Assembly: GCA_949287505.1 (NCBI GenBank)
Contig: CASEGX010000017.1
Span: 1-64,000, forward strand
Direction: 5' to 3'
From: an uncultured Spirochaetales bacterium
Lineage (GTDB): Bacteria; Spirochaetota; Spirochaetia; Sphaerochaetales; Sphaerochaetaceae
DNA: 64,000 nucleotides
The notes under the pieces are model-generated. The model had not been told where the DNA came from and did no database searches. It saw only the letters and a list, made by a program, of their open reading frames with translations. A program made the translations under genes and the position numbers. This document shows, one piece after another, positions 1 to 64,000 of this stretch; the first letter of the stretch is position 1; each line of letters opens with the position of its first letter.

Positions 1-617
1 ATGTTTTCTGCCATGTCAAAGGTCATTCTTCTTATCTCTGTGAAAAGCGCTGCAATGTCCTCTTTGTCCTGAACCATGACCTCATTTTCTTCTATTTCCG
101 GGAGATCCACGCTATCCGGAGTCAGCGCCGTGATTTCTCCTGATGCGTCAGTTACAAGTTCAGCAGTGAAGGCTTCTCCTGTGACTTCTGTCTCTTCCAT
201 GCTGATCGTAAGGCTTCGCTCATCGTTTCCCAGAGCCGGGACCGAAGCTATGAGATTTTCCGATGATATGGCTATCGTGTCGGATTGGAATACGCCGTTT
301 GTGAGATTTCCATGGAATGTGTATGTGATGGTTCCGCTGCAGATTGTGATTCCTGAAAAGTCATAGCCTGAGAAAGATGCTGCTGCGACAAGGCTTCCGG
401 ATACCCCTTCTCTTGCCATCATTGCTGTATTATCGGGAATCCATCCGTAGCTGACTGTGACATCTCCTGTGCTGTCTTCGGTGATGCTTTCTAAAAGCGC
501 TGTAGGATCAATTGTCTCTGTCACGATTCTGTTTTCATCCGGTCCGTTGGATCCTGATGAGCAGGATGCAGACACAATCAGTACAATGCTCAGTAGCAAT
601 ATTGATATCTTTTTCAT
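1..617 (-). CDS. Partial lipoprotein, C-terminus beyond window
   Basis: Begins at an ATG (615-617) preceded by GGGAG and runs leftward off the window, so about 205 codons are visible. The N-terminus (MKKISILLLS...SASC) is a lipoprotein signal peptide with the acylated Cys near residue 19. The rest is rich in Ser, Thr and Gly and looks like beta structure. A stretch beginning GVSGSLVAAASF resembles GVSGQVVLDGY in the lipoprotein at 7299, so the two may share a domain. It lies 46 bases downstream of the minus-strand lipoprotein at 664-1611 and is probably co-transcribed with it. No function is recognised; an envelope location is inferred from the signal peptide. Confidence 0.8.
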   Translation of the reverse strand, partial: MKKISILLLSIVLIVSASCSSGSNGPDENRIVTETIDPTALLESITEDSTGDVTVSYGWIPDNTAMMAREGVSGSLVAAASFSGYDFSGITICSGTITYTFHGNLTNGVFQSDTIAISSENLIASVPALGNDERSLTISMEETEVTGEAFTAELVTDASGEITALTPDSVDLPEIEENEVMVQDKEDIAALFTEIRRMTFDMAEN

Positions 618-663
618 TTCATTTTTCTCCCTCACGTTACTTGCATTTTAAATTAGAAAACTC

Positions 664-1611
664 TTATTCGGAATAGGGCAGATATTCATTTGTCCTTCCG
701 AATGTGGATTTCCGTGCCTCTGTGATGAAGAAATCCTCAGCGTTGTTTGTGTCCTGTCCCCCTGGAAGTCTTGCGATAACACGGCTGGAGGTGACAAGGA
801 CTGATGAAACCGGGTCTCCGTTCCATTCTCCCAGACGCAGCAGCATCTCAGCTGCATTTCTTGTCCTGTTGTTCCCATATCCGTCTGAGAGCTCACTCTC
901 TCCTGTCGTGTAGATAAGGCCATCGATTATGTTTCCATCGAGCTCGTCATATAGTAAAAGCGCCCCATTCGTTCCCGAAAGCGTCGTGTCGCTTTCCCCG
1001 TTTATGATATACCCCATGCGTCCTTCATCAAAAACAGGTTCGAGGCTCTCAGCTTCCTTGTCCCAGTAGATGACGATCGTATCGCCTTTGCTGACTATGA
1101 TGTCGGGAAGAATCACAAGATGATTTTCCTCTCCTATGAGGCCGTCAGAGACTATCATTCCGGCAGCGCTTCCGCTTTCCATGAAAAGAATCTCGACCCT
1201 GTCCGGCGCTTCCGATGTTCCTTTTATCGATGCCTCGTTGATGAGTGCCATCGGTATTTCCAGATTCTTTCCGATAATCCTGAACGATGAACGCGACGTG
1301 TTGCCGCTTTCATCCTCCGCCATTATCGAGAGTATTGCTGTCTCTCCGCGCTTTAGCGTTGTCCTGAACGGAATCGTGAAAATGGTTCCATGCATTGAGT
1401 AGTCAAGGACTCTGTCATTGAAGATGACTTCTGTAAGCGTCACATCCTCGTTGTAGACAATGCGCATATAAGCGTTATCCCTCATTTCATATTTCAGGAC
1501 TTTCGGTATCGACTTGTCCTTGCCGTGAAAGGCATCATAGATTCTTATGCTGCCAACAGGACATGCGGACAGGATGATTGCCAGTATTGATGCAAAAAAC
1601 AGTATCCTCAT
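664..1611 (-). CDS. Lipoprotein with lamin-tail-like domain
   Basis: A 315-residue protein with a short signal peptide ending LSAC, hence a predicted lipoprotein. Residues about 40-110 look like an Ig-like beta domain. From about residue 123 (INEASIKG) to the end, the pattern resembles a lamin-tail domain: INEA start, LPDIIVSKGDTIVIYWD, then a terminal ARLPGGQDTNNAEDF segment before the final STFGRTNE. In bacteria such domains occur on surface or secreted proteins. The family call is by pattern only. No good Shine-Dalgarno precedes the ATG; a weak CGTAAT hexamer lies 6 bases upstream on this strand. It is divergent from argH and leads into the lipoprotein at 1-617. Confidence 0.75.
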   Translation of the reverse strand: MRILFFASILAIILSACPVGSIRIYDAFHGKDKSIPKVLKYEMRDNAYMRIVYNEDVTLTEVIFNDRVLDYSMHGTIFTIPFRTTLKRGETAILSIMAEDESGNTSRSSFRIIGKNLEIPMALINEASIKGTSEAPDRVEILFMESGSAAGMIVSDGLIGEENHLVILPDIIVSKGDTIVIYWDKEAESLEPVFDEGRMGYIINGESDTTLSGTNGALLLYDELDGNIIDGLIYTTGESELSDGYGNNRTRNAAEMLLRLGEWNGDPVSSVLVTSSRVIARLPGGQDTNNAEDFFITEARKSTFGRTNEYLPYSE

Positions 1612-1652
1612 ACTAAGATTACGTTCTCTCTTGTCCTTTCCGCAAAAAACTA

Positions 1653-1681
1653 TGGAAAAACAGGATAAAAATCTGTAGATT
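1653..1681 (+). promoter_or_regulatory. Leaderless-type promoter of argH
   Basis: TGGAAA (1653-1658), 17 bases, then TAGATT (1676-1681), followed by 6 bases and the argH ATG at 1688. There is no Shine-Dalgarno sequence. Transcription would start at or beside the start codon. Confidence 0.5.
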
Positions 1682-1687
1682 ACCGGT

Positions 1688-3055
1688 ATGGCAAAACTCT
1701 GGCAGAAGAATTATACGCTCGACTCCATGATGGAGCATTTTACGGTAAGGAAAGATTATATAAATGATGAGGAGCTTGTCCTTTCGGATCTTGTAGGATC
1801 AGCGGCACAGGCAAAGGGTCTTGAGAGAATCGGCATACTGACCCACGAAGAGGCATCTTCCCTTCTTCACGGGCTGGATGAAATTGCAAAGCTCCGCAGA
1901 TCGGACTCATTTCCTATCACCGTGGCAGATGAGGATTGCCATACAGCTATCGAGGGCTTCCTTACAGAACGGATAGGGGAGGCAGGGAAGAAGATCCACA
2001 CAGGTCGCAGCCGCAATGATCAGGTTCAGACCGCTCTCAGAATATATATGAGAGAGGCTTGTCTGAAGCTTTCCGCTGCAACGCTCTCATCCGTTTCCGC
2101 GCTTGTAAATCTCGCTGAGGAGAACGAGAATGTGCCGATGCCTGGACGCACGCACATGCAGATCGCAATGCCTTCATCCGTGGCTCTCTGGGCACTGTCA
2201 TTTGCAGAGGAGCTTCTTGAAGAGACTGAGATGCTCCTGGATCTTTACAGGGTGCTGGACCAGAGTCCGCTCGGATCAGCTGCCTCTTACGGTGTCACAC
2301 TTCCTCTGGACAGGGAGTATACTGCTTCTCTCATGGGATTCAGGAAAGTACAGAACAACGTGCTCTATGCAAACAATTCAAGAGGCAAGTTTGAAGCCTT
2401 CTTCCTCGATCATGCAGAGTATATTGCACTCACGCTATCGAAACTTGCGCAGGATCTGATGATCTTCACGCTTCCTGAGTTCGGGTATTTCTCGCTTCCT
2501 AGAGAGCTTTGCACAGGTTCTTCGATAATGCCGCAGAAGAAGAATCCTGATGGACTGGAGCTTGCCAGGTCCAGAACTGCACTTATAGGATCATGCTCAA
2601 TGAGGGTCAAGAGCATCATAAAGGCGCTTCCTTCTGGATACAACCGTGACTTCCAGGATACAAAGGAACCCCTTCTTGAAGGATTCAGGACCACAGAGGA
2701 GCTTGTTCTCATCATGGCCGAGATGATTGAGAAGCTTGAGGTTCATGTGCCTGCACTCAAGAAAGCCTGCGTGCCTGAGCTGTATGCGACAGACCGCGTG
2801 ATGGAGAAAGTCCTTTCAGGTGGCAATTTCCGCGACAGTTACAGAAATGTCGGCCTGAATCTTGAAGATGTAGAGGCAGAAGATCCGGTTGCTTCGCTTG
2901 GGAAGAGAACAAGCATCGGTACGACGGGAAATCTTGGACTGGGGAAGGACAAAACATGGCTTAAGGAACTCAATGAGCGCATAAATACTGAAAGTGAAAG
3001 GCTTTGCGGTATTTATCGTGCGCTTGTTCCCTCCATTTCCGAGGTCATTCTCTGA
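1688..3055 (+). CDS. argH: Argininosuccinate lyase
   Basis: Cleaves argininosuccinate to arginine and fumarate, the last step of arginine synthesis, in the cytoplasm. At 455 residues it has the normal family length. The fumarase/ASL signature GSSIMPQKKNPD lies at about residues 277-288; HTGRSRNDQ (about 103-111) and GRTHMQ (about 150-155) are the other conserved active-site blocks. The N-terminus MAKLW matches other ArgH starts and supports the ATG at 1688, although no ribosome site is visible. No other arginine gene is adjacent; the PRPP synthetase gene follows after 45 bases with its own promoter-like sequence. Confidence 0.96.
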   Translation: MAKLWQKNYTLDSMMEHFTVRKDYINDEELVLSDLVGSAAQAKGLERIGILTHEEASSLLHGLDEIAKLRRSDSFPITVADEDCHTAIEGFLTERIGEAGKKIHTGRSRNDQVQTALRIYMREACLKLSAATLSSVSALVNLAEENENVPMPGRTHMQIAMPSSVALWALSFAEELLEETEMLLDLYRVLDQSPLGSAASYGVTLPLDREYTASLMGFRKVQNNVLYANNSRGKFEAFFLDHAEYIALTLSKLAQDLMIFTLPEFGYFSLPRELCTGSSIMPQKKNPDGLELARSRTALIGSCSMRVKSIIKALPSGYNRDFQDTKEPLLEGFRTTEELVLIMAEMIEKLEVHVPALKKACVPELYATDRVMEKVLSGGNFRDSYRNVGLNLEDVEAEDPVASLGKRTSIGTTGNLGLGKDKTWLKELNERINTESERLCGIYRALVPSISEVIL

Positions 3056-3065
3056 AGTATCCGCC

Positions 3066-3094
3066 TTGAAAAGGCTATCTTATTGTAATAGAGT
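3066..3094 (+). promoter_or_regulatory. Leaderless-type promoter of prs
   Basis: TTGAAA (3066-3071; one mismatch to TTGACA), exactly 17 bases, TAGAGT (3089-3094), 6 bases, then ATG at 3101. This is one of the clearest examples in the window of a -10 box directly in front of a start codon. Confidence 0.6.
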
Positions 3095-3100
3095 TTGCGT

Positions 3101-4381
3101 ATGAGCATCATCAAACCCCATAAGCTCGGTGTCATTGCAGGTCCGGGCTCAGAGTATTTCACTGGCAAGGTCGTCAAGCATCTCAGACGTCTTTATATCG
3201 ACAGATATGAAAAGCTTTCAGAAGTCCTCACCAAGCGCCACAACATGTCCGATGAGGAACTTCTTAAAATGGTCACATTGATTGATGACCTTGACAGCAG
3301 GAAAATACCGGCAGGAAAGCTTCCTACAGCATTCCATTGCCCGGATTTGACCATCAACGTCAAATACACCAGATTCGCCAATGGGGAGGAGAAGGCAGAG
3401 ATAATCGATCCTGTCCGTGGCCTGAATGTCTATATCATTCATGATGTATCGAACTCTGCTCCGATAAAGGTTGCAGGACTCGATGAGCCACAGCCGCTGA
3501 GCGTGAATGACCATCTCATGTTCCTTTTCACGACAATACATGCTGTAAAGCTTGCAGGAGCGCTCTCCGTGACGCTTGTCCTTCCGACCTATCCGTATGC
3601 CAGACAGCATAAGAAGGCTGGACGCGAGGCTCTTACAGCTTCGATGTTCGCTCATTTCTGCGAGAATCTTGGTGTTGAGCGCATTATCACTCTGGATATC
3701 CACTCAAGGGAAATCGAGAATGCCTTCACGACATGCCATCTGGAGAATCTCCATGGATCGTATCAGACGCTGATTGCGCTTCGTAAGCTGATTGATTTCT
3801 CCGATCCTGATCTTGTTGTCGTTTCTCCTGATACAGGAGCTGTATCAAGGAACAAATTCTATGCACAGGGTCTCCACAGGCCTCTTGCTATGCTTTATAA
3901 GGAAAGAGATTACTCGATTGTCTCCCGCGATGCGAAGAACACCAACATCAAGAGCATAAACCTTCTCGGTGATGTGAAGGGCAAGACTGTCCTTATGGCT
4001 GATGACATGATAGCAACTGGCGGTACGATGATCATCGCAATGCGTGAGCTCATGAACAGGGGCGCCAAGAAGATCATCTGCATGGTCTCTCTTCCGTTCT
4101 TCAATGGAAATGCCATCGAGAATTTCGATGCTGCCTATAAAGAGGGAGTTTTCTGGAGGATCATCGGTACGAATGCTGTCTACCAGGGAAAGGGCCTTCT
4201 TGAAAAGGAATGGTTCGTACAGGCAGATGTCACTGAGCTATTTGCGAGGGTAATATCACGTCTGCACCATGGTCGTTCCATCTCTCCTCTTCTCGACAAC
4301 AGACGCTTCATACAGAAGCTCATCGATACATCCCAGGCGAATCCAAGCGCTCCTCTCATTCAGGAAAGCAGCCAGGACTGA
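3101..4381 (+). CDS. prs: Ribose-phosphate pyrophosphokinase, long form
   Basis: Makes PRPP from ribose 5-phosphate and ATP, feeding purine, pyrimidine, His and Trp synthesis. It has 426 residues against about 310-320 in the usual enzyme; the extra length lies mostly near the N-terminus (about residues 25-85) and at the C-terminus. Conserved blocks are TRFANGEE, LPTYPYARQHKK, LDIHS and the PRPP loop VLMADDMIATGGT (about 297-309), where the usual DDMIDTGGT has Ala in place of the second-last Asp. A TTG at 3095 is possible, but the ATG at 3101 fits the promoter spacing. The long form could be a diverged Prs paralogue; activity is inferred from the loop and fold pattern. Confidence 0.85.
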   Translation: MSIIKPHKLGVIAGPGSEYFTGKVVKHLRRLYIDRYEKLSEVLTKRHNMSDEELLKMVTLIDDLDSRKIPAGKLPTAFHCPDLTINVKYTRFANGEEKAEIIDPVRGLNVYIIHDVSNSAPIKVAGLDEPQPLSVNDHLMFLFTTIHAVKLAGALSVTLVLPTYPYARQHKKAGREALTASMFAHFCENLGVERIITLDIHSREIENAFTTCHLENLHGSYQTLIALRKLIDFSDPDLVVVSPDTGAVSRNKFYAQGLHRPLAMLYKERDYSIVSRDAKNTNIKSINLLGDVKGKTVLMADDMIATGGTMIIAMRELMNRGAKKIICMVSLPFFNGNAIENFDAAYKEGVFWRIIGTNAVYQGKGLLEKEWFVQADVTELFARVISRLHHGRSISPLLDNRRFIQKLIDTSQANPSAPLIQESSQD

Positions 4382-4392
4382 GGGGGTAAGCT

Positions 4393-5601
4393 ATGCAGAT
4401 GTCCAACCGTATTTCAGGTTTTCAGTGTTCTCCTATACGCCGTCTTGTTCCATATTCCCGCGATGCTGTTGAGAAGGGTATTCATGTCGTCCATCTGAAC
4501 ATCGGTCAGCCGGATATAAAGACTCCGAAAGAGGCACTGGAGGCAATCCATAGCTATGATAAGGACATCATCGAATATGGCATAAGTGAAGGGGAGGTTT
4601 CTCTCCGCCGCGGTCTTGTCCGCTATTACGCCAAATATGGTATAAAGGTCAGCCAGGATGACATCATGATCACGACAGGAGGCTCTGAGGCGATTCAGTT
4701 CGTATTCATGACACTCTGTGATCCATTTGATGAGTTCATCATTCCTGAGCCTTATTACACGAATGTCGCGACATTTGCAAATATAGCGATGGTTACGCTC
4801 CGTCCTGTGACATCATCTTCTGATGATAACTTCGCTCTTCCATCCATTCAGGAATTCGAGAAGCGAATCAACAAGAAGACGATGGGTATCATGCTTTGCT
4901 CTCCTAACAATCCTACGGGACATGTATATACACAGGAAGAGCTGAGGGGACTTCTTGAACTCTGCCGCAAATACGACATCTTCCTTGTCGTTGATGAGGT
5001 TTACAGAGAGTTCTGCTATGACGGAAAGAGCTTCACGTCTATTCTTTCCTTCCCCGAGTATCAGGACAGGGTCATCTGTATAGATTCATTTTCAAAGCGC
5101 TTCTCAATGTGCGGAGCCAGAGTCGGTGCAATCGTGACTCACAACAGAGATGTTCTGGAGTCAGCGCTCAAGCTTGCACAGGCAAGGCTCTGTCCTCCTG
5201 CCGTAGAGCAGGTTGCAGCTGCTGCGGCGCTCAACGCTCCTGATGAGTATGTTGAGGATGTCAGGGAGGAGTACGAACATAGAAGGAATGTCATGATTTC
5301 TCGCATGCAGCGCATTCCTGGAGTACGCTGCAGCCTTCCTAAAGGTGCGTTCTATTTTGTCGTCGATCTTCCAGTAGATGACGCTGAGAAGTTTGCTATC
5401 TTCATGCTCCGTGATTTCTCCTATGAAGGTTGCACTACGATGATTGCTCCTGCAGAAGGATTCTATGTTACTCCGGGCCTTGGCAAACAGCAGGCGCGTA
5501 TCGCTTATGTCCTGAATGAAAAAGAACTCCTGATGGGTGCAGAATGCCTGGAACGTGGGCTAAAGGTGTACCGAAGAGAAGTTATGGGAATCAGAGACTG
5601 A
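4393..5601 (+). CDS. PLP-dependent aminotransferase, class I/II
   Basis: A fold-type I aminotransferase of 402 residues, most like aspartate/aromatic aminotransferases. CSPNNPTG, VVDEVYREF and SFSKRFSMCGARVG mark the PLP site, with Lys235 as the Schiff-base lysine. The C-terminus is complete. AGGGGG (4381-4386) lies 6 bases before the ATG and begins at the last base of the prs stop codon, so the two genes form an operon. The substrate cannot be read from sequence; an amino acid:2-oxoglutarate transfer is the safe reading. A terminator follows at 5618. Confidence 0.88.
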   Translation: MQMSNRISGFQCSPIRRLVPYSRDAVEKGIHVVHLNIGQPDIKTPKEALEAIHSYDKDIIEYGISEGEVSLRRGLVRYYAKYGIKVSQDDIMITTGGSEAIQFVFMTLCDPFDEFIIPEPYYTNVATFANIAMVTLRPVTSSSDDNFALPSIQEFEKRINKKTMGIMLCSPNNPTGHVYTQEELRGLLELCRKYDIFLVVDEVYREFCYDGKSFTSILSFPEYQDRVICIDSFSKRFSMCGARVGAIVTHNRDVLESALKLAQARLCPPAVEQVAAAAALNAPDEYVEDVREEYEHRRNVMISRMQRIPGVRCSLPKGAFYFVVDLPVDDAEKFAIFMLRDFSYEGCTTMIAPAEGFYVTPGLGKQQARIAYVLNEKELLMGAECLERGLKVYRREVMGIRD

Positions 5602-5617
5602 TTATCTTTTTCTTTCG

Positions 5618-5651
5618 TGGCCTGAGCAAAGTAATCTCAGGCCATAATTTT
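5618..5651 (+). terminator. Intrinsic terminator after aminotransferase
   Basis: A 9-bp perfect stem (TGGCCTGAG / CTCAGGCCA, 5618-5626 and 5636-5644) with a 9-base loop, followed by TAATTTT. Confidence 0.7.
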
Positions 5652-5708
5652 CATCCGTTTCCTGACCATTTTCTCCACTCAATGCGTATTAAGATTGAGG
5701 AGAAAACA

Positions 5709-6563
5709 ATGGCAAGTGACAAACCTGTAGATAAGAGAACAATTGAGCTCATCATGAATCTGCGTCTGGTTGATGATCTTTGTTTCAGCTGCGCATTCGA
5801 AGACAACCTTGAAGGTGTCGAATTCATGGTACGCACGATTCTTTCTCGCGATGATATCACAATAGTGAATGCGAAGACGCAGAAGAAGATTCCGAATATA
5901 CTTGGGCATTCTGTCATCTTCGATCTGCTGGCAGTCGAAAGTTCCGGTGACATCATCAATATTGAGATGCAACTGTACACCGGATGCAAGGAGGAACTTG
6001 TTCCCCGCATGGAATTCTATGCCTCCGCCGCCTATCTGCGTTTTCTTGGAAAAGGAGAAACGTATGCAAATGCAAGACGCGTATATACGATATTCATCAT
6101 TGATTATGATTTTGGAGGCATGAACAGACCTGTATATATTTACAGTCGGAAAGATCAGTATGGAGCTGCGCTCAATGGTAACATGATCACTCTTACGGTG
6201 GCAAATTCTTCGTATCGTGATACGATAGAGACGGAGATAAGCAAGCTGTATAGTGATCTTCACGAGAAAGAGATAAGCCGAATGAAGTGTCCTGTGATGA
6301 GGAAAAGTCTTGAGAATGTGAAAGGGGGAGAGATTATGGAAGCAAAAGCCTATCGTATCATGGATCAGCTTAGGGAAGAATTCCTTAACGAAGGTCTTGA
6401 AACAGGGCGTAGGGAAGGCCTGATGGAAGGTCGCAGAAAGAGTTCTGAACAGATTGCTGAGAGGATGCTGAAAACGGGAGAATTCCAGATAGAACAGATT
6501 GCTTCTCTTACAGGTCTGTCTGTTTCCGATGTGAATGCGATAGCTTCAAGGCTCGGCAGGTGA
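5709..6563 (+). CDS. Rpn family PD-(D/E)XK nuclease (putative transposase-like)
   Basis: A 284-residue protein of the Rpn/transposase-31 family, whose characterised E. coli members are DNA endonucleases that promote RecA-independent recombination. The nuclease core shows an acidic residue in SVIFDLLAVES followed by NIEMQLY, the E-x-Q form of the PD-(D/E)XK site. The C-terminus is a charged helix (EGLETGRREGLMEGRR) and a small helical module ending in ASRLGR, typical of the family. GAGGAG (5697-5702) sits 6 bases before the ATG at 5709, which decides the start over longer upstream options. It stands alone after a terminator. No terminal inverted repeats were seen, so it is a resident gene rather than an intact mobile element. 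Confidence 0.88.
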   Translation: MASDKPVDKRTIELIMNLRLVDDLCFSCAFEDNLEGVEFMVRTILSRDDITIVNAKTQKKIPNILGHSVIFDLLAVESSGDIINIEMQLYTGCKEELVPRMEFYASAAYLRFLGKGETYANARRVYTIFIIDYDFGGMNRPVYIYSRKDQYGAALNGNMITLTVANSSYRDTIETEISKLYSDLHEKEISRMKCPVMRKSLENVKGGEIMEAKAYRIMDQLREEFLNEGLETGRREGLMEGRRKSSEQIAERMLKTGEFQIEQIASLTGLSVSDVNAIASRLGR

Positions 6564-6653
6564 TTGCAGTATATAGTAATGAGTGCAATCAAAGACCGGA
6601 CACTTCTATAAAAAAGTATTCTCTATTATTATCTTTATCCGGAGGTTCTTGTT

Positions 6654-7176
6654 GTGAAAAGAACAGTTTTTGCACTTGTTGTGCTCTCTCTTATTGCAGT
6701 TCTTATAGCAGGCTGCAGTCCGGATGTCGGAACAGGTGATTCCGGCAATGATAATACCCCCCCCCGTTGAGGAAAATCCAGAAGTAGATCTTCCTTCCGG
6801 CGCACCTGAGCTGGCAGGTACTTTTGAAGAGTATTGCAATCTGGCTGCTCCTGATATGGATGAAAACACTGTGGCAGGTTGGCTTATGTACATGGTCTGT
6901 GCTATTGGACAGCAGGAGGCACATGAAGATCCGATTGGTACGACAACGGAGAAAACCTACATAATTGACGGTGATTCCATTCCTGAAGCCGGAGCTAGTT
7001 ACTGGGGCTCTTTCACTATGGACATAACGGAAAATAAAATGTCTGCAAGTGGACGGCTGTCATTAATGGATAGATTCGTATTCGATATCAGTGGCTATAT
7101 GACAGAGGTTGACGGAATCATTGAAATCAATGGACAGGAATACAGTTTCCTGACTCCTTCCCTCGGCATAGACTGA
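6654..7176 (+). CDS. Phase-variable small lipoprotein A (OFF as assembled)
   Basis: The GTG at 6654 with GGAGG 8 bases upstream starts a lipoprotein signal peptide (KRTVFALVVLSLI..LIAGC), followed by SPDVGTGDSGNDN and a run of nine C bases (6757-6765). With C9 the frame stops at TGA 6768-6770. With C8 (or C11) it continues without a stop to 7176, giving a 173-residue protein with an acidic linker (EENPEVDLPSG) and a beta-rich domain ending TPSLGID. The intact downstream frame argues for a switchable gene rather than a decayed one. The function is unknown; a surface lipoprotein is inferred. Its 5' part is nearly identical to that of the gene at 7299. Confidence 0.75.
6757..6765 (+). repeat. 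Poly-C tract, C9
   Basis: Nine C bases between ATA and GTTGAGG, just after the lipoprotein Cys codon of gene A. The reading frame is closed with nine and open with eight or eleven. Confidence 0.9.
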
Positions 7177-7181
7177 TTTTC

Positions 7182-7217
7182 ATACCCTGCTCATAATTCC
7201 TTTGGCAGGGTATTCTT
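7182..7217 (+). terminator. Terminator-like hairpin after lipoprotein A
   Basis: A 9-bp stem, ATACCCTGC (7182-7190) with GCAGGGTAT (7205-7213), a 14-base loop and a short TCTT tail. Confidence 0.55.
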
Positions 7218-7298
7218 CAATGAATTCTGCTTATAATGTGAAAACTGCTTCTTTTCATGGTATGCTTTCTTAGATATTATCTTTTCAAGAGGTTAAAT

Positions 7299-7783
7299 AT
7301 GAAAAGAGCAGTTTATGCACTTGTTGTGCTCTCTCTTATTGCAGCTCTTCTAGCAAGCTGCAGTCCGGATGTCGGAACAGGTGATTCCGGCAATGATAAC
7401 CCCCCCCCGTTGATGATCCTGTAACGGTTCCTGTAGAGGAAGCAACAAATGCTGAAAAACAGCTGGTTGCGACGGCTGTTGTGAAGGTCTTCTCGACTTA
7501 CTTTAGCATTTTTTATTGGGGTGGGGATGTCGATGTGGATGAGCCATATTCACAGGGCGGAGTTTCCGGCCAAGTAGTGCTTGACGGATACATCAACCCG
7601 AGTTCATTTGCAGGAAGCATCAACGTGAATGCAGATCTTTCTTATGAAGGACATGACATTGACATCACAGGTCTTCTGTATGTTGCGGATTCACAGCCGG
7701 ATTGTTCGGATCTGGAAATCTTCATAGATGGAAAAACAGTCAGTGGTGAAGAGCTTAATCAGCTTGTGAGCCGTTATTTCTGA
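7299..7783 (+). CDS. Phase-variable small lipoprotein B (OFF as assembled)
   Basis: The ATG at 7299 has AGAGG 6 bases upstream. The signal peptide (KRAVYALVVLSLI..LLASC) and SPDVGTGDSGNDN are encoded by DNA matching gene A at 94 of 99 bases. A C9 tract (7400-7408) follows. As assembled the frame ends at TAA 7422-7424. With C10 (or C7) it opens into VDDPVTVPVEEATNAEKQ and on to 7783, a 161-residue lipoprotein. The mature domain differs from that of A and includes GVSGQVVLDGY, which resembles the lipoprotein at 1-617. The function is unknown. A strong terminator follows at 7796. Confidence 0.75.
7400..7408 (+). repeat. Poly-C tract, C9
   Basis: Nine C bases between GATAA and GTTGATG in gene B, at the same place relative to the signal peptide as in gene A. 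The frame is open with ten or seven. Confidence 0.9.
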
Positions 7784-7795
7784 TTGTCCTAAGAG

Positions 7796-7826
7796 TGGGG
7801 GATGAGTCCACATCCCCCATCGTTTT
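7796..7826 (+). terminator. Intrinsic terminator between convergent genes
   Basis: Stem TGGGGGATG (7796-7804) with CATCCCCCA (7811-7819), a 6-base loop, then TCGTTTT. It sits between lipoprotein B and the convergent oxidoreductase and may serve both. Confidence 0.8.
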
Positions 7827-7827
7827 A

Positions 7828-8820
7828 TCAGCCTTTGAGCTCGTCTCCGAGCTTTATGCCCCATACAGAGCGCATTGCATCAGTTATTCTCAGAACGCGA
7901 AGGGTTTCTCTCCATGGCATCGCCTCTGGTTCTGTTTTCCCTTCCTCTATTGCCTTTGCTGCAGCATCCAGCTCGTATTCGTAGCCGTTTATCTCATGCT
8001 TGATCTCGATAGTTTCAAGAAGTTCAGGACTACGTTCTGCATTATATACTCTGATTACCTCGGGATTATTCACATTGACAACTTCAATTGAGCCTTCTGT
8101 CCCGTATATCATTCCCTTCCTGTCTGAGACGCACTCTGAGTCGGAGAAGATTGTCGCAGATGCACCGGACTCGAATGTGATGTTTATCGTATTTCTCAGG
8201 TCAACTCCTTCCGGGCTCTTCACAGCAAGTCCGGAAAGGGATTTGATGCTGTCTCCCTCCGTTGCCATGAGGACGAAGTTGAGCGGGTAGACACCTACAT
8301 CCATAAGTGCTCCGCCTCCAAGAGAAGGGTCACTGATTCTTGGCTTGTGAATGATCTTGTATCCAAGATTTGCGGAAATCGTTGTTACGCGTCCAATGCG
8401 TCCGGAAGCGATGATGTCATTGATGATCTTCCTGGATGGCATGTAGCGTGTCCATATAGCTTCTGCGACATAGAGCTTTTTTTCAGCAGCAAGCTTAAAT
8501 ACCTTTTCCGCCTCTTTCTCATTTATGCAGAATGCCTTTTCCGTAAGTATGTTCTTGCCATGGCTGAGAGCATTCATCATCTGGACGGCATGGAAAGCAT
8601 GTGGCGTCGCTATATAGACAAGATCCACGTTATCATCCTCATAAAGCTCCTCATAAGAGCCATATGCTTTTTCTACATTGAAGCGTGAAGCAAACTCTTC
8701 AGCTTTAGATTTATCACGGCTGGCGACAGCTTCGATAGTGATTCTGTCCTGCATTTGCATCATTGTATTTGCCAGTGTCGATGCGATGTTCCCGCATCCT
8801 AAGATTCCGATTCTGAGCAT
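7828..8820 (-). CDS. Gfo/Idh/MocA family oxidoreductase
   Basis: A 330-residue NAD(P)-dependent dehydrogenase-like protein. The N-terminal Rossmann motif is GILGCGNIASTLA (residues 5-17); TPHAFH and LTEKAFCINEKEAE (the E-K-P-like block, here EKAF) mark the nucleotide/substrate site, and ALMDVGVYPLNF matches the family's second domain. The substrate is probably a sugar, polyol or related carbonyl but cannot be specified. AAGGAG (8829-8834) lies 8 bases before the ATG. It is a single gene, divergent from the acidic protein at 8902 and convergent with lipoprotein B. Confidence 0.88.
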   Translation of the reverse strand: MLRIGILGCGNIASTLANTMMQMQDRITIEAVASRDKSKAEEFASRFNVEKAYGSYEELYEDDNVDLVYIATPHAFHAVQMMNALSHGKNILTEKAFCINEKEAEKVFKLAAEKKLYVAEAIWTRYMPSRKIINDIIASGRIGRVTTISANLGYKIIHKPRISDPSLGGGALMDVGVYPLNFVLMATEGDSIKSLSGLAVKSPEGVDLRNTINITFESGASATIFSDSECVSDRKGMIYGTEGSIEVVNVNNPEVIRVYNAERSPELLETIEIKHEINGYEYELDAAAKAIEEGKTEPEAMPWRETLRVLRITDAMRSVWGIKLGDELKG

Positions 8821-8840
8821 TTTTAAATCTCCTTGCCGGT

Positions 8841-8884
8841 ATTATAGCATGTATGTGGTCGAATTCCATGTTTACCGTTATAAT
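8841..8884. promoter_or_regulatory. Divergent promoter region
   Basis: A perfect TATAAT on the plus strand (8879-8884) has TGGTCG 17 bases upstream; a perfect TATAAT on the minus strand (8841-8846) faces the oxidoreductase. Both would give leaders of only about 10-15 bases. Confidence 0.5.
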
Positions 8885-8901
8885 CGGGCCAGGAGTATCT
8901 T

Positions 8902-11856
8902 GTGGACCCTCTTTTTGCAGATTTTCAGTCACTGCTCTCCATGAGCAAGGAAAAAGCGGAAAAAAACATCCAGGAAGCGCTGAATTATATCAGGCTTGAT
9001 TTTAAGAATCTCGGTGTCATCATCGGGCAGTATCATCCATTGGAAATACTGAAGATGGCAGCCTGGGAAGAGCGGCGGATAACAAGAACAAGGCCGGATG
9101 ATCAGGCAGCTACAGCTTCTGCAAGGCTTCTTCCTGTTCTTCTTCAGTCAGTAGTCCAGAGCACGTCTTACGATGTTTCCCATGGTATTTCCTCAAACAG
9201 GAATATCCGGGATAAAGACTGGCAGAGGATAAGAAGCCTCTCTGAGGATGTCTCGAAACGTCTCATACGCTCCCTTGAGTGCTATGCTGTCCTTGCCGTA
9301 AAGAGCGGTAAGGTTGCAGAGGAGAACGCACTGCGTTACAGGGAGCTTCTTTTTGAGGAGGCATTCCCTCCCGCTGAGGATCTGGAAAGAATTGAGAGGT
9401 TCAGCTACATGACATATGTGGCGATGAAATCCGATGACAGTGTCATAAAGGAAAAATACGGCACTGATTCAGTGACTCTTGTTGACCAGGTCTACAGAAT
9501 AGCAAAGCGTGGTCTGGAAGGTATCGACAGACTGTCAGAGGAATCGACCATATATAAAAGCGAAGTCGAGACGCTGATGGCGCAGAAGAGAAGCCTGGAT
9601 CCTACAAGGATAGTGACAGACGAGGATCTGATGCATGAGGTCATCAAGGAAAATGGCTGGGAAGGAAGGGTTTCCAGGCTTGCCGGCGAACGCGATGATT
9701 TCGATCTTTTCCGTCCTGAATTCGCTGCGAATCTGCCATCCAGAGCATATGAAACACTTTCAGTCGAGCCGGGAACGCTTGATCTCGATGGCTGGATGCT
9801 CAAGGGGCTCTGGCCTGCGACGGTCTATCCATTCATACGCTTCGGCAATATGTATTTCTCATTCGTTGCAGAGCATATGCAGTCATATGGTCTCAGAATA
9901 CTCCAGGAAACGGCAGGTCTCTCACTCCGGTACACAGAAGCTACGATAGAGGCGATGAAGCTCCTTTTCAGGGAAGGGGATGAGGGAGATGTGTATCTTT
10001 TCGATGGCAATAAGATTGATGTGTCGATTCTCTCATCACTTGAAGAGGTCAATTCATTCACATCCCCTGAGCTTTTCCAGCTCAGGATGGTGAGAAGGAA
10101 GGAAGAGGCACAGAAGAAACCAAGAATCGGGCATAAAGCACTCATCATCGAACCTGATGATTTCGAATCATTGAGGAAAATCGGAGATGACGTATTTTCA
10201 TGTTCTGCATATTGCATTATCAGGGCATCGGAAAAGCCTGAAGCAAAAAAAGAATTCTGCAAGACCATATTCGGACAGCTCGAGATGCCAGAACCTACAG
10301 AGTATGATGCCATCATAGATCCTGAAGAGATCGAGGATGAGGAGAAGATTGATGATGACGTTCTCTCCGATGACATCACGGATGAATATGAGTATGAAGC
10401 TGAGGATGAGGATGAGAGCGAGAAGAGGATAGAAGAGAAGGAGAAGCTTCTTGAGGAGTCCATTCCTGAGGATGACATAAACTATGAGCGCAGTGCTGAG
10501 ATAGAGAAGCTCAAGGAGAAGTATGCGCTCACCAGCGATATCATCAGAAAGGATGAGGAAGCAGAGGCAGAGGCTGACGAGTATGAGAAAGAGCTCGACG
10601 ATGATGATTTCATCTATGATGAGCCTGAAAGCGATGATATGAATGATGACATAGATCCGGAGGCTGAGAGAATCTATGATGAGGCTGAAGCTGTGGATGA
10701 GTATGCTGATGACAGCACTCCCGATCCTGATCAGCTCACATTCTTCGATGAGCTTTTCAGCGATGATGAGATGAAGGAAGCTGACAGGATTGCAGATGAT
10801 GAGTTTGCAGCCGAGGATGAGGAAGCATACGAGAAAGCCGAGAAGGAGGCGGAGGAGTTCTCCTCCTCTGAAAGGGAAGTGCTTCCTAATTCAGCGGTGC
10901 TTGATGAAGATGTTTCCGCTTCAGAAGAGTCTCTTGAGGATTTTCCATGTTTCGGCGGAAAGGAAGATGATGCTGCAGAAACGGAAAATCATGGCGAGAT
11001 AGAAAGCCCAGACACGGATGAGGCAACAGAGACACCAGAGAAAGAAAGCACGGAGGAAAAGGAAGAGACTGCTGCAGATAATGAGATAGCAGCTGAATCA
11101 TCTTCCTCTGAAGATGCTGCTGTGGCTCCGGAAGAAGTTCCTGAAGAAGCGGTCCATGATGATGAAGGAAAGGAAGCAAAAGCAGAGGATTCTTCCAATC
11201 TTTCCGATGATGCACCTGACAAAGAAGAGAAGAGCGGAGAGCGCGCAGTGATCTCTGATGAATCTTCCACGCAGGAAGAGAGCGTGGAGACGACAGAGAC
11301 ACTGATAGACAAGGGTCTTGTTAAGCCTGTTGAGCTTGCAGGTGGCGGTAAAGTTTTCGTGATGACGGAGAATGCTTTCGAGATCGAGGAGGAGAAGGAG
11401 GAAGAAGAGCCTGTTGTCTCAAGACCTGAACTTACAGGAATATTGAGAGAGATATCCCTGCATCTGGATGAGAAAGAAAGCCCATTCATGTCATTCCTCT
11501 CTCATTCTGACAGTGAGATGCATGACTATCTTTCCAGGGTGATAAAGTCCAGCTGGGAAAGACAGCTTTCAGATGGCAAGGACAAAATGTTCTCCATATT
11601 CGATTATTCCATCTCAGTCATTCTCTCTGCAGGGCGTATAAATGATTCCCTCAGACGGGATACTCTTCTCAATAATGCCGGTGCAGTGATGTATTCGCGT
11701 CATAAGACGTCCTGGAATGCGCTTGTTCTTTCAATCAATGATGACTTTGAGATTGTCGATGTTTATGAGAAAAGTGTGACACCTGACTCTTTCTCTCCGG
11801 CCAACTGGAAGATCTGCCGTGTCATCGGAGAACAGCTTATTGCGAGGAGCAAGTGA
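8902..11856 (+). CDS. Large acidic protein of unknown function
   Basis: A 984-residue protein starting at GTG 8902, with AGGAG 6 bases upstream. Three parts can be seen. Residues 1 to about 470 are mixed alpha/beta without a recognised motif or signal peptide. Residues about 470-845 are extremely rich in Glu and Asp (runs such as DEDESEKR, DDDDF, EKEAEEFSSSE), low in hydrophobics and probably disordered. The last 140 residues (from VSRPELTGI) return to folded composition and end ICRVIGEQLIARSK. It is cytoplasmic by default and shares a TGATG junction with the inositol-phosphatase-like gene. I do not recognise the family; the acidic middle could bind cations or basic proteins, but that is a guess. 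Confidence 0.8.
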   Translation: MDPLFADFQSLLSMSKEKAEKNIQEALNYIRLDFKNLGVIIGQYHPLEILKMAAWEERRITRTRPDDQAATASARLLPVLLQSVVQSTSYDVSHGISSNRNIRDKDWQRIRSLSEDVSKRLIRSLECYAVLAVKSGKVAEENALRYRELLFEEAFPPAEDLERIERFSYMTYVAMKSDDSVIKEKYGTDSVTLVDQVYRIAKRGLEGIDRLSEESTIYKSEVETLMAQKRSLDPTRIVTDEDLMHEVIKENGWEGRVSRLAGERDDFDLFRPEFAANLPSRAYETLSVEPGTLDLDGWMLKGLWPATVYPFIRFGNMYFSFVAEHMQSYGLRILQETAGLSLRYTEATIEAMKLLFREGDEGDVYLFDGNKIDVSILSSLEEVNSFTSPELFQLRMVRRKEEAQKKPRIGHKALIIEPDDFESLRKIGDDVFSCSAYCIIRASEKPEAKKEFCKTIFGQLEMPEPTEYDAIIDPEEIEDEEKIDDDVLSDDITDEYEYEAEDEDESEKRIEEKEKLLEESIPEDDINYERSAEIEKLKEKYALTSDIIRKDEEAEAEADEYEKELDDDDFIYDEPESDDMNDDIDPEAERIYDEAEAVDEYADDSTPDPDQLTFFDELFSDDEMKEADRIADDEFAAEDEEAYEKAEKEAEEFSSSEREVLPNSAVLDEDVSASEESLEDFPCFGGKEDDAAETENHGEIESPDTDEATETPEKESTEEKEETAADNEIAAESSSSEDAAVAPEEVPEEAVHDDEGKEAKAEDSSNLSDDAPDKEEKSGERAVISDESSTQEESVETTETLIDKGLVKPVELAGGGKVFVMTENAFEIEEEKEEEEPVVSRPELTGILREISLHLDEKESPFMSFLSHSDSEMHDYLSRVIKSSWERQLSDGKDKMFSIFDYSISVILSAGRINDSLRRDTLLNNAGAVMYSRHKTSWNALVLSINDDFEIVDVYEKSVTPDSFSPANWKICRVIGEQLIARSK

Positions 11857-12632
11857 TGGACAGTGCTTTGCTGAAAGACCGATTCGCCATAGCATGGAAG
11901 GCTGCTGAGCTTGCCTCCTCATTCCTCCTTTCGCATGAAAGCCTCAGAAAGGAGATTTCTGAGAAGGCTGAGAATGATTATGTCACCAAAGCTGATAAGG
12001 AATGTGAACGGATCATAATCTCTGCAATACAGGAGTCATTCCCCGAGGACAGTATATATGGCGAGGAATCCGGAGAGACTGAGGGAAAAGGGAAGGGTAG
12101 ATGGATTATTGACCCGATTGACGGCACGGTGGATTTCATGGCGTCTTTCCCTGCTTACACGGTTTCGATAGCCTTCGAGGATGATGAGGGGATTGCCTTC
12201 GGTATTGTCGCTGTCCCAAGACAGGGAGAGACATTCTCTGCATTCAGGGGGGAGGGAGCTTTCCTCAACGGTGAAAGAATAAGAACCGATGAGACGACAC
12301 CACTGGGGGAGACACTTGCTATCCTTGTGCCTCCTCATCGCTTCCATGCCGCCCTTCATGGTTATATCGAGAAGATGGAGCGCTTCTATTATTCATTCAC
12401 GGACATGAGATCCATAGGTTCTGCAGCCCTGTCGCTCTGTTATGTGGCAGCAGGAAGGTGCACTGCATACTATGAGCTCCGTCTTCATCTCTATGACGTA
12501 GCTGCAGGCCTTCTGATACTCCGTGAAGCCGGAGGAAAGTATTCCATTCAGGAAGGTCCTGACGGTACGCTGGATATCGCAGCATCATCTGTATCTGCCT
12601 ATGCGGCAATGATGGAGTGCATAAATGGTTAA
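11856..12632 (+). CDS. Inositol monophosphatase family protein
   Basis: A 258-residue metal-dependent phosphatase of the IMPase/CysQ fold. Metal ligands are in GEES (about residue 73), WIIDPIDGTVDF (the DPxDGT block) and the C-terminal LYDVAAG, which replaces the usual WDxAAG. The substrate could be inositol phosphate, PAP or a sugar bisphosphate. The start at 11856 overlaps the preceding TGA, with GAGGAG 6 bases upstream, preferred to a GTG at 11853. Its 3' end overlaps the HAD gene by 8 bases, so translational coupling through 8902-13660 is likely. Confidence 0.9.
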   Translation: MDSALLKDRFAIAWKAAELASSFLLSHESLRKEISEKAENDYVTKADKECERIIISAIQESFPEDSIYGEESGETEGKGKGRWIIDPIDGTVDFMASFPAYTVSIAFEDDEGIAFGIVAVPRQGETFSAFRGEGAFLNGERIRTDETTPLGETLAILVPPHRFHAALHGYIEKMERFYYSFTDMRSIGSAALSLCYVAAGRCTAYYELRLHLYDVAAGLLILREAGGKYSIQEGPDGTLDIAASSVSAYAAMMECING

Positions 12633-13284
12633 GGCTGTCCTTTTTGATTTTGATGGCACTCTTGCGGACTCATCTCCGGGAATCTTTCATACAGCACTCT
12701 ATACTGTCAGGGCACTCGGTGTGGACAAGGAATACACCAGCGAGGATCTCAGACGGTTTGTCGGGCCACCTCTCAGACAGTGCTTTGTCGTTGCTTTCGG
12801 TCTGGATGAATCACTTCTCGATGATGCTGTTGCGATATACCGGAAGGAGTATGAGGCTAAGGGGCGTTTCATGATGGAGCTTTATCCATCGATGAAAGAA
12901 GTTCTTCTTTCCCTTAAGAATGATGGCCTTATGCTTGCTGTCGCCTCCTTCAAGAGTGAGGCACTGGTTTATTCCTGTCTCGAGTACCTTGGCATTCTCG
13001 ATCTTTTTGACAGTGTGCATGGCTCTTCACTGACTGAGGATCTTACCAAAGGTGATATCATAAAGCGGGTTCTGTCGGATCTCGGGATAGAAAGCGATGA
13101 GGCGGTGATGGTCGGAGATACTCCCTCCGATGCAAAAGGTGCAGAAGATGCCGGCACGCATTTTGTGGGTGTGTCATATGGCTTTGGTTTCCGCCCTGGA
13201 GAAAAGACAGGGTATAATATGATTTCCTCTACTGTTGAGCTTGAAGCTGCAGTCGGGAGGATCAATGGAGGAATATATGATTGA
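12625..13284 (+). CDS. HAD hydrolase, phosphoglycolate phosphatase-like
   Basis: A 219-residue subfamily IA HAD phosphatase. Motif I is VLFDFDGTLADSS (residues 5-17), with a helical cap containing FVGPPL; motif II lies near VASFKSEAL and motif III/IV near MVGDTPSDAKGAEDAG. The substrate is undefined; phosphoglycolate or a related small phosphoester is typical. It overlaps the genes on both sides by 8 bases. A second HAD IA protein of the same general type is at 27309. Confidence 0.88.
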   Translation: MVKAVLFDFDGTLADSSPGIFHTALYTVRALGVDKEYTSEDLRRFVGPPLRQCFVVAFGLDESLLDDAVAIYRKEYEAKGRFMMELYPSMKEVLLSLKNDGLMLAVASFKSEALVYSCLEYLGILDLFDSVHGSSLTEDLTKGDIIKRVLSDLGIESDEAVMVGDTPSDAKGAEDAGTHFVGVSYGFGFRPGEKTGYNMISSTVELEAAVGRINGGIYD

Positions 13285-13660
13285 GAAGATTGAGACAAAG
13301 GCAGCTCCTGCCGCTATCGGGCCGTACAGCCAGGCTGTGAAGGCTAACGGAATGGTATTCGCATCCGGCCAGATTCCAATCGATCCTGCAACTGGAAGTA
13401 TCATTGAGGGAAGTGCCGCAGATCAGGCAAAGCAGGTCTTCAGGAACATCAGCGCAGTTCTTGCTGCAGCCGGCACCGATATTACGAAAGTCGTCAAGGC
13501 AACGGTATTCCTGAAGGATATGGGAGATTTCGGATCGGTGAATGAGGTATACAGCGAAGCATTCAAGGATGCTCCTGTTCTTCCCGCCCGTTCTGCGGTT
13601 GCCGTGAAGACCCTTCCCAAGGATGTGCAGGTGGAAGTAGAGGTCATTGCGCTTGCATGA
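13277..13660 (+). CDS. ridA: RidA family enamine/imine deaminase
   Basis: 127 residues, the normal RidA length. It hydrolyses reactive 2-aminoacrylate and other enamines released by PLP enzymes. Family blocks are AAIGPYSQAV, GQIPIDPATG, a conserved Arg in LPARSAVAV and the C-terminal VEVEVIALA. The ATG at 13277 has GGAGG 5 bases upstream inside the end of the HAD gene, with an 8-base overlap; starts at 13265 or earlier would add unconserved residues. It is the last gene of the unit and is followed by a hairpin. Confidence 0.93.
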   Translation: MIEKIETKAAPAAIGPYSQAVKANGMVFASGQIPIDPATGSIIEGSAADQAKQVFRNISAVLAAAGTDITKVVKATVFLKDMGDFGSVNEVYSEAFKDAPVLPARSAVAVKTLPKDVQVEVEVIALA

Positions 13661-13669
13661 GCTGTAATC

Positions 13670-13697
13670 AGGCTGTTTTCATGCAAGGCAGCCTTTT
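13670..13697 (+). terminator. Terminator after ridA
   Basis: Stem AGGCTG/CAGCCT (13670-13675, 13689-13694) overlapping a TTTT run. An alternative longer pairing uses CTTGCATGA/TCATGCAAG. Confidence 0.5.
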
Positions 13698-13750
13698 ATA
13701 TTGCTGAAAACATAATAACTGTGAAATAATTCCTTGCTGAGGTGTAAATC

Positions 13751-14665
13751 ATGGAAAAGAAAAAGCTTTTCGCTCTTCTCAGCAAGCTTTCCCTTCTGTT
13801 TGTTCTGTGGGGATTCTCAGCCAGGACTCTTGGGGTGGTCTCGCACTCTGCATGGTTCGGCGATTCTGTATTCACGAATACAGGATATGAAGTGATGACG
13901 GCAGGTCTGACATCATTCTCTGATGGTCTCTTTGTATTCGGCTATATTCTCATAGCCGTATTCGTCCTGATGATCTATTCATTTGCCAAGTTCGATACAT
14001 CTGTAAAGCACAACCTTAAGCTCAGCATTATAATCTCGATACTTCTTCTTGTGTTCGGCTTCCTGGGACTTGTCACGTCGTATCGTCTCTGCTTCGGCTG
14101 GTGGCTGATGTTCATAGCAAGCCTCGTGTCATGCGTGTTTGCTTTCGTGTCATCGAGGAGCGAGGGAGATGATGAAGCCATCATTTCGCATAAGCAGCTG
14201 AAAAAGGCTTCTAAACTGATCATGCTCCTTGTCCTCATCGCGTTCTTCCAGCCCGTTGCCTGCAATGAAAGCGGTTATGAGATAATCTCGGATTATCTTT
14301 TCGAATTCGATGACGGCATACTTATAGCAGCATGGCTTCTTCTCGGAATACTTGCTATCATATTCATAAATCTGATTGCTTTCTGGAAGAAAAGCGCTGA
14401 GGAGAACAGGAAGATGACCGCAATAAATGGAGGTCTCGTTCTTGCTTTCCTTGTTTTCTCCCAGATTATGTTCATCAGGGAATTCGGTTTTGAGAATAAT
14501 CTTCCATATCTGGAAGCGGGGTATTGGGTCACGTTCTTTGTCTCTGCCGTTTCATTTATATGGGCAGAAACTGCATGTAAAGCGGAAGAGAGGCAGGAGT
14601 CAGCGCCAGTGCTATATTACAAAGCACCTGATCCTGATAACCCGGAAGAGGAGGAATTGAAATGA
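13751..14665 (+). CDS. Duplicated 2 x 4-TM membrane protein
   Basis: 304 residues with about eight hydrophobic segments (roughly 7-28, 60-80, 88-110, 115-135, 158-173, 190-212, 225-245, 260-280). The two halves align by eye: NTGYEVMTAGL..DGLFVFGYILI in the first and ESGYEIISDYL..DGILIAAWLLL in the second, each followed by two more helices. This points to an internal duplication of a four-helix unit. The C-terminus is hydrophilic (ITRK-free, PDPDNPEEEELK). GAGGTG lies 6 bases before the ATG. It overlaps the next lipoprotein gene by 4 bases. No transport or enzyme motif is recognised. Confidence 0.8.
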   Translation: MEKKKLFALLSKLSLLFVLWGFSARTLGVVSHSAWFGDSVFTNTGYEVMTAGLTSFSDGLFVFGYILIAVFVLMIYSFAKFDTSVKHNLKLSIIISILLLVFGFLGLVTSYRLCFGWWLMFIASLVSCVFAFVSSRSEGDDEAIISHKQLKKASKLIMLLVLIAFFQPVACNESGYEIISDYLFEFDDGILIAAWLLLGILAIIFINLIAFWKKSAEENRKMTAINGGLVLAFLVFSQIMFIREFGFENNLPYLEAGYWVTFFVSAVSFIWAETACKAEERQESAPVLYYKAPDPDNPEEEELK

Positions 14666-14952
14666 AGCGCATCCAGGTTGTATTTCTTGCCATTCTTGTT
14701 CTGCTTCTGGCCTTGTCCTGTAGTGAGCCAGAAGGAGAGCGCTACTATACGATTACATTCATGAATCTCAGTGATGTCGGGCCAGAGAGCGGTATAACTT
14801 ACCCTGTCAGAGAGGGTACCAAACTGTGGCCTTATGATTCCGGTGTTAGAGCCGAGCATGTCTTCTTGGATGCAGAGTGCACCAGAGAGGCTACGAATCC
14901 GATAATCGTGGAGCGTGATATGACGCTCTATATTCTCTGGTCCCTCGTTTGA
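14662..14952 (+). CDS. Small lipoprotein with InlB/Flg_new-type repeat
   Basis: A 96-residue lipoprotein (signal peptide ending LALSC). The mature part, YTITFMNLSDVG to DMTLYILW, has the outline of one Listeria-Bacteroides (InlB B-type) repeat: a TFxxx start, a VxEGTKL core, an aromatic/Cys middle and the typical DMTLYxxW end. Such repeats are beta-grasp-like surface modules. It overlaps the membrane protein gene by ATGA, so the two are probably made together. A role in adhesion is possible but not shown. Confidence 0.78.
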   Translation: MKRIQVVFLAILVLLLALSCSEPEGERYYTITFMNLSDVGPESGITYPVREGTKLWPYDSGVRAEHVFLDAECTREATNPIIVERDMTLYILWSLV

Positions 14953-14964
14953 TATCTTTCCCCT

Positions 14965-15678
14965 TCAGCTGAGGCTGGAGGGGAGGCTCTGATTCTCCAT
15001 TTCTGCAAGAAGCTGAATGGTCATGTCCTTTGCAATCTCCGAAGCTTTTGCACAGTTCTTTTCAAAATTCCCGATACCCCTGAGTTTCGGAGTATCTGTG
15101 ATACACCGGATCGGGATGAATGGTATTCCGTTTGCATAGCAAACATGTGCAATGCTTCCAGATTCCATGTCCACGGAGAGAGGAGAGAATTCTCTCTTTA
15201 TTCTCTCACGTCCCTCATCGGCTATGAACGATTCTCCCGTGACCATTCTTCCCCAGAATGTCTTTTCTTCTGCGTTTATTCTTCTTGCTGCAACCTTCGT
15301 TAGTTTTATGAGGTTTTCATCTGAGTGAAAGAATACTGATTCCATCCAGGGATGGAATTCTGTGAGGATATCAGGGGCCACATCATGATAGCAGATATCA
15401 GTTCCGATCACCGTGTCGAAAATATTCAGCTTCTCATCAATGGCGCCTGCTGTTCCCGGGTTGATGATTGCTGTGACGCTGAAGGTATCTATCAGAAGCT
15501 GTGCGGCTATCGCGGCATTTACCTTGCAGACTCCGGAAAACAGGGCAACGACATCCATGCCCCCGATTCTGCCTTCATGGATTTCAAGCTTGGCTTTTCT
15601 GCTTGTCCTGTGATTTTCCAGCAGCGGAAGAAACGGCGCGAGTTCCTCATCTCCTGCACATATGATGCCTGTTATCAT
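14965..15678 (-). CDS. mtnN: 5'-methylthioadenosine/S-adenosylhomocysteine nucleosidase
   Basis: A 237-residue nucleoside phosphorylase-fold enzyme that removes adenine from MTA, SAH and 5'-deoxyadenosine, recycling SAM by-products. Seen here: NPGTAGAID (residues about 73-81), VDMESGSIAHVCY (ribose-binding Met-Glu) and RCITDTP with the catalytic Asp. AAGGAG lies 8 bases before the ATG. It is downstream of fucO on the same strand but separated by a stable hairpin at 15704. Confidence 0.9.
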   Translation of the reverse strand: MITGIICAGDEELAPFLPLLENHRTSRKAKLEIHEGRIGGMDVVALFSGVCKVNAAIAAQLLIDTFSVTAIINPGTAGAIDEKLNIFDTVIGTDICYHDVAPDILTEFHPWMESVFFHSDENLIKLTKVAARRINAEEKTFWGRMVTGESFIADEGRERIKREFSPLSVDMESGSIAHVCYANGIPFIPIRCITDTPKLRGIGNFEKNCAKASEIAKDMTIQLLAEMENQSLPSSLS

Positions 15679-15703
15679 TCTTTCTTCTCCTTTTGAGTGA
15701 AAT

Positions 15704-15735
15704 AATCCTCCAGACTGGAAAGAGCCTGGAGGATT
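15704..15735 (-). terminator. Hairpin terminator after fucO
   Basis: A 10-bp perfect stem (15704-15713 with 15726-15735), a 12-base loop, and on the minus strand an ATTTC tail. It lies between fucO and mtnN; the short U tract suggests partial read-through. Confidence 0.6.
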
Positions 15736-15749
15736 TCATCTGAAAGAGA

Positions 15750-16898
15750 TTATTTCATTATTTTCCTGAAGAGATTCTTGAAATCCTCAATTGATGCATC
15801 CTTCGGGTTTCCTGGAGCACAGGCATCTGCTGCGGCACTCTTTGCAAGGAAATCGAGATCTTCTTCCTTGATTGCCTCAAGAGTTTCCGGAATTCCCACA
15901 TCCTTTGAGAGCTGCCTTACAGCGTCCACAGCTGCCTTGCGGTATTCTTCCTGGGACATGGAATCCACGTTCTTGACTCCCATTGCCTTTGCAATCTCTT
16001 TGTATTTCTCGCCGGTTGCGTCTGCATTGAATTCCATAACGATAGGAAGCATCATCGCACATGCAACTCCATGTGGCGTGTCATATACAGCTCCGAGAGT
16101 ATGTGCCATGGAATGGGCGATACCAAGTCCTACGTTGGAGAATCCCATACCGGCAATGTACTGGCCGAGTGCCATCTCCTTCTTTCCTTCTGCATCTCCT
16201 GCAACGGATGCTCTCAGAGAACGTGCGATGATCTCAATTGCCTTGAGGTGGAACATGTCCGTCATCTCCCAGGCAGCTTTTGTCGTATATCCCTCGATTG
16301 CATGTGTGAGGGCATCCATTCCCGTTGCTGCTGTGAGGCTTTTCGGCATTGTAGCCATCATGTCTGGATCCACAACTGCGACAATCGGCATGTCATGCGG
16401 GTCTACACAGACAAACTTCCTCTTCTTCTGGACATCCGTGATTACATAGTTGATCGTGACTTCCGCTGCAGTTCCTGCTGTTGTAGGTACAGCAATGATC
16501 GGTGTGCATGGATTTTTAGTAGGTGCAGTTCCCTCAAGGCTTCTTACATCTTCAAACTCAGGATTTGCGATGATGATACCGATTGCCTTGGCCGTATCCA
16601 TTGAACTTCCGCCGCCGATAGCGACGATGCAGTCTGCCTCTGCTTTCCTGAATGCCTCAACACCATGCTGGACATTCTCTATTGTCGGGTTTGCTTTGAT
16701 ATCTGTATAAAGGGAATATGGGATTGCTGCCTCTTCGAGAACAGCTGTCACTTTTCCAGTGACTCCGAATTTCACAAGATCCGGATCCGAGCATACAAAG
16801 GCTTTTCTGAAACTTCTTGCCTTGATCTCATTTGCGATTTCCTTAATTGCTCCGCTTCCATGATAGGAAGTCTCATTGAGCATTATTCTGTTTGCCAT
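15750..16898 (-). CDS. fucO: Iron-dependent alcohol dehydrogenase, lactaldehyde reductase type
   Basis: 382 residues from the ATG at 16898, the same length as E. coli FucO and similar along its whole length (MANRIMLNET start, AIGGGSSMDTAKAIGII, PTTAGTAAEVTINYVITD, FVCVDPHD, GMDALTHAIEGYTT, AHSMAHTLGAVYDTPHG). FucO reduces L-lactaldehyde to 1,2-propanediol with NADH in fucose/rhamnose fermentation. The iron ligands Asp and three His are present in the DALTHAIE and H-rich blocks. GGAGG lies 7 bases before this ATG, preferred over a longer upstream start. No fucose genes are nearby, so another small aldehyde could be the substrate. Confidence 0.88.
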   Translation of the reverse strand: MANRIMLNETSYHGSGAIKEIANEIKARSFRKAFVCSDPDLVKFGVTGKVTAVLEEAAIPYSLYTDIKANPTIENVQHGVEAFRKAEADCIVAIGGGSSMDTAKAIGIIIANPEFEDVRSLEGTAPTKNPCTPIIAVPTTAGTAAEVTINYVITDVQKKRKFVCVDPHDMPIVAVVDPDMMATMPKSLTAATGMDALTHAIEGYTTKAAWEMTDMFHLKAIEIIARSLRASVAGDAEGKKEMALGQYIAGMGFSNVGLGIAHSMAHTLGAVYDTPHGVACAMMLPIVMEFNADATGEKYKEIAKAMGVKNVDSMSQEEYRKAAVDAVRQLSKDVGIPETLEAIKEEDLDFLAKSAAADACAPGNPKDASIEDFKNLFRKIMK

Positions 16899-17004
16899 CT
16901 TTCTTCCTCCACTAGCAATATAGTCATGTAAATTGGATTCGTGAAGCATTGTAAGTCTTCATAATCTGAAAGAGTATGGTAAAATAAGCGAAAGAGGAGG
17001 CTTT

Positions 17005-18248
17005 ATGAAAAACAGAAATACCCCCCCCGTTGGAAGTCCAGGCTCATTGTTTTCCTGATTCCTGTTCTTCTTCTCGTATCATGCCATGATTACAGCTTCT
17101 ATGAAGATTTCTTTGCCGGCCATTTCCCTGGAGAGAAGGACAGGGTAGTCTTTATCAGCGGGCCCGATGCTGTTGATATCAGGACAGGATCTGTTGCAGA
17201 CACAGTCTATACGCTTGTTTACTCTGACGGAGATGAAGTGGAGATGACACTTGCAGAACTTGTTCCAGAGCTTGATACGTCTTCTCCGGGAGTGAAGAGC
17301 GTGAGCATCAGAGAGGGAGGTGCATCGCTTGATGTCGCGGTCTATGTTTATGATCATACACTCTCTGAGATCACATCAATAATGAGAGAGTCCATTGAGA
17401 GTGAAATGGCGAAACTTCTGACAGAGGGTTCTCCGGATTTAAGTATTCTCAATGACATATGCTCCGGTCTTTACATCCTTCTTGACCAGGAAGGTCTTTC
17501 GGATGGACCTGTATCAATACAGACAAGTCAGACGATCGATGACGACGATAATCCGATGATTCCTCCAGAGGTTCAATACGAATTCAAACCTGTATGGGAG
17601 AACAACACGTTCAGAGGCTCTTCAGATAGAATTGAGCTTCTGATGAATGGAAGCAATAAAAATGCGTGGGAATCCTTCATTACAGTTGATGCCTCTTGCA
17701 TTGTCCTCGATAACATTGTCGGCCGCCTTACGAAACTGAATCAGTCTGCGGGTCTTCCTGTTGTGAATGGATTCCAGATCAATGGTTCTGATGTTGAATT
17801 CCGCGATTCCCTCATCTCATCATCTGTAGAATACGGAGGAGAGACCATCGGTATCTCCATGGAAGGGAAGGATACTCTCATTTCCAATGTCCGTATCTCC
17901 GGATTCGATACATCTCTCAATATCTACGAGAATGCTTCGGGCCGCATTGAGAATTCCAGCTTCGATTCTCCTGTTGTCGTAAGGGCAGTGTTCTCTGTTC
18001 CAGATGTCTCGATTTCAGGCTGTACTTCGCGTTCAGAAAGCTCCAATCCTGATGTCGTTCTTCTTGTGTCTGATTCCACCTTGAGTGAAGCTGAGGACTG
18101 GGCGGAGGAGCAGAAGGTCAGAAATCCGTCACTTGTCTTCGGATACCAGGAAGTCGAAGAGGAGGACGTGGAGCTTGGCATTGATGCCAGCATCATAAAG
18201 AATTGGGAAGAGGTTGTTGTCATGGACATTGATGCGACACTTTCCTGA
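17005..18248 (+). CDS. Phase-variable beta-helix-like lipoprotein C (OFF as assembled)
   Basis: The ATG at 17005 has AGAGGAGG 4 bases upstream. It reads MKNRN and then a C8 tract (17021-17028); the frame ends at TGA 17056. With nine C bases it reads MKNRNTPPRWKSRLIVFLI and on through a lipobox LLVSC to 18248, 414 residues. The signal peptide itself lies in the shifted frame, so only the C9 (or C6) form can be exported. The mature part has repeated short beta-strand turns (ISMEGKDTLISNVRISG, SGRIENSSFDSPVV) suggesting a right-handed beta-helix. The function is unknown. It is followed by the pyr leader region. Confidence 0.75.
17021..17028 (+). repeat. Poly-C tract, C8
   Basis: Eight C bases between AAATA and GTTGGAAG, in the sixth to eighth codons of lipoprotein C. 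The frame opens with nine. The CCC-run-GTTG context is shared with the tracts at 6757 and 7400. Confidence 0.9.
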
Positions 18249-18259
18249 GGAGTATGGGA

Positions 18260-18344
18260 ATCATGCGTGTCTTATGAGTTATAGACACCTTTCCTTCCTT
18301 CTGCTATTCTACGGCATTGGAGGGCAAGGTATGACACGCATGAT
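18260..18344 (+). promoter_or_regulatory. Long hairpin hiding the pyr leader ribosome site
   Basis: The outer arms are perfect over 12 bases (ATCATGCGTGTC 18260-18271 with GACACGCATGAT 18333-18344). The inner arms are complementary at 10 of 12 bases (18287-18298 with 18319-18330). The inner 3' arm holds the GGAGGG of the leader ORF, and the outer 3' arm covers its first codons. There is no U run after it, so it is not a terminator. Confidence 0.65.
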
Positions 18345-18393
18345 GTATTTCCTTTCCATGGGTGGAGAACCTGACCTTATTGTTTCTGAATGA
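18331..18393 (+). CDS. Pyr operon leader peptide (20 codons)
   Basis: A short ORF starting MTRMM and ending DLIVSE, with GGAGGG (18319-18324) ideally spaced 6-7 bases before the ATG. Its TGA (18391-18393) lies 3 bases before the stem of the terminator at 18397, so a ribosome at the stop codon would cover the 5' arm. The RNA of the second half is U-rich. This layout matches the logic of E. coli pyrL, where a ribosome close behind a UTP-starved polymerase prevents termination ahead of pyrBI. The mechanism here is inferred. Confidence 0.6.
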   Translation: MTRMMYFLSMGGEPDLIVSE

Positions 18394-18396
18394 TTT

Positions 18397-18419
18397 GCCG
18401 GCAGTGTCCGGCTTTTTTT
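18397..18419 (+). terminator. Attenuator in front of pyrB
   Basis: GCCGG (18397-18401) and CCGGC (18408-18412) around a 6-base loop, followed by seven T bases (18413-18419). It ends 13 bases before the pyrB ATG, so termination here would block the whole operon. Confidence 0.75.
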
Positions 18420-18432
18420 ATAAGGAGAGGCC

Positions 18433-20025
18433 ATGTCTAATGTATTCGCTTCAAGATCGCTGAATGTTATAGACGATCTATCGATTAATGAACGCAGGTA
18501 CTTTTTCAAGAAGGTTAAGGAGCTGAAGGATGCAATCATCGCAGGCAATGAGGGCGTGCTTGATTCATTCCGCATCAATGATCCGGATTTCGGCATCTAT
18601 GAAGTGTTCCTTGAGGACAGCACGAGAACCAAGGAATCCTTCAGGAACGCAGCCAACTTCCATCATGTGAAGGTCTCCGAGCTTATATCCTCTTCCTCGT
18701 CAATCAATAAAGGCGAGAGCTATGCAGATACATTCAATATGCTCTCCGGCTACCATAACTCAATATTCATCGTCAGAAGCAAGGTGGAGGGACTGACGAA
18801 ATGGCTTTCGGAGGAGTGTACTGAGTATGCTGAGCGCAATGGTCTTCCTTACAGGCCCGCATTCATCAATGCCGGGGATGGAAAGCATGAGCACCCGACA
18901 CAGGAGCTTCTCGATGAGTTCACATTCCTTGAGGACATCGACATGAGCTTCGATTCCATTCATGTTGCGCTTGTCGGTGATCTCTATCATGGACGCACTG
19001 TCCATTCAAAGGCTGACGGGCTGAGGATCTTCGATCACGTGAAGGTGGATCTCATCGCTCCAGATGAGCTGATGATGCCTGAGTCATACATCGAGAAGAT
19101 GAAGCAGAACGGATTCGAGGTTGCAATCTACCCATCAATCGAGGAGTATCTGAAGGCCGGAGATCCTGCAAAGCTCTGGTATTTCACAAGACCGCAGCTC
19201 GAGAGAATGGGTGAGAGAATACTGCAGAAGCAGGACATACTCCGTGAGGCCATAACATTCCGCCGCGATTTCCTTCCATATATCAAGGAAGGTACGAAGT
19301 TCTATCATCCGCTTCCGCGCCACAAGGAGCATCCGACAATCCCGACATGGCTTGATAAGACACCGCTCAATGCCTGGGAGCGTCAGGCTATCAACGGCAT
19401 GTACTGCCGTATAGTCCTTCTTTCTCTGATTGGTGGAAAGATCGGAGATGATTATGTTCCGGTTCCCGGTGACCATGTGACAGACAGAAGAACCGAGGAG
19501 TACATTATCCAGGTTGAGCCTTCAAAGGACAGAAAGGACAAGAATTACTCAGAAGGTGTACGCCCGATTGCCGACGGCATTGTGATAGACCATATCTGCA
19601 AAGGGGATGAGCCTGGAGCAATACGTTCGCATATGCGCCTGATATCCACAATCCTCAACCTGGATGATGGCCGTGGAGGCGAGTGGGTTTCCAGAGGATC
19701 CGATGGTCAGTACAAGGGCATAATCTTCCGTCCCGGCGCACGTCCTTTGGAGAGAAAGGATCTCAAGAGGCTTGCAGCTGTCGCACCGCACTGTACTCTC
19801 AATATAATCAGGGACGGAAGGGTCGCGGAGAAATACAGGACGCACATGCCGCCACGCATCTACAATTTCGATGATCTTTGCTGCCAGAACGAGGCATGTA
19901 TCTCAAACCCTGTAAACGGAGAAGGCGTTCCGGCTGCATTCTACCGCACACCGGATGGTCATTTTGCTTGCGCATATTGCGGAAAATTCCATACATTCAA
20001 GGAAATATGGAAAAAACGCTCATAA
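18433..20025 (+). CDS. pyrB: Aspartate carbamoyltransferase, fused PyrB-PyrI
   Basis: A 530-residue fusion. Residues 1 to about 350 are the catalytic chain that joins carbamoyl phosphate and aspartate: DSTRTKESFRNAA (about 60-72; carbamoyl-phosphate site), GDGKHEHPTQELLDEF and LPRHKEHP (the family's HPLPR region). From about residue 370 (SEGVRPIADGIVIDH) it continues as the regulatory chain, ending with a zinc site of C-x4-C (about 484-489) and CAYC (about 516-519). Such fusions are known from Treponema and some other bacteria. AAGGAG (18423-18428) sits just after the attenuator. It is the first gene of pyrBI-E-F-DK-C. Allosteric control by nucleotides is likely but depends on how the fusion assembles. 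Confidence 0.94.
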   Translation: MSNVFASRSLNVIDDLSINERRYFFKKVKELKDAIIAGNEGVLDSFRINDPDFGIYEVFLEDSTRTKESFRNAANFHHVKVSELISSSSSINKGESYADTFNMLSGYHNSIFIVRSKVEGLTKWLSEECTEYAERNGLPYRPAFINAGDGKHEHPTQELLDEFTFLEDIDMSFDSIHVALVGDLYHGRTVHSKADGLRIFDHVKVDLIAPDELMMPESYIEKMKQNGFEVAIYPSIEEYLKAGDPAKLWYFTRPQLERMGERILQKQDILREAITFRRDFLPYIKEGTKFYHPLPRHKEHPTIPTWLDKTPLNAWERQAINGMYCRIVLLSLIGGKIGDDYVPVPGDHVTDRRTEEYIIQVEPSKDRKDKNYSEGVRPIADGIVIDHICKGDEPGAIRSHMRLISTILNLDDGRGGEWVSRGSDGQYKGIIFRPGARPLERKDLKRLAAVAPHCTLNIIRDGRVAEKYRTHMPPRIYNFDDLCCQNEACISNPVNGEGVPAAFYRTPDGHFACAYCGKFHTFKEIWKKRS

Positions 20026-20049
20026 CTGCTACAATCAGGAGTGAATACT

Positions 20050-20745
20050 ATGAAAAGACTTGAAGAAATAACTGAATACTATGGACCGATACTGGCGAAG
20101 GGTGCTTTCGAGCTTGGAGCTATAAAGCTTTCTCCTTCTCAGCCCTTCACATGGGCATCTGGATACAGAATGCCTATCTACAACGACAACAGGATGTTCC
20201 TCTCATCGCCGAAGTACAGAGCCCTGATCCGCGATGCATTTGCCGACATGCTCTCTGCCACAGGTGAGAAGTGCGATAACATCGCAGGAACGGCAACTGC
20301 AGGAATCCCTCATGCCACGAGCCTTGCAGACATGCTCTATAAGCCTCTCTCCTATGTCCGCTCCTCCTCAAAGGATCATGGGCTTGGACACCAGATTGAA
20401 GGAATCGGCAAAGAGGGTTATGGCAAGCAGAAGGTCGTTCTCATTGAGGACCTCATCTCTACCGGTTCTTCATCATTGAAGGCTGTTGAGGCCATCAGGA
20501 ATGCTTCTGGTGACTGCTCGCTCTGCCTTGCAATCTTCACATATGGCCTTCAGGCCGCAGTCGATGCATTCGCAGCACTGGAACCTGAGTGTGTGTTCTA
20601 CACAATCCTTTCATATGACACGATGATACATACTGCATGTGAGACTGGATACATCTCCTCTGATGAGGCAGACATCCTCCATGAATGGAGAGAGGATCCG
20701 TTTGGATGGGGAGAGAAGAGAGGATTCCCGAGGGAGGTTAAATAA
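20050..20745 (+). CDS. pyrE: Orotate phosphoribosyltransferase
   Basis: A 231-residue enzyme converting orotate and PRPP to OMP. FTWASGYRMPIYNDNR is the orotate-side block, and VVLIEDLISTGSSS (about 129-142) is the PRPP loop. AGGAG (20037-20041) lies 8 bases before the ATG at 20050, preferred over the GTG at 20041. It overlaps pyrF by one base (TAATG). PRPP would come from the synthetase encoded at 3101. Confidence 0.95.
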   Translation: MKRLEEITEYYGPILAKGAFELGAIKLSPSQPFTWASGYRMPIYNDNRMFLSSPKYRALIRDAFADMLSATGEKCDNIAGTATAGIPHATSLADMLYKPLSYVRSSSKDHGLGHQIEGIGKEGYGKQKVVLIEDLISTGSSSLKAVEAIRNASGDCSLCLAIFTYGLQAAVDAFAALEPECVFYTILSYDTMIHTACETGYISSDEADILHEWREDPFGWGEKRGFPREVK

Positions 20746-21626
20746 TGAGTTATATCGATAAGCTCCGTGAGAGTGCAAAAGATGCCGGAAACATCGTATG
20801 CATGGGTCTTGATCCTGTTCTGTCCGTGCTTCCATCTTCCGATGCTCCTGTCAGGACAAGAATCTCCGAGTATTTTGCCGCGATATTCCATCGCATGAGA
20901 CTCGAAGGCGTTTCTCCTGCGGCTTTCAAGCCTAATATCGGATACTATTCCTCTCTCGATAAACCGCGCGAGGAGGAGTTCCAGGGTTCTCTTGCTCTTG
21001 CAGATACCCTCGACCTTCTCGATAACTACTTCCCAGGTGTCCCCGTCATTCTTGACAGCAAGCGCGGGGATATTGCGCGCTCGAGCGGAAATTACGCTGA
21101 GGAGGCTTTCTCATCATGGAATACGGATGCGGTCACGGTCTCTCCTTATATGGGTACTGATTCGGTGCTTCCTTTCGCATATGATGACAAGGGCGTCTAC
21201 ATACTCAACAGAACCTCGAATCCGGGTGCTGTAGATCTCCAGAATGTCACCACACTCGATGCTGTTGATGAGAAGGAGCTCTATCCTATGTACATAGCTG
21301 TTGCTCATCGTATTGCACACTGGGCATCAGAGCATTCTGGTATCGGAGCCGTTGTTGGAGCCACAAGCATGAAGGAGCTCGGGGAGATTTCATCATACTA
21401 TGCCGGAAAGGATATTCCGATGCTCATTCCTGGAGTAGGCTCGCAGGGAGGAAGTGCAACAGATGTCATCGCAGCGCTCCGGAGTGCGGATTATTCCCTT
21501 CCGCTTGCAAGAATAAATTCCTCTTCAGGTCTCACTCATCCATGGAAGAAGGGCGAGGCTCCTGAGGATTGGCTTGAGCTTGTCATGAAAGCGGTTCATG
21601 CACTCTTTACGGAGGCAGCTCTCTGA
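20745..21626 (+). CDS. pyrF: Orotidine-5'-phosphate decarboxylase, type 2
   Basis: 293 residues, the longer PyrF type found with fused or non-enteric pathways. The catalytic block is ILDSKRGDIARSSGNYAEE (about 103-121; Asp-Lys-x-x-Asp), and the phosphate-binding end is IPGVGSQGG. It releases CO2 from OMP to give UMP. The start overlaps the pyrE stop and the stop overlaps the next ATG, indicating tight translational coupling. Confidence 0.94.
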   Translation: MSYIDKLRESAKDAGNIVCMGLDPVLSVLPSSDAPVRTRISEYFAAIFHRMRLEGVSPAAFKPNIGYYSSLDKPREEEFQGSLALADTLDLLDNYFPGVPVILDSKRGDIARSSGNYAEEAFSSWNTDAVTVSPYMGTDSVLPFAYDDKGVYILNRTSNPGAVDLQNVTTLDAVDEKELYPMYIAVAHRIAHWASEHSGIGAVVGATSMKELGEISSYYAGKDIPMLIPGVGSQGGSATDVIAALRSADYSLPLARINSSSGLTHPWKKGEAPEDWLELVMKAVHALFTEAAL

Positions 21627-23293
21627 TGAAAATAGAGGATCTCAGGAAGAATCATCTGAAGAGAAAACCTGTTCTCGCCACAGTCTCCGGTGTTGCTTCG
21701 ACAAAAAAGGAACTCATCGAGCTCTTTGACAGGAAGATTCCAAGTATCGACATCATAACCACCAAGAGCTTCCAGGTCAGACCGAATCCAGGAAACAGGG
21801 AACCTGTGGTCTGTTCTCCGTCTCCTGGAAATTTCGGTAACTCCGTAGGACTTAGGAATCCTGGAATGGATGTGATTCTTCCTCAGATAAGGGAAATCAG
21901 GGAACATGGCCTGAGGGCGCTTCTGAATATCTCGCTCTCTGCTTCTGCCCCGGAGGATTTCATCACGCTTGTAAAGGCGTTTGATCCTTATGCAGATATG
22001 CTCGAGCTCAATTTCTCCTGTCCTCATGCCGCAGCTGGTTATGGTGCCTCGATCGGTAGTGACAAATGCATAGCCTCATCCTATGTTAAGGCCATCAATG
22101 ATGCATATCCAGAGAGAAAGGCCCTTTTGATTATCAAGCTGACACCGAATGTCCCCGACATCGGAGAGATCGCCAAGGCTGTCATCTCTGCCGGTGCTGA
22201 TGGTATTGCCGCAATCAATACAGTCGGACCTAAGCTTTATATCGAGCCGGATTCAGGACAGCCGATTCTTAACAACAAGCTTGGAGGAAAGGGCGGTGCA
22301 TCTGGAGAGTGGGTTAACGAAGAGGCCCTGAAATGCATCAGGGAAATCAGAAAGGCCATCGGAGACGAGCCTATAATCCTCGGTATGGGGGGCGTGACAA
22401 GGCCTGAGGATGTGACTGCCATGCTTGAAAGCGGAGCTGACAGTGTGGGAATCGGCTCTGCGCTTTCCCGTGTGATGCCTTCTGAATGGGAGCATTATCT
22501 TTCTTTGATGAAGAGCGGGGGAGATGTCTCTTCACTCCTTTCAAATGAGAACAAGCTTGTCTACACACCGCACCGCGTCCTCAGCAAGGAGATGCATAAG
22601 GGTAATGTGATGATCATGAAGCTCTCAGGCAGCATGAACTGCCAGCCGGGAGAGTTTGCGTTCATCTGGGTGCCCGGACTTGGAGAGAAGCCTTTCTCCG
22701 TTGCTGTCAATGATCCTCTTACTTTCCTTATAAAGAAGCGTGGCCAGTTCACTGAAGGACTTTTCGGCGTGGAGGTAGGTGACACGGTATATACACGTGG
22801 CCTGTATGGAAGTCCGATGGTATATACTCCATCTAGGAAAGCGCTTCTGATCGCAGGAGGAACCGGTGCGGCAGTACTGCCGTTGATCGCTGAAAAGCTC
22901 AAAGGGGATGATACCGAGATGGATATCAGAGTCGGACTTGCAGAGGAAAGCGATGGCCCCGATCCTCTTGAGGATGTTCTCTCATCATATGGAACGTATC
23001 GCTCCGTTGCCGATGATGGCAAACCAGGACGCGTCCTTGATACAATCAGTGAAAAGGATCTGGAAGGCGATGTCTCTGCTTACATCGTCGGACCGGGTAA
23101 GATGATGGAGAAGGCCGCGAAGCTTCTTGAAAGCCTTGGTCTTGATGACAGCCGTATTTACCTCTCGATGGAGAAGAATACGATGTGCGGTATCGGAATG
23201 TGCGGTGAATGCGTTTGTGGCGGCCATCTTCCTTGCAAGGAAGGCACATTCTTCACATGGAACACTCTTAAGGAAAATGGTGCAGAGCTATGA
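21626..23293 (+). CDS. pyrD: Dihydroorotate dehydrogenase fused to PyrK electron-transfer subunit
   Basis: A 555-residue fusion. Residues 1 to about 310 form a class 1B-type FMN barrel: NFGNSVGLRNPGM, LNFSCPHA with the catalytic Cys, INTVGPKL and GMGGVTRPEDV. Residues about 315-555 match PyrK: a flavodoxin-reductase FAD/NAD module (KALLIAGGTGAAVLPLIA) and a [2Fe-2S] site CGIGMCGECVCGGHLPC, i.e. C-x4-C-x2-C-x7-C. In Firmicutes these are separate proteins that form an NAD-linked heterotetramer; here both halves are one chain. It oxidises dihydroorotate to orotate, probably with NAD. It overlaps both neighbours. Confidence 0.92.
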   Translation: MKIEDLRKNHLKRKPVLATVSGVASTKKELIELFDRKIPSIDIITTKSFQVRPNPGNREPVVCSPSPGNFGNSVGLRNPGMDVILPQIREIREHGLRALLNISLSASAPEDFITLVKAFDPYADMLELNFSCPHAAAGYGASIGSDKCIASSYVKAINDAYPERKALLIIKLTPNVPDIGEIAKAVISAGADGIAAINTVGPKLYIEPDSGQPILNNKLGGKGGASGEWVNEEALKCIREIRKAIGDEPIILGMGGVTRPEDVTAMLESGADSVGIGSALSRVMPSEWEHYLSLMKSGGDVSSLLSNENKLVYTPHRVLSKEMHKGNVMIMKLSGSMNCQPGEFAFIWVPGLGEKPFSVAVNDPLTFLIKKRGQFTEGLFGVEVGDTVYTRGLYGSPMVYTPSRKALLIAGGTGAAVLPLIAEKLKGDDTEMDIRVGLAEESDGPDPLEDVLSSYGTYRSVADDGKPGRVLDTISEKDLEGDVSAYIVGPGKMMEKAAKLLESLGLDDSRIYLSMEKNTMCGIGMCGECVCGGHLPCKEGTFFTWNTLKENGAEL

Positions 23294-24324
23294 TTGATCC
23301 TCATGTTCACCTCAGGGACTGGAATCAGAAAGAGAAGGAGACGATCCTTCATGGCATGAAGGTGGCAAGACACCTTGGTTTTTCCCATCTTTTTGATATG
23401 CCGAATACAGCTCCTGCCTGTACTGACAGGGATACGATACTATCCCGTCTTGCAGATGGCGGAGAAGCCTCTGAGGTGACGGGGGTATCATATCATCTTT
23501 ATGCGGGGATAACGAATGATGAGGAGCAGGTGAAGGATATGGTTGCCCTTCACTCGGAGCTTTTCCCGCTTGTCATAGGCCTCAAGATGTTCGCAGGACA
23601 GTCGACGGGGAACATGGGAATCATCGGAAAGGATAATCAGCGCAGGGTCTTCTCCGCTCTCTCTGCGGCAGGATACACAGGTGTTCTTGCCGTACATGCC
23701 GAGAAGGAAGAGCTGATGAGGAAGGATCTCTTCGTTCCTGGGCGATGGGAGACACATTCCCTTGCGCGTCCTGCATTGGCAGAGACAGAGAGCGTGAAGG
23801 ATCTTGTATCACTTGCAGAGGAATGCGGCTTCGGGGGAACGCTTCACATATGCCATGTCTCTGCGCTTTCCACGATCTCATTCGTGAAGGAGGCGAGAAA
23901 GAGTGCGCCTTTCCGTATCACTATGGGGGCGACACCGCATCATGCGCTTCTTACCTCATCAGATGCCGCCTGTTATGAGCGTTACCTGAAGATGAATCCT
24001 CCGCTGCGGAGCGAGGAGGACAGGGCAGCAGTGTTCTCTGCGCTTCTGGATGGTACGATTGACTGGGCTGAGTCTGATCATGCACCACATACTGAGAACG
24101 ACAAGAAAAACGGTGCATCCGGGATTCCAGGGCTTCCTGGAATGCTTCTCCTTGCCGCAAGGCTTAAGGAGCATGGAGCGGATGATGAACGCCTTAAGGA
24201 TATCTTCGGAAGGAATGCTGCTTCTGCTTTCGGTATTGAGGATGAATCCTCATTCCCGTCAGACCCCATGAGGCTCTATGAAGAGACCAAGGGTGAGTAT
24301 TTCTGGGATCCTTTCACCGTTTAG
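23290..24324 (+). CDS. pyrC: Dihydroorotase
   Basis: A 344-residue amidohydrolase that cyclises carbamoyl aspartate. It starts directly with MIDPHVHLRDW, so the metal-binding HxH is at residues 5-7. LKMFAG carries the Lys that is carbamylated in this family; VHAEKEE, HICHVSAL, ATPHHALL and SDHAPHT supply the remaining ligands and the catalytic Asp. It overlaps pyrDK by ATGA and is the last gene of the operon. No clear terminator follows; the next gene starts 39 bases later with its own -10-like box. Confidence 0.94.
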   Translation: MIDPHVHLRDWNQKEKETILHGMKVARHLGFSHLFDMPNTAPACTDRDTILSRLADGGEASEVTGVSYHLYAGITNDEEQVKDMVALHSELFPLVIGLKMFAGQSTGNMGIIGKDNQRRVFSALSAAGYTGVLAVHAEKEELMRKDLFVPGRWETHSLARPALAETESVKDLVSLAEECGFGGTLHICHVSALSTISFVKEARKSAPFRITMGATPHHALLTSSDAACYERYLKMNPPLRSEEDRAAVFSALLDGTIDWAESDHAPHTENDKKNGASGIPGLPGMLLLAARLKEHGADDERLKDIFGRNAASAFGIEDESSFPSDPMRLYEETKGEYFWDPFTV

Positions 24325-24363
24325 AGCTTTCTATTTCCCATGATTCTGTAATAATCTTCTCCT

Positions 24364-24816
24364 ATGAGAAAAATAACTGTTTTGCTTGTTTCCATGCTGC
24401 TTTGCCTGCTGCCTGTCATGGCAAATGCGATTGAAGTCGAAGATGCGGATGGCGGGGTATGGGCTGTCATGATCACAGACAATGAGGCTACAGTACCAAC
24501 GGTAGAGGATCTTATTGAGGCAGGTGTCCTTCTTGATAGTGAGAAAGCTCAGGTCACAGAGTACGAGACATTTGAGGAAGGACTTGTACGTCTGAGCTCG
24601 GCGCTTGCAGAGAAAATGGTATCCATTCTCTATACATGGGGACCTGAAAGCCTGATGGGCGTCTATCAATATGATGGAGAGGAAGGAAAATATGCCATGG
24701 CAGCTTTCGTCCCCGCAGAAAAACAATCATCCCTTGATGCCCTTTCCTCCTTCCTTCTGGGAAATATTGAGTGTCAGGAAATGATTATGAGTCTTGAGGA
24801 GATGATGGAAGAGTGA
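24364..24816 (+). CDS. Small secreted protein, unknown
   Basis: 150 residues with a clear Sec signal peptide (MRKITVLLVSMLLCLLPVMANA, with cleavage after ANA likely). The mature part is acidic, starts IEVEDADGG and ends in an acidic Met-rich tail (EEMMEE). There is no Cys at the cleavage site, so it is not a lipoprotein and would be periplasmic. No Shine-Dalgarno is seen; TAATCT ends 6 bases before the ATG, which fits a leaderless start. No family is recognised. Confidence 0.7.
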   Translation: MRKITVLLVSMLLCLLPVMANAIEVEDADGGVWAVMITDNEATVPTVEDLIEAGVLLDSEKAQVTEYETFEEGLVRLSSALAEKMVSILYTWGPESLMGVYQYDGEEGKYAMAAFVPAEKQSSLDALSSFLLGNIECQEMIMSLEEMMEE

Positions 24817-24846
24817 GAAAATGCCTACTTTTCCTCATTTCAGTTG

Positions 24847-24855
24847 TGTGATACT
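24847..24855 (+). promoter_or_regulatory. Extended -10 upstream of corA leader
   Basis: TGTGATACT: a TG dinucleotide one base before GATACT. The same nine bases occur at 51586, upstream of another gene. Transcription would start about 15 bases before the leader ORF. Confidence 0.4.
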
Positions 24856-24877
24856 ATCCCCGGTGGAGGAAAACGCT

Positions 24878-24955
24878 ATGGATGAAGGCGGCAGTATAAA
24901 CCCTTTGCCTGAAAAAGCAGAAGTTGAATTCAAGGCCTTCATCGCCCTCTTGTGA
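24878..24955 (+). CDS. Candidate corA leader peptide (25 codons)
   Basis: ATG with GGAGG (24865-24869) 8 bases upstream, starting MDEGGSINPLPEK and ending FKAFIALL. A 7-bp stem (24934-24940 with 24967-24973) spans its stop codon and ends 1-2 bases before the corA ribosome site (24975-24980). In Salmonella, corA and mgtA have leader ORFs whose translation controls the operon; the acidic start and Pro-Leu-Pro here recall peptides that stall or destabilise ribosomes at low magnesium. The ORF and site are seen; the regulatory role is inferred. Confidence 0.45.
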   Translation: MDEGGSINPLPEKAEVEFKAFIALL

Positions 24956-24985
24956 GAATGTGATCCGAAGGCCCGGGAGAGCCAT

Positions 24986-26020
24986 ATGATCACAAAGAGA
25001 ACAGATTTAACCCCTAATCAGAAATATACCTGGATTGACTGCAGGGAGATTGATAAGGAAGATATCTCGATACTCACAGATGAGTATCTCATTTCCTCTG
25101 AGCTCCTTGCAGATATCATGGATGCTGACGAGCAGAGCCGTATTGAGAAGGAAGATGACTACACAGTTATAATCTGCCGTCTTCCCTCTTCTGAGGAAGA
25201 TGAGGATAAGCCCCTGGAAAGGACCACGATTCCTCTCGGCATGGTGCTCTATCCTGACAAGATAATAACGATCTGCCGTGGCGACAGCGTCGTCATCGAT
25301 GACTTTGCACGCCGCAGATCGAGACAGTGCCCTGTTGAGACCAAGGAAGGCTTCGTGATTTCCATCCTTGGCCGGGCTGCTCTTGTATACATCAGGTTCC
25401 TCAAGTACATAAACAGGCAGAAGGACCTTGTCGAGGAACAGCTTCATCAGTCAATCATGAATTATGAGCTTATACAGCTCCTGCAGATTCAGAAGTCGCT
25501 TGTCTATCTCACAACGGGTCTTACCGATAACGAGGTGTTGCTGGAAAAGCTTCAGAAGACGCCGTATTTCAAGCTCACAAGTGAGGAGGAACTTGAATTC
25601 CTTGAGGACAGCATCACGGATAACAAACAGGCTATCGCAATGGCCAACATCTATTCAGATATCCTTACAGGAACGATGGATGCCTTTGCCTCTGTTATCG
25701 GAAACAATATGAACGTCATCATGAAGAGGCTGACTGTGATATCCCTCTCGCTGATGTTTCCTACATTCATCACAGGATTCTTTGGCATGAATGTGACAAT
25801 TCCTGGAATGGATGGGAACTGGGCCTGGCTTTTTCTCCTTCTCCTTTGTGGACTTGCAGCTCTTGTCGGTACCATCATAATTTCCGGCAGCAGAAACCGC
25901 TCTGTGATCAGGGCAGGACTGGGGGAGAAGAGATCCAAGAGGAAGAAGCACGAACCGCATTCTCCCTCAGAGATCAAGTATCTCAGGCGCAAGCGGCATT
26001 CACTTGAAGGGGATGACTGA
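24986..26020 (+). CDS. corA: CorA family magnesium/divalent cation transporter
   Basis: 344 residues. The large N-terminal cytoplasmic domain is followed by the long stalk helix and two membrane helices near the C-terminus (about 245-265 and 280-300). The pore signature is FFGMNVTIPGM (GMN at about 267-269). A basic tail of about 40 residues (KRSKRKKHEP) follows the second helix, longer than usual. It forms a homopentameric Mg2+ channel in the inner membrane. GGGAGA lies 5 bases before the ATG. It is convergent with rlmI with no gap, so the two 3' ends abut. Confidence 0.92.
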   Translation: MITKRTDLTPNQKYTWIDCREIDKEDISILTDEYLISSELLADIMDADEQSRIEKEDDYTVIICRLPSSEEDEDKPLERTTIPLGMVLYPDKIITICRGDSVVIDDFARRRSRQCPVETKEGFVISILGRAALVYIRFLKYINRQKDLVEEQLHQSIMNYELIQLLQIQKSLVYLTTGLTDNEVLLEKLQKTPYFKLTSEEELEFLEDSITDNKQAIAMANIYSDILTGTMDAFASVIGNNMNVIMKRLTVISLSLMFPTFITGFFGMNVTIPGMDGNWAWLFLLLLCGLAALVGTIIISGSRNRSVIRAGLGEKRSKRKKHEPHSPSEIKYLRRKRHSLEGDD

Positions 26021-27244
26021 TCATTTCAGGACTCTTATCAGATATCCTTTAAGATATTCGCTTTCAGGGAAGGAGAGGCGTACAGGATGGTCCTCTCCTG
26101 CACTGAGTGTGTGAAGTATCTGGATCTCGCAACCTGCATCCGTTGCAGCCCATCCAAGCATCATGCGGAAATCGTCCCTTGTCATTGCCCCGGAGCAAGA
26201 GTATGTTGCTATGATGCCTCCATTCCTGATCTTCATCATTGCCACCCTGTTCAGGTCCTTATATGCTTTCATCGCATTCTCAAGCGCGCTTTTCGTCTTC
26301 GCAAGCTTCGGCGGGTCCAGGATCATCATGTCATATTTGCCGTCCTCGCTTGCACGTATGAAGTCAAAGGCGTCGCTGGGTGTTATACTCACGCGGTCTC
26401 TTGAACCTTCGGGGAGCGTCTTTTTGTCCTCGTTGAGGTGTATTTGGTAGAGAAGATGGCGAAGTGCGCTCTCGGATGAATCCACAGCATCTACTGAGAG
26501 GGCTCCGTTTTTAAGGGCATGGAGGGTGAAAGAGCCCGTGTATGAGAAGAGATCAAGAACCGTCTTTCCCTTTGCGTAATGTCCTGTTATGACACGGTTA
26601 TCCCTCTGGTCGCAGTAGAAACCCGACTTCTGTCCCTTTCCCGGCGCTGCCTCATACCATATTCCGCTTTCAATGAAACGTACGTTTTCCCGGTTCTCGT
26701 CCTCCTTCGTCTCCTCACCATTCCTGAAATGCCTGACGCGCTCTTTAAGTCCTTCAATGCCCGCAAACTGCCTGTCAGTGACAGCTTCGATGATGGACGG
26801 GTTCAGCATGGCTGTGAGCTCTGAGGCAACTACTGGGAGGAATGTGTCTGCAAAGCGCGAAGAGATGAGTATGCGTATCTCCTTGCCATATGCATCACAG
26901 GCAAAGCCCGGAAGGAAATCCGCCTCTCCATGTATGAGACGGAAGGCCGTGGTGTCTGGAAGCGAGAAGAATTCCTTTCTTCTGAACACCGCCTCTCTTA
27001 CAAGCTTTCTGATAAAGTCATCTCCTGTTTTCTCCTTCTTGTTCCAGCTCATGAGACGGAGTGAGATGTGGCTTTCCTCATCATACCAGCCATATGCGAT
27101 GAACATGCCGCTCTTTGATACGACTTCAGCCCAGTCCGGGCCTGTATAAGATGGCTCCACGCTATCCATTGCTCCTGAGAATACCCATGGATGATGGCGC
27201 CTTGGAGCTTTGTCCTTTCCTTCCTTGATAGTTATTCTGTACAT
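26021..27244 (-). CDS. rlmI: 23S rRNA m5C methyltransferase, RlmI family
   Basis: 407 residues: an N-terminal PUA-like RNA-binding domain (HHPWVFSGAMD), a central domain, and a Rossmann SAM-methyltransferase domain with VLDLFSYTGSFTLHAL, ILDPPKLAKTKSAL and TYSCSGAMT. The order and the ADHPVRLSFPESEYLKG ending match RlmI, which methylates C1962 of 23S rRNA. No Shine-Dalgarno is seen; TACGAT ends 6 bases before the ATG on this strand. It is divergent from the HAD gene at 27309, with which it shares a 64-base promoter region. Confidence 0.9.
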   Translation of the reverse strand: MYRITIKEGKDKAPRRHHPWVFSGAMDSVEPSYTGPDWAEVVSKSGMFIAYGWYDEESHISLRLMSWNKKEKTGDDFIRKLVREAVFRRKEFFSLPDTTAFRLIHGEADFLPGFACDAYGKEIRILISSRFADTFLPVVASELTAMLNPSIIEAVTDRQFAGIEGLKERVRHFRNGEETKEDENRENVRFIESGIWYEAAPGKGQKSGFYCDQRDNRVITGHYAKGKTVLDLFSYTGSFTLHALKNGALSVDAVDSSESALRHLLYQIHLNEDKKTLPEGSRDRVSITPSDAFDFIRASEDGKYDMMILDPPKLAKTKSALENAMKAYKDLNRVAMMKIRNGGIIATYSCSGAMTRDDFRMMLGWAATDAGCEIQILHTLSAGEDHPVRLSFPESEYLKGYLIRVLK

Positions 27245-27250
27245 AGCCGC

Positions 27251-27301
27251 ATCGTACAGTGAGTGGAAGCGGTGTGCAAGGTGGTCAATGAAACATATAA
27301 T
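27251..27301. promoter_or_regulatory. Overlapping divergent leaderless-type promoters
   Basis: Plus strand: TGTGCA (27273-27278), 17 bases, TATAAT (27296-27301), 7 bases, ATG at 27309. Minus strand: TTGCAC (27274-27279), 17 bases, TACGAT (27251-27256), 6 bases, ATG at 27244. The two -35 boxes overlap, so the promoters may compete. Confidence 0.5.
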
Positions 27302-27308
27302 CAGGGCT

Positions 27309-27971
27309 ATGAAGACAGCATTCTTTGATCTTGATGGAACACTTTTCGATACCCTTCCGGATATCAGGAAGGCAATGAATTACGCGCTCTCTGCATACGA
27401 TGGGGAAAAGGCAACAGCGGATGAAGTGAGACGGTATGTGGGAAGAGGATTGCATCGTGCACTGTCGCTGGCTGCAGCGGAAAAGAACCCTAAAGGACTC
27501 GATGAGGATGAGTTTGAACTTATGTTTCAGCTGATGGTATCAGCGTATGAAAAGCATCCTGTTGATGAGACAAGGCCATACCCCGGGATACCGCAGCTTC
27601 TTGGCAATCTAAAGAGCAGGGGGATAAAGCTTGGAATCGTATCCAATAAATCGGACTCCATCGTGCAGGAAATCGTTTCCTCTCTCATGCCCGGTGTCTT
27701 TGATTTCGTTATGGGCGAAGGGAGAGGCTTTCCTCTGAAACCTGATCCTTCGGGACTTCTTTATGGCATCAGGGAAACGGGGGGATGCATAGAGGAGGCT
27801 GTCTATGTCGGTGACAGCGAGGTGGATGCCGAGACCGGGAAGAGAGCCGGGGTCAGGACACTTATCGTATCCTACGGTTTCCGAACCCGGGCAGAACTGG
27901 AGAAATCCGGAGTTTCTGTCTCTGCAAACAGCGTAGAGGAACTCGATGAATTGATGAAGACACTCTGCTGA
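27309..27971 (+). CDS. HAD hydrolase, phosphoglycolate phosphatase-like
   Basis: 220 residues. Motif I AFFDLDGTLFDTLPD starts at residue 4; IVSNKSD is motif II, FPLKPDPSGLLY motif III and YVGDSEVDAETGKRAGV motif IV. The cap domain is helical (subfamily IA). Phosphoglycolate is the usual substrate of this subgroup. The start at 27309 follows TATAAT by 7 bases; upstream in-frame starts would add residues not seen in the family. It is followed after 30 bases by the phosphohexomutase gene, which has its own -10 box. Confidence 0.85.
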   Translation: MKTAFFDLDGTLFDTLPDIRKAMNYALSAYDGEKATADEVRRYVGRGLHRALSLAAAEKNPKGLDEDEFELMFQLMVSAYEKHPVDETRPYPGIPQLLGNLKSRGIKLGIVSNKSDSIVQEIVSSLMPGVFDFVMGEGRGFPLKPDPSGLLYGIRETGGCIEEAVYVGDSEVDAETGKRAGVRTLIVSYGFRTRAELEKSGVSVSANSVEELDELMKTLC

Positions 27972-27973
27972 TG

Positions 27974-27982
27974 TGCTAGAAT
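27974..27982 (+). promoter_or_regulatory. Extended -10 upstream of phosphohexomutase
   Basis: TGCTAGAAT, an extended -10 (TGnTAGAAT), about 19 bases before the ATG at 28002, with AAGGAG between them. This is a normal leadered start, in contrast to the leaderless set. Confidence 0.45.
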
Positions 27983-28001
27983 AGTGGAAAAGGAGTAAAG
28001 A

Positions 28002-29717
28002 ATGGAATTCACCGAGAAGATGAAAAGTGATGTCCTTGCTGCTGCAAGGGAATATATAGCCTCTGAGACAGAAGAGGTTTTCAGCAGGGAAGTTGAGAAT
28101 GCCGTGGAACTCGGCGACTGGGAAGGCCTCTATGACCGTTTCTATACATCCCTCGCTTTCGGAACTGCCGGTATGAGGGGCATGATAGGAGGAGGAACGA
28201 ACCGCATCAACACATTCATGGTCCGCAAGGTCACGCAGGGCCTTGCTGATTACCTCAATGCTTCAGTTTCCGATCCATCCGTTGTAATCGCATACGACTC
28301 CAGGCTCTTCTCTCCACAGTTCGCGCTTTCTGCGGCAAAGGTCCTTGCAGCAAACGGCGTGAAGGTCTACCTGTATGACTCACTCCGGCCTGTGCCGATG
28401 CTCTCATTTGCCGTACGTTATATGAAGTCTACTGCCGGTATCGTCGTGACAGCGTCTCACAATCCTTCGAAATACAATGGGTACAAGGTTTACTGGTCCC
28501 ATGGTGGCCAGGTGACACCTCCTCATGATATTGAAATCGCAAAGCGTGCGAATGCTGTCAGAAGCTGTGATATAAAAGATGGGGATGAGAGTGCTCTGCG
28601 TTCTTCCGGATTATTGCAGAGCGTGCCTGAAGCGGTTGATGAGGCATATTACAGCATGGTGAAGGCTTCCCTGAGGCGTCCTGAGCTCATAAGCAAATCC
28701 TCAATAAAGGTTGCATACACACCTCTCCATGGTTCTGGAAACAAACCTGTTCGTCATATGCTTTCTTCCCTTGGCATTGAATGCCATGTCGTGAAGGAGC
28801 AGGAGGAGCCGGATGGAAGTTTCCCGACAGTGAAGCTGCCGAACCCGGAAAGCGCAGAGGCCATGCAGCGCGTGATTGAGCTTGGAAAGGAAATCAAGGC
28901 AGATATCGTCATCGGTACAGACCCCGATGCGGACAGGCTCGGCATAGCGATTCCGACAGATTCATCGAAGACCGATTATCTTCTTCTGACAGGTAATCAG
29001 ATTGCAACACTGCTTGTGGATTATCTTCTCACCACAGCACATGAGATGAAGAGGGAAGGTACGCCATTCGTTGCAAAGAGCCTTGTGACCACGGACCTTG
29101 TACGCAAGATCACGGAAAAGAACGGCGGTGTATGCAAGGATGTCCTCACAGGCTTCAAGTACATTGCAGAAGAAATTGACAGAATCGACAGGGGTGAGAA
29201 TCCCGGTGTCTATTTCCTCTTCGGCTGCGAGGAAAGCTATGGCTTCCTGACTGTCACGAGCGTTCATGACAAGGATGCTGTCTCCTCTGCAGTCGCAGCT
29301 GTTGAGATGATGTGTTATTACGCTTCGAAAGGCATTACGCTTCAGCAGCGGCTCGATGCCATATATGCAAGCTATGGCTATTCAACCGAAGTTGTCTTCT
29401 CTGCAGATTACGAAGGTGCGGAAGGCAAGGAGAAGATGAAGGCTATAATGGCTTCCATGAGAGCCTTGAAAAAGGGTGAGAAGCTTGTGAACAGAGAGAT
29501 TGCATCTGTCGAGGATCTTCTTGGAGAGAATACAGGATTCCCGAAAGCCGATGTGATCATCATAAGATTCGTAAGCGGTGAGAAGCTCGTTGTACGGCCT
29601 TCAGGAACAGAGCCGAAGATCAAGTACTATCTCTTCCTCTCGGAAGGAAGCGATGGAAGAAAAGCGCTTGAGGAGAAAGTCGGCGAGATCAAGGCGGAGT
29701 TCCAGCGGGCTCTTTGA
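28002..29717 (+). CDS. Phosphoglucomutase/phosphomannomutase family
   Basis: A 571-residue alpha-D-phosphohexomutase interconverting hexose 1- and 6-phosphates. TASHNPSKYNGYKVY carries the phospho-Ser; TDPDADRLGIA is the Mg2+ loop; GCEESYGF is the sugar-binding loop; RPSGTEPKIKYYL is the phosphate-binding C-terminus. The length and the GTAGMRG start resemble the PGM2/PgcA-like group. It links glycolysis to cell-wall or glycogen sugar nucleotides. AAGGAG lies about 7 bases before the ATG. It shares a TGATG junction with the next gene. Confidence 0.92.
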   Translation: MEFTEKMKSDVLAAAREYIASETEEVFSREVENAVELGDWEGLYDRFYTSLAFGTAGMRGMIGGGTNRINTFMVRKVTQGLADYLNASVSDPSVVIAYDSRLFSPQFALSAAKVLAANGVKVYLYDSLRPVPMLSFAVRYMKSTAGIVVTASHNPSKYNGYKVYWSHGGQVTPPHDIEIAKRANAVRSCDIKDGDESALRSSGLLQSVPEAVDEAYYSMVKASLRRPELISKSSIKVAYTPLHGSGNKPVRHMLSSLGIECHVVKEQEEPDGSFPTVKLPNPESAEAMQRVIELGKEIKADIVIGTDPDADRLGIAIPTDSSKTDYLLLTGNQIATLLVDYLLTTAHEMKREGTPFVAKSLVTTDLVRKITEKNGGVCKDVLTGFKYIAEEIDRIDRGENPGVYFLFGCEESYGFLTVTSVHDKDAVSSAVAAVEMMCYYASKGITLQQRLDAIYASYGYSTEVVFSADYEGAEGKEKMKAIMASMRALKKGEKLVNREIASVEDLLGENTGFPKADVIIIRFVSGEKLVVRPSGTEPKIKYYLFLSEGSDGRKALEEKVGEIKAEFQRAL

Positions 29718-30466
29718 TGAAAATCTATTTCATGAGAAGGAGGGGAGAGGCACTTGTCCTCTCCTCAATCAATCCTGAAATGTTTTCTTCTGAGACTCCG
29801 GAGCGTGTTGTCATAAAAGCAGCCGGTCCTCTTTCCGAGATGGAAGCGCTCTCTGCCCGGAGAGAGATACGACGTTTGTTCTCTGTCGCATTCTGCAGAT
29901 GGAGGCAGGAGAAAAGCTATATACCGCGCTTCCTGCTGTCATCTGCACTTTTTCTCTTTCTCTATCTTTTTTTCTCCGTTGTCATTCCCGATCCTATCCC
30001 TATGCTTGATGAGATAGTCTTTGCATTTTTGGGAGGAGCTGCTCTCTTTATAATTCTCTCCCGGCTTGATGAGAGGTCTGCATTTGTAAAGGCGAAGATG
30101 GCTGAGCTTGATGAGGAGATTGAGAATGCTTCAGTAACCGTTACTGATGAAATGATGGCGATTGAGGAGTACTATGAATCGCTCTATTCCTATTCCCTGA
30201 TGGAGACAGCTTCCATGGTTGCGCATCACACGCTCCCTCCATTCACTCACAGCGATATTCCCTGGCTCCAGGATTTCACAGCATCGCTTTTTTCACATCT
30301 TAAAAGCGCAGACAGCGGCATAGAAAGGACTCTCAGGAGAATCGAAAGGGATGGAGGAAGCAGAAAGACTGTGTCATTCCTGCTTCGTCAGGTATCATCA
30401 GGTTCTCTCGATATCCTCGACCTATCGCTTTATATTTCACTTTCCTCTGCAGTTTTCAACCGATAA
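29717..30466 (+). CDS. Membrane protein with two TM segments, unknown
   Basis: 249 residues. An N-terminal soluble part (MKIYFMRRRGEALVLSSI) precedes two hydrophobic stretches at about 70-86 and 95-112, and an acidic helical region follows (AELDEEIENASV). The C-terminal half is soluble and helical and ends SLSSAVFNR. It begins inside the stop of the phosphohexomutase gene and ends at a hairpin just before comEC, so it may be co-transcribed with both. No family is recognised. Confidence 0.68.
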   Translation: MKIYFMRRRGEALVLSSINPEMFSSETPERVVIKAAGPLSEMEALSARREIRRLFSVAFCRWRQEKSYIPRFLLSSALFLFLYLFFSVVIPDPIPMLDEIVFAFLGGAALFIILSRLDERSAFVKAKMAELDEEIENASVTVTDEMMAIEEYYESLYSYSLMETASMVAHHTLPPFTHSDIPWLQDFTASLFSHLKSADSGIERTLRRIERDGGSRKTVSFLLRQVSSGSLDILDLSLYISLSSAVFNR

Positions 30467-30490
30467 TACGCCACAGCGCGTATTATTTAT
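30463..30490 (+). terminator. Perfect 9-bp hairpin before comEC
   Basis: ATAATACGC (30463-30471) with GCGTATTAT (30478-30486), a 6-base loop, then TTAT and the comEC ATG. It holds the stop codon of the gene before it. The U tract is poor, so it may end some transcripts or restrain comEC translation. Confidence 0.45.
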
Positions 30491-31807
30491 ATGGCGTATC
30501 TATCTGTAATAGCCGCATCCTATCTGATGTGGTTCTATCCGGAATTCTTCTCCCGTCCTCTTTTAGTCTTTCCTTCATTGGTGGCAATCTCAATGATTTT
30601 CCTGATGGAAAAGCGCGAGGCGGGTTTTCTTGTCATCGTATCCCTTGTTTTTCATGTAGCAGTCTCGGCACTCACAGTTTCCCTGCCATCTGTATCATTT
30701 GAAGGAAATAACGGTATGGCAATCCGTGGCACTGTCATACAGGACAGCCAGATAAAGAGCGGAAGGCGGTTCGGCTGCCGCCTCCTTTTAGATACGGTTA
30801 TCGATGAGCGCGATTCCGTGTTCGAGGGCAGAGGAAGTGTCTTCGTGATGCTGCCACCAGCAGATTTCTATTACGGTGACAGAATCGAGGCCCGCGGTGA
30901 TATGAACGGTGACGTTTTCTATGCAGAATCCGCACGTCTCCTGAGAAGGCCGTTTCTCTCTTCAATCAGGGCAGGGGTCATAGGGTTCGTTAAATCACGC
31001 TTCATTCCACTCTCGGATGCGGGGGAACTTGCTTCTCTTCTTGTTCTCGGGACAGGAAGCAATGGAGAATTCCCGCTTTCTTCCCTTGCAAGAAGCTCTG
31101 GTCTCTCGCATGTGCTTGCGCTCTCTGGAATGCACTTGTCAATCATAGCCATGATTCTGCGTCCTCTGCTGCACTTTCTCTGTGGCAGAAGAAAAGGAGA
31201 GATTGTCCTTTCTCTTGTGCTTTTCCTTTTCTCTTTCCTTTCTGGCTGGAGGCCTTCGCTTCTGAGAGCCTTTATATTCCGGATGGCCATGAAAAGAATG
31301 GGGAAGGAGATGGCTTTCATTATCTCATTCGTTCTCCTTCTTGTCCTCTCTCCATCATCTGCGCTCGATCTGGGGGCTCTTTACAGCTTCCTGTCGCTGG
31401 GAGGGATATTTCTCCTTTCGGAACCTCTTTGCAGAGCCATGCGTTTTTTCCTTCCCATTCCTTATTCCTTTGCAATCTCAGTCGCGGCTTCTCTCTCCGC
31501 GCTCATATTCTCAATCCCCCTTACGATTGCAGTTTTCGGAGATTATCAGCTGGGATCTGTCATCACGTCTTTTCCGTTTAATGCAGCTATTTCCCTTTAT
31601 ATGATTCTTTCCCTTATCGTCATAGTCTTCCCATTTTCAGGGAAGCTTCTTGAAGTTCTTTTCGTGTTCATCAGGAAAGGCTTCGAGCTTGCCGGAGCAA
31701 TCCCTGAATCCAGTGGAATCATTCCGTATATCATTTTTGTTATCATCACGCTCATGCTTCTATCCTCCGGTTTCATTCTTGAAAAATGCACTGTGGTAAA
31801 AAAGTAA
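30491..31807 (+). CDS. comEC: ComEC/Rec2-type DNA uptake channel protein, short form
   Basis: A 438-residue polytopic membrane protein. An N-terminal soluble OB-like region (about 70-145) is followed by about ten membrane segments including the competence motif SGLSHVLALSGMHLSII (about 208-224). ComEC normally carries single-stranded DNA across the inner membrane. The usual C-terminal metallo-beta-lactamase domain is absent: the protein ends shortly after the last helix (EKCTVVKK). The start is uncertain, with no ribosome site and a hairpin in front; ATG 30524 is an alternative. The next gene overlaps no coding sequence but lies 23 bases away. Confidence 0.85.
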   Translation: MAYLSVIAASYLMWFYPEFFSRPLLVFPSLVAISMIFLMEKREAGFLVIVSLVFHVAVSALTVSLPSVSFEGNNGMAIRGTVIQDSQIKSGRRFGCRLLLDTVIDERDSVFEGRGSVFVMLPPADFYYGDRIEARGDMNGDVFYAESARLLRRPFLSSIRAGVIGFVKSRFIPLSDAGELASLLVLGTGSNGEFPLSSLARSSGLSHVLALSGMHLSIIAMILRPLLHFLCGRRKGEIVLSLVLFLFSFLSGWRPSLLRAFIFRMAMKRMGKEMAFIISFVLLLVLSPSSALDLGALYSFLSLGGIFLLSEPLCRAMRFFLPIPYSFAISVAASLSALIFSIPLTIAVFGDYQLGSVITSFPFNAAISLYMILSLIVIVFPFSGKLLEVLFVFIRKGFELAGAIPESSGIIPYIIFVIITLMLLSSGFILEKCTVVKK

Positions 31808-31817
31808 TGCTATCTGC

Positions 31818-31823
31818 TATATT
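31818..31823 (+). promoter_or_regulatory. -10 box of leaderless rsmA
   Basis: TATATT, 7 bases before the ATG at 31831. No Shine-Dalgarno and only a weak -35 (TGGTAA, spacer 18). Confidence 0.35.
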
Positions 31824-31830
31824 CAATGAT

Positions 31831-32682
31831 ATGTGGAATCTGAATTACAGCAGTACCTCCGAGATTGCAGAAGTCCTCTCTTCCCATAGTCTGGCGATGA
31901 CCAAGAAGTTCGGTCAGAACTTTCTCATATCTCCAGAGGCAAGGGAGAGAATCGTCTCTCTTATAAAACCGCAGGAAGGGGATGAGATCTGGGAGATAGG
32001 ACCTGGGCTTGGAGCCATCACGCATCTGCTTCTTTCAAGGGGAGCTTCGGTGAAGGCATTCGAGATCGATCATGGTTTTGCCGCCATTCTCCGCAGCGAG
32101 GCTTTCGCAGATGAGGATTTCACTCTTATAGAAGGGGATGCGCTTGAAACGCTCTTTTCCCTTCCGCCGACGTTCTCGTCCATAGTCGGGAATCTTCCAT
32201 ACAATGTCGGGTCGGAGATCATCGCAAGGCTTATCGAGAGAGTTTATCTTCCTCCTGTGATGGTATTCACCCTTCAGAAGGAAGTCGCAGACAGGATGGC
32301 GGCAACGCCAGGCTCTCCTGATTATTCATCATTCTCTGTTCTCACACAGCTGGATTACATCAACACGCGTGCATTCATCATCAAAGCAGGCGCATTTTAT
32401 CCGGCTCCGAATGTGGACAGTGCCGTGGTTGTGATGAAGCGAAGGAATGAAAGCCTTGTTCCTCCTGATGAGCGCACATTGTTTCTTTCGATGGTCAGGG
32501 CGCTTTTTTCCCAGAGACGGAAAACCATCCGCAACAATCTCCTTTCATCAAAAGCCTACTCATCCAGAGGAAAGGAATTCATAGAAAAAGCATTTGCCTC
32601 TGCCTCTCTTTCCGGAAACGAGAGGGCTGAGAAACTGAGCTTTGCGGAGCTGATTGCCCTGATGAGGGCGCTGGAAGCATGA
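31831..32682 (+). CDS. rsmA: 16S rRNA dimethyladenosine transferase
   Basis: A 283-residue KsgA/RsmA enzyme that dimethylates two adenines in helix 45 of 16S rRNA. KKFGQNFLIS is the N-terminal signature, WEIGPGLGAITH the SAM site (motif I) and VGNLPYNVGS the catalytic NLPY motif IV; FYPAPNVDSAVV is typical of the family. The start at ATG 31831 (MWNLNYSS) is chosen by the -10 spacing and family length; an earlier in-frame start at 31786 would lie within comEC. Confidence 0.93.
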   Translation: MWNLNYSSTSEIAEVLSSHSLAMTKKFGQNFLISPEARERIVSLIKPQEGDEIWEIGPGLGAITHLLLSRGASVKAFEIDHGFAAILRSEAFADEDFTLIEGDALETLFSLPPTFSSIVGNLPYNVGSEIIARLIERVYLPPVMVFTLQKEVADRMAATPGSPDYSSFSVLTQLDYINTRAFIIKAGAFYPAPNVDSAVVVMKRRNESLVPPDERTLFLSMVRALFSQRRKTIRNNLLSSKAYSSRGKEFIEKAFASASLSGNERAEKLSFAELIALMRALEA

Positions 32683-32705
32683 AAAAAGGGACCCGCAGGT
32701 CCCTT
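32682..32705 (-). terminator. Intrinsic terminator of pta, shared with rsmA end
   Basis: An 8-bp stem AAGGGACC/GGTCCCTT (32686-32693, 32698-32705) with a 4-base loop. On the minus strand it is followed by a T run (complement of 32682-32687), a strong terminator for pta. On the plus strand it has only a CTT tail. Confidence 0.85.
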
Positions 32706-32723
32706 CGTGTGAGCTTGTTTCTA

Positions 32724-33725
32724 TTAAAGAGCTCCGGCCTGAGCCAGTGTGATTGCTGCTGTTACGACAATATCCTCTACCGAGCAGCCTCTTGAGAGAT
32801 CCGAAACCGGCTTTGCAAAACCCTGGAGAATAGGTCCATATGCCTCTGCTCCCGCAAGGCGCTGTACAAGCTTGTATCCGATGTTTCCTGCCTGAAGGTC
32901 AGGGAAGATGAGAGTATTAGCATGCCCTGCAACCGTCGATGTCTTTGCTTTGAGTGCTGCTACTTCAGGGACAATCGCGGCGTCGAGCTGAAGCTCACCA
33001 TCAACTTCAAGATCCGGGCACTTTTCCTTGACAATAGAAAGCGCTGCTGTGACCTTATCAATCAGCTCGCCCTTTGCAGATCCCTTTGTAGAGTATGAGA
33101 GAAGGGCCACCTTGGGTTCTGTTCCGAGGAATGTGCGGCAGGATGCTGCTGATTCCTCTGCAATCTCAGCAAGCTGTTCAGCTGTCGGGTTAGGAATCGT
33201 CGCGCAGTCTGCGAAGATGAATGCTCCATTGTAACCATACTGTGTTTTGTCTGTTGCCATGACAAAGCAGGAGGAAGCACTCTTGATTCCAGGTTTGCAC
33301 TTGATGATTGTGAATGCTGCTCTGAGAACATTCGCTGTTGTGGACTCTGCTCCAGCAACCATTGCATCAGCGTATCCGAGGTGTACCATCATCGCACCCC
33401 ATCTGAGCTCATCTACGATATCAGCAAGGGCCTGTTCCTCGGTCATTCCCTTATGCTTTCTCATCTCATAGTACTCATGTGCGAATTCAGCTTTCTTGTC
33501 GGAAGCTTCAGGATCACTGATCTCGATACCATCCAATGATACGCCCAGTGAAGCAGCATTAGCCCTGACTTTCTCCTCGTTTCCTACGAGTGTCACGGAA
33601 GAGGCAAGTCCCTCATCTACGATTTTTCTTGCTGCATGTACTGTTCTTGGTTCAAGGCCTTCTGCAAGAACAAGCTTCTTTGCAGCTTCTTTTGCAAGCC
33701 CCTTCATTTTTTCAGCGAATGTCAT
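32724..33725 (-). CDS. pta: Phosphate acetyltransferase
   Basis: 333 residues, the short Pta form without the N-terminal DRTGG domain. It interconverts acetyl-CoA and acetyl phosphate and, with acetate kinase (not in this window), yields ATP and acetate in fermentation. Visible family blocks are MVHLGYADAMVAGAE, FIFADCATIPNPTAEQLAEIA, LLSYSTKGSAKGE and FPDLQAGNIGYKLVQR. AAGGAG lies 9 bases before the ATG, and a TAGACT box lies at 33753-33758 on the minus strand. It is a single gene with a strong terminator. Confidence 0.94.
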   Translation of the reverse strand: MTFAEKMKGLAKEAAKKLVLAEGLEPRTVHAARKIVDEGLASSVTLVGNEEKVRANAASLGVSLDGIEISDPEASDKKAEFAHEYYEMRKHKGMTEEQALADIVDELRWGAMMVHLGYADAMVAGAESTTANVLRAAFTIIKCKPGIKSASSCFVMATDKTQYGYNGAFIFADCATIPNPTAEQLAEIAEESAASCRTFLGTEPKVALLSYSTKGSAKGELIDKVTAALSIVKEKCPDLEVDGELQLDAAIVPEVAALKAKTSTVAGHANTLIFPDLQAGNIGYKLVQRLAGAEAYGPILQGFAKPVSDLSRGCSVEDIVVTAAITLAQAGAL

Positions 33726-33806
33726 CTTATATTTCTCCTTTGCATTGGATTCAGTCTATATAAAGATATTATCTCCAAACAGGAGATGAGTGAAGACTAA
33801 GTGTGC

Positions 33807-33812
33807 TATTAT
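33807..33812 (+). promoter_or_regulatory. -10 box of leaderless LRR protein gene
   Basis: TATTAT, 7 bases before the ATG at 33820; no ribosome site. Confidence 0.4.
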
Positions 33813-33819
33813 ACAGCCT

Positions 33820-34920
33820 ATGCGCATAGAAGATTTTGAGATAAGAAAAACGGGCAAGGACAGCTGCACCGTTCTGCAATATAAAGGAGAAGGTGAGGAT
33901 CTTGTCATTCCGTCTGTGATTGGAAAGTATATCCCGGTCTCTGTCGAGGCCACACTGCTGAAGAAGGGAAACAAGGTTAAAAGCATAACGATTCCTGCAT
34001 CTGTGGACAGAATCGATGACGGCCTCTTTCCTTCTCTGAAGAATATAGAGGCGTTCAATGCTGATAAGGCATCGCGCTCATTCTCGTCTGAAGATGGAGT
34101 TCTTTATGACAGTTCACGTTACAGCCTTCTCTTTTATCCTCCCAGGAAAACCGGGAGCGTGTTCATAGCTCCGAAGAAGCTCGGGCGTGTTGCAAGGACC
34201 GCATTCTGCTGTAAGGTTCATTTCAAGGAGTTCCATTACTCATCAAAGCTTGAGGAGTTCCAGGCCCTGCCTTCGGAGTGCCCGGAGCTTGAGGCCTTCA
34301 TTCCATCAGATGATGCAGATGATCATGAAGGCGTGCTGATAAAGGGCAGAAAGCTTCTTTTCTATCCTCCGAAGGCCGGAGGGAAGGCTTATTCGATTCC
34401 TGATGGCATCGAGGAGATTGTCTCCGTTTCCTCCGAGCCATTTTTCCCCGAGAGCGTGAAAACCGTATATGCCCCGGCAACACTAAGAAAAGGACTTGAG
34501 AATGCTCTTGGAAATGCAGAGAAAGTCGAAGTGGAAAACCGCTCACAGTTCTACAGATCCGTCGATGGTGTCCTCTATTCCTGGAAGCGCGTGCTTCTCT
34601 CTTTCCCGGGAAGGATGGGAAAGGATGTGTATATTACACCATCAGGGACTGACCGTATCGGAGAGGGGGCGTTCCGTGGCTCCAGGGTTCATACTCTCGT
34701 GCTGTCTGAAGGAGTCAGCGCGATAGGGAACAATGCTTTCGAGAGAAGCGAGATATCCACACTGATAATCCCATCATCCGTGACAGACATAGCTCTCCAT
34801 GCCCTTTATGGCGCGGAGAAGCTCCGGCGCGTGATAGTTGAGAAAGGCAGCGTCGGGGAGATATTCCTTCGCGGAGAAAACCGCGGCGATATCATGGAGG
34901 TGCATCCTTCGCTTTTCTGA
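33820..34920 (+). CDS. BspA-type leucine-rich repeat protein
   Basis: 366 residues with LRR_5-like repeats: KSITIPASVDRIDDGLF, VFIAPKKLGRVARTAF, HTLVLSEGVSAIGNNAFE and STLIIPSSVTDIALHAL. These short I-P-x-S-V-x-x-I-x-x-x-A-F repeats are the Treponema/Bacteroides BspA type. Blocks with YDSSRYSLLFYPPRK and KGRKLLFYPPKAGG separate the repeats, suggesting a three-fold longer duplication. No signal peptide is present, unlike the surface BspA proteins, so it looks cytoplasmic. Its role is unknown; protein-protein binding is likely. Confidence 0.82.
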   Translation: MRIEDFEIRKTGKDSCTVLQYKGEGEDLVIPSVIGKYIPVSVEATLLKKGNKVKSITIPASVDRIDDGLFPSLKNIEAFNADKASRSFSSEDGVLYDSSRYSLLFYPPRKTGSVFIAPKKLGRVARTAFCCKVHFKEFHYSSKLEEFQALPSECPELEAFIPSDDADDHEGVLIKGRKLLFYPPKAGGKAYSIPDGIEEIVSVSSEPFFPESVKTVYAPATLRKGLENALGNAEKVEVENRSQFYRSVDGVLYSWKRVLLSFPGRMGKDVYITPSGTDRIGEGAFRGSRVHTLVLSEGVSAIGNNAFERSEISTLIIPSSVTDIALHALYGAEKLRRVIVEKGSVGEIFLRGENRGDIMEVHPSLF

Positions 34921-34944
34921 TTGCTTATCCTGCCCGAAAGAATG

Positions 34945-34950
34945 TATCCT
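34945..34950 (+). promoter_or_regulatory. -10 box of leaderless prephenate dehydrogenase gene
   Basis: TATCCT, 6 bases before the ATG at 34957; a weak TTGCTT lies 18 bases further up. Confidence 0.35.
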
Positions 34951-34956
34951 CTCGCT

Positions 34957-35688
34957 ATGAAAGCTGCAGTATACGGACTTGGAAGATTCGGCTCATTCTG
35001 GGCTGAATGTTTATACAAAGCAGGTTGTGATGTGATCGCGTACTCCCGCTCGGAGCATGAAATGCCAGAAGGAGTGGTCAGAGCTGGTGAGGATGAGGTG
35101 CTTAATGCCCCATATCTCTTTTTCTGTGTGGCAATCTCCTCATTTGAGGAGGTGCTGAAGAGAGTCGGAGGGAGAATCGGTAAGGATACGGTTGTCATGG
35201 ACACATGTTCTGTGAAAATTCTGCCATCTGCATGGATGAAAGAATACATCCCGTCCGACAGGACAATCATCGCAACGCATCCGATGTTCGGCCCTGATTC
35301 AGGAAGAAACGGACTTGACGGACTTCCGATAGTCATGTGTCCTGTCTCTCCAATAGGAGAGGAGTATGGTAAGATGAGGGCTTTCTTCGCCTCGATGGGG
35401 CTGGATGTGCTGGAAATGAGCGCGGAAAAGCATGATGAGGAAGCTGCATACTCCCAGGGAGTCACGCACTTTGTTGGCCGTACACTCAGCCAGATGGGCA
35501 TGAAACCCACACCCATTGCCACTCAGGGATACAGGAACCTGATGTCCATCGTCGAGCAGACATGCAATGACCCGCTGCAGCTTTTCTATGACCTCCAGCG
35601 GTATAATCCGTATGCGAAGGAAATGCGTCTCTCGCTTCAGGTTGCAATAGAAAAGGTATTGAACGCGCTCAGGAGAGAAGAAGGTTGA
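34957..35688 (+). CDS. tyrA: Prephenate dehydrogenase
   Basis: 243 residues, an NAD(P)-dependent dehydrogenase for tyrosine synthesis. The N-terminal Rossmann motif is AVYGLGRFGSFWAE; VVMDTCSVK, THPMFGPDSG and QGVTHFVGRTL are the prephenate-binding and catalytic blocks of the TyrA family. There is no fused chorismate mutase or ACT domain; a stand-alone chorismate mutase is encoded at 49165. It overlaps mtaB by 4 bases. Confidence 0.87.
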   Translation: MKAAVYGLGRFGSFWAECLYKAGCDVIAYSRSEHEMPEGVVRAGEDEVLNAPYLFFCVAISSFEEVLKRVGGRIGKDTVVMDTCSVKILPSAWMKEYIPSDRTIIATHPMFGPDSGRNGLDGLPIVMCPVSPIGEEYGKMRAFFASMGLDVLEMSAEKHDEEAAYSQGVTHFVGRTLSQMGMKPTPIATQGYRNLMSIVEQTCNDPLQLFYDLQRYNPYAKEMRLSLQVAIEKVLNALRREEG

Positions 35689-36965
35689 ATGTTTATATCT
35701 ATACATTAGGATGCCGGCTGAACCAGGCGGAAAGCGAGGCGATTGCCGACAGCTTTTCCCGTCAGGGCTTCTCGATGTCAGATGGCCGGGACGCAGATCT
35801 TGTCATCGTGAACTCCTGTACCGTCACGCAGAAGGCCGAGCAGAAAGCCAGAAGGATGATCAGGCTCTTTTCAAAGCATGCCGAGGTGATAGTCACCGGA
35901 TGCTATGCTGCTGTGAATCCTGAAGAAGTAGGGGCTTTGTCAGAGAGGGTTACGGTGTTCTCACTGAAAGAGAAAGCTTCCCTTCTTTCGCTTCCCGCGC
36001 ATATCTCCCTTGCTCTGGATTCCGGACTGTCTCTTCATGAGGCGATAGAGTCATTCTCTTTCCGCAGCTCGGATCCCTTTGCCTTCGATGCATCTTCGTT
36101 CCAGTATCATTCAAGAGCATATCTGAAGGTGCAGGATGGCTGTGACAACCACTGTGGCTACTGCCGTACAACAATTGCGCGAGGCGATTCTGTCTCCCTT
36201 CCTGCTGAGTCTGTTGTTGAGAGGGCGCTGAAACTGGAAGCTGAGGGCTTTCATGAGATAATGCTTACAGGTGTGAACCTCACCATGTACGATCATGAAG
36301 GTGCCGGTCTTGGTGGTCTTGTTGAGAAGCTTCTCTCTTCTCTGGGCAGCGGCATGAGAATACGGCTTTCATCCATGGAGCCAGATCATGTCGATGACCG
36401 CCTTCTTGATACGCTCAGTGACTTCAGAATGCAGCCTCATTTCCATATTCCGATCCAGTCTGCATCTGACAAGGTCCTTCAGAGGGCAATGAGAAGGTAT
36501 TCAATCAGCCATGTGGATTATATATTGTCCCGTATCAGAAAGCTGAAGGATGATCCTTTCATTGCTTGTGATGTGATCGCAGGCCTTCCCGGTGAGGGTG
36601 AGAAGGAGTTCATGGAAACCTATGATTTCCTCTCTTCTCATGACTTTGCGGCAATGCATGTCTTCCCGTATTCCCCGCGTCCCGGCACACCACTTTATGG
36701 TGCAAAGGACAGATGCGAGGAGAGGGTGAGGGACAGCCGGGCCGAAAAGCTCAGAAAGCTTTCCGCGGCACAGAGCAGGGCATACCTGGAAAGGCAGCTT
36801 GGAAAGACTGTGGAAGTCCTTGCAGAAAAAGATGAGAGCGGAACGACCGGAAACTATCTTAAAGCCCGGATACTGCTGCCAGAAGGACGCAGCGCGATAT
36901 CTGGGATGATTTACAAGGGCAGGATAACAGCTATCGATCCCGTTACCGTAAGTGTTGGCTTGTAG
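35685..36965 (+). CDS. mtaB: tRNA t6A37 methylthiotransferase
   Basis: A 426-residue radical SAM enzyme that turns t6A37 into ms2t6A in ANN-decoding tRNAs. The N-terminal MTTase domain has three Cys (LGCRLNQAES, NSCTVT, VTGCYA) for one [4Fe-4S] cluster; CDNHCGYC (C-x3-C-x2-C, about residue 150) binds the radical SAM cluster; a short TRAM domain ends the protein. The TTG start at 35685 overlaps the tyrA stop; AGGAGA lies upstream. Its 3' end overlaps the convergent cysE by 23 bases. Confidence 0.92.
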   Translation: MNVYIYTLGCRLNQAESEAIADSFSRQGFSMSDGRDADLVIVNSCTVTQKAEQKARRMIRLFSKHAEVIVTGCYAAVNPEEVGALSERVTVFSLKEKASLLSLPAHISLALDSGLSLHEAIESFSFRSSDPFAFDASSFQYHSRAYLKVQDGCDNHCGYCRTTIARGDSVSLPAESVVERALKLEAEGFHEIMLTGVNLTMYDHEGAGLGGLVEKLLSSLGSGMRIRLSSMEPDHVDDRLLDTLSDFRMQPHFHIPIQSASDKVLQRAMRRYSISHVDYILSRIRKLKDDPFIACDVIAGLPGEGEKEFMETYDFLSSHDFAAMHVFPYSPRPGTPLYGAKDRCEERVRDSRAEKLRKLSAAQSRAYLERQLGKTVEVLAEKDESGTTGNYLKARILLPEGRSAISGMIYKGRITAIDPVTVSVGL

Positions 36966-37830
36966 GCTCGATTGAGATATCCGTATTGGCATTTCTGACA
37001 ACCGAGTGCGGCGGGATGTTCTGCGTGATCATCGTGCCGGAATAGATCGTGCTATTCTTTCCTATCGTGATGTCCCCGAGAATAGTGGCATTTGCATAGA
37101 TCCAGACTCCATCCTCAATCGTAGGATGCCTCTTGCGTCCACCAAGGGATGCGCCATGATCCTCCACTGAGAGCGCACCGAGGGTGACTCCATGATAGAG
37201 CTTGACGGAACAGCCAATGACTGTCGTCTCTCCGATTGAGACTCCTGTGCCATGATCGATGAAGAAGCTTTCTCCGATAGTCGCCCCTGGGTGGATATCG
37301 ATTCCGGTCTCTGAGTGCACTGCCTCACTCATCATTCTCGGAAGAAGTGGAATACCAAGCGTATGCATTAAGTGAGCGACCCTGTGCACCGCCATGGCTT
37401 TCATGTAAGGATAGCAGAGAATTACCTCATGCACGGAAAGAGAGGCGGGGTCTCCCCTGTATCCGGCTTGGGCATCCGTCTTGAGTATTCTGCGTATCTC
37501 TGGAAGCTTTCCGGCAATCTTGTCAGCATACTCTGCGGCTTTCCTGTTTCCTTCCTCTTCGCCAAGTTCATCATTCTCATATCTCAGGGCCAGGGATATC
37601 GAGTCATAGATGAGATGCATGGTGTTTTCCATCTGATACTGTACGGCATTTCTCAGTCTCTTCGGATTATCACCGAGGTGACCGGGAAAGAACAGCTTCA
37701 TGAGGCAGCTGTTGAGTGTGATGATATCTTCCATGCATGGAAGGGGACAGTTCTTCCTTGAGAAATCCGCATTCTTTGTCCTTTCAAATGAATCAAGGAA
37801 TGGATCTATGAATCTGCTGGGATCGTACAT
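36943..37830 (-). CDS. cysE: Serine O-acetyltransferase
   Basis: 295 residues. It acetylates serine with acetyl-CoA, the first step of cysteine synthesis. A helical N-terminal domain is followed by left-handed beta-helix hexapeptides: DIHPGATIGESFFIDHG, VSIGETTVIGCSVKLYHG, and RKRHPTIEDGVWIYANATI, with the catalytic DIHP/H residues present. It resembles the long EpsC-like SATs. The ATG at 37830 is preferred over an upstream TTG at 37866, because that TTG belongs to the -35 box. Confidence 0.9.
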   Translation of the reverse strand: MYDPSRFIDPFLDSFERTKNADFSRKNCPLPCMEDIITLNSCLMKLFFPGHLGDNPKRLRNAVQYQMENTMHLIYDSISLALRYENDELGEEEGNRKAAEYADKIAGKLPEIRRILKTDAQAGYRGDPASLSVHEVILCYPYMKAMAVHRVAHLMHTLGIPLLPRMMSEAVHSETGIDIHPGATIGESFFIDHGTGVSIGETTVIGCSVKLYHGVTLGALSVEDHGASLGGRKRHPTIEDGVWIYANATILGDITIGKNSTIYSGTMITQNIPPHSVVRNANTDISIEPTSQHLR

Positions 37831-37837
37831 AGCCAGA

Positions 37838-37866
37838 ATTATGTTCTTCTTTTCCTCTGGTGGCAA
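37838..37866 (-). promoter_or_regulatory. Leaderless-type promoter of cysE
   Basis: On the minus strand: TTGCCA (37861-37866), 17 bases, CATAAT (37838-37843), 7 bases, ATG at 37830. Both boxes are one mismatch from consensus. Confidence 0.6.
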
Positions 37867-37875
37867 TATTCAGGA

Positions 37876-37881
37876 TATAAT
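37876..37881 (+). promoter_or_regulatory. -10 box of leaderless 84-residue gene
   Basis: A perfect TATAAT, 6 bases before the ATG at 37888. Confidence 0.5.
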
Positions 37882-37887
37882 GAGGCC

Positions 37888-38142
37888 ATGAAGGACAAAG
37901 AGGAAAAGATGCTCAGGATGCTTTCAGAGGGAAAGGTTCCGGAAAAAGAGGATCTGGGACTTGGAAAGGAGGAGTTTGTCCTTCTTGTCTCGAAAGCCCT
38001 GGCCGAAGATCTTATTTCCGGCGTGTATGTCTCCTTCTGCGACAATGAAAGCACTGCATCTTTATTATCTCAGGCCGTCCTTACTGATAAGGGTAAGGAG
38101 AGAATCAGGCGTAGAGTCCCGTTCTTCCGCTTCAGACGCTGA
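37888..38142 (+). CDS. Small basic-tailed protein, unknown
   Basis: 84 residues, starting with charged helix (MKDKEEKMLRMLSEGK) and ending AVLTDKGKERIRRRVPFFRFRR. The LTDKGKERI segment recalls the wing end of small winged-helix proteins, and the last 15 residues are strongly basic, so nucleic acid or membrane contact is possible. It is divergent from cysE and 45 bases before the methyltransferase at 38188, which has its own -10-like box. No family is recognised. Confidence 0.6.
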   Translation: MKDKEEKMLRMLSEGKVPEKEDLGLGKEEFVLLVSKALAEDLISGVYVSFCDNESTASLLSQAVLTDKGKERIRRRVPFFRFRR

Positions 38143-38175
38143 AGACCCCTGTTCATTCTGCTTTCCTTGCGATAA

Positions 38176-38181
38176 GATTAT
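38176..38181 (+). promoter_or_regulatory. -10 box of leaderless methyltransferase gene
   Basis: GATTAT, 6 bases before the ATG at 38188; the following CGGGCT matches the spacer used before the HAD gene at 46962 (CGGGCC). Confidence 0.4.
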
Positions 38182-38187
38182 CGGGCT

Positions 38188-39891
38188 ATGCTGGAATTCG
38201 AGAAGAAAGATTTTGCCAAGCTCTTAAAACATGGTGCCCTTGAAGGCCACAGGTGGATGAGAAATACAGATTCCACCGCAGTCAGAGTCTATGACAGGAA
38301 TCTTGCATCTTTTCCCCTTACAATTGATTTCTATGGTCCATATGCTCTCGTCGTCGATTACCAGGACGGAGGGATGGGCGATGATGACAGAATCGTTGCG
38401 CTCGACCTCATATCCCGCTATATGTATGTGGAACATGAGCGGATCATATGGAAGGAACGTAAGAAGAGAGAAGGGCGTGAACAGCATGAGAAGAGCGATG
38501 ACTCTCTCCGTATCGACGTTAAGGAGAACGGGCTTGTTTTCGAAACCGAGCTCAGAAGCTATACCGATACAGGTCTTTTTCTTGATCATGCAATAACACG
38601 CTCAATGGTCCGTGATATGTCTGCCTCGATGCGCGTTCTCAATCTTTTCTCATACACGGGATCATTTTCAGTCTATGCAGCAGCCGGGGGAGCAGAGAGT
38701 GTCGTCTCTGTAGATCTCTCGAATGTGTATACAGCATGGTGCGAGCGGAATCTGGAGAAGAACGGTTTTCTGGATGCGGGGAAGTACAGATCAGTTGCTT
38801 CCGATGCAAAGAGCTATCTTCAGAAGGCTTATGAGAACTCTGAGCGGTATGACTTGGTCATATTCGATCCTCCCGCATTCTCCAATTCCCATAAAGCTGA
38901 TGACTTTGATGTTCAGAAGGATTATCTGGAATATCTTTTCATGATCAGCCGCATACTCGCTCCAGGCGGCTGTGTGGTGTTCTCTGAGAACCTCAAGGAT
39001 TTCAGTTTCGCAAAGACACAATTGAAACCATATTGGAAAACAGTTGAGATAACGGGTGATGTCCATGCCCAGGGTTTCTCCGTAAAGAGAAGCGGACTAA
39101 GGGTATGGCTCTTGAAGAAGACGGCGGAGATGAAGGAAATCAAGGAAAAGTACGCCGAGAAGAAGAGAAGAAGAATGGACGAAGAGAAAGCAGAGAGACT
39201 GTCTTTTGCAGAGACAGATGGTGTGGAGGCAAGAGAGCCTCAGAAGGAAGAGACTGCCGGAGAGAGAAGAGAAGAAAGGCGCCCATATGAAAGAAGGGAC
39301 AACGGCAGAGGTGGAAGAGGCTCATATGAAAGACGTGGCCGTGATGACTGGAGAGGCCGTGACAGGGATAGAAACCGTGACCGTGGTTATGACCGTCCTC
39401 GCCGCTATGATGATGAGTATGAGAGAAGACCGCGTTACAGTGACAGGGAGAGAGACTGGGACAGGCCACGTTATCGTGATGACTTTGACAGACGGGATTG
39501 CCGTGATGGCTATCGCTCGGATCGTCCTCGCTACCGCGATGATTACGAGAGGCGTGAGCGCCGCCCTTATGGTGATAAGGAAAGCTACAGACAGCGCGAA
39601 TCATGGCCAGGAAGAAGGGATGATGATCGTGGTTTCTCCCGTTCATCCCGCCGTCGTGACTGGGATAATGACACCGGTCGCATGTATCGCAGCGAAAGGG
39701 ACCGCAGGGAGCCGAGATACTCCGAGACCGGAGAGGACAGGCGTCCATTCGGTGAAAGAGGCGAAAGGCGCAGGAGAAGCGCTCCCAAGCCATACGGCTA
39801 CGACTCATTCATGATCACGAAAAACCGTGATACTGCAGATGTCGGCTGGTTGAAGAATACGGAAATCCGTGACGATGGCGATAACAGCTGA
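38188..39891 (+). CDS. rRNA methyltransferase with long Arg/Asp/Tyr-rich tail
   Basis: 567 residues. Residues 1 to about 310 are a class I SAM methyltransferase of the RlmI/RlmK type: LDHAITRS, VLNLFSYTGSFSVYAAAGG (motif I), LVIFDPPAFSN (motif IV) and SENLKDFSF. The target is probably a base of 23S rRNA. From about residue 320 comes a charged helix (KKRRRMDEEKAERL). Residues about 355-530 are low complexity, dominated by Arg, Asp, Tyr and Gly (RYRDD, YERR, RDRDR, GRGGRGS). The last 30 residues (DSFMITKNRDTADVGWL) look conserved. Such tails bind RNA or form condensates in other proteins; here that is inferred. Confidence 0.85.
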   Translation: MLEFEKKDFAKLLKHGALEGHRWMRNTDSTAVRVYDRNLASFPLTIDFYGPYALVVDYQDGGMGDDDRIVALDLISRYMYVEHERIIWKERKKREGREQHEKSDDSLRIDVKENGLVFETELRSYTDTGLFLDHAITRSMVRDMSASMRVLNLFSYTGSFSVYAAAGGAESVVSVDLSNVYTAWCERNLEKNGFLDAGKYRSVASDAKSYLQKAYENSERYDLVIFDPPAFSNSHKADDFDVQKDYLEYLFMISRILAPGGCVVFSENLKDFSFAKTQLKPYWKTVEITGDVHAQGFSVKRSGLRVWLLKKTAEMKEIKEKYAEKKRRRMDEEKAERLSFAETDGVEAREPQKEETAGERREERRPYERRDNGRGGRGSYERRGRDDWRGRDRDRNRDRGYDRPRRYDDEYERRPRYSDRERDWDRPRYRDDFDRRDCRDGYRSDRPRYRDDYERRERRPYGDKESYRQRESWPGRRDDDRGFSRSSRRRDWDNDTGRMYRSERDRREPRYSETGEDRRPFGERGERRRRSAPKPYGYDSFMITKNRDTADVGWLKNTEIRDDGDNS

Positions 39892-39904
39892 TGATTTGGC
39901 TGAC

Positions 39905-39938
39905 GGCCTCATGTCCGATGGGCGTGAGGCCATAGTTT
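39905..39938 (+). terminator. Intrinsic terminator after methyltransferase
   Basis: GGCCTCA (39905-39911) with TGAGGCC (39925-39931), a 13-base loop, then ATAGTTTT. It sits between two convergent genes. Confidence 0.7.
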
Positions 39939-39966
39939 TGTCACCATGCAATGAAAATCAAGGATT

Positions 39967-41148
39967 CTAACGTTTCCCGATGGCTCTTCTCATCTTTGCT
40001 TCTATAGCAAATATGTTTATGAGCAGGATAATAAGTATATATGGAGGGAAGAAATTCATTGAGATATTCCGGCCGAGTATCCCGAAAACTGCAGGGAGAA
40101 GAGCGCTTCCGATATATGCTGAGCTCATCTCCAGCCCCATGATCCTTGCCGAGTATTCCCTGCCGAAGAACTCAGGCGTCTGATGAAGCATCGTAGGGTA
40201 TATCGGGCCAAATCCAAAGCCAAGGAAGAACATGGTATAACCTGCGAATCTTTCAGGAACGAGGATTACAAGAAGTATTCCTATGAGTATTGAGGCCTGC
40301 GAGATTCTGATCATAAGCTTGCCTGGCATGCGATAGGCAATGAGTCCTGATACAATCCTTCCGGCTGTTATTCCCCAGAAAAGAAGGCCTGCAGCTGCGG
40401 CGGCTGAGCTCTCAGAGAACCCTTTTATGCTTACAAGAAAGGTAGGGGCCCAGAGTATTGAAGACTGTTCCATCGCGCAGTATGAAAGAAATCCAAGCAT
40501 TGCAAGGACAGCACCTTTCTGGTGAATGGCTTCTGAAAGAGATGATGTGTTTTTCTCGGTTTTCGGTTTCTCGCTGTTCTGCGTTATGCTGCTTTCTCCT
40601 GCTTTTACCCAGAGCCTGTGCGAAAGCAGTACAAGAATACAGATCACGCTCTGCATGCTTCCGATAGTCATGTATCCGTTACGCCAGGACATTCCGTTTG
40701 CAAAGAAGTATGACAGCAGGAAAGGACCTACAAGCGTTCCGATTCCCCAGAATGCATGCAGGAAGTTCATTGCCCTTGCCTTGTAGTGAAGAGCGACATA
40801 GTTATTTAGACCTGCATCCACGGCCCCGGCTCCTGCTCCGAGAACGAGAGCTGCGGCAATAAGGACGGGGAAGGAGTGAATCAGGGAGAAGGCAATAAGC
40901 GCCAGGGCTGTGCAGGCTATGGAAACTACAGTGATGCTCCATGTGGATAGCTTCTCATTGACCTTTGCGTATATAAGGCTTGCCAGGGTTGTGCCAAGGC
41001 TGCAGGTGATTGAAATGATGCCGGCATATGATACAGGAACACCGAAATCTGAGAACATCATCGGCCATGCAGCTCCCAGCATTGAATCAGGAAGGCCTAA
41101 AGAGATGAATGCAGCATATATGACAACAAGAAGCAGAAATGAGAACAT
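39967..41148 (-). CDS. MFS transporter
   Basis: 393 residues with about 12 membrane helices in two sets of six joined by a hydrophilic loop (SSITQNSEKPKTEKN, about residue 190). The N-terminus SLGLPDSMLGAAWPMM and the helix-5 segment HAFWGIGTLVGPF resemble the sugar-related branch of the major facilitator family (YbjJ/FucP-like). The substrate is unknown. It is divergent from the AraC-type regulator at 41203, which is its most likely controller. No Shine-Dalgarno; a promoter is in place for a leaderless start. Confidence 0.87.
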   Translation of the reverse strand: MFSFLLLVVIYAAFISLGLPDSMLGAAWPMMFSDFGVPVSYAGIISITCSLGTTLASLIYAKVNEKLSTWSITVVSIACTALALIAFSLIHSFPVLIAAALVLGAGAGAVDAGLNNYVALHYKARAMNFLHAFWGIGTLVGPFLLSYFFANGMSWRNGYMTIGSMQSVICILVLLSHRLWVKAGESSITQNSEKPKTEKNTSSLSEAIHQKGAVLAMLGFLSYCAMEQSSILWAPTFLVSIKGFSESSAAAAAGLLFWGITAGRIVSGLIAYRMPGKLMIRISQASILIGILLVILVPERFAGYTMFFLGFGFGPIYPTMLHQTPEFFGREYSARIMGLEMSSAYIGSALLPAVFGILGRNISMNFFPPYILIILLINIFAIEAKMRRAIGKR

Positions 41149-41154
41149 GGCCAG

Positions 41155-41183
41155 AGTCTAGCACCTTGGCTGCTGTATGAGAA
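41155..41183 (-). promoter_or_regulatory. Leaderless-type promoter of MFS gene
   Basis: On the minus strand: TTCTCA (41178-41183), 17 bases, TAGACT (41155-41160), 6 bases, ATG at 41148. Confidence 0.5.
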
Positions 41184-41202
41184 TCCATGAAAAGCCGATT
41201 AC

Positions 41203-42093
41203 ATGATGAATCCGGACATAGTACGCTCTGTTATCGATGATTTCCTTCAATATGTTGCAAATTCACGACTTGGATGTTATTCATTTTATATGATCGGGCA
41301 TGGGATGACTGCAGAGGAGAAAACTGTAGGCGAAAACGCCGGGGCTTCCTGGGATTTCTCGGAAAGCGCAGAGCTGATTGTCGCCCGATGCCGCTCTCTG
41401 AGAGTGCTTGCCTCCGATGGCTTCCAGGCTTTCACGCTCCGTGAGGGCGAGGGTGTGTTCATTCCTCCCCGGACAGTGTCTGCAGTCGTTGCCGCCTCAG
41501 AGAGTGCCGTGATCCACCGTATTTCATTTCCACTGTCCCTTATCTGGGGAGATGAGAACAGTGCCGTGTACAGAAAATACTCAGAACCGCTTCTTTCCCT
41601 CTGCGCAGCCGTCTCTCTTTCACCCGGAGCCGCAAGAAAGGCAGAGGAGGCGTATGCTGTACTTTCGGAAAAAGCATATTGCTATGAGCTTATTGCACGG
41701 AATCTCATTACCGAGGTGCTTGTAACGGTCCTTGTTGAGAATGAGGGCTCTGCGTCTCCGTCAAGCGGATACGCAAATGAGAGAATCCTGGCGATGCTGA
41801 CATTCATCAAGGAGCATTACAATGAGAATATAAGACTTGGTGACATTGCCAGAGCGGTGAATGTATCAGAAAGGGAGTGCCTGAGAAGCTTCAGGAAGGC
41901 CCTTGGAACATCTCCTGTGCAGTATCTGATCGCTTACAGGCTATCAGAGGGTGTGAAGATGCTTGAGAACAGCAATCTGCAGATAGCAGAGATTGCATAT
42001 AAAACGGGTTTTGACAGCCCTGCTCATTTCTCACGGTCGTTTAAGTCCCTTTACGGCTTTTCTCCGTCCCGATGGAGATCCAGGCTTCTCTGA
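41203..42093 (+). CDS. AraC family transcriptional regulator
   Basis: 296 residues. An N-terminal cupin-like sensor part (FTLREGEGVFIPPRTVSAVV, about 75-110) is followed by two helix-turn-helix units at the C-terminus: IRLGDIARAVNVSERECLRSFRK in pieces from about residue 208, then LQIAEIAYKTGFDSPAHFSR and FKSLYGFSPS. This is the sugar-responsive AraC architecture. The ATG at 41203 has no visible ribosome site; 41206 is also ATG. The gene faces away from the MFS transporter with 54 bases between, suggesting it responds to that transporter's substrate. The last 63 bases overlap the convergent amidohydrolase. Confidence 0.88.
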   Translation: MMNPDIVRSVIDDFLQYVANSRLGCYSFYMIGHGMTAEEKTVGENAGASWDFSESAELIVARCRSLRVLASDGFQAFTLREGEGVFIPPRTVSAVVAASESAVIHRISFPLSLIWGDENSAVYRKYSEPLLSLCAAVSLSPGAARKAEEAYAVLSEKAYCYELIARNLITEVLVTVLVENEGSASPSSGYANERILAMLTFIKEHYNENIRLGDIARAVNVSERECLRSFRKALGTSPVQYLIAYRLSEGVKMLENSNLQIAEIAYKTGFDSPAHFSRSFKSLYGFSPSRWRSRLL

Positions 42094-43344
42094 AAGACCG
42101 AGGAAATTTATCACATTAGTACTTCCGAAAGCCTCAATCTCTTCATCTGTGAAAGGGGAATGCTCAAGTATCGAGAAGTACTCGGTATAGGACTCGACTT
42201 TAAGAAGATTGACGGAGAAATCAGAGCCGAAGAGTATATGCCTGGTGATTCTCTCCCTCTTCTCGCTTTTCTGATCGTTCAGGTAGGTGCTGAGCTCTTT
42301 GTAGAATTCTGCAGAGCAGCCGGAGAATGAGAGGTCTGCATATACATTATCGAAATCCATCATAAGCGAGATGATTGAATAGAACCATGGACTGTCCGGA
42401 TGATGCCTCAGTCGCGCGGAGATGCTCTGGACATTGCTGCGCTGTGCGATTGCATACTGCTTCCCGAAGTGAGCGAAATCGATTTTCAGCGCAGGGTAGT
42501 TCTCAAGCACTGTCCTCCATGATGCAGGATCGGTGTTTGCCCAGGCTTCTTCTGCGGAAACTCCGCGGAATCCCTGATCATCTGCATGCGTTATGATCGG
42601 TATTCCTTTTTCCTCACAGAAGGCATAAAGCGTCCTGTTCCTCTCCAGCTTCTCCTTGTCATTAGGCCATGGCCTGAAACCAAGAGGCGGATAAACCTTG
42701 ATTCCGTAACATGGTTTTGTGTTCTTTTCCCCGCCGGTATGAAAGTGCCTTTCTGTATTCACATACCTGTCGAGAAGTGTCTCCAGAAACTGCATTGTGT
42801 GTATTCCGGGATCTATTCCGATGAATGGATAGAACTCGAAAAGTCCATCTGGCCGTCTCTTCCTGTACTCCCTTATTCCCTCAAGCATGGCTTTTGTATA
42901 TGGGATTACCCTGTCTTCCTGCGGGAGGCTGTAATAAATTTTTTCCATCCTTTCAGGATTCTGGGTGAAGTCCATGATGAGGGGGACCATCAGCAACTTT
43001 TCCGCTTCCATTCCACGTATGTGGAAATGCCCGTCGTGGATATACGGAAGAAGGGGAGCATATTCCTTCTTCCGCTCAGATGTGAACATTCCCATGAGGT
43101 CATCTTCCATCATCATCAGTGTCTCCCCGATCGGGCGGTCGAATGCTGAGAGCGTGTTTGTCAGCATGTTGAGAAAATTATCTCCCTTCATGACCTGAGG
43201 CGTGATGATGTAGTTAGGAGCAGCATTAGCAGACAGGATGCCGGATGCTGAATCATAGAAAGAACTGAAGAAAGCCGCGAAGTTCGGCTCATTCATCGTC
43301 ATCACATGGAAATGGCAGTCCGAGAAGTACTTCATTGTCATCAT
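42031..43344 (-). CDS. Amidohydrolase-type TIM-barrel protein
   Basis: 437 residues with metal-binding patterns of the amidohydrolase superfamily: SDCHFHVMTM near the start (H-x-H), GIKVYPPLGFRPWP (Lys block), IITHADDQG (His), IDFAHFG (His) and LFGSDFSVN (Asp). This order fits the amidohydrolase 2 group; the reaction is unknown. The start is one of three close ATGs (43344, 43341, 43335). No ribosome site is seen, and a 7-bp hairpin lies 3 bases upstream. It follows glnS by 27 bases, so read-through is likely. The 3' end lies within the AraC gene on the other strand. Confidence 0.78.
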   Translation of the reverse strand: MMTMKYFSDCHFHVMTMNEPNFAAFFSSFYDSASGILSANAAPNYIITPQVMKGDNFLNMLTNTLSAFDRPIGETLMMMEDDLMGMFTSERKKEYAPLLPYIHDGHFHIRGMEAEKLLMVPLIMDFTQNPERMEKIYYSLPQEDRVIPYTKAMLEGIREYRKRRPDGLFEFYPFIGIDPGIHTMQFLETLLDRYVNTERHFHTGGEKNTKPCYGIKVYPPLGFRPWPNDKEKLERNRTLYAFCEEKGIPIITHADDQGFRGVSAEEAWANTDPASWRTVLENYPALKIDFAHFGKQYAIAQRSNVQSISARLRHHPDSPWFYSIISLMMDFDNVYADLSFSGCSAEFYKELSTYLNDQKSEKRERITRHILFGSDFSVNLLKVESYTEYFSILEHSPFTDEEIEAFGSTNVINFLGLSEKPGSPSGRRKAVKGLKRP

Positions 43345-43347
43345 AGA

Positions 43348-43366
43348 GGCGCCTTTTTCAGGCGCC
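43348..43366 (-). promoter_or_regulatory. Stable hairpin between glnS and amidohydrolase
   Basis: GGCGCCT/AGGCGCC, 7 bp with a 5-base loop, 3 bases before the amidohydrolase ATG and 5 bases after the glnS stop. On the minus strand no U run follows, so it may restrain translation rather than end transcription. Confidence 0.45.
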
Positions 43367-43371
43367 CTCAA

Positions 43372-45063
43372 TCATATTCCCATCTTCATCTTCATCTTTG
43401 ACCATGAATCTTTGAGCGTCACGGTTCTGTTGAAGACGAGGTGGTCCGGTTTTGAATCCCTGCTGTCAGCCATGTAGTAGCCGTTCCGTATGAACTGGAG
43501 ATACTCACCAGGCTTTGCAGAAGCGGCTTCTTCCTCGATGATTGCCTCCGGTATGACAATGAGCGAGTCAGGGTTGAGATCATCAAGGTAGTTTCCTGTG
43601 GCCTGACCCGGATTCTCAGCTTTGAAAAGCTTGTCATACTGTCTGACTTCCGCTTTTATCGAATGGGATGCAGATACCCAGTGGCTTGTTCCCTTCACCT
43701 TTCTTCCATCTGCAGTTGTACCGCCTTTCGATTCAGGATCATAAGTGCAGTGCACGGCAGTTATGTTTCCCTTCTCGTCCTTGTCCACTGATACGGCTGT
43801 CACATAGTATGCATGCTTGAGCCTTATCTCATTGCCTGGATAGAGCCTGTGGTATCCCTTTACAGGAACTTCCATGAAGTCCTCTCTCTCTATATACACT
43901 TCCCTTGAGAATGCGACCTTATGCGTTCCTGCTTCTGGATCTTCCGGATTGTTCTCTGCTTCGAAGTATTCAACCTTTCCTTCCGGGTAGTTGTCTATGA
44001 TTACCTTCAGCGGATCGAGTACAGCCATGAGTCTCTTTGCTCTCTTGTTGAGATCCTCGCGCACGCAGAATTCCATGAGAGAGTAATCAACGACTGACTC
44101 GACCTTTGCAACACCGACCCGCTGTACGAAATCCTTCATCGATTCAGGTGAATAACCCCTTCTTCTGATACCTGCGATTGTAGGCATTCTCGGATCATCC
44201 CATCCTGTGACATAGTTGTTGTTCACGAGATACAGAAGCTTCCGTTTTGACATCAGGAGATAGTTTATGTTCAGTCTTGCGAACTCATACTGATGCGGAG
44301 TGTGCTCAATGCCGTCAATCGATGTTGCCCAGTCGTATGCAGGCCTGTGATCCTCAAACTCAAGTGTACATATTGAATGTGTGATGCCTTCGATGGCGTC
44401 GGAGATCGGATGAGTGTAGTCGTACATAGGATATATGCACCACTTCTTTCCGGTTCTTGGATGCTCGGCATACTTTATCCTGTAGAGTGCAGGATCTCGC
44501 ATGTTGATGTTAGGGCTTGCCATATCAATCTTGGCACGGAGAGTGTATGTGCCTTCTGCGAACTCTCCATTCTTCATGCGCATGAAAAGATCAAGATTCT
44601 CCTCGATGCTCCTGTCCCTGTCCGGGGAGTTCTTTCCAGGCTCTGTAAGCGTGCCTCTGTACGCCTTCATTTCCTCAGGTGAAAGGGAGTCAACATATGC
44701 CTTTCCTTCTTTTATGAGGTTTACGGCTATGCTGAAGAGCTGGTCGTAGTAATCTGATGCATAGTATGTCTTCTCTCCCCAGTCGAAACCGAGCCAGTGA
44801 ATGCAGTCCTTGATGGAATCAATATATTCCTGCTCTTCCTTCTCAGGGTTCGTATCGTCGAGCCTGAGATGGCATGTTCCGCCATACTTCTCAGCCAGTC
44901 CGAAATTGATGCAGATTGCCTTGATGTGTCCGATATGGAGGTATCCATTCGGCTCAGGAGGGAAACGTGTAACGATTTTGTTGCCGGGAACCCTTCCTGC
45001 TTTCAGGTCGTCTTCGATGATCCTCTCAATGAAATTGAGCGGCCGCTCTTCTCTGTTTTCCAT
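43372..45063 (-). CDS. glnS: Glutaminyl-tRNA synthetase
   Basis: A class I tRNA synthetase of 563 residues from the ATG at 45063. FPPEPNGYLHIGHIKAI is the HIGH region, LMSKRKL is the KMSKS equivalent, and LDDTNPEKEEQEYIDSI is typical of GlnRS/GluRS. The C-terminal anticodon-binding beta-barrels are present. The presence of GlnRS means Gln-tRNA can be made directly rather than only by transamidation. AAGG lies 9 bases before this ATG; an ATG at 45072 is possible. Confidence 0.95.
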   Translation of the reverse strand: MENREERPLNFIERIIEDDLKAGRVPGNKIVTRFPPEPNGYLHIGHIKAICINFGLAEKYGGTCHLRLDDTNPEKEEQEYIDSIKDCIHWLGFDWGEKTYYASDYYDQLFSIAVNLIKEGKAYVDSLSPEEMKAYRGTLTEPGKNSPDRDRSIEENLDLFMRMKNGEFAEGTYTLRAKIDMASPNINMRDPALYRIKYAEHPRTGKKWCIYPMYDYTHPISDAIEGITHSICTLEFEDHRPAYDWATSIDGIEHTPHQYEFARLNINYLLMSKRKLLYLVNNNYVTGWDDPRMPTIAGIRRRGYSPESMKDFVQRVGVAKVESVVDYSLMEFCVREDLNKRAKRLMAVLDPLKVIIDNYPEGKVEYFEAENNPEDPEAGTHKVAFSREVYIEREDFMEVPVKGYHRLYPGNEIRLKHAYYVTAVSVDKDEKGNITAVHCTYDPESKGGTTADGRKVKGTSHWVSASHSIKAEVRQYDKLFKAENPGQATGNYLDDLNPDSLIVIPEAIIEEEAASAKPGEYLQFIRNGYYMADSRDSKPDHLVFNRTVTLKDSWSKMKMKMGI

Positions 45064-45132
45064 TTTCACCATCCTTCAGGCCTTCCATAGGGCCCTTTAG
45101 AGTTGAAGGCAGTTTATCATAAATGGGCTGTC

Positions 45133-45546
45133 TTAGAATACCTCGAGAATCACTTCTCCTTTTCCTTTTGCTGCAAGTCCGAATGACGCGGATGTGAGGA
45201 ATGCATCCTTCTCTATGGAAAGGATTTCCCTGTCATCTGCCGTGAAAACAAGTGTTTTCCCTGTCTTTGTCAGTTTCACCGATGAAACAGGCGTGAAAGG
45301 AAGCGATGTCCTGGTGCCGCCGAAAGTGATTACAATCCTCTTGTCTCCGAAAACGATGTACTCATCGGGAGTATGCATCAGTACGAACGCAGTCTTTGCT
45401 GTTGCATCCTTTTTAAGGGTTATCTCACCATCCTCACCGATCGTGAAGAACACGGAATGCGCCTTTTCTGAATTGAAGGAGAATGAGTGCAGTGTCGTCT
45501 TCAGTGATTCTGGCCTGGAAATCCAGAGAGCCTTTTTTGTATTCAT
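45133..45546 (-). CDS. Beta-rich protein of unknown function
   Basis: 137 residues without signal peptide or membrane segment. Alternating hydrophobic residues (EITLKKDATAKTAFVLMH, YIVFGDKRIVITFGG) suggest an all-beta fold. It ends GKGEVILEVF. The ATG at 45546 follows a perfect TATAAT by 6 bases. It is divergent from the gene at 45600, 53 bases away, and upstream of glnS on the same strand. No family is recognised. Confidence 0.65.
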   Translation of the reverse strand: MNTKKALWISRPESLKTTLHSFSFNSEKAHSVFFTIGEDGEITLKKDATAKTAFVLMHTPDEYIVFGDKRIVITFGGTRTSLPFTPVSSVKLTKTGKTLVFTADDREILSIEKDAFLTSASFGLAAKGKGEVILEVF

Positions 45547-45552
45547 ACTGCG

Positions 45553-45593
45553 ATTATAGCCTCCTTGCGGAAAGCAATCTACAAGGATAGACT
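45553..45593. promoter_or_regulatory. Back-to-back leaderless-type promoters
   Basis: Minus strand: TATAAT (45553-45558), 6 bases, ATG at 45546. Plus strand: TTGCGG (45565-45570), 17 bases, TAGACT (45588-45593), 6 bases, ATG at 45600. Both fit within a 53-base gap. Confidence 0.55.
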
Positions 45594-45599
45594 CATCGT

Positions 45600-46163
45600 A
45601 TGATTGCAGTGATTGGCGAAATGGCAGTTTCCTTCACCGAAAAAGATGGAACGTGGAACATGGAATTCTCCGGTCTTGGCTATAAATGGGCATGCCGGCT
45701 CAAAGACGAGGGAGAAGATGTTCTTCTCCTGACGGTTCTCCCATATGGAAAAACTGGGAAGATGATGGCGGATGAGCTTGTCTCAAGAGAGATAGTTTTC
45801 GATCCGGATATCCATCTTCCTCTCAATCCTGTGATCTCGATAAATGGTGAGTGGTATATGAAATCTTCTTCTGCCATATCGTTGTCTGCAGAGAAGCTTA
45901 CCGATGCGCTTTCCTATTTCAGCGATATAAAAAGCGTTGTCGTCTCCTCATCCCTTCTTTCATACAACCCATCATCCTCATCAATCCTTGACTCTCTTTC
46001 ATTCATGTATCCTCAGCCGCGTGTTGCTGTGGACACAGGATGCCTGGAGAGTGCTGTAGGGCAGGATGAGATGATGAAAAGAACGATAAGAGAACTCTCT
46101 TCTTCACTCCAGTCGTTCATTGCAACAGACGATAAGAAAGCAATCCTTGATTTCGTCAGATGA
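45600..46163 (+). CDS. Short PfkB-like protein, possibly truncated
   Basis: 187 residues. The start IAVIGEMAVSF, the SGLGYKWACRLKDEGEDVLLLTVL segment in pieces, and GKTGKMMADELVSREI follow the N-terminal pattern of PfkB sugar kinases. The length is only about 60% of a normal PfkB kinase, and the C-terminal GAGDxF catalytic and ATP-binding part is missing. It may be a decayed kinase or a non-catalytic sugar-binding relative. It overlaps the convergent HAD gene by 8 bases. Confidence 0.6.
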   Translation: MIAVIGEMAVSFTEKDGTWNMEFSGLGYKWACRLKDEGEDVLLLTVLPYGKTGKMMADELVSREIVFDPDIHLPLNPVISINGEWYMKSSSAISLSAEKLTDALSYFSDIKSVVVSSSLLSYNPSSSSILDSLSFMYPQPRVAVDTGCLESAVGQDEMMKRTIRELSSSLQSFIATDDKKAILDFVR

Positions 46164-46962
46164 CACCGAAGTGCCTGAGTGCATAGGCAATTCCATCATC
46201 CTCGTTTGACTTCGTGACAAAGCGTGCAGCGGCCTTTGCCTTTTCAGATCCGTTTGCCATGGCAATTCCAAGGCCTGCATCTGCTATCATCCCGGCATCA
46301 TTGTCCCAGTCACCAAATGCAATTATATCCTTATTATCCATTCCATATTCGGATGCAATAATTTTTATAGCATCTCTTTTATCAACATCCGGGGGAAGAA
46401 TCTCGAAATTGTTCCAGCTGGAACTTACTACATATGCACTTTCTCCAAGGATTTCTCTCAGCTCTTCCATAAGCCGCGCTTTCTTCTCTGTATCATTGTC
46501 CTTTGCAAGGAGTTTGTAAGGATGCTCTCCCGTTACCCTGAAAACCTCGTCAGGGTCAGTGATCGTCATCCGCATACCGCTGTCCCCGCATATCCGCGTC
46601 TGAAGATTGTACCATTCGTCATTTGCATCTATTGCATATCGTGTCTCGCAGAATGCAATGAGAGAGGAGACCTTGCCGTTCAGAAATGAAGCTGCCTTTG
46701 AGAATGCTTCCGGGCTTATCCTCTTCTCCCTGAGGTATCTTTCCCCATCCTTGATCAGTGCGCCATTGATCGCTGAATAGATTACAGGGATATCCAGCTG
46801 CTCTCTGGCCCTGTCTATTCCTGTGATGTAGCGGCCTGAACAGAGAATGATTTTTATCCCGCTTTCATATGCTTTTCTTATCGCTTCAGCTGTTTCTCTG
46901 CTTACTGTGAGGTCGTTCCTGAAAAGTGTTCCGTCGATGTCTGAGAAAATGGCTTTGTACAT
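46156..46962 (-). CDS. Cof-type HAD phosphatase
   Basis: A 268-residue subfamily IIB HAD protein. Motif I is AIFSDIDGTLFRND, motif II SGRYITG, and motif IV GDWDNDAGMIADAGLGIAM; the C2-type cap lies between. These enzymes act on sugar phosphates, FMN or PLP-like substrates; the true one is unknown. TATTAT lies 6 bases before the ATG. The divergent ApbE gene starts within 37 bases. Confidence 0.9.
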   Translation of the reverse strand: MYKAIFSDIDGTLFRNDLTVSRETAEAIRKAYESGIKIILCSGRYITGIDRAREQLDIPVIYSAINGALIKDGERYLREKRISPEAFSKAASFLNGKVSSLIAFCETRYAIDANDEWYNLQTRICGDSGMRMTITDPDEVFRVTGEHPYKLLAKDNDTEKKARLMEELREILGESAYVVSSSWNNFEILPPDVDKRDAIKIIASEYGMDNKDIIAFGDWDNDAGMIADAGLGIAMANGSEKAKAAARFVTKSNEDDGIAYALRHFGVI

Positions 46963-46968
46963 GGCCCG

Positions 46969-46997
46969 ATAATAGCCTTTGCCGTTTATTTGTTGAA
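46969..46997 (-). promoter_or_regulatory. Leaderless-type promoter of Cof-type HAD gene
   Basis: On the minus strand: TTCAAC (46992-46997), 17 bases, TATTAT (46969-46974), then CGGGCC and ATG at 46962. Confidence 0.5.
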
Positions 46998-46998
46998 G

Positions 46999-48015
46999 AT
47001 GTTGCCTGAAAATGGTAAATCCTCTTATGTGAAGCTTGTAAAGATTGCAGCAGTTTTTCTCATATTCCTCCTTGCAGCATGTTCTCAGGAGTACGTCTCT
47101 GATTCCCGTATCGCAATGGGGACACTGGTGAGTGTGAGCATGAGCGAGAAGAATGAGGATGATATGGATTCTGTTTTCGATGCAGTCTATGAAATCGAGA
47201 AGGAGATCTCATTCCACTCCACGTCTTCATGGATAGGGAGAATAAACAGTAGTGCAGGTTTTTCTCCTGTCCATGTTCCTGAAGATATTTTCCGCCTTAT
47301 AGAGGATGCTGTGAGCATGGCATATGAGACAGATGGTGTCTTCAATCCTGCAATCGGGCCCCTTTCATCTCTCTGGGCTATGGGGACGGAGGAGGCGAGG
47401 GTACCTGAAAAAGAAGAGATTGAGCGTGTCCTTCCTCTCCTTGATTACACTGCCATAGTCCTCGATGAGGATGAGCACACGGTATTCCTGCCTGTGCAAG
47501 GCATGGCCCTTGATCTTGGAGGCGTTGGTAAAGGATATGCCTCGGACTGTATCCGCAGCCTTCTTGAAAGCCTGGGCACGGAGAGTGCCATCGTGAACCT
47601 TGGCGGCAACGTCCTTGCTTTCGGCTACTCGGGAGATGGAAGTGACTGGAGGATAGGAATCAGGAATCCTTTTGGTGATTCTTCATCGGTTTTCAGAACT
47701 GTCGAAGTCCATGATGAGACAGTCATCACCTCCGGGGTCTATCAGCGATATGTGGAGAAGGATGGCAGGCTCTATCATCATATTCTCAATTCGGAAACGG
47801 GGTATCCATTTGAGACTGATATTGTCTCTGCAACCGTAATCAATGAAAGCGGTGAGCTGGGGGACATGCTTTCAACAACACTTCTTGCGCTGGGCTCTGA
47901 AAAGGCCATGGATGTGGCTGAAAAATACGGGGTGAGGGCTATTCTCGTTCTATCCGATGGCTCCGTGATCGATTCTGATGGCCCTGAAGGCAAGATAAGC
48001 ATCGGAGAGAAATGA
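46999..48015 (+). CDS. apbE: ApbE family FAD:protein FMN transferase lipoprotein
   Basis: About 338 residues. It attaches FMN covalently to Thr in target flavoproteins such as NqrB/NqrC or RnfD/RnfG outside the inner membrane. The N-terminal signal peptide ends LLAACS (lipoprotein). IAMGTLVSVSM, VFNPAIGPLSSLW, LDLGGVGKGYASD and LNLGGN-like VNLGGNVLAF, plus HHILNSETGYP and DMLSTTLLALG, are the family's FAD and Mg2+ sites. The start is uncertain between ATG 46999 and GTG 47029; the latter gives a more usual signal peptide. The 3' end overlaps the convergent methyltransferase by 66 bases. Confidence 0.9.
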   Translation: MLPENGKSSYVKLVKIAAVFLIFLLAACSQEYVSDSRIAMGTLVSVSMSEKNEDDMDSVFDAVYEIEKEISFHSTSSWIGRINSSAGFSPVHVPEDIFRLIEDAVSMAYETDGVFNPAIGPLSSLWAMGTEEARVPEKEEIERVLPLLDYTAIVLDEDEHTVFLPVQGMALDLGGVGKGYASDCIRSLLESLGTESAIVNLGGNVLAFGYSGDGSDWRIGIRNPFGDSSSVFRTVEVHDETVITSGVYQRYVEKDGRLYHHILNSETGYPFETDIVSATVINESGELGDMLSTTLLALGSEKAMDVAEKYGVRAILVLSDGSVIDSDGPEGKISIGEK

Positions 48016-48738
48016 ATCTATAGGTTCGAAGGAGCTTCCGTCCGAAAAGAATCCTGTTATGGCAAAGCCTTCTTCTGTAAGATCTCCTATTATTGAATCA
48101 AGCGTATGGGAAAACTCTATCGTATCTCCCTTCCCGATTCTCTTTCTGAGTTCCTTTTCAGAGAGGCTTTTCTCATCGGAGAAAGGAAGCGTGTATTTTA
48201 TCTTCATGCGGCCTTTGGCGAGAAGTCTGTCATCAAACATGTACAGAGCGGGGTTGGCAATCCCGAATATGTAGCATCCGCCTGGACGGAGTATCCTTCT
48301 GACTTCGTGATACACCTTCTTTACCGATGGCACGAAATTAAGGGAGACCGGTGAAATGACGGCATCAAATGACTTTTCGGGAAAGGGCGACAGGTCTTGC
48401 ATGTTCCTTTGATGGAGAACAGCACTCAGATTGTATTTCCTCAGTGCCTCCTCATCTTTTTCCAGCATTTTCCTGCTTATGTCACAGCACTCTGTCTGAC
48501 AGCCGAATGCGGCAAGAACCGGTGTCTGCTGTCCGCCACCTCCTCCGAGTACAAGGACATGGCAGCCTTTGAGGCCCTGAATCCAGGAATCTGGTACTTT
48601 CTTGTCGATTGTGACTCTTATCTCCGGTCTGCCTTCTCTTGCCAACCTGATGGCTTCGTCATCTGCAATCTTCGCCCAGTAGCTGCCGCTGTCCACCTCG
48701 CCATCCCATGCCTTTGCATTGACTTCTGCCTCATCCAT
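47950..48738 (-). CDS. Class I SAM methyltransferase
   Basis: 262 residues. The SAM site is VLVLGGGGGQQTPVLAAFG (about 60-78); CDISRKML follows as motif II, and FDAVISPVSLNFVPS and RRILRPGGCYIFG as motifs IV and V. The N-terminal AKAWDGEVDSGSYWA pattern is common in small-molecule or Tellurite/UbiE-like methyltransferases. The substrate is unknown. No clear ribosome site or -10 box was found. The C-terminus is encoded within the 3' end of apbE on the other strand. Confidence 0.83.
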   Translation of the reverse strand: MDEAEVNAKAWDGEVDSGSYWAKIADDEAIRLAREGRPEIRVTIDKKVPDSWIQGLKGCHVLVLGGGGGQQTPVLAAFGCQTECCDISRKMLEKDEEALRKYNLSAVLHQRNMQDLSPFPEKSFDAVISPVSLNFVPSVKKVYHEVRRILRPGGCYIFGIANPALYMFDDRLLAKGRMKIKYTLPFSDEKSLSEKELRKRIGKGDTIEFSHTLDSIIGDLTEEGFAITGFFSDGSSFEPIDSFLSDAYLAFRAIRIDHGAIG

Positions 48739-48779
48739 GTAAAAAGAGTCTCATTGCATGCTCCTCGTGTCAAGAACAA

Positions 48780-48808
48780 TGGAATACATGGCATTTACGT
48801 GTTAGAAT
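48780..48808 (+). promoter_or_regulatory. Leaderless-type promoter of small membrane gene
   Basis: TGGAAT (48780-48785), 17 bases, TAGAAT (48803-48808), 6 bases, ATG at 48815. Confidence 0.5.
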
Positions 48809-48814
48809 CATCCT

Positions 48815-49165
48815 ATGCTGGCATTCAGAAGGATTCTCGCATTCTCTTCGCGCATTCACTCATATCTGCTTGCGCTTTATTTTTTCTTTGCGCTTCTTTT
48901 CGTGCTTTTCCTGTACTTTCCTGTCGGAGATATCCTTGTTTCTTTTGTGACGCTGTCACAGATGCTTCTCGGATGGACAATCATTCTGGAGGGGATGTGG
49001 ATAGTGCTCGCATCTCTTTATCAGTTCTTCTATTCACATGTGTTTTGCCTGCAGCCTGTGTTTATGACACTTCTGAGGATAGCCATTTACTTTTTCATAT
49101 CCATCATTCTGGATATCCTCAATACAGTGATAATGAATGGATTTTCTTTTGGAGGAGGGGCCTGA
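48815..49165 (+). CDS. Small membrane protein, three TM segments
   Basis: 116 residues, highly hydrophobic, with segments at about 18-38, 45-66 and 80-105. The N-terminus is basic (MLAFRRILAFSSR), consistent with a cytoplasmic N-terminus. It ends FSFGGGA and its stop overlaps the chorismate mutase start by one base, with the mutase ribosome site (GGAGGAGGGG) inside its coding sequence. No family is recognised; the coupling suggests a link to aromatic metabolism only by position. Confidence 0.7.
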   Translation: MLAFRRILAFSSRIHSYLLALYFFFALLFVLFLYFPVGDILVSFVTLSQMLLGWTIILEGMWIVLASLYQFFYSHVFCLQPVFMTLLRIAIYFFISIILDILNTVIMNGFSFGGGA

Positions 49166-49548
49166 TGGATGAGAATGTATATGCAATCAGGGGAGCCACG
49201 ACCGTATCTCATGATTCTCCCGCTGAAGTCGATGAGGCTGTAAGGGAGCTCATGGAAAGGATATACAGCGAGAACGGCATTGCGGATGCCGATGTCGCCT
49301 TCATACTGTTTTCGCAGACGAGGGATATAAGGACAAGAAACGCCGCTGCTGCCTGCAGGCGTTCCGGTTATGGCACGCTTACACCTCTTTTCTGCGTACA
49401 GGAGGCGGATATCGCAGGGGGGCTACCATTGGCAATCCGCGTCATGATACTTGTTAATCATAGGAAGGAAAGGGAGGTGAGGATGGTCTATCTTAATGGT
49501 GCCTCCTCTCTGCGTCCTGAATACAATAAGGAGAAAGAGAATGATTGA
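49165..49548 (+). CDS. aroH: Chorismate mutase, AroH type
   Basis: A 127-residue trimeric-type chorismate mutase converting chorismate to prephenate. YAIRGATTVSHDS at the start gives the conserved Arg; ILFSQTRDIRTRNAAAA, CVQEADIAGGLPLAIRVMI and VYLNGASSLRPE match the B. subtilis AroH pattern, including the active-site Arg. It works ahead of the prephenate dehydrogenase at 34957. GGAGGAGGGG precedes the ATG at 49165. The 3' end overlaps the epimerase gene by 8 bases. Confidence 0.9.
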   Translation: MDENVYAIRGATTVSHDSPAEVDEAVRELMERIYSENGIADADVAFILFSQTRDIRTRNAAAACRRSGYGTLTPLFCVQEADIAGGLPLAIRVMILVNHRKEREVRMVYLNGASSLRPEYNKEKEND

Positions 49549-50419
49549 GAGAATTGAGAATGAGCACTTCATCGTTGAAGTGAACTCGCTTGGCGCACAG
49601 CTTAACAGGATTTACTGCAAGGATAATGATACGGAGTATCTGTGGAATGGGGATGAGACATACTGGAAGAAGCATGCACCGGTTCTTTTCCCTTTTGTTG
49701 GCAGACTTCATGATGGAAAGTATTTTTATGACGGATCTGAATATGAGATGACTCTTCATGGCTTCTGTCAGCAGGCTGAGTTCAGTGTGGTGGCAAACAA
49801 GGGAGATTCCGTCTCGTTCAGTATCTCCTCCGATGCGGAGAGAAAGGCGATGTATCCTTTCGATTTCGTGTTCACCGTAACATACAGTCTTACTGACCTT
49901 GGCGTGAATGAGATTGCAAAGGTGGAGAATACAGGAAGCGGCGAGATGCTCTACGGTTTTGGCGGTCACCCGGGTTTCAATGTTCCTCTCGACAAGGGTC
50001 TTTCATTTGAGGATTACTCTGTAGTATTCCCTGAAGCCGGGAATATTGAGAGAAGGGCTTTCACTGACAACCATCTGGATGCCGGTTACTATGAAAAGAC
50101 CGATACCGTAAAGGATGGGAAAATGCCGCTTCATCATGACCTTTTTGACGATGATGCCGTTGTCCTTCACGGAACCGGAAGCAGGGCAATTCTCTGCAGC
50201 GAGAAGGGCACAAAAGCTGTGGAAGTCGTATACAAGGGAGCGCCATACTGCGGAATCTGGCACCCCATCAAACGCGATGCTCCGTTTGTATGCATAGAGC
50301 CATGGTGGACGCTTCCTGGAAGGGATGGAATGCTTGTGGATATCTCAAAGCGCGAGGATTTCATTCATCTGGCTTCCGGAAAGACAAATGAGCATGTGAT
50401 TGAAATGATTTTCCGCTAG
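49541..50419 (+). CDS. Aldose 1-epimerase family protein (LacX-like)
   Basis: 292 residues, all-beta galactose mutarotase fold. HAPVLFPFVGRLHDGKY, YEMTLHGFCQ, FGGHPGFNVPL and FVCIEPWWTLPG are the family's sugar-site blocks with conserved His and Glu. The LacX/YeaD-like branch acts on sugar or hexose-6-phosphate anomers. AAGGAG lies 7 bases before the ATG. It is last in the unit that begins at 48815, with a hairpin at 50432. Confidence 0.88.
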   Translation: MIERIENEHFIVEVNSLGAQLNRIYCKDNDTEYLWNGDETYWKKHAPVLFPFVGRLHDGKYFYDGSEYEMTLHGFCQQAEFSVVANKGDSVSFSISSDAERKAMYPFDFVFTVTYSLTDLGVNEIAKVENTGSGEMLYGFGGHPGFNVPLDKGLSFEDYSVVFPEAGNIERRAFTDNHLDAGYYEKTDTVKDGKMPLHHDLFDDDAVVLHGTGSRAILCSEKGTKAVEVVYKGAPYCGIWHPIKRDAPFVCIEPWWTLPGRDGMLVDISKREDFIHLASGKTNEHVIEMIFR

Positions 50420-50431
50420 AAGAAAATTTTC

Positions 50432-50469
50432 TCCGGGGTACTTGACCTATGTGCCCCGGATACTGTAAT
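50432..50469 (+). promoter_or_regulatory. tRNA promoter overlapping a GC-rich hairpin
   Basis: TTGACC (50442-50447), 16 bases, TGTAAT (50464-50469), about 20 bases before the tRNA. The -35 box lies in the loop of a 7-bp stem TCCGGGG/CCCCGGA (50432-50438, 50454-50460), which has no U tract and may end the epimerase transcript. Confidence 0.6.
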
Positions 50470-50489
50470 CTCACCATCGTTGATTTAAT

Positions 50490-50563
50490 GCCGCCTTAGC
50501 TCAGCTGGCCAGAGCACGTGACTTGTAATCTCGGGGTCGTTGGTTCGAATCCGACAGGCGGCT
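50490..50563 (+). tRNA. tRNA-Thr (anticodon TGT)
   Basis: 74 bases: 7-bp acceptor stem GCCGCCT/AGGCGGC, D stem GCTC/GAGC, anticodon loop CTTGTAA with TGT at positions 34-36 (reads ACA), 5-base variable region, T stem GTTGG/CCGAC with loop TTCGAAT, discriminator T. CCA is not encoded. The anticodon stem has one T-T mismatch (29-41). Confidence 0.96.
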
Positions 50564-50571
50564 TGAAAAGT

Positions 50572-50602
50572 AATCCTTGCATGAGAATGTGAGGATTTTT
50601 TA
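50572..50602 (+). terminator. Intrinsic terminator after tRNA-Thr
   Basis: AATCCT/AGGATT (50572-50577, 50592-50597), extended inward by wobble pairs, followed by a T run. Confidence 0.7.
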
Positions 50603-50673
50603 TTTGCAGTTAGAGGAATATCACGATCTCAAGGTTGCCAATGGATGCTCTATGTGATATAAGTAAAAAGGAT

Positions 50674-50702
50674 TTGACACTCTTTGCATAATTGGTAAAA
50701 AT
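50674..50702 (+). promoter_or_regulatory. Promoter of 56-residue basic protein
   Basis: Perfect TTGACA (50674-50679), 16-17 bases, TAAAAAT (50696-50702). A second possible -10 (TAGAAT) follows at 50711. The leader holds GGAGG. Confidence 0.55.
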
Positions 50703-50741
50703 GTGTCGGATAGAATAGCCTATAAACCGGAGGAATAATAT

Positions 50742-50912
50742 ATGGCAGGTAATGTTTCAAAGAACGCACATCGTGAAGGTGCAAAGGTTCTTATGAGCAG
50801 ATGGGGCGGCGCTATAAAGATGAAGAGCGTTTTCGAGAACGGAAAGCTTCGCCACGTGGCTTACTGTGAGAAAACCGGAAACACAGCACGCAAGCCAAAG
50901 GATCTGATGTAA
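50742..50912 (+). CDS. 56-residue basic protein, unknown
   Basis: Starts MAGNVSKNAHREGAKVLMSR and ends TGNTARKPKDLM, with one Cys and a single Trp. It has 8 Lys and 4 Arg against 4 acidic residues. GGAGG (50729-50733) lies 8 bases before the ATG. The gene stands alone with a TTGACA promoter and a strong terminator, which suggests high independent expression. No signal peptide is present. It could be a ribosome- or nucleic-acid-associated protein, but no family is recognised. Confidence 0.75.
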   Translation: MAGNVSKNAHREGAKVLMSRWGGAIKMKSVFENGKLRHVAYCEKTGNTARKPKDLM

Positions 50913-50920
50913 TCTCAGGC

Positions 50921-50950
50921 TGGTCCATGCTAGGTCATGGGCCATTTTCT
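50921..50950 (+). terminator. Intrinsic terminator after small basic protein
   Basis: TGGTCCATG (50921-50929) with CATGGGCCA (50936-50944), one wobble pair, then TTTTCT. Confidence 0.8.
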
Positions 50951-50970
50951 TTATTTTTTTGGAGGTATAT

Positions 50971-51489
50971 ATGAAGAAACTTGCTGCAATCGTCGTTGCC
51001 TCTCTCTTGCTTTTCGTCCTTTTCGGATGCCAGAGCACAGAGGCTCCTGCTGCTACTACTGAAGTAGTCACTCCTGTTGTTGCTGAGACACAGCCAGCTC
51101 CAGCTCCTGCTCCTGCACCGGAACCGGCACCTGCTCCTGAGGCAGAGCCAGCTCCAGAACCTGTTGTGGAAGAGCCTGATACTGCTGTGACAGCAACATA
51201 TGAATATCTTGGTTATGAGCTTTCAATTGAAGCTGGTGATGGAAAGGCTGTCATCACATATCCTGACTGGGTAACTGAAGCTGATGTTGCATCTTTCTTC
51301 GCTGCAGAGGTTGAGAAGTATGGTGCAGAGCTTGATGGCATCCTCTATATGTTCACAGCTCCTGGTACTGTTGAGATCGCATATCCTGCTGGAGTTTCTG
51401 AGTCTGTAATCTCTCAGTATATCGACAGCTTCGTTGCTGATCTGCTTTCCTATGTTGAGGGTATTGATATTCAGCCAGCATCAGTATGA
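50971..51489 (+). CDS. Lipoprotein with Pro-Ala linker and one GYE repeat domain
   Basis: 172 residues. The signal peptide ends LFGC (lipoprotein). Residues about 30-70 are a Pro/Ala/Glu linker with repeated PAPAPEPAP. From about residue 75 (TYEYLGYELSIEAGDG) to 162 lies one copy of a roughly 85-residue domain whose pattern (YxYxGYE.., then ITYPDW, then AxFFAxExEKYG, then a final xxDLLSYV) recurs four times in the protein encoded at 51629. GGAGG lies 5 bases before the ATG at 50971. The domain is not recognised; a short terminator follows. Confidence 0.8.
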   Translation: MKKLAAIVVASLLLFVLFGCQSTEAPAATTEVVTPVVAETQPAPAPAPAPEPAPAPEAEPAPEPVVEEPDTAVTATYEYLGYELSIEAGDGKAVITYPDWVTEADVASFFAAEVEKYGAELDGILYMFTAPGTVEIAYPAGVSESVISQYIDSFVADLLSYVEGIDIQPASV

Positions 51490-51517
51490 CAATATAATTA
51501 ATATTATTGATATACTG

Positions 51518-51543
51518 CCCCTGCGTGAAAAATGCAGGGGTTT
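51518..51543 (+). terminator. Intrinsic terminator between repeat-domain lipoproteins
   Basis: CCCCTGC (51518-51524) with GCAGGGG (51534-51540), a 9-base loop, then TTTATT. Confidence 0.75.
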
Positions 51544-51585
51544 ATTCGTTTCTTAACATGGTTTTCCCTATCCTATAACAGAAGC

Positions 51586-51594
51586 TGTGATACT
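51586..51594 (+). promoter_or_regulatory. Extended -10 upstream of nucleotidase lipoprotein
   Basis: TGTGATACT, identical to the box at 24847, 34 bases before the GTG start. Confidence 0.4.
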
Positions 51595-51628
51595 ATGGAA
51601 AAAAATATTCCGCTTATAGGAGGGAAAT

Positions 51629-54600
51629 GTGAGACGTTTTACAAGGAATATATCCATTGTCTTACTGGCACTTCTCTTTATGACCGCGCTTTTCAGCTGT
51701 CAGAGCCGTGCAGAAGATGGACAGATTACCGTAAATGAACCTATCGAAACGTCTGTGGCTGAGCCTGCAGAGAGTGAGGATAATGGTGCAGATGAAGTTC
51801 AGGAACCTCCTGTAACGGAAGAAGCAGAAGGTGAGGTACCGGTTTCTCTCACGTATTTATACATGGGATATGAGCTTTCCATCGATGCCTTTGATGGATA
51901 TGCATATATCTATTATCCTTCAGCAGCATCCGATGGCGATGTGGAGGCATTCCTTGCTGCGGAGGCTGAGAAGTATCAGGTTTCTGGTGTGGTATACAGC
52001 TTCGAAGGCGATGGTGTGCTTCGTCTGGATTATCCGAAGGGAATTGCAGCGGAGGAAAGGAAGGCACTTGCTGACACTCTCGCAAATGATCTCATCATCT
52101 ATGTGACCCCGGCTCCAGCCGTTGTCCCAGAAACCGCTGTTCTCTCTGTCTATTCATACAAAGGTTATGAGCTGAGTGCGGAGATAAAGCCGGGAGAGAC
52201 CGTGCTGGTATATCCTGATTTCGTGACAGATGAGGAGGTGGAGGCTTTCTTTGCTTTCGAGAACGCAAAATATGATTTTGCAGCCCTTGGCGTATCATAT
52301 TCCCTTCCTTCTCCTGGAAAGGCTGTGCTTACATATCCTGATGATTATACCGGAGAGATTGTAAGTGCTGAGCTTGATGTCCTTGTGAATGATCTGATTG
52401 CATACATAACGGCAGTTCCTGAGGATGTCGTTGAGGCAGAAGGAGAGGCTGTACGCATAAGTGAGGTCTATACCTATCAGGGATACAGGGTGGAAGCTGT
52501 GATAGAGGAAGGAAGAACAGAGCTTACATATCCTGCGGTTCCTGATGAGGAGGCAGAGGCTTTCATAGCACTTGAAAATGAGAGATACGGGCTTGCGTCG
52601 CTTGGAATTGTCTATGAAATAACAGAGCCTGGGAAGGCAGTTTTCACATATCCTGAGAGCATAACGCCTGAGACAGTTGCCGCTGAGCTTGATGTGCTCA
52701 TTTCCGATCTCATCACATATGTAACTCCAGCTCCTCAGGTTGTAGAGATTGTAATGCCGGAGCCTGCTGAGGAAGATGTTGCCGAGCCTGTTGTCAAGAC
52801 ATATTCATATCTTGGCTATACGGTAGAGGCTTTGATCGAGGAAGGAAGAACAGAGCTTACATACCCTGCGGTTCCGAACGAGGAGGCAGAGGCTTTCATA
52901 GCACTTGAAAATGAAAAGTACGGTCTTGCATCGCTTGGGATTGTCTATGAGATAACAGAGCCCGGAAAGGCAGTTTTCACATATCCTGAGAGCATAGTGC
53001 CTGAGACAGTTGCTGCAGAGCTTGATGTGCTCATTTCCGACCTTATCGCTTATGTCACGGCACCTGCGGAAGCAGAGGAAGTGCCTGCTGCCGTTGTCGA
53101 TGTACCGGTAGAAGAGGCAAGCGAGGAGGAGATAGAGTATCCATTTGGTATCGAGCCTATTGTAAAGGCAGAAGGAGATACTGATGGTTTCCACCTGTAT
53201 ATCGGACACACGAATGATGTTCATGGACGTATCACAGCAGGTGAGGACGGCAGCATGGGTTATGCAAAGCTTGATACGCTTGTTAAGACAGCAAGGGGCG
53301 TCACTGATAACATCCTGCTTCTGGATGGCGGCGACACCCTTCATGGAACAAACCTTGCAAACATGTTCGAAGGACAGACTGTGCTGGAGATCATGGCAGA
53401 CATCGGATACGATGCGATGGTGCCGGGTAATCATGATTTCAACTATGGCGCTGAAAGGCTTTTTGAAGCTGCTGAGTGGGCAGAAGAGAATTCTTCACTC
53501 CGTATTCTCAGTGCAAATATCACGGATGAGAACGGATATCTTCTCCTTCAGCCATATCAGATTTATGACTTCAACGGATTCAAGGTTGCTGTCATCGGGC
53601 TGACAACACCTGACACGAAGACGAAGTCCCATCCAAAGAATACCGAGGGTGTGGAATTCATGAATGATGTTGTTGTTGATAATGCGCAGTATGCCATCGA
53701 TTTGATGAATGAGCTTGCGGATTTCATCATAGTCCTCGGTCACATCGGTGTTGTTCCTGATGGAGACTCTGGCCTTACATCTGAGATAATCTGCGAGAAC
53801 ATTGACGGCATTGACCTCTTTATCGATGCTCATAGCCATACGGTGATGGATGGTGGTGAGATGGTGAATGGCACGCTCATCGTTTCCACAGGTCAGTATC
53901 TGAATAATCTTGGTATCGTCGATATAAGCGTCGAGGCTGATGGGGATGCGACGATTGCAGATGCATTCCTTCTTCCAGCTGCAGAGGTTCTTGACCCGTC
54001 ATCCGGAACATTCCTTGAATCATTCGGAATCACAGAGGTCGAGGATGATCCTGAGATTGTCGCTTATGTAGAGGCAAAGCAGGCTGAGCTTGATGACATG
54101 CTTGGCAAGGTCGTGGCAAGGATTCCTATGGATCTCAATGGTGAAAGAGGGGATGTAAGAACCGGAAAGACAAATCTCTCATCTCTCATCTGCGAGGCGA
54201 TGACTAGTGAGAGTGGTGCTGATTTCACCATAACAAACGGCGGTGGAATAAGGGCTTCCCTTAAAGCCGGTCCCGTTACGCTTGGAGATATCAACAATGT
54301 GCTTCCTTTCACTAATATCATCACCGTCTGTGAGATAACACCGCAGGATGTATATGCAGCCCTTGAGCATGGATATTCCATGCTTCCTGAAGAGAATGGA
54401 GCATTCTCGCAGACTGATCTCAAGGTCGTGTACTCCGCATCATCTCCTGCAGGAGAGAGAATCAAGAAGGTTTATCTTGGCGACACGCTTCTGGACAGAA
54501 ATGATAATGAAACCACATACAAGGTAGCTTCCAATGATTTCATGGCAGCTGGTGGAGATGGCTATACGATGTTTGGCCGTGTTCTTACTGAAGGCGGAAT

Positions 54601-54652
54601 GCTTAACGAGGTCTTTGCAGATTATCTTGCCGCTCTGTATCCTGCCAACTGA
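51629..54652 (+). CDS. Lipoprotein 5'-nucleotidase with four GYE repeat domains
   Basis: 1007 residues. The lipoprotein signal peptide ends ALFSC. After an acidic linker there are four repeats of about 95 residues (about 70-165, 170-270, 275-375, 385-485); repeats three and four are almost identical over TELTYPAVP, EAEAFIALENE and ITEPGKAVFTYPES. The C-terminal half is a UshA-type enzyme: HTNDVHGR, LLDGGDTLHG, VPGNHDFNYG, LGHIGV and DAHSHT bind two metals; TITNGGGIRAS and ASNDFMAAGGDGY form the substrate domain. It would hydrolyse nucleotides or UDP-sugars at the outer face. The GTG start follows AGGAGG. Confidence 0.9.
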   Translation: MRRFTRNISIVLLALLFMTALFSCQSRAEDGQITVNEPIETSVAEPAESEDNGADEVQEPPVTEEAEGEVPVSLTYLYMGYELSIDAFDGYAYIYYPSAASDGDVEAFLAAEAEKYQVSGVVYSFEGDGVLRLDYPKGIAAEERKALADTLANDLIIYVTPAPAVVPETAVLSVYSYKGYELSAEIKPGETVLVYPDFVTDEEVEAFFAFENAKYDFAALGVSYSLPSPGKAVLTYPDDYTGEIVSAELDVLVNDLIAYITAVPEDVVEAEGEAVRISEVYTYQGYRVEAVIEEGRTELTYPAVPDEEAEAFIALENERYGLASLGIVYEITEPGKAVFTYPESITPETVAAELDVLISDLITYVTPAPQVVEIVMPEPAEEDVAEPVVKTYSYLGYTVEALIEEGRTELTYPAVPNEEAEAFIALENEKYGLASLGIVYEITEPGKAVFTYPESIVPETVAAELDVLISDLIAYVTAPAEAEEVPAAVVDVPVEEASEEEIEYPFGIEPIVKAEGDTDGFHLYIGHTNDVHGRITAGEDGSMGYAKLDTLVKTARGVTDNILLLDGGDTLHGTNLANMFEGQTVLEIMADIGYDAMVPGNHDFNYGAERLFEAAEWAEENSSLRILSANITDENGYLLLQPYQIYDFNGFKVAVIGLTTPDTKTKSHPKNTEGVEFMNDVVVDNAQYAIDLMNELADFIIVLGHIGVVPDGDSGLTSEIICENIDGIDLFIDAHSHTVMDGGEMVNGTLIVSTGQYLNNLGIVDISVEADGDATIADAFLLPAAEVLDPSSGTFLESFGITEVEDDPEIVAYVEAKQAELDDMLGKVVARIPMDLNGERGDVRTGKTNLSSLICEAMTSESGADFTITNGGGIRASLKAGPVTLGDINNVLPFTNIITVCEITPQDVYAALEHGYSMLPEENGAFSQTDLKVVYSASSPAGERIKKVYLGDTLLDRNDNETTYKVASNDFMAAGGDGYTMFGRVLTEGGMLNEVFADYLAALYPAN

Positions 54653-54674
54653 ATCTGCTTCTGAATGATGATGG

Positions 54675-54708
54675 CACCTGGGAAAGTATTCCTGGGTGTC
54701 TTTCTTTC
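54675..54708 (+). terminator. Intrinsic terminator after nucleotidase
   Basis: CACCTGGG (54675-54682) with CCTGGGTG (54691-54698), including two wobble pairs, followed by TCTTTCTTTC. Confidence 0.55.
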
Positions 54709-54746
54709 ATATTTATATGATATCCTTATTGAAAACAGGAGGTCTT

Positions 54747-56021
54747 ATGCCTGATAGAAAGGACGATGATGAAAGGTTCCGTGAGATAGACGATATAGAC
54801 TTCGATGACAGGGATAATCGTTATTTCCATTTCAGCAATGACGAAGAGAGTGAATATCCTGTGATGGATGATGACGATGACAGTTTTATGGATGCTGCCG
54901 ATATGATAAACGATATCTTCCAGCAGCTTCTTATGTTGTTTCCATCAGACATGTATGAATATGGCCAGACAGCACTGGATGCCATTCTGTCATCTGGCAG
55001 CGGAACTCCTGAGATTTCCAACGGTATACTGAAGAAGCTTAGGAAGATGGCAAAGGACAGGGATTGTCCGGGCATTTCCATTCTGGAAGCAAAGAACTTC
55101 AAGGCAATGGCTGTCGCTGCCATAAGCTCTGGCTCTGAGGATGTCAGAACATATCTTGAAAAGGAAAGAAAAGCACTCAGTGAGTATATAAGATACTGCG
55201 ACAAGCATGAATTCTATGAAGATTTCGATACCTACCTCTTTGCAAGGATAGAAAGGGCAAAGGCTGCGAAGCTGATGGGAGAGAGAAAGGGCATATTCGT
55301 TGCCACTGTCGAGGTTCCTGAAAGCGATGGGTTTACGATGGAGGATCTTCTTTCATCACTTTCTGGGTATTACCAGGAGATAGACGATGATACATATACA
55401 GATAACAGCTATGTTTTCATCACTGATCAGGACAATGCCATATTAATCGAGTATAACGATAAAGCGCTTGTCTCTGAAATGATGTCCAAGCTGCCTCTTG
55501 AGCTCAGAAACACAATGAACAGCTCCGATTTCAATATGTCCAATGGTGTGATAAGCATTACCGTAGACTCCGGAAAGAACATCACATCATCTGCAATGGA
55601 CCTTCAGCAGGTGCTTGCCGCTATCTGTTCGCTTTATCCTGATTCTCCCCTTGTCACTCTCAATGCAAATGTTGTTTCGCCTTCTATCATTCCACTTCTC
55701 ATTGAGGAGACGAATGAGAATGTCTTCTGCGATCCTGTCATGTTCCAGTTCGCTTACGATGGCTCGAAGAGTGAGGAGAGGCGAGTGTTCCGGACTCATA
55801 CGGCAGATGCATGGGGCAGAAAGGATATAGGGATAATGATGCCTGACCTTGAGGCAGATTCAGATCTCCTTTCCTGTTTGTCCATTGCGGTAACAAAGCA
55901 TGTCAAGAAGGCTTTCAAGGATGGAGATCACATAGAAATACAAGGAAGAATCTTCAAAGCTTCATCATATAAGGATGACGATGATGATATAATCCTTTTA
56001 ACGGAGAAGAAAAATGACTGA
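54747..56021 (+). CDS. DUF4261-like cytoplasmic protein
   Basis: 424 residues. The first 60 are very acidic (DDIDFDDRDNR, VMDDDDDSFMDA). A helical middle is followed, after ERKGIFVATVEVPE (about 190-203), by a C-terminal domain with DLQQVLAAICSLYP, ADAWGRKDIGIMMPDLEAD and HVKKAFKDGDHIEIQG. This C-terminal pattern resembles DUF4261. It has the same layout as the next gene, with which it overlaps by 8 bases, so the two look like diverged paralogues. AGGAGG lies 4 bases before the ATG. The function is unknown. Confidence 0.7.
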   Translation: MPDRKDDDERFREIDDIDFDDRDNRYFHFSNDEESEYPVMDDDDDSFMDAADMINDIFQQLLMLFPSDMYEYGQTALDAILSSGSGTPEISNGILKKLRKMAKDRDCPGISILEAKNFKAMAVAAISSGSEDVRTYLEKERKALSEYIRYCDKHEFYEDFDTYLFARIERAKAAKLMGERKGIFVATVEVPESDGFTMEDLLSSLSGYYQEIDDDTYTDNSYVFITDQDNAILIEYNDKALVSEMMSKLPLELRNTMNSSDFNMSNGVISITVDSGKNITSSAMDLQQVLAAICSLYPDSPLVTLNANVVSPSIIPLLIEETNENVFCDPVMFQFAYDGSKSEERRVFRTHTADAWGRKDIGIMMPDLEADSDLLSCLSIAVTKHVKKAFKDGDHIEIQGRIFKASSYKDDDDDIILLTEKKND

Positions 56022-57027
56022 TAAGAATATGGATGTTTTCCTTTCCATGTTAAAGGAAGCCACTGCCATGCTACCGGATGGAATGAAGGAAGCTGCAGCC
56101 CTGGCATTCCAGGCTGTGGCACTGAGTCATGGAAGAGAATATAAGAAATCACTGGAGAAACTGAGAAAGCTCCGTGCTCTCTCATTCTCGAGGGAGCCTT
56201 ACTGCGATCTCCTTGCAGCAGAGAATGAGATGAAAGCCGCAGAGTGCCTTCCCGGCGATACCCCGGAAAGAAGAAGATGCCTGCTGCGTGCAAGGATGTA
56301 TCTCTCCTCGTTCCTTTCCTCGACTGACATGCACAAGAAAACCGAGAAGGAAATCAACAAGGCCATGATGATGAAGGCAAGAGTGGATTACATGCTGTAT
56401 CGCCGCAAAGGTATCTTCATGGGAATTGTCGAGCTTCCTGAAAACACGGAGGTGAAAGATATGGAGAGGGCCGCGAAGCTCAGGGGCATGAGCGTCCTTG
56501 ATGTATCAGAAACCTCGATTCTGATGAAGCATAGGGATGGTGGCCTTTTCGGCTCTTCTCTTGAGGATCCCGGCCTTGTGGTCATTGCAGGGCTTTCAAA
56601 TGGTATGGATTACCTTGAGACAGCTTCTGTTTTCATCAGGATAGCTTCTTCTGTGATGAATCATTTCTCAGCATCTTCCTTCTATATAAACGGCGTGATG
56701 CTTGAAAAGAGCGATGTTGATGAGGCCATCCGCGACATAATGGGCGATTCCTTCCCCGTCTGGTTCTTCGCACGTGGAAGTGAGGAGAATGTGGATGGTG
56801 CTCTGGTCCTTTCTGCCGAGGGAGCTGAGAGTTTCGGCGCGAAGAGCATCAGGATAATAGGGGCTGATTCAGAAAACAAGGATGAGGCTGCAAACGCGCT
56901 TTCCCTGATACTGGTTTATCATGTGTTTTCCGCTTCAGCGCGCCGTTCGCGATCATTCACAATCGGGGAGCATACATATGAGCGTGTCTCTTCAGACAAG
57001 GACAGTGTCACATATATTATAAAGTAG
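56014..57027 (+). CDS. DUF4261-like protein, paralogue of preceding gene
   Basis: 337 residues, without the acidic N-terminal region of its neighbour. The helical first part (MLKEATAMLPDGMKEAAALAF split by turns) may be TPR-like. RRKGIFMGIVELPENTEVKD (about 132-151) aligns with the ERKGIF segment of the gene before, and NALSLILVYHVF, RSRSFTIGEHTYE align with its end. The ATG overlaps the previous stop; GGAGAAG precedes it. It is followed after 8 bases by a small membrane protein. The function is unknown. Confidence 0.68.
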   Translation: MTDKNMDVFLSMLKEATAMLPDGMKEAAALAFQAVALSHGREYKKSLEKLRKLRALSFSREPYCDLLAAENEMKAAECLPGDTPERRRCLLRARMYLSSFLSSTDMHKKTEKEINKAMMMKARVDYMLYRRKGIFMGIVELPENTEVKDMERAAKLRGMSVLDVSETSILMKHRDGGLFGSSLEDPGLVVIAGLSNGMDYLETASVFIRIASSVMNHFSASSFYINGVMLEKSDVDEAIRDIMGDSFPVWFFARGSEENVDGALVLSAEGAESFGAKSIRIIGADSENKDEAANALSLILVYHVFSASARRSRSFTIGEHTYERVSSDKDSVTYIIK

Positions 57028-57035
57028 GAGGGCAT

Positions 57036-57314
57036 ATGGAAGAATACAGAAATGCAGAACAGGAGGAGAGGAAGGGGACAGACTCTTCATTTGTGCTCGG
57101 AGTCCTTTCAATAGTCTTCGTTGCCATTTGCCAGGTTGTCGGACTGATACTCGGCATCATAGGGCTTCATAAGGCCAGAAAGTCCGAAACCGGGTGGACG
57201 CTGAATGTGATCGGTATCATTCTAAATGCGGTCGTCATCGCATTAGTCATAATCCTCACTGTGGTGATGCTGGTATTGTTTGCCGGGGTGATGAATTCTT
57301 TCTATTACTGGTGA
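57036..57314 (+). CDS. DUF4190-like small membrane protein
   Basis: 92 residues with two membrane segments (about 20-42 and 57-85). SFVLGVLSIVF, GLILGIIGLHKARKSE and GWTLNVIGIILN follow the DUF4190 pattern. An acidic N-terminus (EEYRNAEQEERKG) lies in the cytoplasm. It is last in the unit with the two DUF4261-like genes and is followed by a strong terminator. The function is unknown. Confidence 0.75.
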   Translation: MEEYRNAEQEERKGTDSSFVLGVLSIVFVAICQVVGLILGIIGLHKARKSETGWTLNVIGIILNAVVIALVIILTVVMLVLFAGVMNSFYYW

Positions 57315-57337
57315 CAGAGCTTTTCCGCTGGGTTTCT

Positions 57338-57368
57338 AGCTATCTCTGCAATAAGGGATAGCTTTTTT
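57338..57368 (+). terminator. Intrinsic terminator after DUF4190-like gene
   Basis: AGCTATC (57338-57344) with GATAGCT (57357-57363), a 12-base loop, then a T run. The following 57369-57449 stretch shows nothing recognisable. Confidence 0.8.
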
Positions 57369-57449
57369 CATTTTTCAACATCTGCGGGGGAATGTGTAGA
57401 AAAAGCGGATTTATGCAATAATATCGGAAAATGGGCTGAAGGCTTTTCC

Positions 57450-57466
57450 TGTTGCATTCTGTTGCA
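57450..57466 (+). promoter_or_regulatory. Direct repeats upstream of ygfK promoter
   Basis: TGTTGCA at 57450-57456 and again at 57460-57466, exactly 10 bases (one helical turn) apart and ending 9 bases before the -35 box. TGTTG occurs once more at 57474-57478. This spacing fits an activator site. Confidence 0.45.
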
Positions 57467-57475
57467 CCAATTTTG

Positions 57476-57503
57476 TTGACACCCCATTCTGATAATGTAG
57501 AAT
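57476..57503 (+). promoter_or_regulatory. Promoter of ygfK operon
   Basis: Perfect TTGACA (57476-57481), 16 bases, TAGAAT (57498-57503) preceded by TG. AAGGAG (57513-57518) follows in the leader. Confidence 0.7.
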
Positions 57504-57524
57504 CTTAAATAGAAGGAGTATGCT

Positions 57525-60500
57525 ATGGCAGATAAGATGCGTCCGGTACCATTTTCGGGACTTCTGGAAAGGATAGCTGGAGAATTGAGGAATCATGGTT
57601 CGATATTCGGTATCGATTCCTCCCTTTTCTACGAGGACAGGGGAAAGAAGAGGGTTAAGGTCTTTTCCCAGGATTGCACCGTCCCTGTAGGTCCTGCTGC
57701 CGGCCCTCATACACAGCTGGCGCAGAATATAATCGCGTCTTATCTTGAAGGTGCGAGATTCATAGAGCTCAAGACCGTCCAGATCATGGATCATCTTGAG
57801 ATAGATAAACCCTGCATCGATGCCAGGGATGAAGGATATAATGTCGAATGGTCGACGGAGTTCACGCTTGAGAAGGCCGCTGATGAATACATAAAGGCGT
57901 GGATCATCCTTCATATTCTCGAAGGTGCCATCAAAGGCCATATACCTGAGAAGCCGTCATTCATCTTCAATGCATCGGTGGGGTATAATCTTGAGGGAAT
58001 AAAGAAAGACAAGATGCAGATATTCATCGATACGATGAAGGATGCGTCCGGTACTGTTTTCTCCGATTACATTGCAGAGGCATATGCCATACTTGAAGAC
58101 AACATCTTCGAAGGTACGATACTCGAAGAGAGTGCCATGCACATAAGGAAAGAGCTGGACAGGATCTCTCCTAATATCTCACCTTCGGTTACTATCTCGA
58201 CAATGCATGGCTGCCCTCCAACTGAGATAGAGGCAATCTGCAGCTATATGATCAAGGAGAAGGGATTTGATACATTCGTCAAACTCAATCCGACTCTCCT
58301 CGGTTATGATGAGGTCAGGAGAATACTTGATGAGCACGGTTTTTCCTACGTGCAGCTCAGGAGGGAGAGCTTTGAGCATGATCTTCAGCTTTGCGATGCG
58401 ATTCCGATGCTGCACAGGCTCTCGGATCTTGCCAGTGCAGAGCATAGAGGTTTCGGAGTCAAGCTCACGAATACACTCGGGACTGCGAATGAGGGAGAGG
58501 TGCTTCCAGGCTCTGAAAAATACATGTCAGGCCGTTCTCTTTTCCCTGTTTCAATCCGTGTCGCAGCCCTGCTTTCTGAGGAGTTCTGTGGTCAGCTCCC
58601 GATTTCATACTCCGGTGGTGTAAGTGCACTTAATGTTGCAGATATCTTCGAATGCGGCATCCATCCGATAACACTTGCAACGGATATGCTGCATCCGGGC
58701 GGATACACACGCCTTGTGCAGATTGCATCCATTCTGCAGGAAAAGAGCGGATGGGAGATGGAGTCAATCGATCTCGAGCGTCTTCGTGCACTTGTCAGGA
58801 GAAGCGATACCGATCCCGCATTCTGCAAAGGTGCTGAGGATGGAAGAAGGGCAAAGCTTTCGTCTCCGCTTCCGCTTACGGATTGCTTTGTCGCACCTTG
58901 TGTGGAGTCCTGTCCGATTCATCAGGACATTCCGGATTATATAGCACTTGCCGGCGAGGGACGCTGGGCAGAGGCCATCGGTCTTATTTATCTCAAGAAT
59001 GCCCTTCCGAACATAACCGGATGGATATGTGACCATCAGTGCCAGAATCATTGTACACGCCTCGATTACGAAGGACCTGTTGCAATCCGTGCCATAAAGC
59101 GCATGGCAGCAGAGAAGGGCATGGATGAATTCGTACGTGATATCTGGGAGAAAAGCGAGAGTGCGGATGTGAAGGCTGCGGTCATAGGTGCAGGTCCTGC
59201 AGGACTTTCAGCAGCGTACTTCCTCGCCCGTGCGGGTTTTGAGACATCCCTTTTCGAGAAAGGTCCTGCTGCCGGTGGCGTTGTCAGGAATGTAATCCCG
59301 GAATTCAGGATTCCTTCGGAAGCTGTCGATAAGGATGTAGCATTCATCAGGGAAAGCGGTGTTGAGTTCTTCTTCAACACGGAAAAGACAGTCAAGGAAC
59401 TCCGGAGTGAGGGATTTGAGTATATTTTCGTCGCAATCGGAGCTGAGAAGCCAAATGATCCTGGTATCGGCGGAAATGGGCCGAGGGAGAGCGCAGTATC
59501 ATTTTTACTGAGAGCAAAGAGAGGTGAGAATATTTCCCTTGGTTCTCATGTGGCTGTAATAGGCGGTGGAAATACTGCAATGGATGCAGCGCGCATGGCA
59601 AAGAGAATACCGGGGGTTGAAAGCGTTACTGTGATATACCGCCGTACAGAGGCTGAGATGCCTGCAGATTACGAGGAGTATGAAGCAGCATCCCGAGAGG
59701 GTATCGTCTTCCGCTTCCTCTCCGCTCCCGAAGATTTCACGGATGGAAAGCTCCGTGTGAAACTCATGGAACTTGGTGAGAAGGATGCTTCCGGAAGAAG
59801 AAGACCTGTAGATACAGGAAAGAGGGCGAAGTATGACATCGATTATGTGATTTCCGCAATCGGAGAGAAGGCTGATCAGACTGTGCTTGAGGCAATTGTA
59901 TCCGGAGAAGGCGAGGATGATGGAGTCTTTATCATCGGAGACACCGCCACAGGGCCTTCAACTGTCGTGCGCTGCATAGCTTCCGCCCGCGATGCCGTAG
60001 ATAAAGCCATAGACATGGTGTATGAGGCTATCGAAGAGGAAGATGAGGACGAGGAAGAGTGCGAGTGCGGTCATCATCACCACGATGGCGAGTGCGAGTG
60101 CGGCCATCATCATGATCATGATGAGAGTGAGGAAGAAGATGTGGACGATGAGGAGCTCAGAGCTGCAGAGGATCGTTTCTTCCAGAATATCGAAGCAAAG
60201 AAGAGTGCTCTGAAGCCATCTGTTGATGAGAGCGATGAATTCTTTGCCCGTACAGAAGCCAGACGGTGTATGGAATGCTCATATCTCTGCCTCAAATGCG
60301 TAGATGTATGTCCTAACAGGGCTAACATCGGAATCGATCTGAGGGATACAGGGCTCTTTGATGATCCGTATCAGGTACTGCATATCGATGCGTACTGCAA
60401 TGAGTGCGGCAACTGTGCGACATTCTGTCCTCATTCAGGCAAGCCTTACAGGGATAAATTCACGCTCTTCTCACTTCCAGAGGATTTCGATAACAGCGAT

Positions 60501-60677
60501 AACAGCGGATTCTATGCCGATGGCAATCAGCTCCGTATCCGCTATGAGGGCAAAGTCATCAATGGAGAAATCGGTAGAGATGGTGAACTGGAAGCGGATG
60601 TTCCTGATGAGATAAAGGCAATCATCGAGGAAGTCTTCCTTTCATATCCGTATCTATTGTCTCCGGTGGAGGAATAA
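57525..60677 (+). CDS. ygfK: YgfK-type flavo-iron-sulfur oxidoreductase
   Basis: 1050 residues, YgfK (putative selenate reductase subunit) family. Residues 1 to about 440 form a dihydroorotate-dehydrogenase-like barrel (STMHGCPPTEI, SGGVSALNVAD); about 455-520 is the GltD-type Fe-S region (CVESCPIHQDIPDY, CDHQCQNHC); about 550-830 binds FAD and NAD(P) (AVIGAGPAGLSAAYFLA, VAVIGGGNTAMDAA); about 915-975 holds two ferredoxin clusters (CSYLCLKCVDVCPN, CNECGNCATFCPHS). An insertion at 845-866 contains a duplicated ECECGHHH element flanked by acidic runs. With SsnA and YgeY it belongs to the anaerobic purine/urate catabolism set; its own electron partner is unproven. AAGGAG lies 6 bases before the ATG. 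Confidence 0.9.
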   Translation: MADKMRPVPFSGLLERIAGELRNHGSIFGIDSSLFYEDRGKKRVKVFSQDCTVPVGPAAGPHTQLAQNIIASYLEGARFIELKTVQIMDHLEIDKPCIDARDEGYNVEWSTEFTLEKAADEYIKAWIILHILEGAIKGHIPEKPSFIFNASVGYNLEGIKKDKMQIFIDTMKDASGTVFSDYIAEAYAILEDNIFEGTILEESAMHIRKELDRISPNISPSVTISTMHGCPPTEIEAICSYMIKEKGFDTFVKLNPTLLGYDEVRRILDEHGFSYVQLRRESFEHDLQLCDAIPMLHRLSDLASAEHRGFGVKLTNTLGTANEGEVLPGSEKYMSGRSLFPVSIRVAALLSEEFCGQLPISYSGGVSALNVADIFECGIHPITLATDMLHPGGYTRLVQIASILQEKSGWEMESIDLERLRALVRRSDTDPAFCKGAEDGRRAKLSSPLPLTDCFVAPCVESCPIHQDIPDYIALAGEGRWAEAIGLIYLKNALPNITGWICDHQCQNHCTRLDYEGPVAIRAIKRMAAEKGMDEFVRDIWEKSESADVKAAVIGAGPAGLSAAYFLARAGFETSLFEKGPAAGGVVRNVIPEFRIPSEAVDKDVAFIRESGVEFFFNTEKTVKELRSEGFEYIFVAIGAEKPNDPGIGGNGPRESAVSFLLRAKRGENISLGSHVAVIGGGNTAMDAARMAKRIPGVESVTVIYRRTEAEMPADYEEYEAASREGIVFRFLSAPEDFTDGKLRVKLMELGEKDASGRRRPVDTGKRAKYDIDYVISAIGEKADQTVLEAIVSGEGEDDGVFIIGDTATGPSTVVRCIASARDAVDKAIDMVYEAIEEEDEDEEECECGHHHHDGECECGHHHDHDESEEEDVDDEELRAAEDRFFQNIEAKKSALKPSVDESDEFFARTEARRCMECSYLCLKCVDVCPNRANIGIDLRDTGLFDDPYQVLHIDAYCNECGNCATFCPHSGKPYRDKFTLFSLPEDFDNSDNSGFYADGNQLRIRYEGKVINGEIGRDGELEADVPDEIKAIIEEVFLSYPYLLSPVEE

Positions 60678-62023
60678 TGGCAGATATCCTTATTAAGAAC
60701 ATCACGGTCTTCGAGACAAAGCCTCCTTTTTCCATCATTGAGAACACCGATGTTGTCATCACAGGTTCTGTGATCGAGAAGGTCGGCAAAGGTGCAGGGG
60801 AAGGCGTTGAGTGCTTGAAGATCATTGACGGCAGTGGCAAGATCCTCATTCCCGGCAATGTCTGTGCTCATCATCATTATTATTCAGGGCTGTCGCGCGG
60901 TATGCTCATTTCAGCAGGTCCGCAGACAGATTTCATCCAGGTCCTGAAAGAATGGTGGTGGCGTCTTGACAGAGCGCTTGATGAGGAATCCATCTACTAT
61001 TCTTCCCTTATATGCTCTATGGAGGCTCTTAAGCAGGGAACGACCGGCGTTGTTGACCACCATGCTTCTCCTTCATTCATAAACGGTTCCCTTTCAGCAA
61101 TTGCGAAAGGCATGGAGGATGTAGGAATACGCGGTGTCACATGCTATGAGGTGACTGACCGCAATGAGGGAATGGATGAGGTCAGAAAAGGGGTTGAGGA
61201 GAATGTAAGGTTTGCAAAGGAGATTGATGGGCGCCGCACAAAGGGCGAGGATGTCCTTACTGAAGCCATGATAGGAGGACATGCTCCTTTCACTCTTCCT
61301 GACGAGGCTCTAGCTTTGATGTCGGATGCTGTGCACTCAACAGGCCGGGGAATGCATCTCCATGTTGCGGAAGACAAGTATGATACAGTCTTCTCCCATC
61401 ATTTCCATGGTGATGACATAATGACACGCCTTGACAGATTCTCCCTCCTTGGAGATAACACTCTTCTTGTTCATGGTGTCGCGCTTTCTGAAAAGGAAGT
61501 CGAGCTGATGAATGAAAGAGGATGCTTCCTTGCTCATAATGCACGTTCCAACATGAACAACCATGTCGGCTATTTCCCGTATCTTCCAGAAGTGAAGAAG
61601 CTCGTCATCGGAACTGATGGCTGTGGTGGCAATATGTTTGAGGAGCTGAAGATCGCTTTCTTCAAGAACCGTGATGCCGGCGGGCCATGGTGGCCTGCAG
61701 ATTATCTTGCAGCACTTTCACGTGGGAATGAGCTTCTTGAATCTGCATTCGGAAACAGAATCAAGCTCGGCCGCGTGGCACCTGGATACAAAGCTGATCT
61801 TGTGATCCTCAGCTATAATCCTCCGACACCTCTCAAGGCGGAGAATGCTGCTACACAGTTTGTCTGGGGTATGTGTTCCGGAGATGTTGAGTCAACGATT
61901 GTGAATGGTCGTCTGCTGTATGAGAACCGCCATTTCACAATGCTCGATGAGGAAAGGATTTTTGCCGGAGCAAGGCGTGCTGCTGAACGTATCTGGGCCC
62001 GTGCAGATAAAATAAAGGCATAA
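60677..62023 (+). CDS. ssnA: SsnA family aminohydrolase
   Basis: A 448-residue amidohydrolase related to guanine/chlorohydrolases. PGNVCAHHHYYSGLSRGM carries the H-x-H metal ligands, MHLHVAED and LVHGVALSEKE supply further His, and VIGTDGCGGNMFEE the metal-binding Asp; APGYKADLVILSY is the typical end of the barrel. It is thought to deaminate or open a purine-derived ring in anaerobic purine breakdown. Its ATG overlaps the ygfK stop (TAATG), and ygeY follows after 11 bases. Confidence 0.92.
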   Translation: MADILIKNITVFETKPPFSIIENTDVVITGSVIEKVGKGAGEGVECLKIIDGSGKILIPGNVCAHHHYYSGLSRGMLISAGPQTDFIQVLKEWWWRLDRALDEESIYYSSLICSMEALKQGTTGVVDHHASPSFINGSLSAIAKGMEDVGIRGVTCYEVTDRNEGMDEVRKGVEENVRFAKEIDGRRTKGEDVLTEAMIGGHAPFTLPDEALALMSDAVHSTGRGMHLHVAEDKYDTVFSHHFHGDDIMTRLDRFSLLGDNTLLVHGVALSEKEVELMNERGCFLAHNARSNMNNHVGYFPYLPEVKKLVIGTDGCGGNMFEELKIAFFKNRDAGGPWWPADYLAALSRGNELLESAFGNRIKLGRVAPGYKADLVILSYNPPTPLKAENAATQFVWGMCSGDVESTIVNGRLLYENRHFTMLDEERIFAGARRAAERIWARADKIKA

Positions 62024-62034
62024 AGGAGTTTTAT

Positions 62035-63252
62035 ATGATAAAGGACAGGATTGCCGAACTTGGTGAGAAGTACCGCGATTACACAGCTGAGAATCTCTCA
62101 AAGCTTGTACAGACAAAGAGCTACAGTTCCAAGGAAGAGGATGTATGCCATCTTATTGTCAGACTGTGTGAGGTAGCAGGTTTTGATGAGGTTAAGATCG
62201 AGGGGCTCGGATCTGTCGTTGGCAGAATCGGGAATGGTCCCAAGAAGCTTGCGTTCGATGCTCATATCGATACTGTTGAGGTGGGCAATCTCAAGAACTG
62301 GACATTTGATCCGTTCTCCGGCGCTATTGAGGATGGCCTTGTGAAAGGACGAGGTGCCTCGGACCAGAAGGGCGGTGCGGCTTCCATGATCACTGCTGGC
62401 CGTATCCTCAAGGAGCTCGGATATAGTGGTGAGTATACGATTCTCTTCACATTCACGGTCATGGAAGAGGACTGTGACGGAATGTGCTGGAAATACATGA
62501 TTGAGGAAGAAGGAATCAAACCTGATCTCATTGTCTCCACTGAGCCGACAAGCTGCCGTCTCTACAGAGGACACAGAGGAAGAATGGAGATAAGGATCAT
62601 TCTCCGTGGTATCTCCTGCCATGGTTCTGCTCCTGAACGCGGTGTTTCCGCAGCCTACAAAGCTGCCCGTGCCGCTCTTGCAATCGAGCAGCTCAACAAA
62701 GACCTCCAGCCCGATGATGATAATTTCCTTGGAAAAGGTACCATCACTGTGTCTCAGATAGATGTCAAAGGTCCTTCACAGTGCGCTGTCCCAGATTATG
62801 CAATGCTTTACTGTGACCGCCGTCTCACATGGGGAGAGGATGCAGAGCTTGCAATCAATCAGGTAAAGGAATATGTATCCAAAGCCACCGGTGACAAGAT
62901 GGAAGACATCATTGTCGAGATGCCAGATTACGACAAGACAGCCTGGACAGGGACAAAGTACTCACAGGAGCTTTACTTCCCGACATGGAAGCTTGACGAG
63001 TCGCATCCTCTTGTACAGGCCGGTATAAAGGATTATGAGGATCTTTTTGGCAAGAAGCCTGTTGTTGACAAGTGGACATTCTCCACGAATCTTGTAGCGA
63101 CTACCGGTCGCCATAAGATTCCTGCAATCGGATTCGGACCAGGAGATGAGGCTCAGGCTCATGCACCGAACGAGATAAACAGAGTAGAGGACCTTGTGAT
63201 CTGCTCAAAGTTCTATGCGCTTCTTCCTTATGCTCTTGAAGGTAAGGAATGA
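62035..63252 (+). CDS. ygeY: YgeY family M20-type hydrolase
   Basis: A 405-residue metallopeptidase-fold amidohydrolase. LAFDAHIDTVEVGN carries the first His and Asp ligands, GRGASDQKGGAASM the bridging Asp, VMEEDCDGM the catalytic Glu pair and STEPT the next ligand; the lid domain includes GRMEIRIILRGISCHGSAPE in pieces. YgeY acts with SsnA and YgfK in purine/urate catabolism, probably on a carbamoyl or ureido intermediate. AAGGAG precedes the ATG. It overlaps the acetyltransferase by 4 bases. Confidence 0.92.
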   Translation: MIKDRIAELGEKYRDYTAENLSKLVQTKSYSSKEEDVCHLIVRLCEVAGFDEVKIEGLGSVVGRIGNGPKKLAFDAHIDTVEVGNLKNWTFDPFSGAIEDGLVKGRGASDQKGGAASMITAGRILKELGYSGEYTILFTFTVMEEDCDGMCWKYMIEEEGIKPDLIVSTEPTSCRLYRGHRGRMEIRIILRGISCHGSAPERGVSAAYKAARAALAIEQLNKDLQPDDDNFLGKGTITVSQIDVKGPSQCAVPDYAMLYCDRRLTWGEDAELAINQVKEYVSKATGDKMEDIIVEMPDYDKTAWTGTKYSQELYFPTWKLDESHPLVQAGIKDYEDLFGKKPVVDKWTFSTNLVATTGRHKIPAIGFGPGDEAQAHAPNEINRVEDLVICSKFYALLPYALEGKE

Positions 63253-63806
63253 TTGATGAGGAAATACTGAGAAGCGGGGTCTTGTATGACCCTGCTCCTC
63301 TTTTGAAGGATCAGCAGGAACGCCTTGAACTTCTGCGTTCATTCAATGCTTCCGCCGCCCCGGAGAGGGAGAAAATGATGTGCTCCCTCTTTGCATCTGT
63401 CGGCTCTAGTGTCTATATCGAAACACCTTTCTATGCAAACTGGGCCGGGCAGAGAGTTCATATTGGAAACAATGTGTATATTAACTTCCTTTGCTGTATG
63501 GTGGATGATGCTCCTATCTGGATAGGAGACCGTGTGATGCTGGGACCACGGGTGACTCTTTGCACAGCCTCCCATCCTCTCTCCGCCTCGCTTCGGTCGG
63601 AAGGCCTGCAGTACAACAAGGAAATCCACATTGCTGATGATGTCTGGATCTCCTCCCATGCTTTCATCGGACCTGGTGTCTCAATCGGACGGGGTTCCGT
63701 GATAGGAGCCGGCAGTGTTGTTCTCAGCGATATCCCGGAAGGTGTTCTCGCATATGGTGTTCCGGCAAGAGTCATCCGGGATATTACAGAAGATGATAAG
63801 AAATAA
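63249..63806 (+). CDS. Maltose/galactoside-type O-acetyltransferase
   Basis: 185 residues with left-handed beta-helix hexapeptides. RLELLRSFNAS is the maltose-acetyltransferase-like N-terminal helix; FYANWAGQRVHIGNNVYINF, GDRVMLGPRVTLCTASHPL (catalytic His) and DVWISSHAFIGPGVSIGRG form the helix; GVPARVIR ends the core. It transfers acetyl from acetyl-CoA to a sugar or similar hydroxyl. The ATGA overlap with ygeY puts it in the purine operon, which is unusual; it may simply be read through. No terminator is visible before the convergent gene. Confidence 0.88.
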   Translation: MIDEEILRSGVLYDPAPLLKDQQERLELLRSFNASAAPEREKMMCSLFASVGSSVYIETPFYANWAGQRVHIGNNVYINFLCCMVDDAPIWIGDRVMLGPRVTLCTASHPLSASLRSEGLQYNKEIHIADDVWISSHAFIGPGVSIGRGSVIGAGSVVLSDIPEGVLAYGVPARVIRDITEDDKK

Positions 63807-63812
63807 TTCCAA

Positions 63813-64000
63813 TTACGGATTATATTCTAGAAATTCTTTCGTACTGTCTATCAAGGCTCTGAGCGAAGGAATGTAATCATCAGTGCCTACTGCCCTGATT
63901 GCTCTCTGGACGTTTCCATCGAAATTCTCGGGAATATCGTTGCACAGGATGTGAGTATACCTGAGAAGTTTCTTCTCTCCGGGGTGAAGTGCCCTGTTAT
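63813..64000 (-). CDS. Partial protein, C-terminal end only
   Basis: The visible 62 residues run NRALHPGEKKLLRYTHILC, then NDIPENFDGNVQRAIRAVG, then TDDYIPSLRALI, ending KEFLEYNP and TAA at 63813-63815. Helical and soluble in character; the start and most of the protein lie beyond the right edge. It converges on the acetyltransferase with 6 bases between the stops. No family can be named from this fragment. Confidence 0.65.
   Translation of the reverse strand, partial: NRALHPGEKKLLRYTHILCNDIPENFDGNVQRAIRAVGTDDYIPSLRALIDSTKEFLEYNP

Follow-up and report, generated by a model that had tools for sequence, protein, structure and literature searches.

The promoter spacer of the Vlp lipoprotein genes of Mycoplasma hyorhinis holds a homopolymer. 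Indels between the −35 and −10 boxes switch transcription of these genes (PMC2268961), and the Vlp lipoproteins have a common signal motif (PMC12815946). Poly-G promoters were also described for tprE/G/J, tprL and tp0126 of the spirochaete Treponema pallidum, with tract lengths from 7 to 11 for tprL; the tract of tp0126 is located between −35 and −10, with best function at a spacing of 17 nt (PMC7864442). According to a citation in the same paper, a poly-G spacer between −35 and −10 sets the transcription of porA in Neisseria meningitidis (cited in PMC7864442). The poly-G tracts of Campylobacter show a length maximum at 9, followed by 10, and in a large set of isolates the ON fraction was near the neutral prediction (PMC6321876). 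What is known of large repertoires of genes that are phase-variable due to repeats comes mainly from pathogens, and the question whether this is only a bias of the databases was raised in a recent review (PMC11868660). Our literature search found no paper on phase variation in the uncultured gut spirochaete genus considered here.

Two tandem lipoprotein genes (A and B) on the 64,000 nt stretch of DNA that we analysed (the window) are very probably contingency genes for surface lipoproteins that are switched by slippage, and belong to a two-layer switch system found throughout the genus. Slipped-strand phase variation is a known kind of regulation, well known elsewhere; the genus-wide lipoprotein repertoire and a flank of the type Gn-TA at its tracts appear to be new. 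Like Vlp, the system comprises a family of surface lipoproteins in which a common 5′ region with switch and signal peptide precedes divergent mature parts. The mature parts of Vlp are repeat regions, while the genus has diverse domains, G/C tracts and an additional layer of coding tracts. The host of Vlp, a Mycoplasma, is unrelated to this spirochaete genus, and the likeness concerns the modular arrangement, with no claim to Vlp membership. T. pallidum shares with the genus that it is a spirochaete with poly-G promoters of varying length, but its targets are putative outer-membrane proteins, whereas the promoter targets in the genus are nearly all lipoproteins; a reused cassette of promoter plus signal peptide was not found for T. 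pallidum in our literature search. PorA is encoded by a single porin gene, in contrast to a family with a common cassette. Campylobacter has the same most frequent tract length of 9, but its tracts are for the most part coding, flagellin modification is one of the largest groups, and there is no lipoprotein cassette.

The window comes from contig C17 in a MAG of 2.29 Mb (122 contigs), and the named members of the genus are Candidatus Ornithospirochaeta. The estimated contamination of this MAG is 6.9%, but the tract pattern was seen again in dozens of independent assemblies. A preliminary description of the window had reported two tandem genes with a nearly identical 5′ part that ends in nine C, both of them OFF. 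Both C9 tracts are located where it had placed them (Table 1), and as assembled the genes are indeed out of frame, with stops after 38 codons (A) and 41 codons (B). Each gene has a single long open continuation, 136 codons in A and 124 codons in B, which match the opening lengths given before (C8 or C11 for A, C7 or C10 for B). Near-identity from the second codon on was also seen, although the count was 93 of 98 bases and not 94 of 99. The sequence directly upstream of the tract is GATAATA in A and GATAA in B. Downstream of the tract both genes continue with GTTGA, and past this point ungapped identity is 33%, which equals the baseline of 33% and agrees with the complete divergence noted earlier. 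A homopolymer that sets the frame in the 5′ part of the open reading frame, as found here, characterizes the translational type of slipped-strand phase variation.

Table 1. Positions of the lipoprotein genes, their tracts and neighbouring features in the window
Feature	Position	Strand	Remarks
Recombination-promoting nuclease family gene (Rpn/PDDEXK_2)	5709–6563	+	Neighbour of A; absent at the syntenic locus of genome G036
Gene A: start (GTG), signal peptide, lipobox LIAGC, linker SPDVGTGDSGNDN (shared 5′ cassette)	6654–6756	+	93/98 bases as in B
Gene A: C9 tract	6757–6765	+	Not in frame as assembled; open if the length is 2 mod 3
Gene A: mature domain, 136 codons and stop, no known family	6766–7176	+	Homologues found in five further species of the genus
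Hairpin between A and B, possible transcript end	7182–7213	+	−15.9 kcal/mol, z −2.7; T tail not clear
Gene B: start (ATG), signal peptide, lipobox LLASC, linker (second cassette copy)	7299–7399	+	
Gene B: C9 tract	7400–7408	+	Not in frame as assembled; open if the length is 1 mod 3
Gene B: mature domain, 124 codons and stop, no known family	7409–7783	+	
Terminator-like hairpin downstream of B	7795–7820	+	
Third gene: start and first codons (MKNRN), upstream of the signal peptide	17005–17020	+	
Third gene: C8 tract	17021–17028	+	Not in frame as assembled; open if the length is 0 mod 3
Third gene: signal peptide, lipobox LLVSC, mature part	17029–18248	+	405 codons in the open frame

The preliminary description was right on these two tracts but missed a third one, a C8 within another lipoprotein gene, which precedes the signal peptide and also leaves the gene off as assembled. 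No other homopolymers of at least 8 are present in the 64 kb window. A first-order Markov model of the window predicts 0.125 G/C runs of at least 9 per 64 kb, and two such runs occurred in none of 200 simulations. All three tracts are directly followed by GTTG, and the motif CCCCCGTTG, which is expected 0.26 times in the window, was found at exactly the three tract sites.

The proteins encoded downstream of the A and B tracts have homologues in sister species (A: 41% identity, E 2.8e-17; B: 44% identity, E 3.7e-26), and therefore represent real coding sequence. The orthologue of A in G036 (L093) is located downstream of the same aminotransferase, has a tract at the matching site, which is C9 as in A and B, and is out of frame. 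A homologue of A in G042 is intact, has no tract, and adjoins the same oxidoreductase as in the window. A paralogue in G010 has a G9 directly downstream of the lipobox and is out of frame; a relative of this paralogue in G014 is intact and without tract. The homologues of B in G028 and G036 lack a tract, and their signal peptides differ from that of B. No match above the curated cut-off was obtained for A, B or the third gene in Pfam and NCBIfam. Structure predictions of low confidence suggest helix and antiparallel strands for both A and B, in the order helix, strands, helix for the mature domain of B, and a fold search with the B model gave no usable match (best E 0.54). A profile-profile comparison of A and B matched only the signal peptides and found no distant homology of the mature domains. 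The Rpn gene upstream of A, one of only three Rpn-type genes in this genome, was considered as linked to the tracts and rejected, because the syntenic locus of G036 has the tract without the Rpn gene.

Coding tracts were found in 21 lipoprotein genes of the genus, upstream of the signal peptide, within it, or just downstream of the lipobox. Four of these tracts were in frame and 17 out of frame, which is compatible with the one third that a random phase would give (P 0.12). In G012, the two genes of a second tandem pair differ in state, one being ON with C9 and the other OFF with C8. The fact that both A and B are out of frame as assembled would also be expected for decaying pseudogenes with one frameshift each, in which the indel merely fell in the tract. 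We consider this very improbable, since the sole defect of A, B and the third gene is exactly at the tract, since homologues are conserved in other species, one of them with the same tract, and since the on/off ratio in the genus fits a random phase.

The pair of A and B was found to be real but not isolated; it is the coding-tract corner of a genus-wide repertoire. The genome harbouring the window has 25 G/C runs of at least 8 (six of length 8, 16 of length 9, three of length 10), and 11 of them separate a TTGACA-like box from TAGNCT or a close variant of it, with a lipoprotein start a few tens of bases downstream. By sequence match, many sites in the genus follow the pattern TTGACA-N7-ACC-G8–12-TAGNNT, with the tract inside a putative −35/−10 spacer; the sixth base of TAGNNT is T in 69 of 74 sites. 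The strict pattern was detected at 86 sites in 25 of the 48 species-level genomes that represent the genus in our collection, while the reversed pattern used as control gave none. When applied to a named collection of about 85,000 species, 77 of the 80 records among the matches listed were from these spirochaetes (Candidatus Ornithospirochaeta and uncultured Spirochaetaceae/Spirochaetales). Ten of the 78 spirochaete sites in the matches listed fall at the end of a contig; of the 68 assessable sites, 66 lead directly into a lipoprotein gene. With a looser pattern, sites were found in three further genera of the family, one of which has only one. Genomes outside the genus with the poly-G promoter pattern include G125 (genus g21) and several of genus g2; in g2 the flanks differ. 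The tract between the two boxes is a feature of the wider system and not of A and B. A G9 tract results in the usual spacer of 19 nt, and a spacer of 17 nt would need G7. By analogy to tp0126 and porA (PMC7864442), tract length may change promoter activity in the genus. In one further case (L051, contig C117 of the same genome, around 3055) a G9 is located about 60 bases upstream of a gene for a protein resembling fimbrial-type chaperones, and the −35 box is not clear.

The number of G/C tracts of at least 8 is some 7 to 30 per genome in the genus, many of them tied to lipoproteins, and 9 is the most frequent length. Thirteen Ornithospirochaeta genomes together have 61 runs of exactly 7 and 233 runs of at least 8. 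In the background, given by eight family members without promoter site, the relation is the opposite (528 versus 171), which means that the genus has an over-representation of long runs compared with short ones. A plain count of runs of at least 8 was rejected as evidence, because relatives without promoter sites have as many; the genus differs from them only in length distribution, flanks and placement of the runs.

Within a genome, the cassettes are homogenised from the −35 box as far as the lipobox, while the DNA upstream of this segment is mostly unrelated. We compared 12 pairs of cassettes from the same genome that are 92–99% identical over about 130 bases, and the number of G differs in 10 of them; lengths in near-identical copies range from 8 to 12. 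The mature lipoproteins behind such 92–99% identical promoter-type cassettes are only 22–40% identical. For example, L046 and L048 of the genome harbouring the window share 97% identity in the cassette segment versus 24–29% in the mature protein. A and B are the coding-tract version of the same arrangement. The view of a reusable cassette for export and switching, taken in the preliminary description, is strengthened by these promoter cassettes in front of unlike lipoproteins and by the B homologues, which lack the tract and differ in their signal peptides. No additional copies of the A/B cassette were found in the same genome, which was searched piecewise, and the cassette was not found in viral contigs. 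The simplest history would be that the 5′ end of A is native and that a tract-bearing copy of it (signal peptide, linker and tract) was most likely placed in front of an unrelated lipoprotein domain, giving rise to B. Another cassette family was observed at assembly breaks: three contig ends of G006 (L189, L193 and L203 on C3, C6 and C29) have near-identical 5′ parts up to a G9, with the common 5′ peptide MSTFRGLVQ, and then differ.

The C9 of the orthologue, the length differences between near-identical cassettes, the fraction of in-frame genes at chance level and the excess of long runs in the genus make slipped-strand phase variation, as originally suggested, the best reading. Replication slippage on the C9 would add or remove single C residues. 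At one length in three, signal peptide and lipobox would be in frame with the mature domain (ON), while the other lengths would yield only a stub of about 40 residues (OFF). Since the ON lengths of A and B differ, both genes should switch independently. The genus would have two kinds of switches. One is poly-G in the spacer between −35 and −10, whose length should alter promoter strength; the other is poly-G/C close to the 5′ end of a coding sequence. Together, the ON and OFF states would diversify the cell surface across the gut population, which presupposes that the lipoproteins are displayed at the surface; such a switch set should let a population vary its coat, which may be of benefit in the host. 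Dozens of near-identical switches also provide a natural set for measuring effects of spacer length and reading frame on expression.

Programmed frameshifting or transcriptional slippage at the tract would likewise keep the downstream frame under selection, and would lead to a constant low level of full-length protein without heritable switching. It is very unlikely to account for our data, as it explains neither the poly-G in promoter spacers, nor the varying lengths of near-identical copies, nor the finding that, depending on the gene, the tract precedes the signal peptide, lies inside it or follows it. Homopolymers are prone to error on some sequencing platforms, and the genome is a MAG, but it is hardly credible that the tract lengths are assembly or sequencing errors in genes that are truly in frame, since in-frame and out-of-frame lengths occur across many independent assemblies from several projects, and the pattern is absent from the runs of 7 and 8 in relatives.

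The tracts of the system have a characteristic flank. On the G strand, T directly follows 129 of 150 runs of at least 8 (86%), versus 9 of 61 runs of 7 in the same genus (15%) and 22 of 103 among the runs listed for five relatives without the system (21%; Fisher P < 1e-20 for both comparisons). The base after this T is usually A. In the promoter sites this TA is the start of the −10 box, but it also flanks 16 of the 21 coding lipoprotein tracts, on either sense strand, which suggests a cause at the DNA level. In the window, TA is located at 6755–6756 and 17019–17020, directly before the C runs of A and of the third gene. One might speculate that the flank, together with the sharply bounded homogenised cassettes, reflects a dedicated process that copies or maintains the switch modules, so that the tracts would not simply be slippage sites of separate origin. 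New phase-variable lipoproteins would then be built by joining an existing switch and signal peptide to new mature domains, although we regard this as rather unlikely.

Tracts were also observed in genes with other functions. In G001 (L181, contig C13, minus strand), a G8 around 5975 of the reverse strand separates the specificity domains of a type I restriction specificity subunit with Methylase_S on both sides, which is out of frame there; this is likely a phase-variable restriction system. A restriction enzyme of G006 with Mrr-like nuclease and ResIII helicase (L185, contig C1, 817–3000) has a C9 in its coding sequence, in frame as assembled. Two tandem genes for phage baseplate proteins similar to Gp10 in the genome harbouring the window (L040, contig C61, 2554–3222 and 3809–4492, minus strand) contain tracts of G10 and G9 close to the start. 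Both genes are in frame and possibly form a phase-variable tail-tip pair of a prophage.
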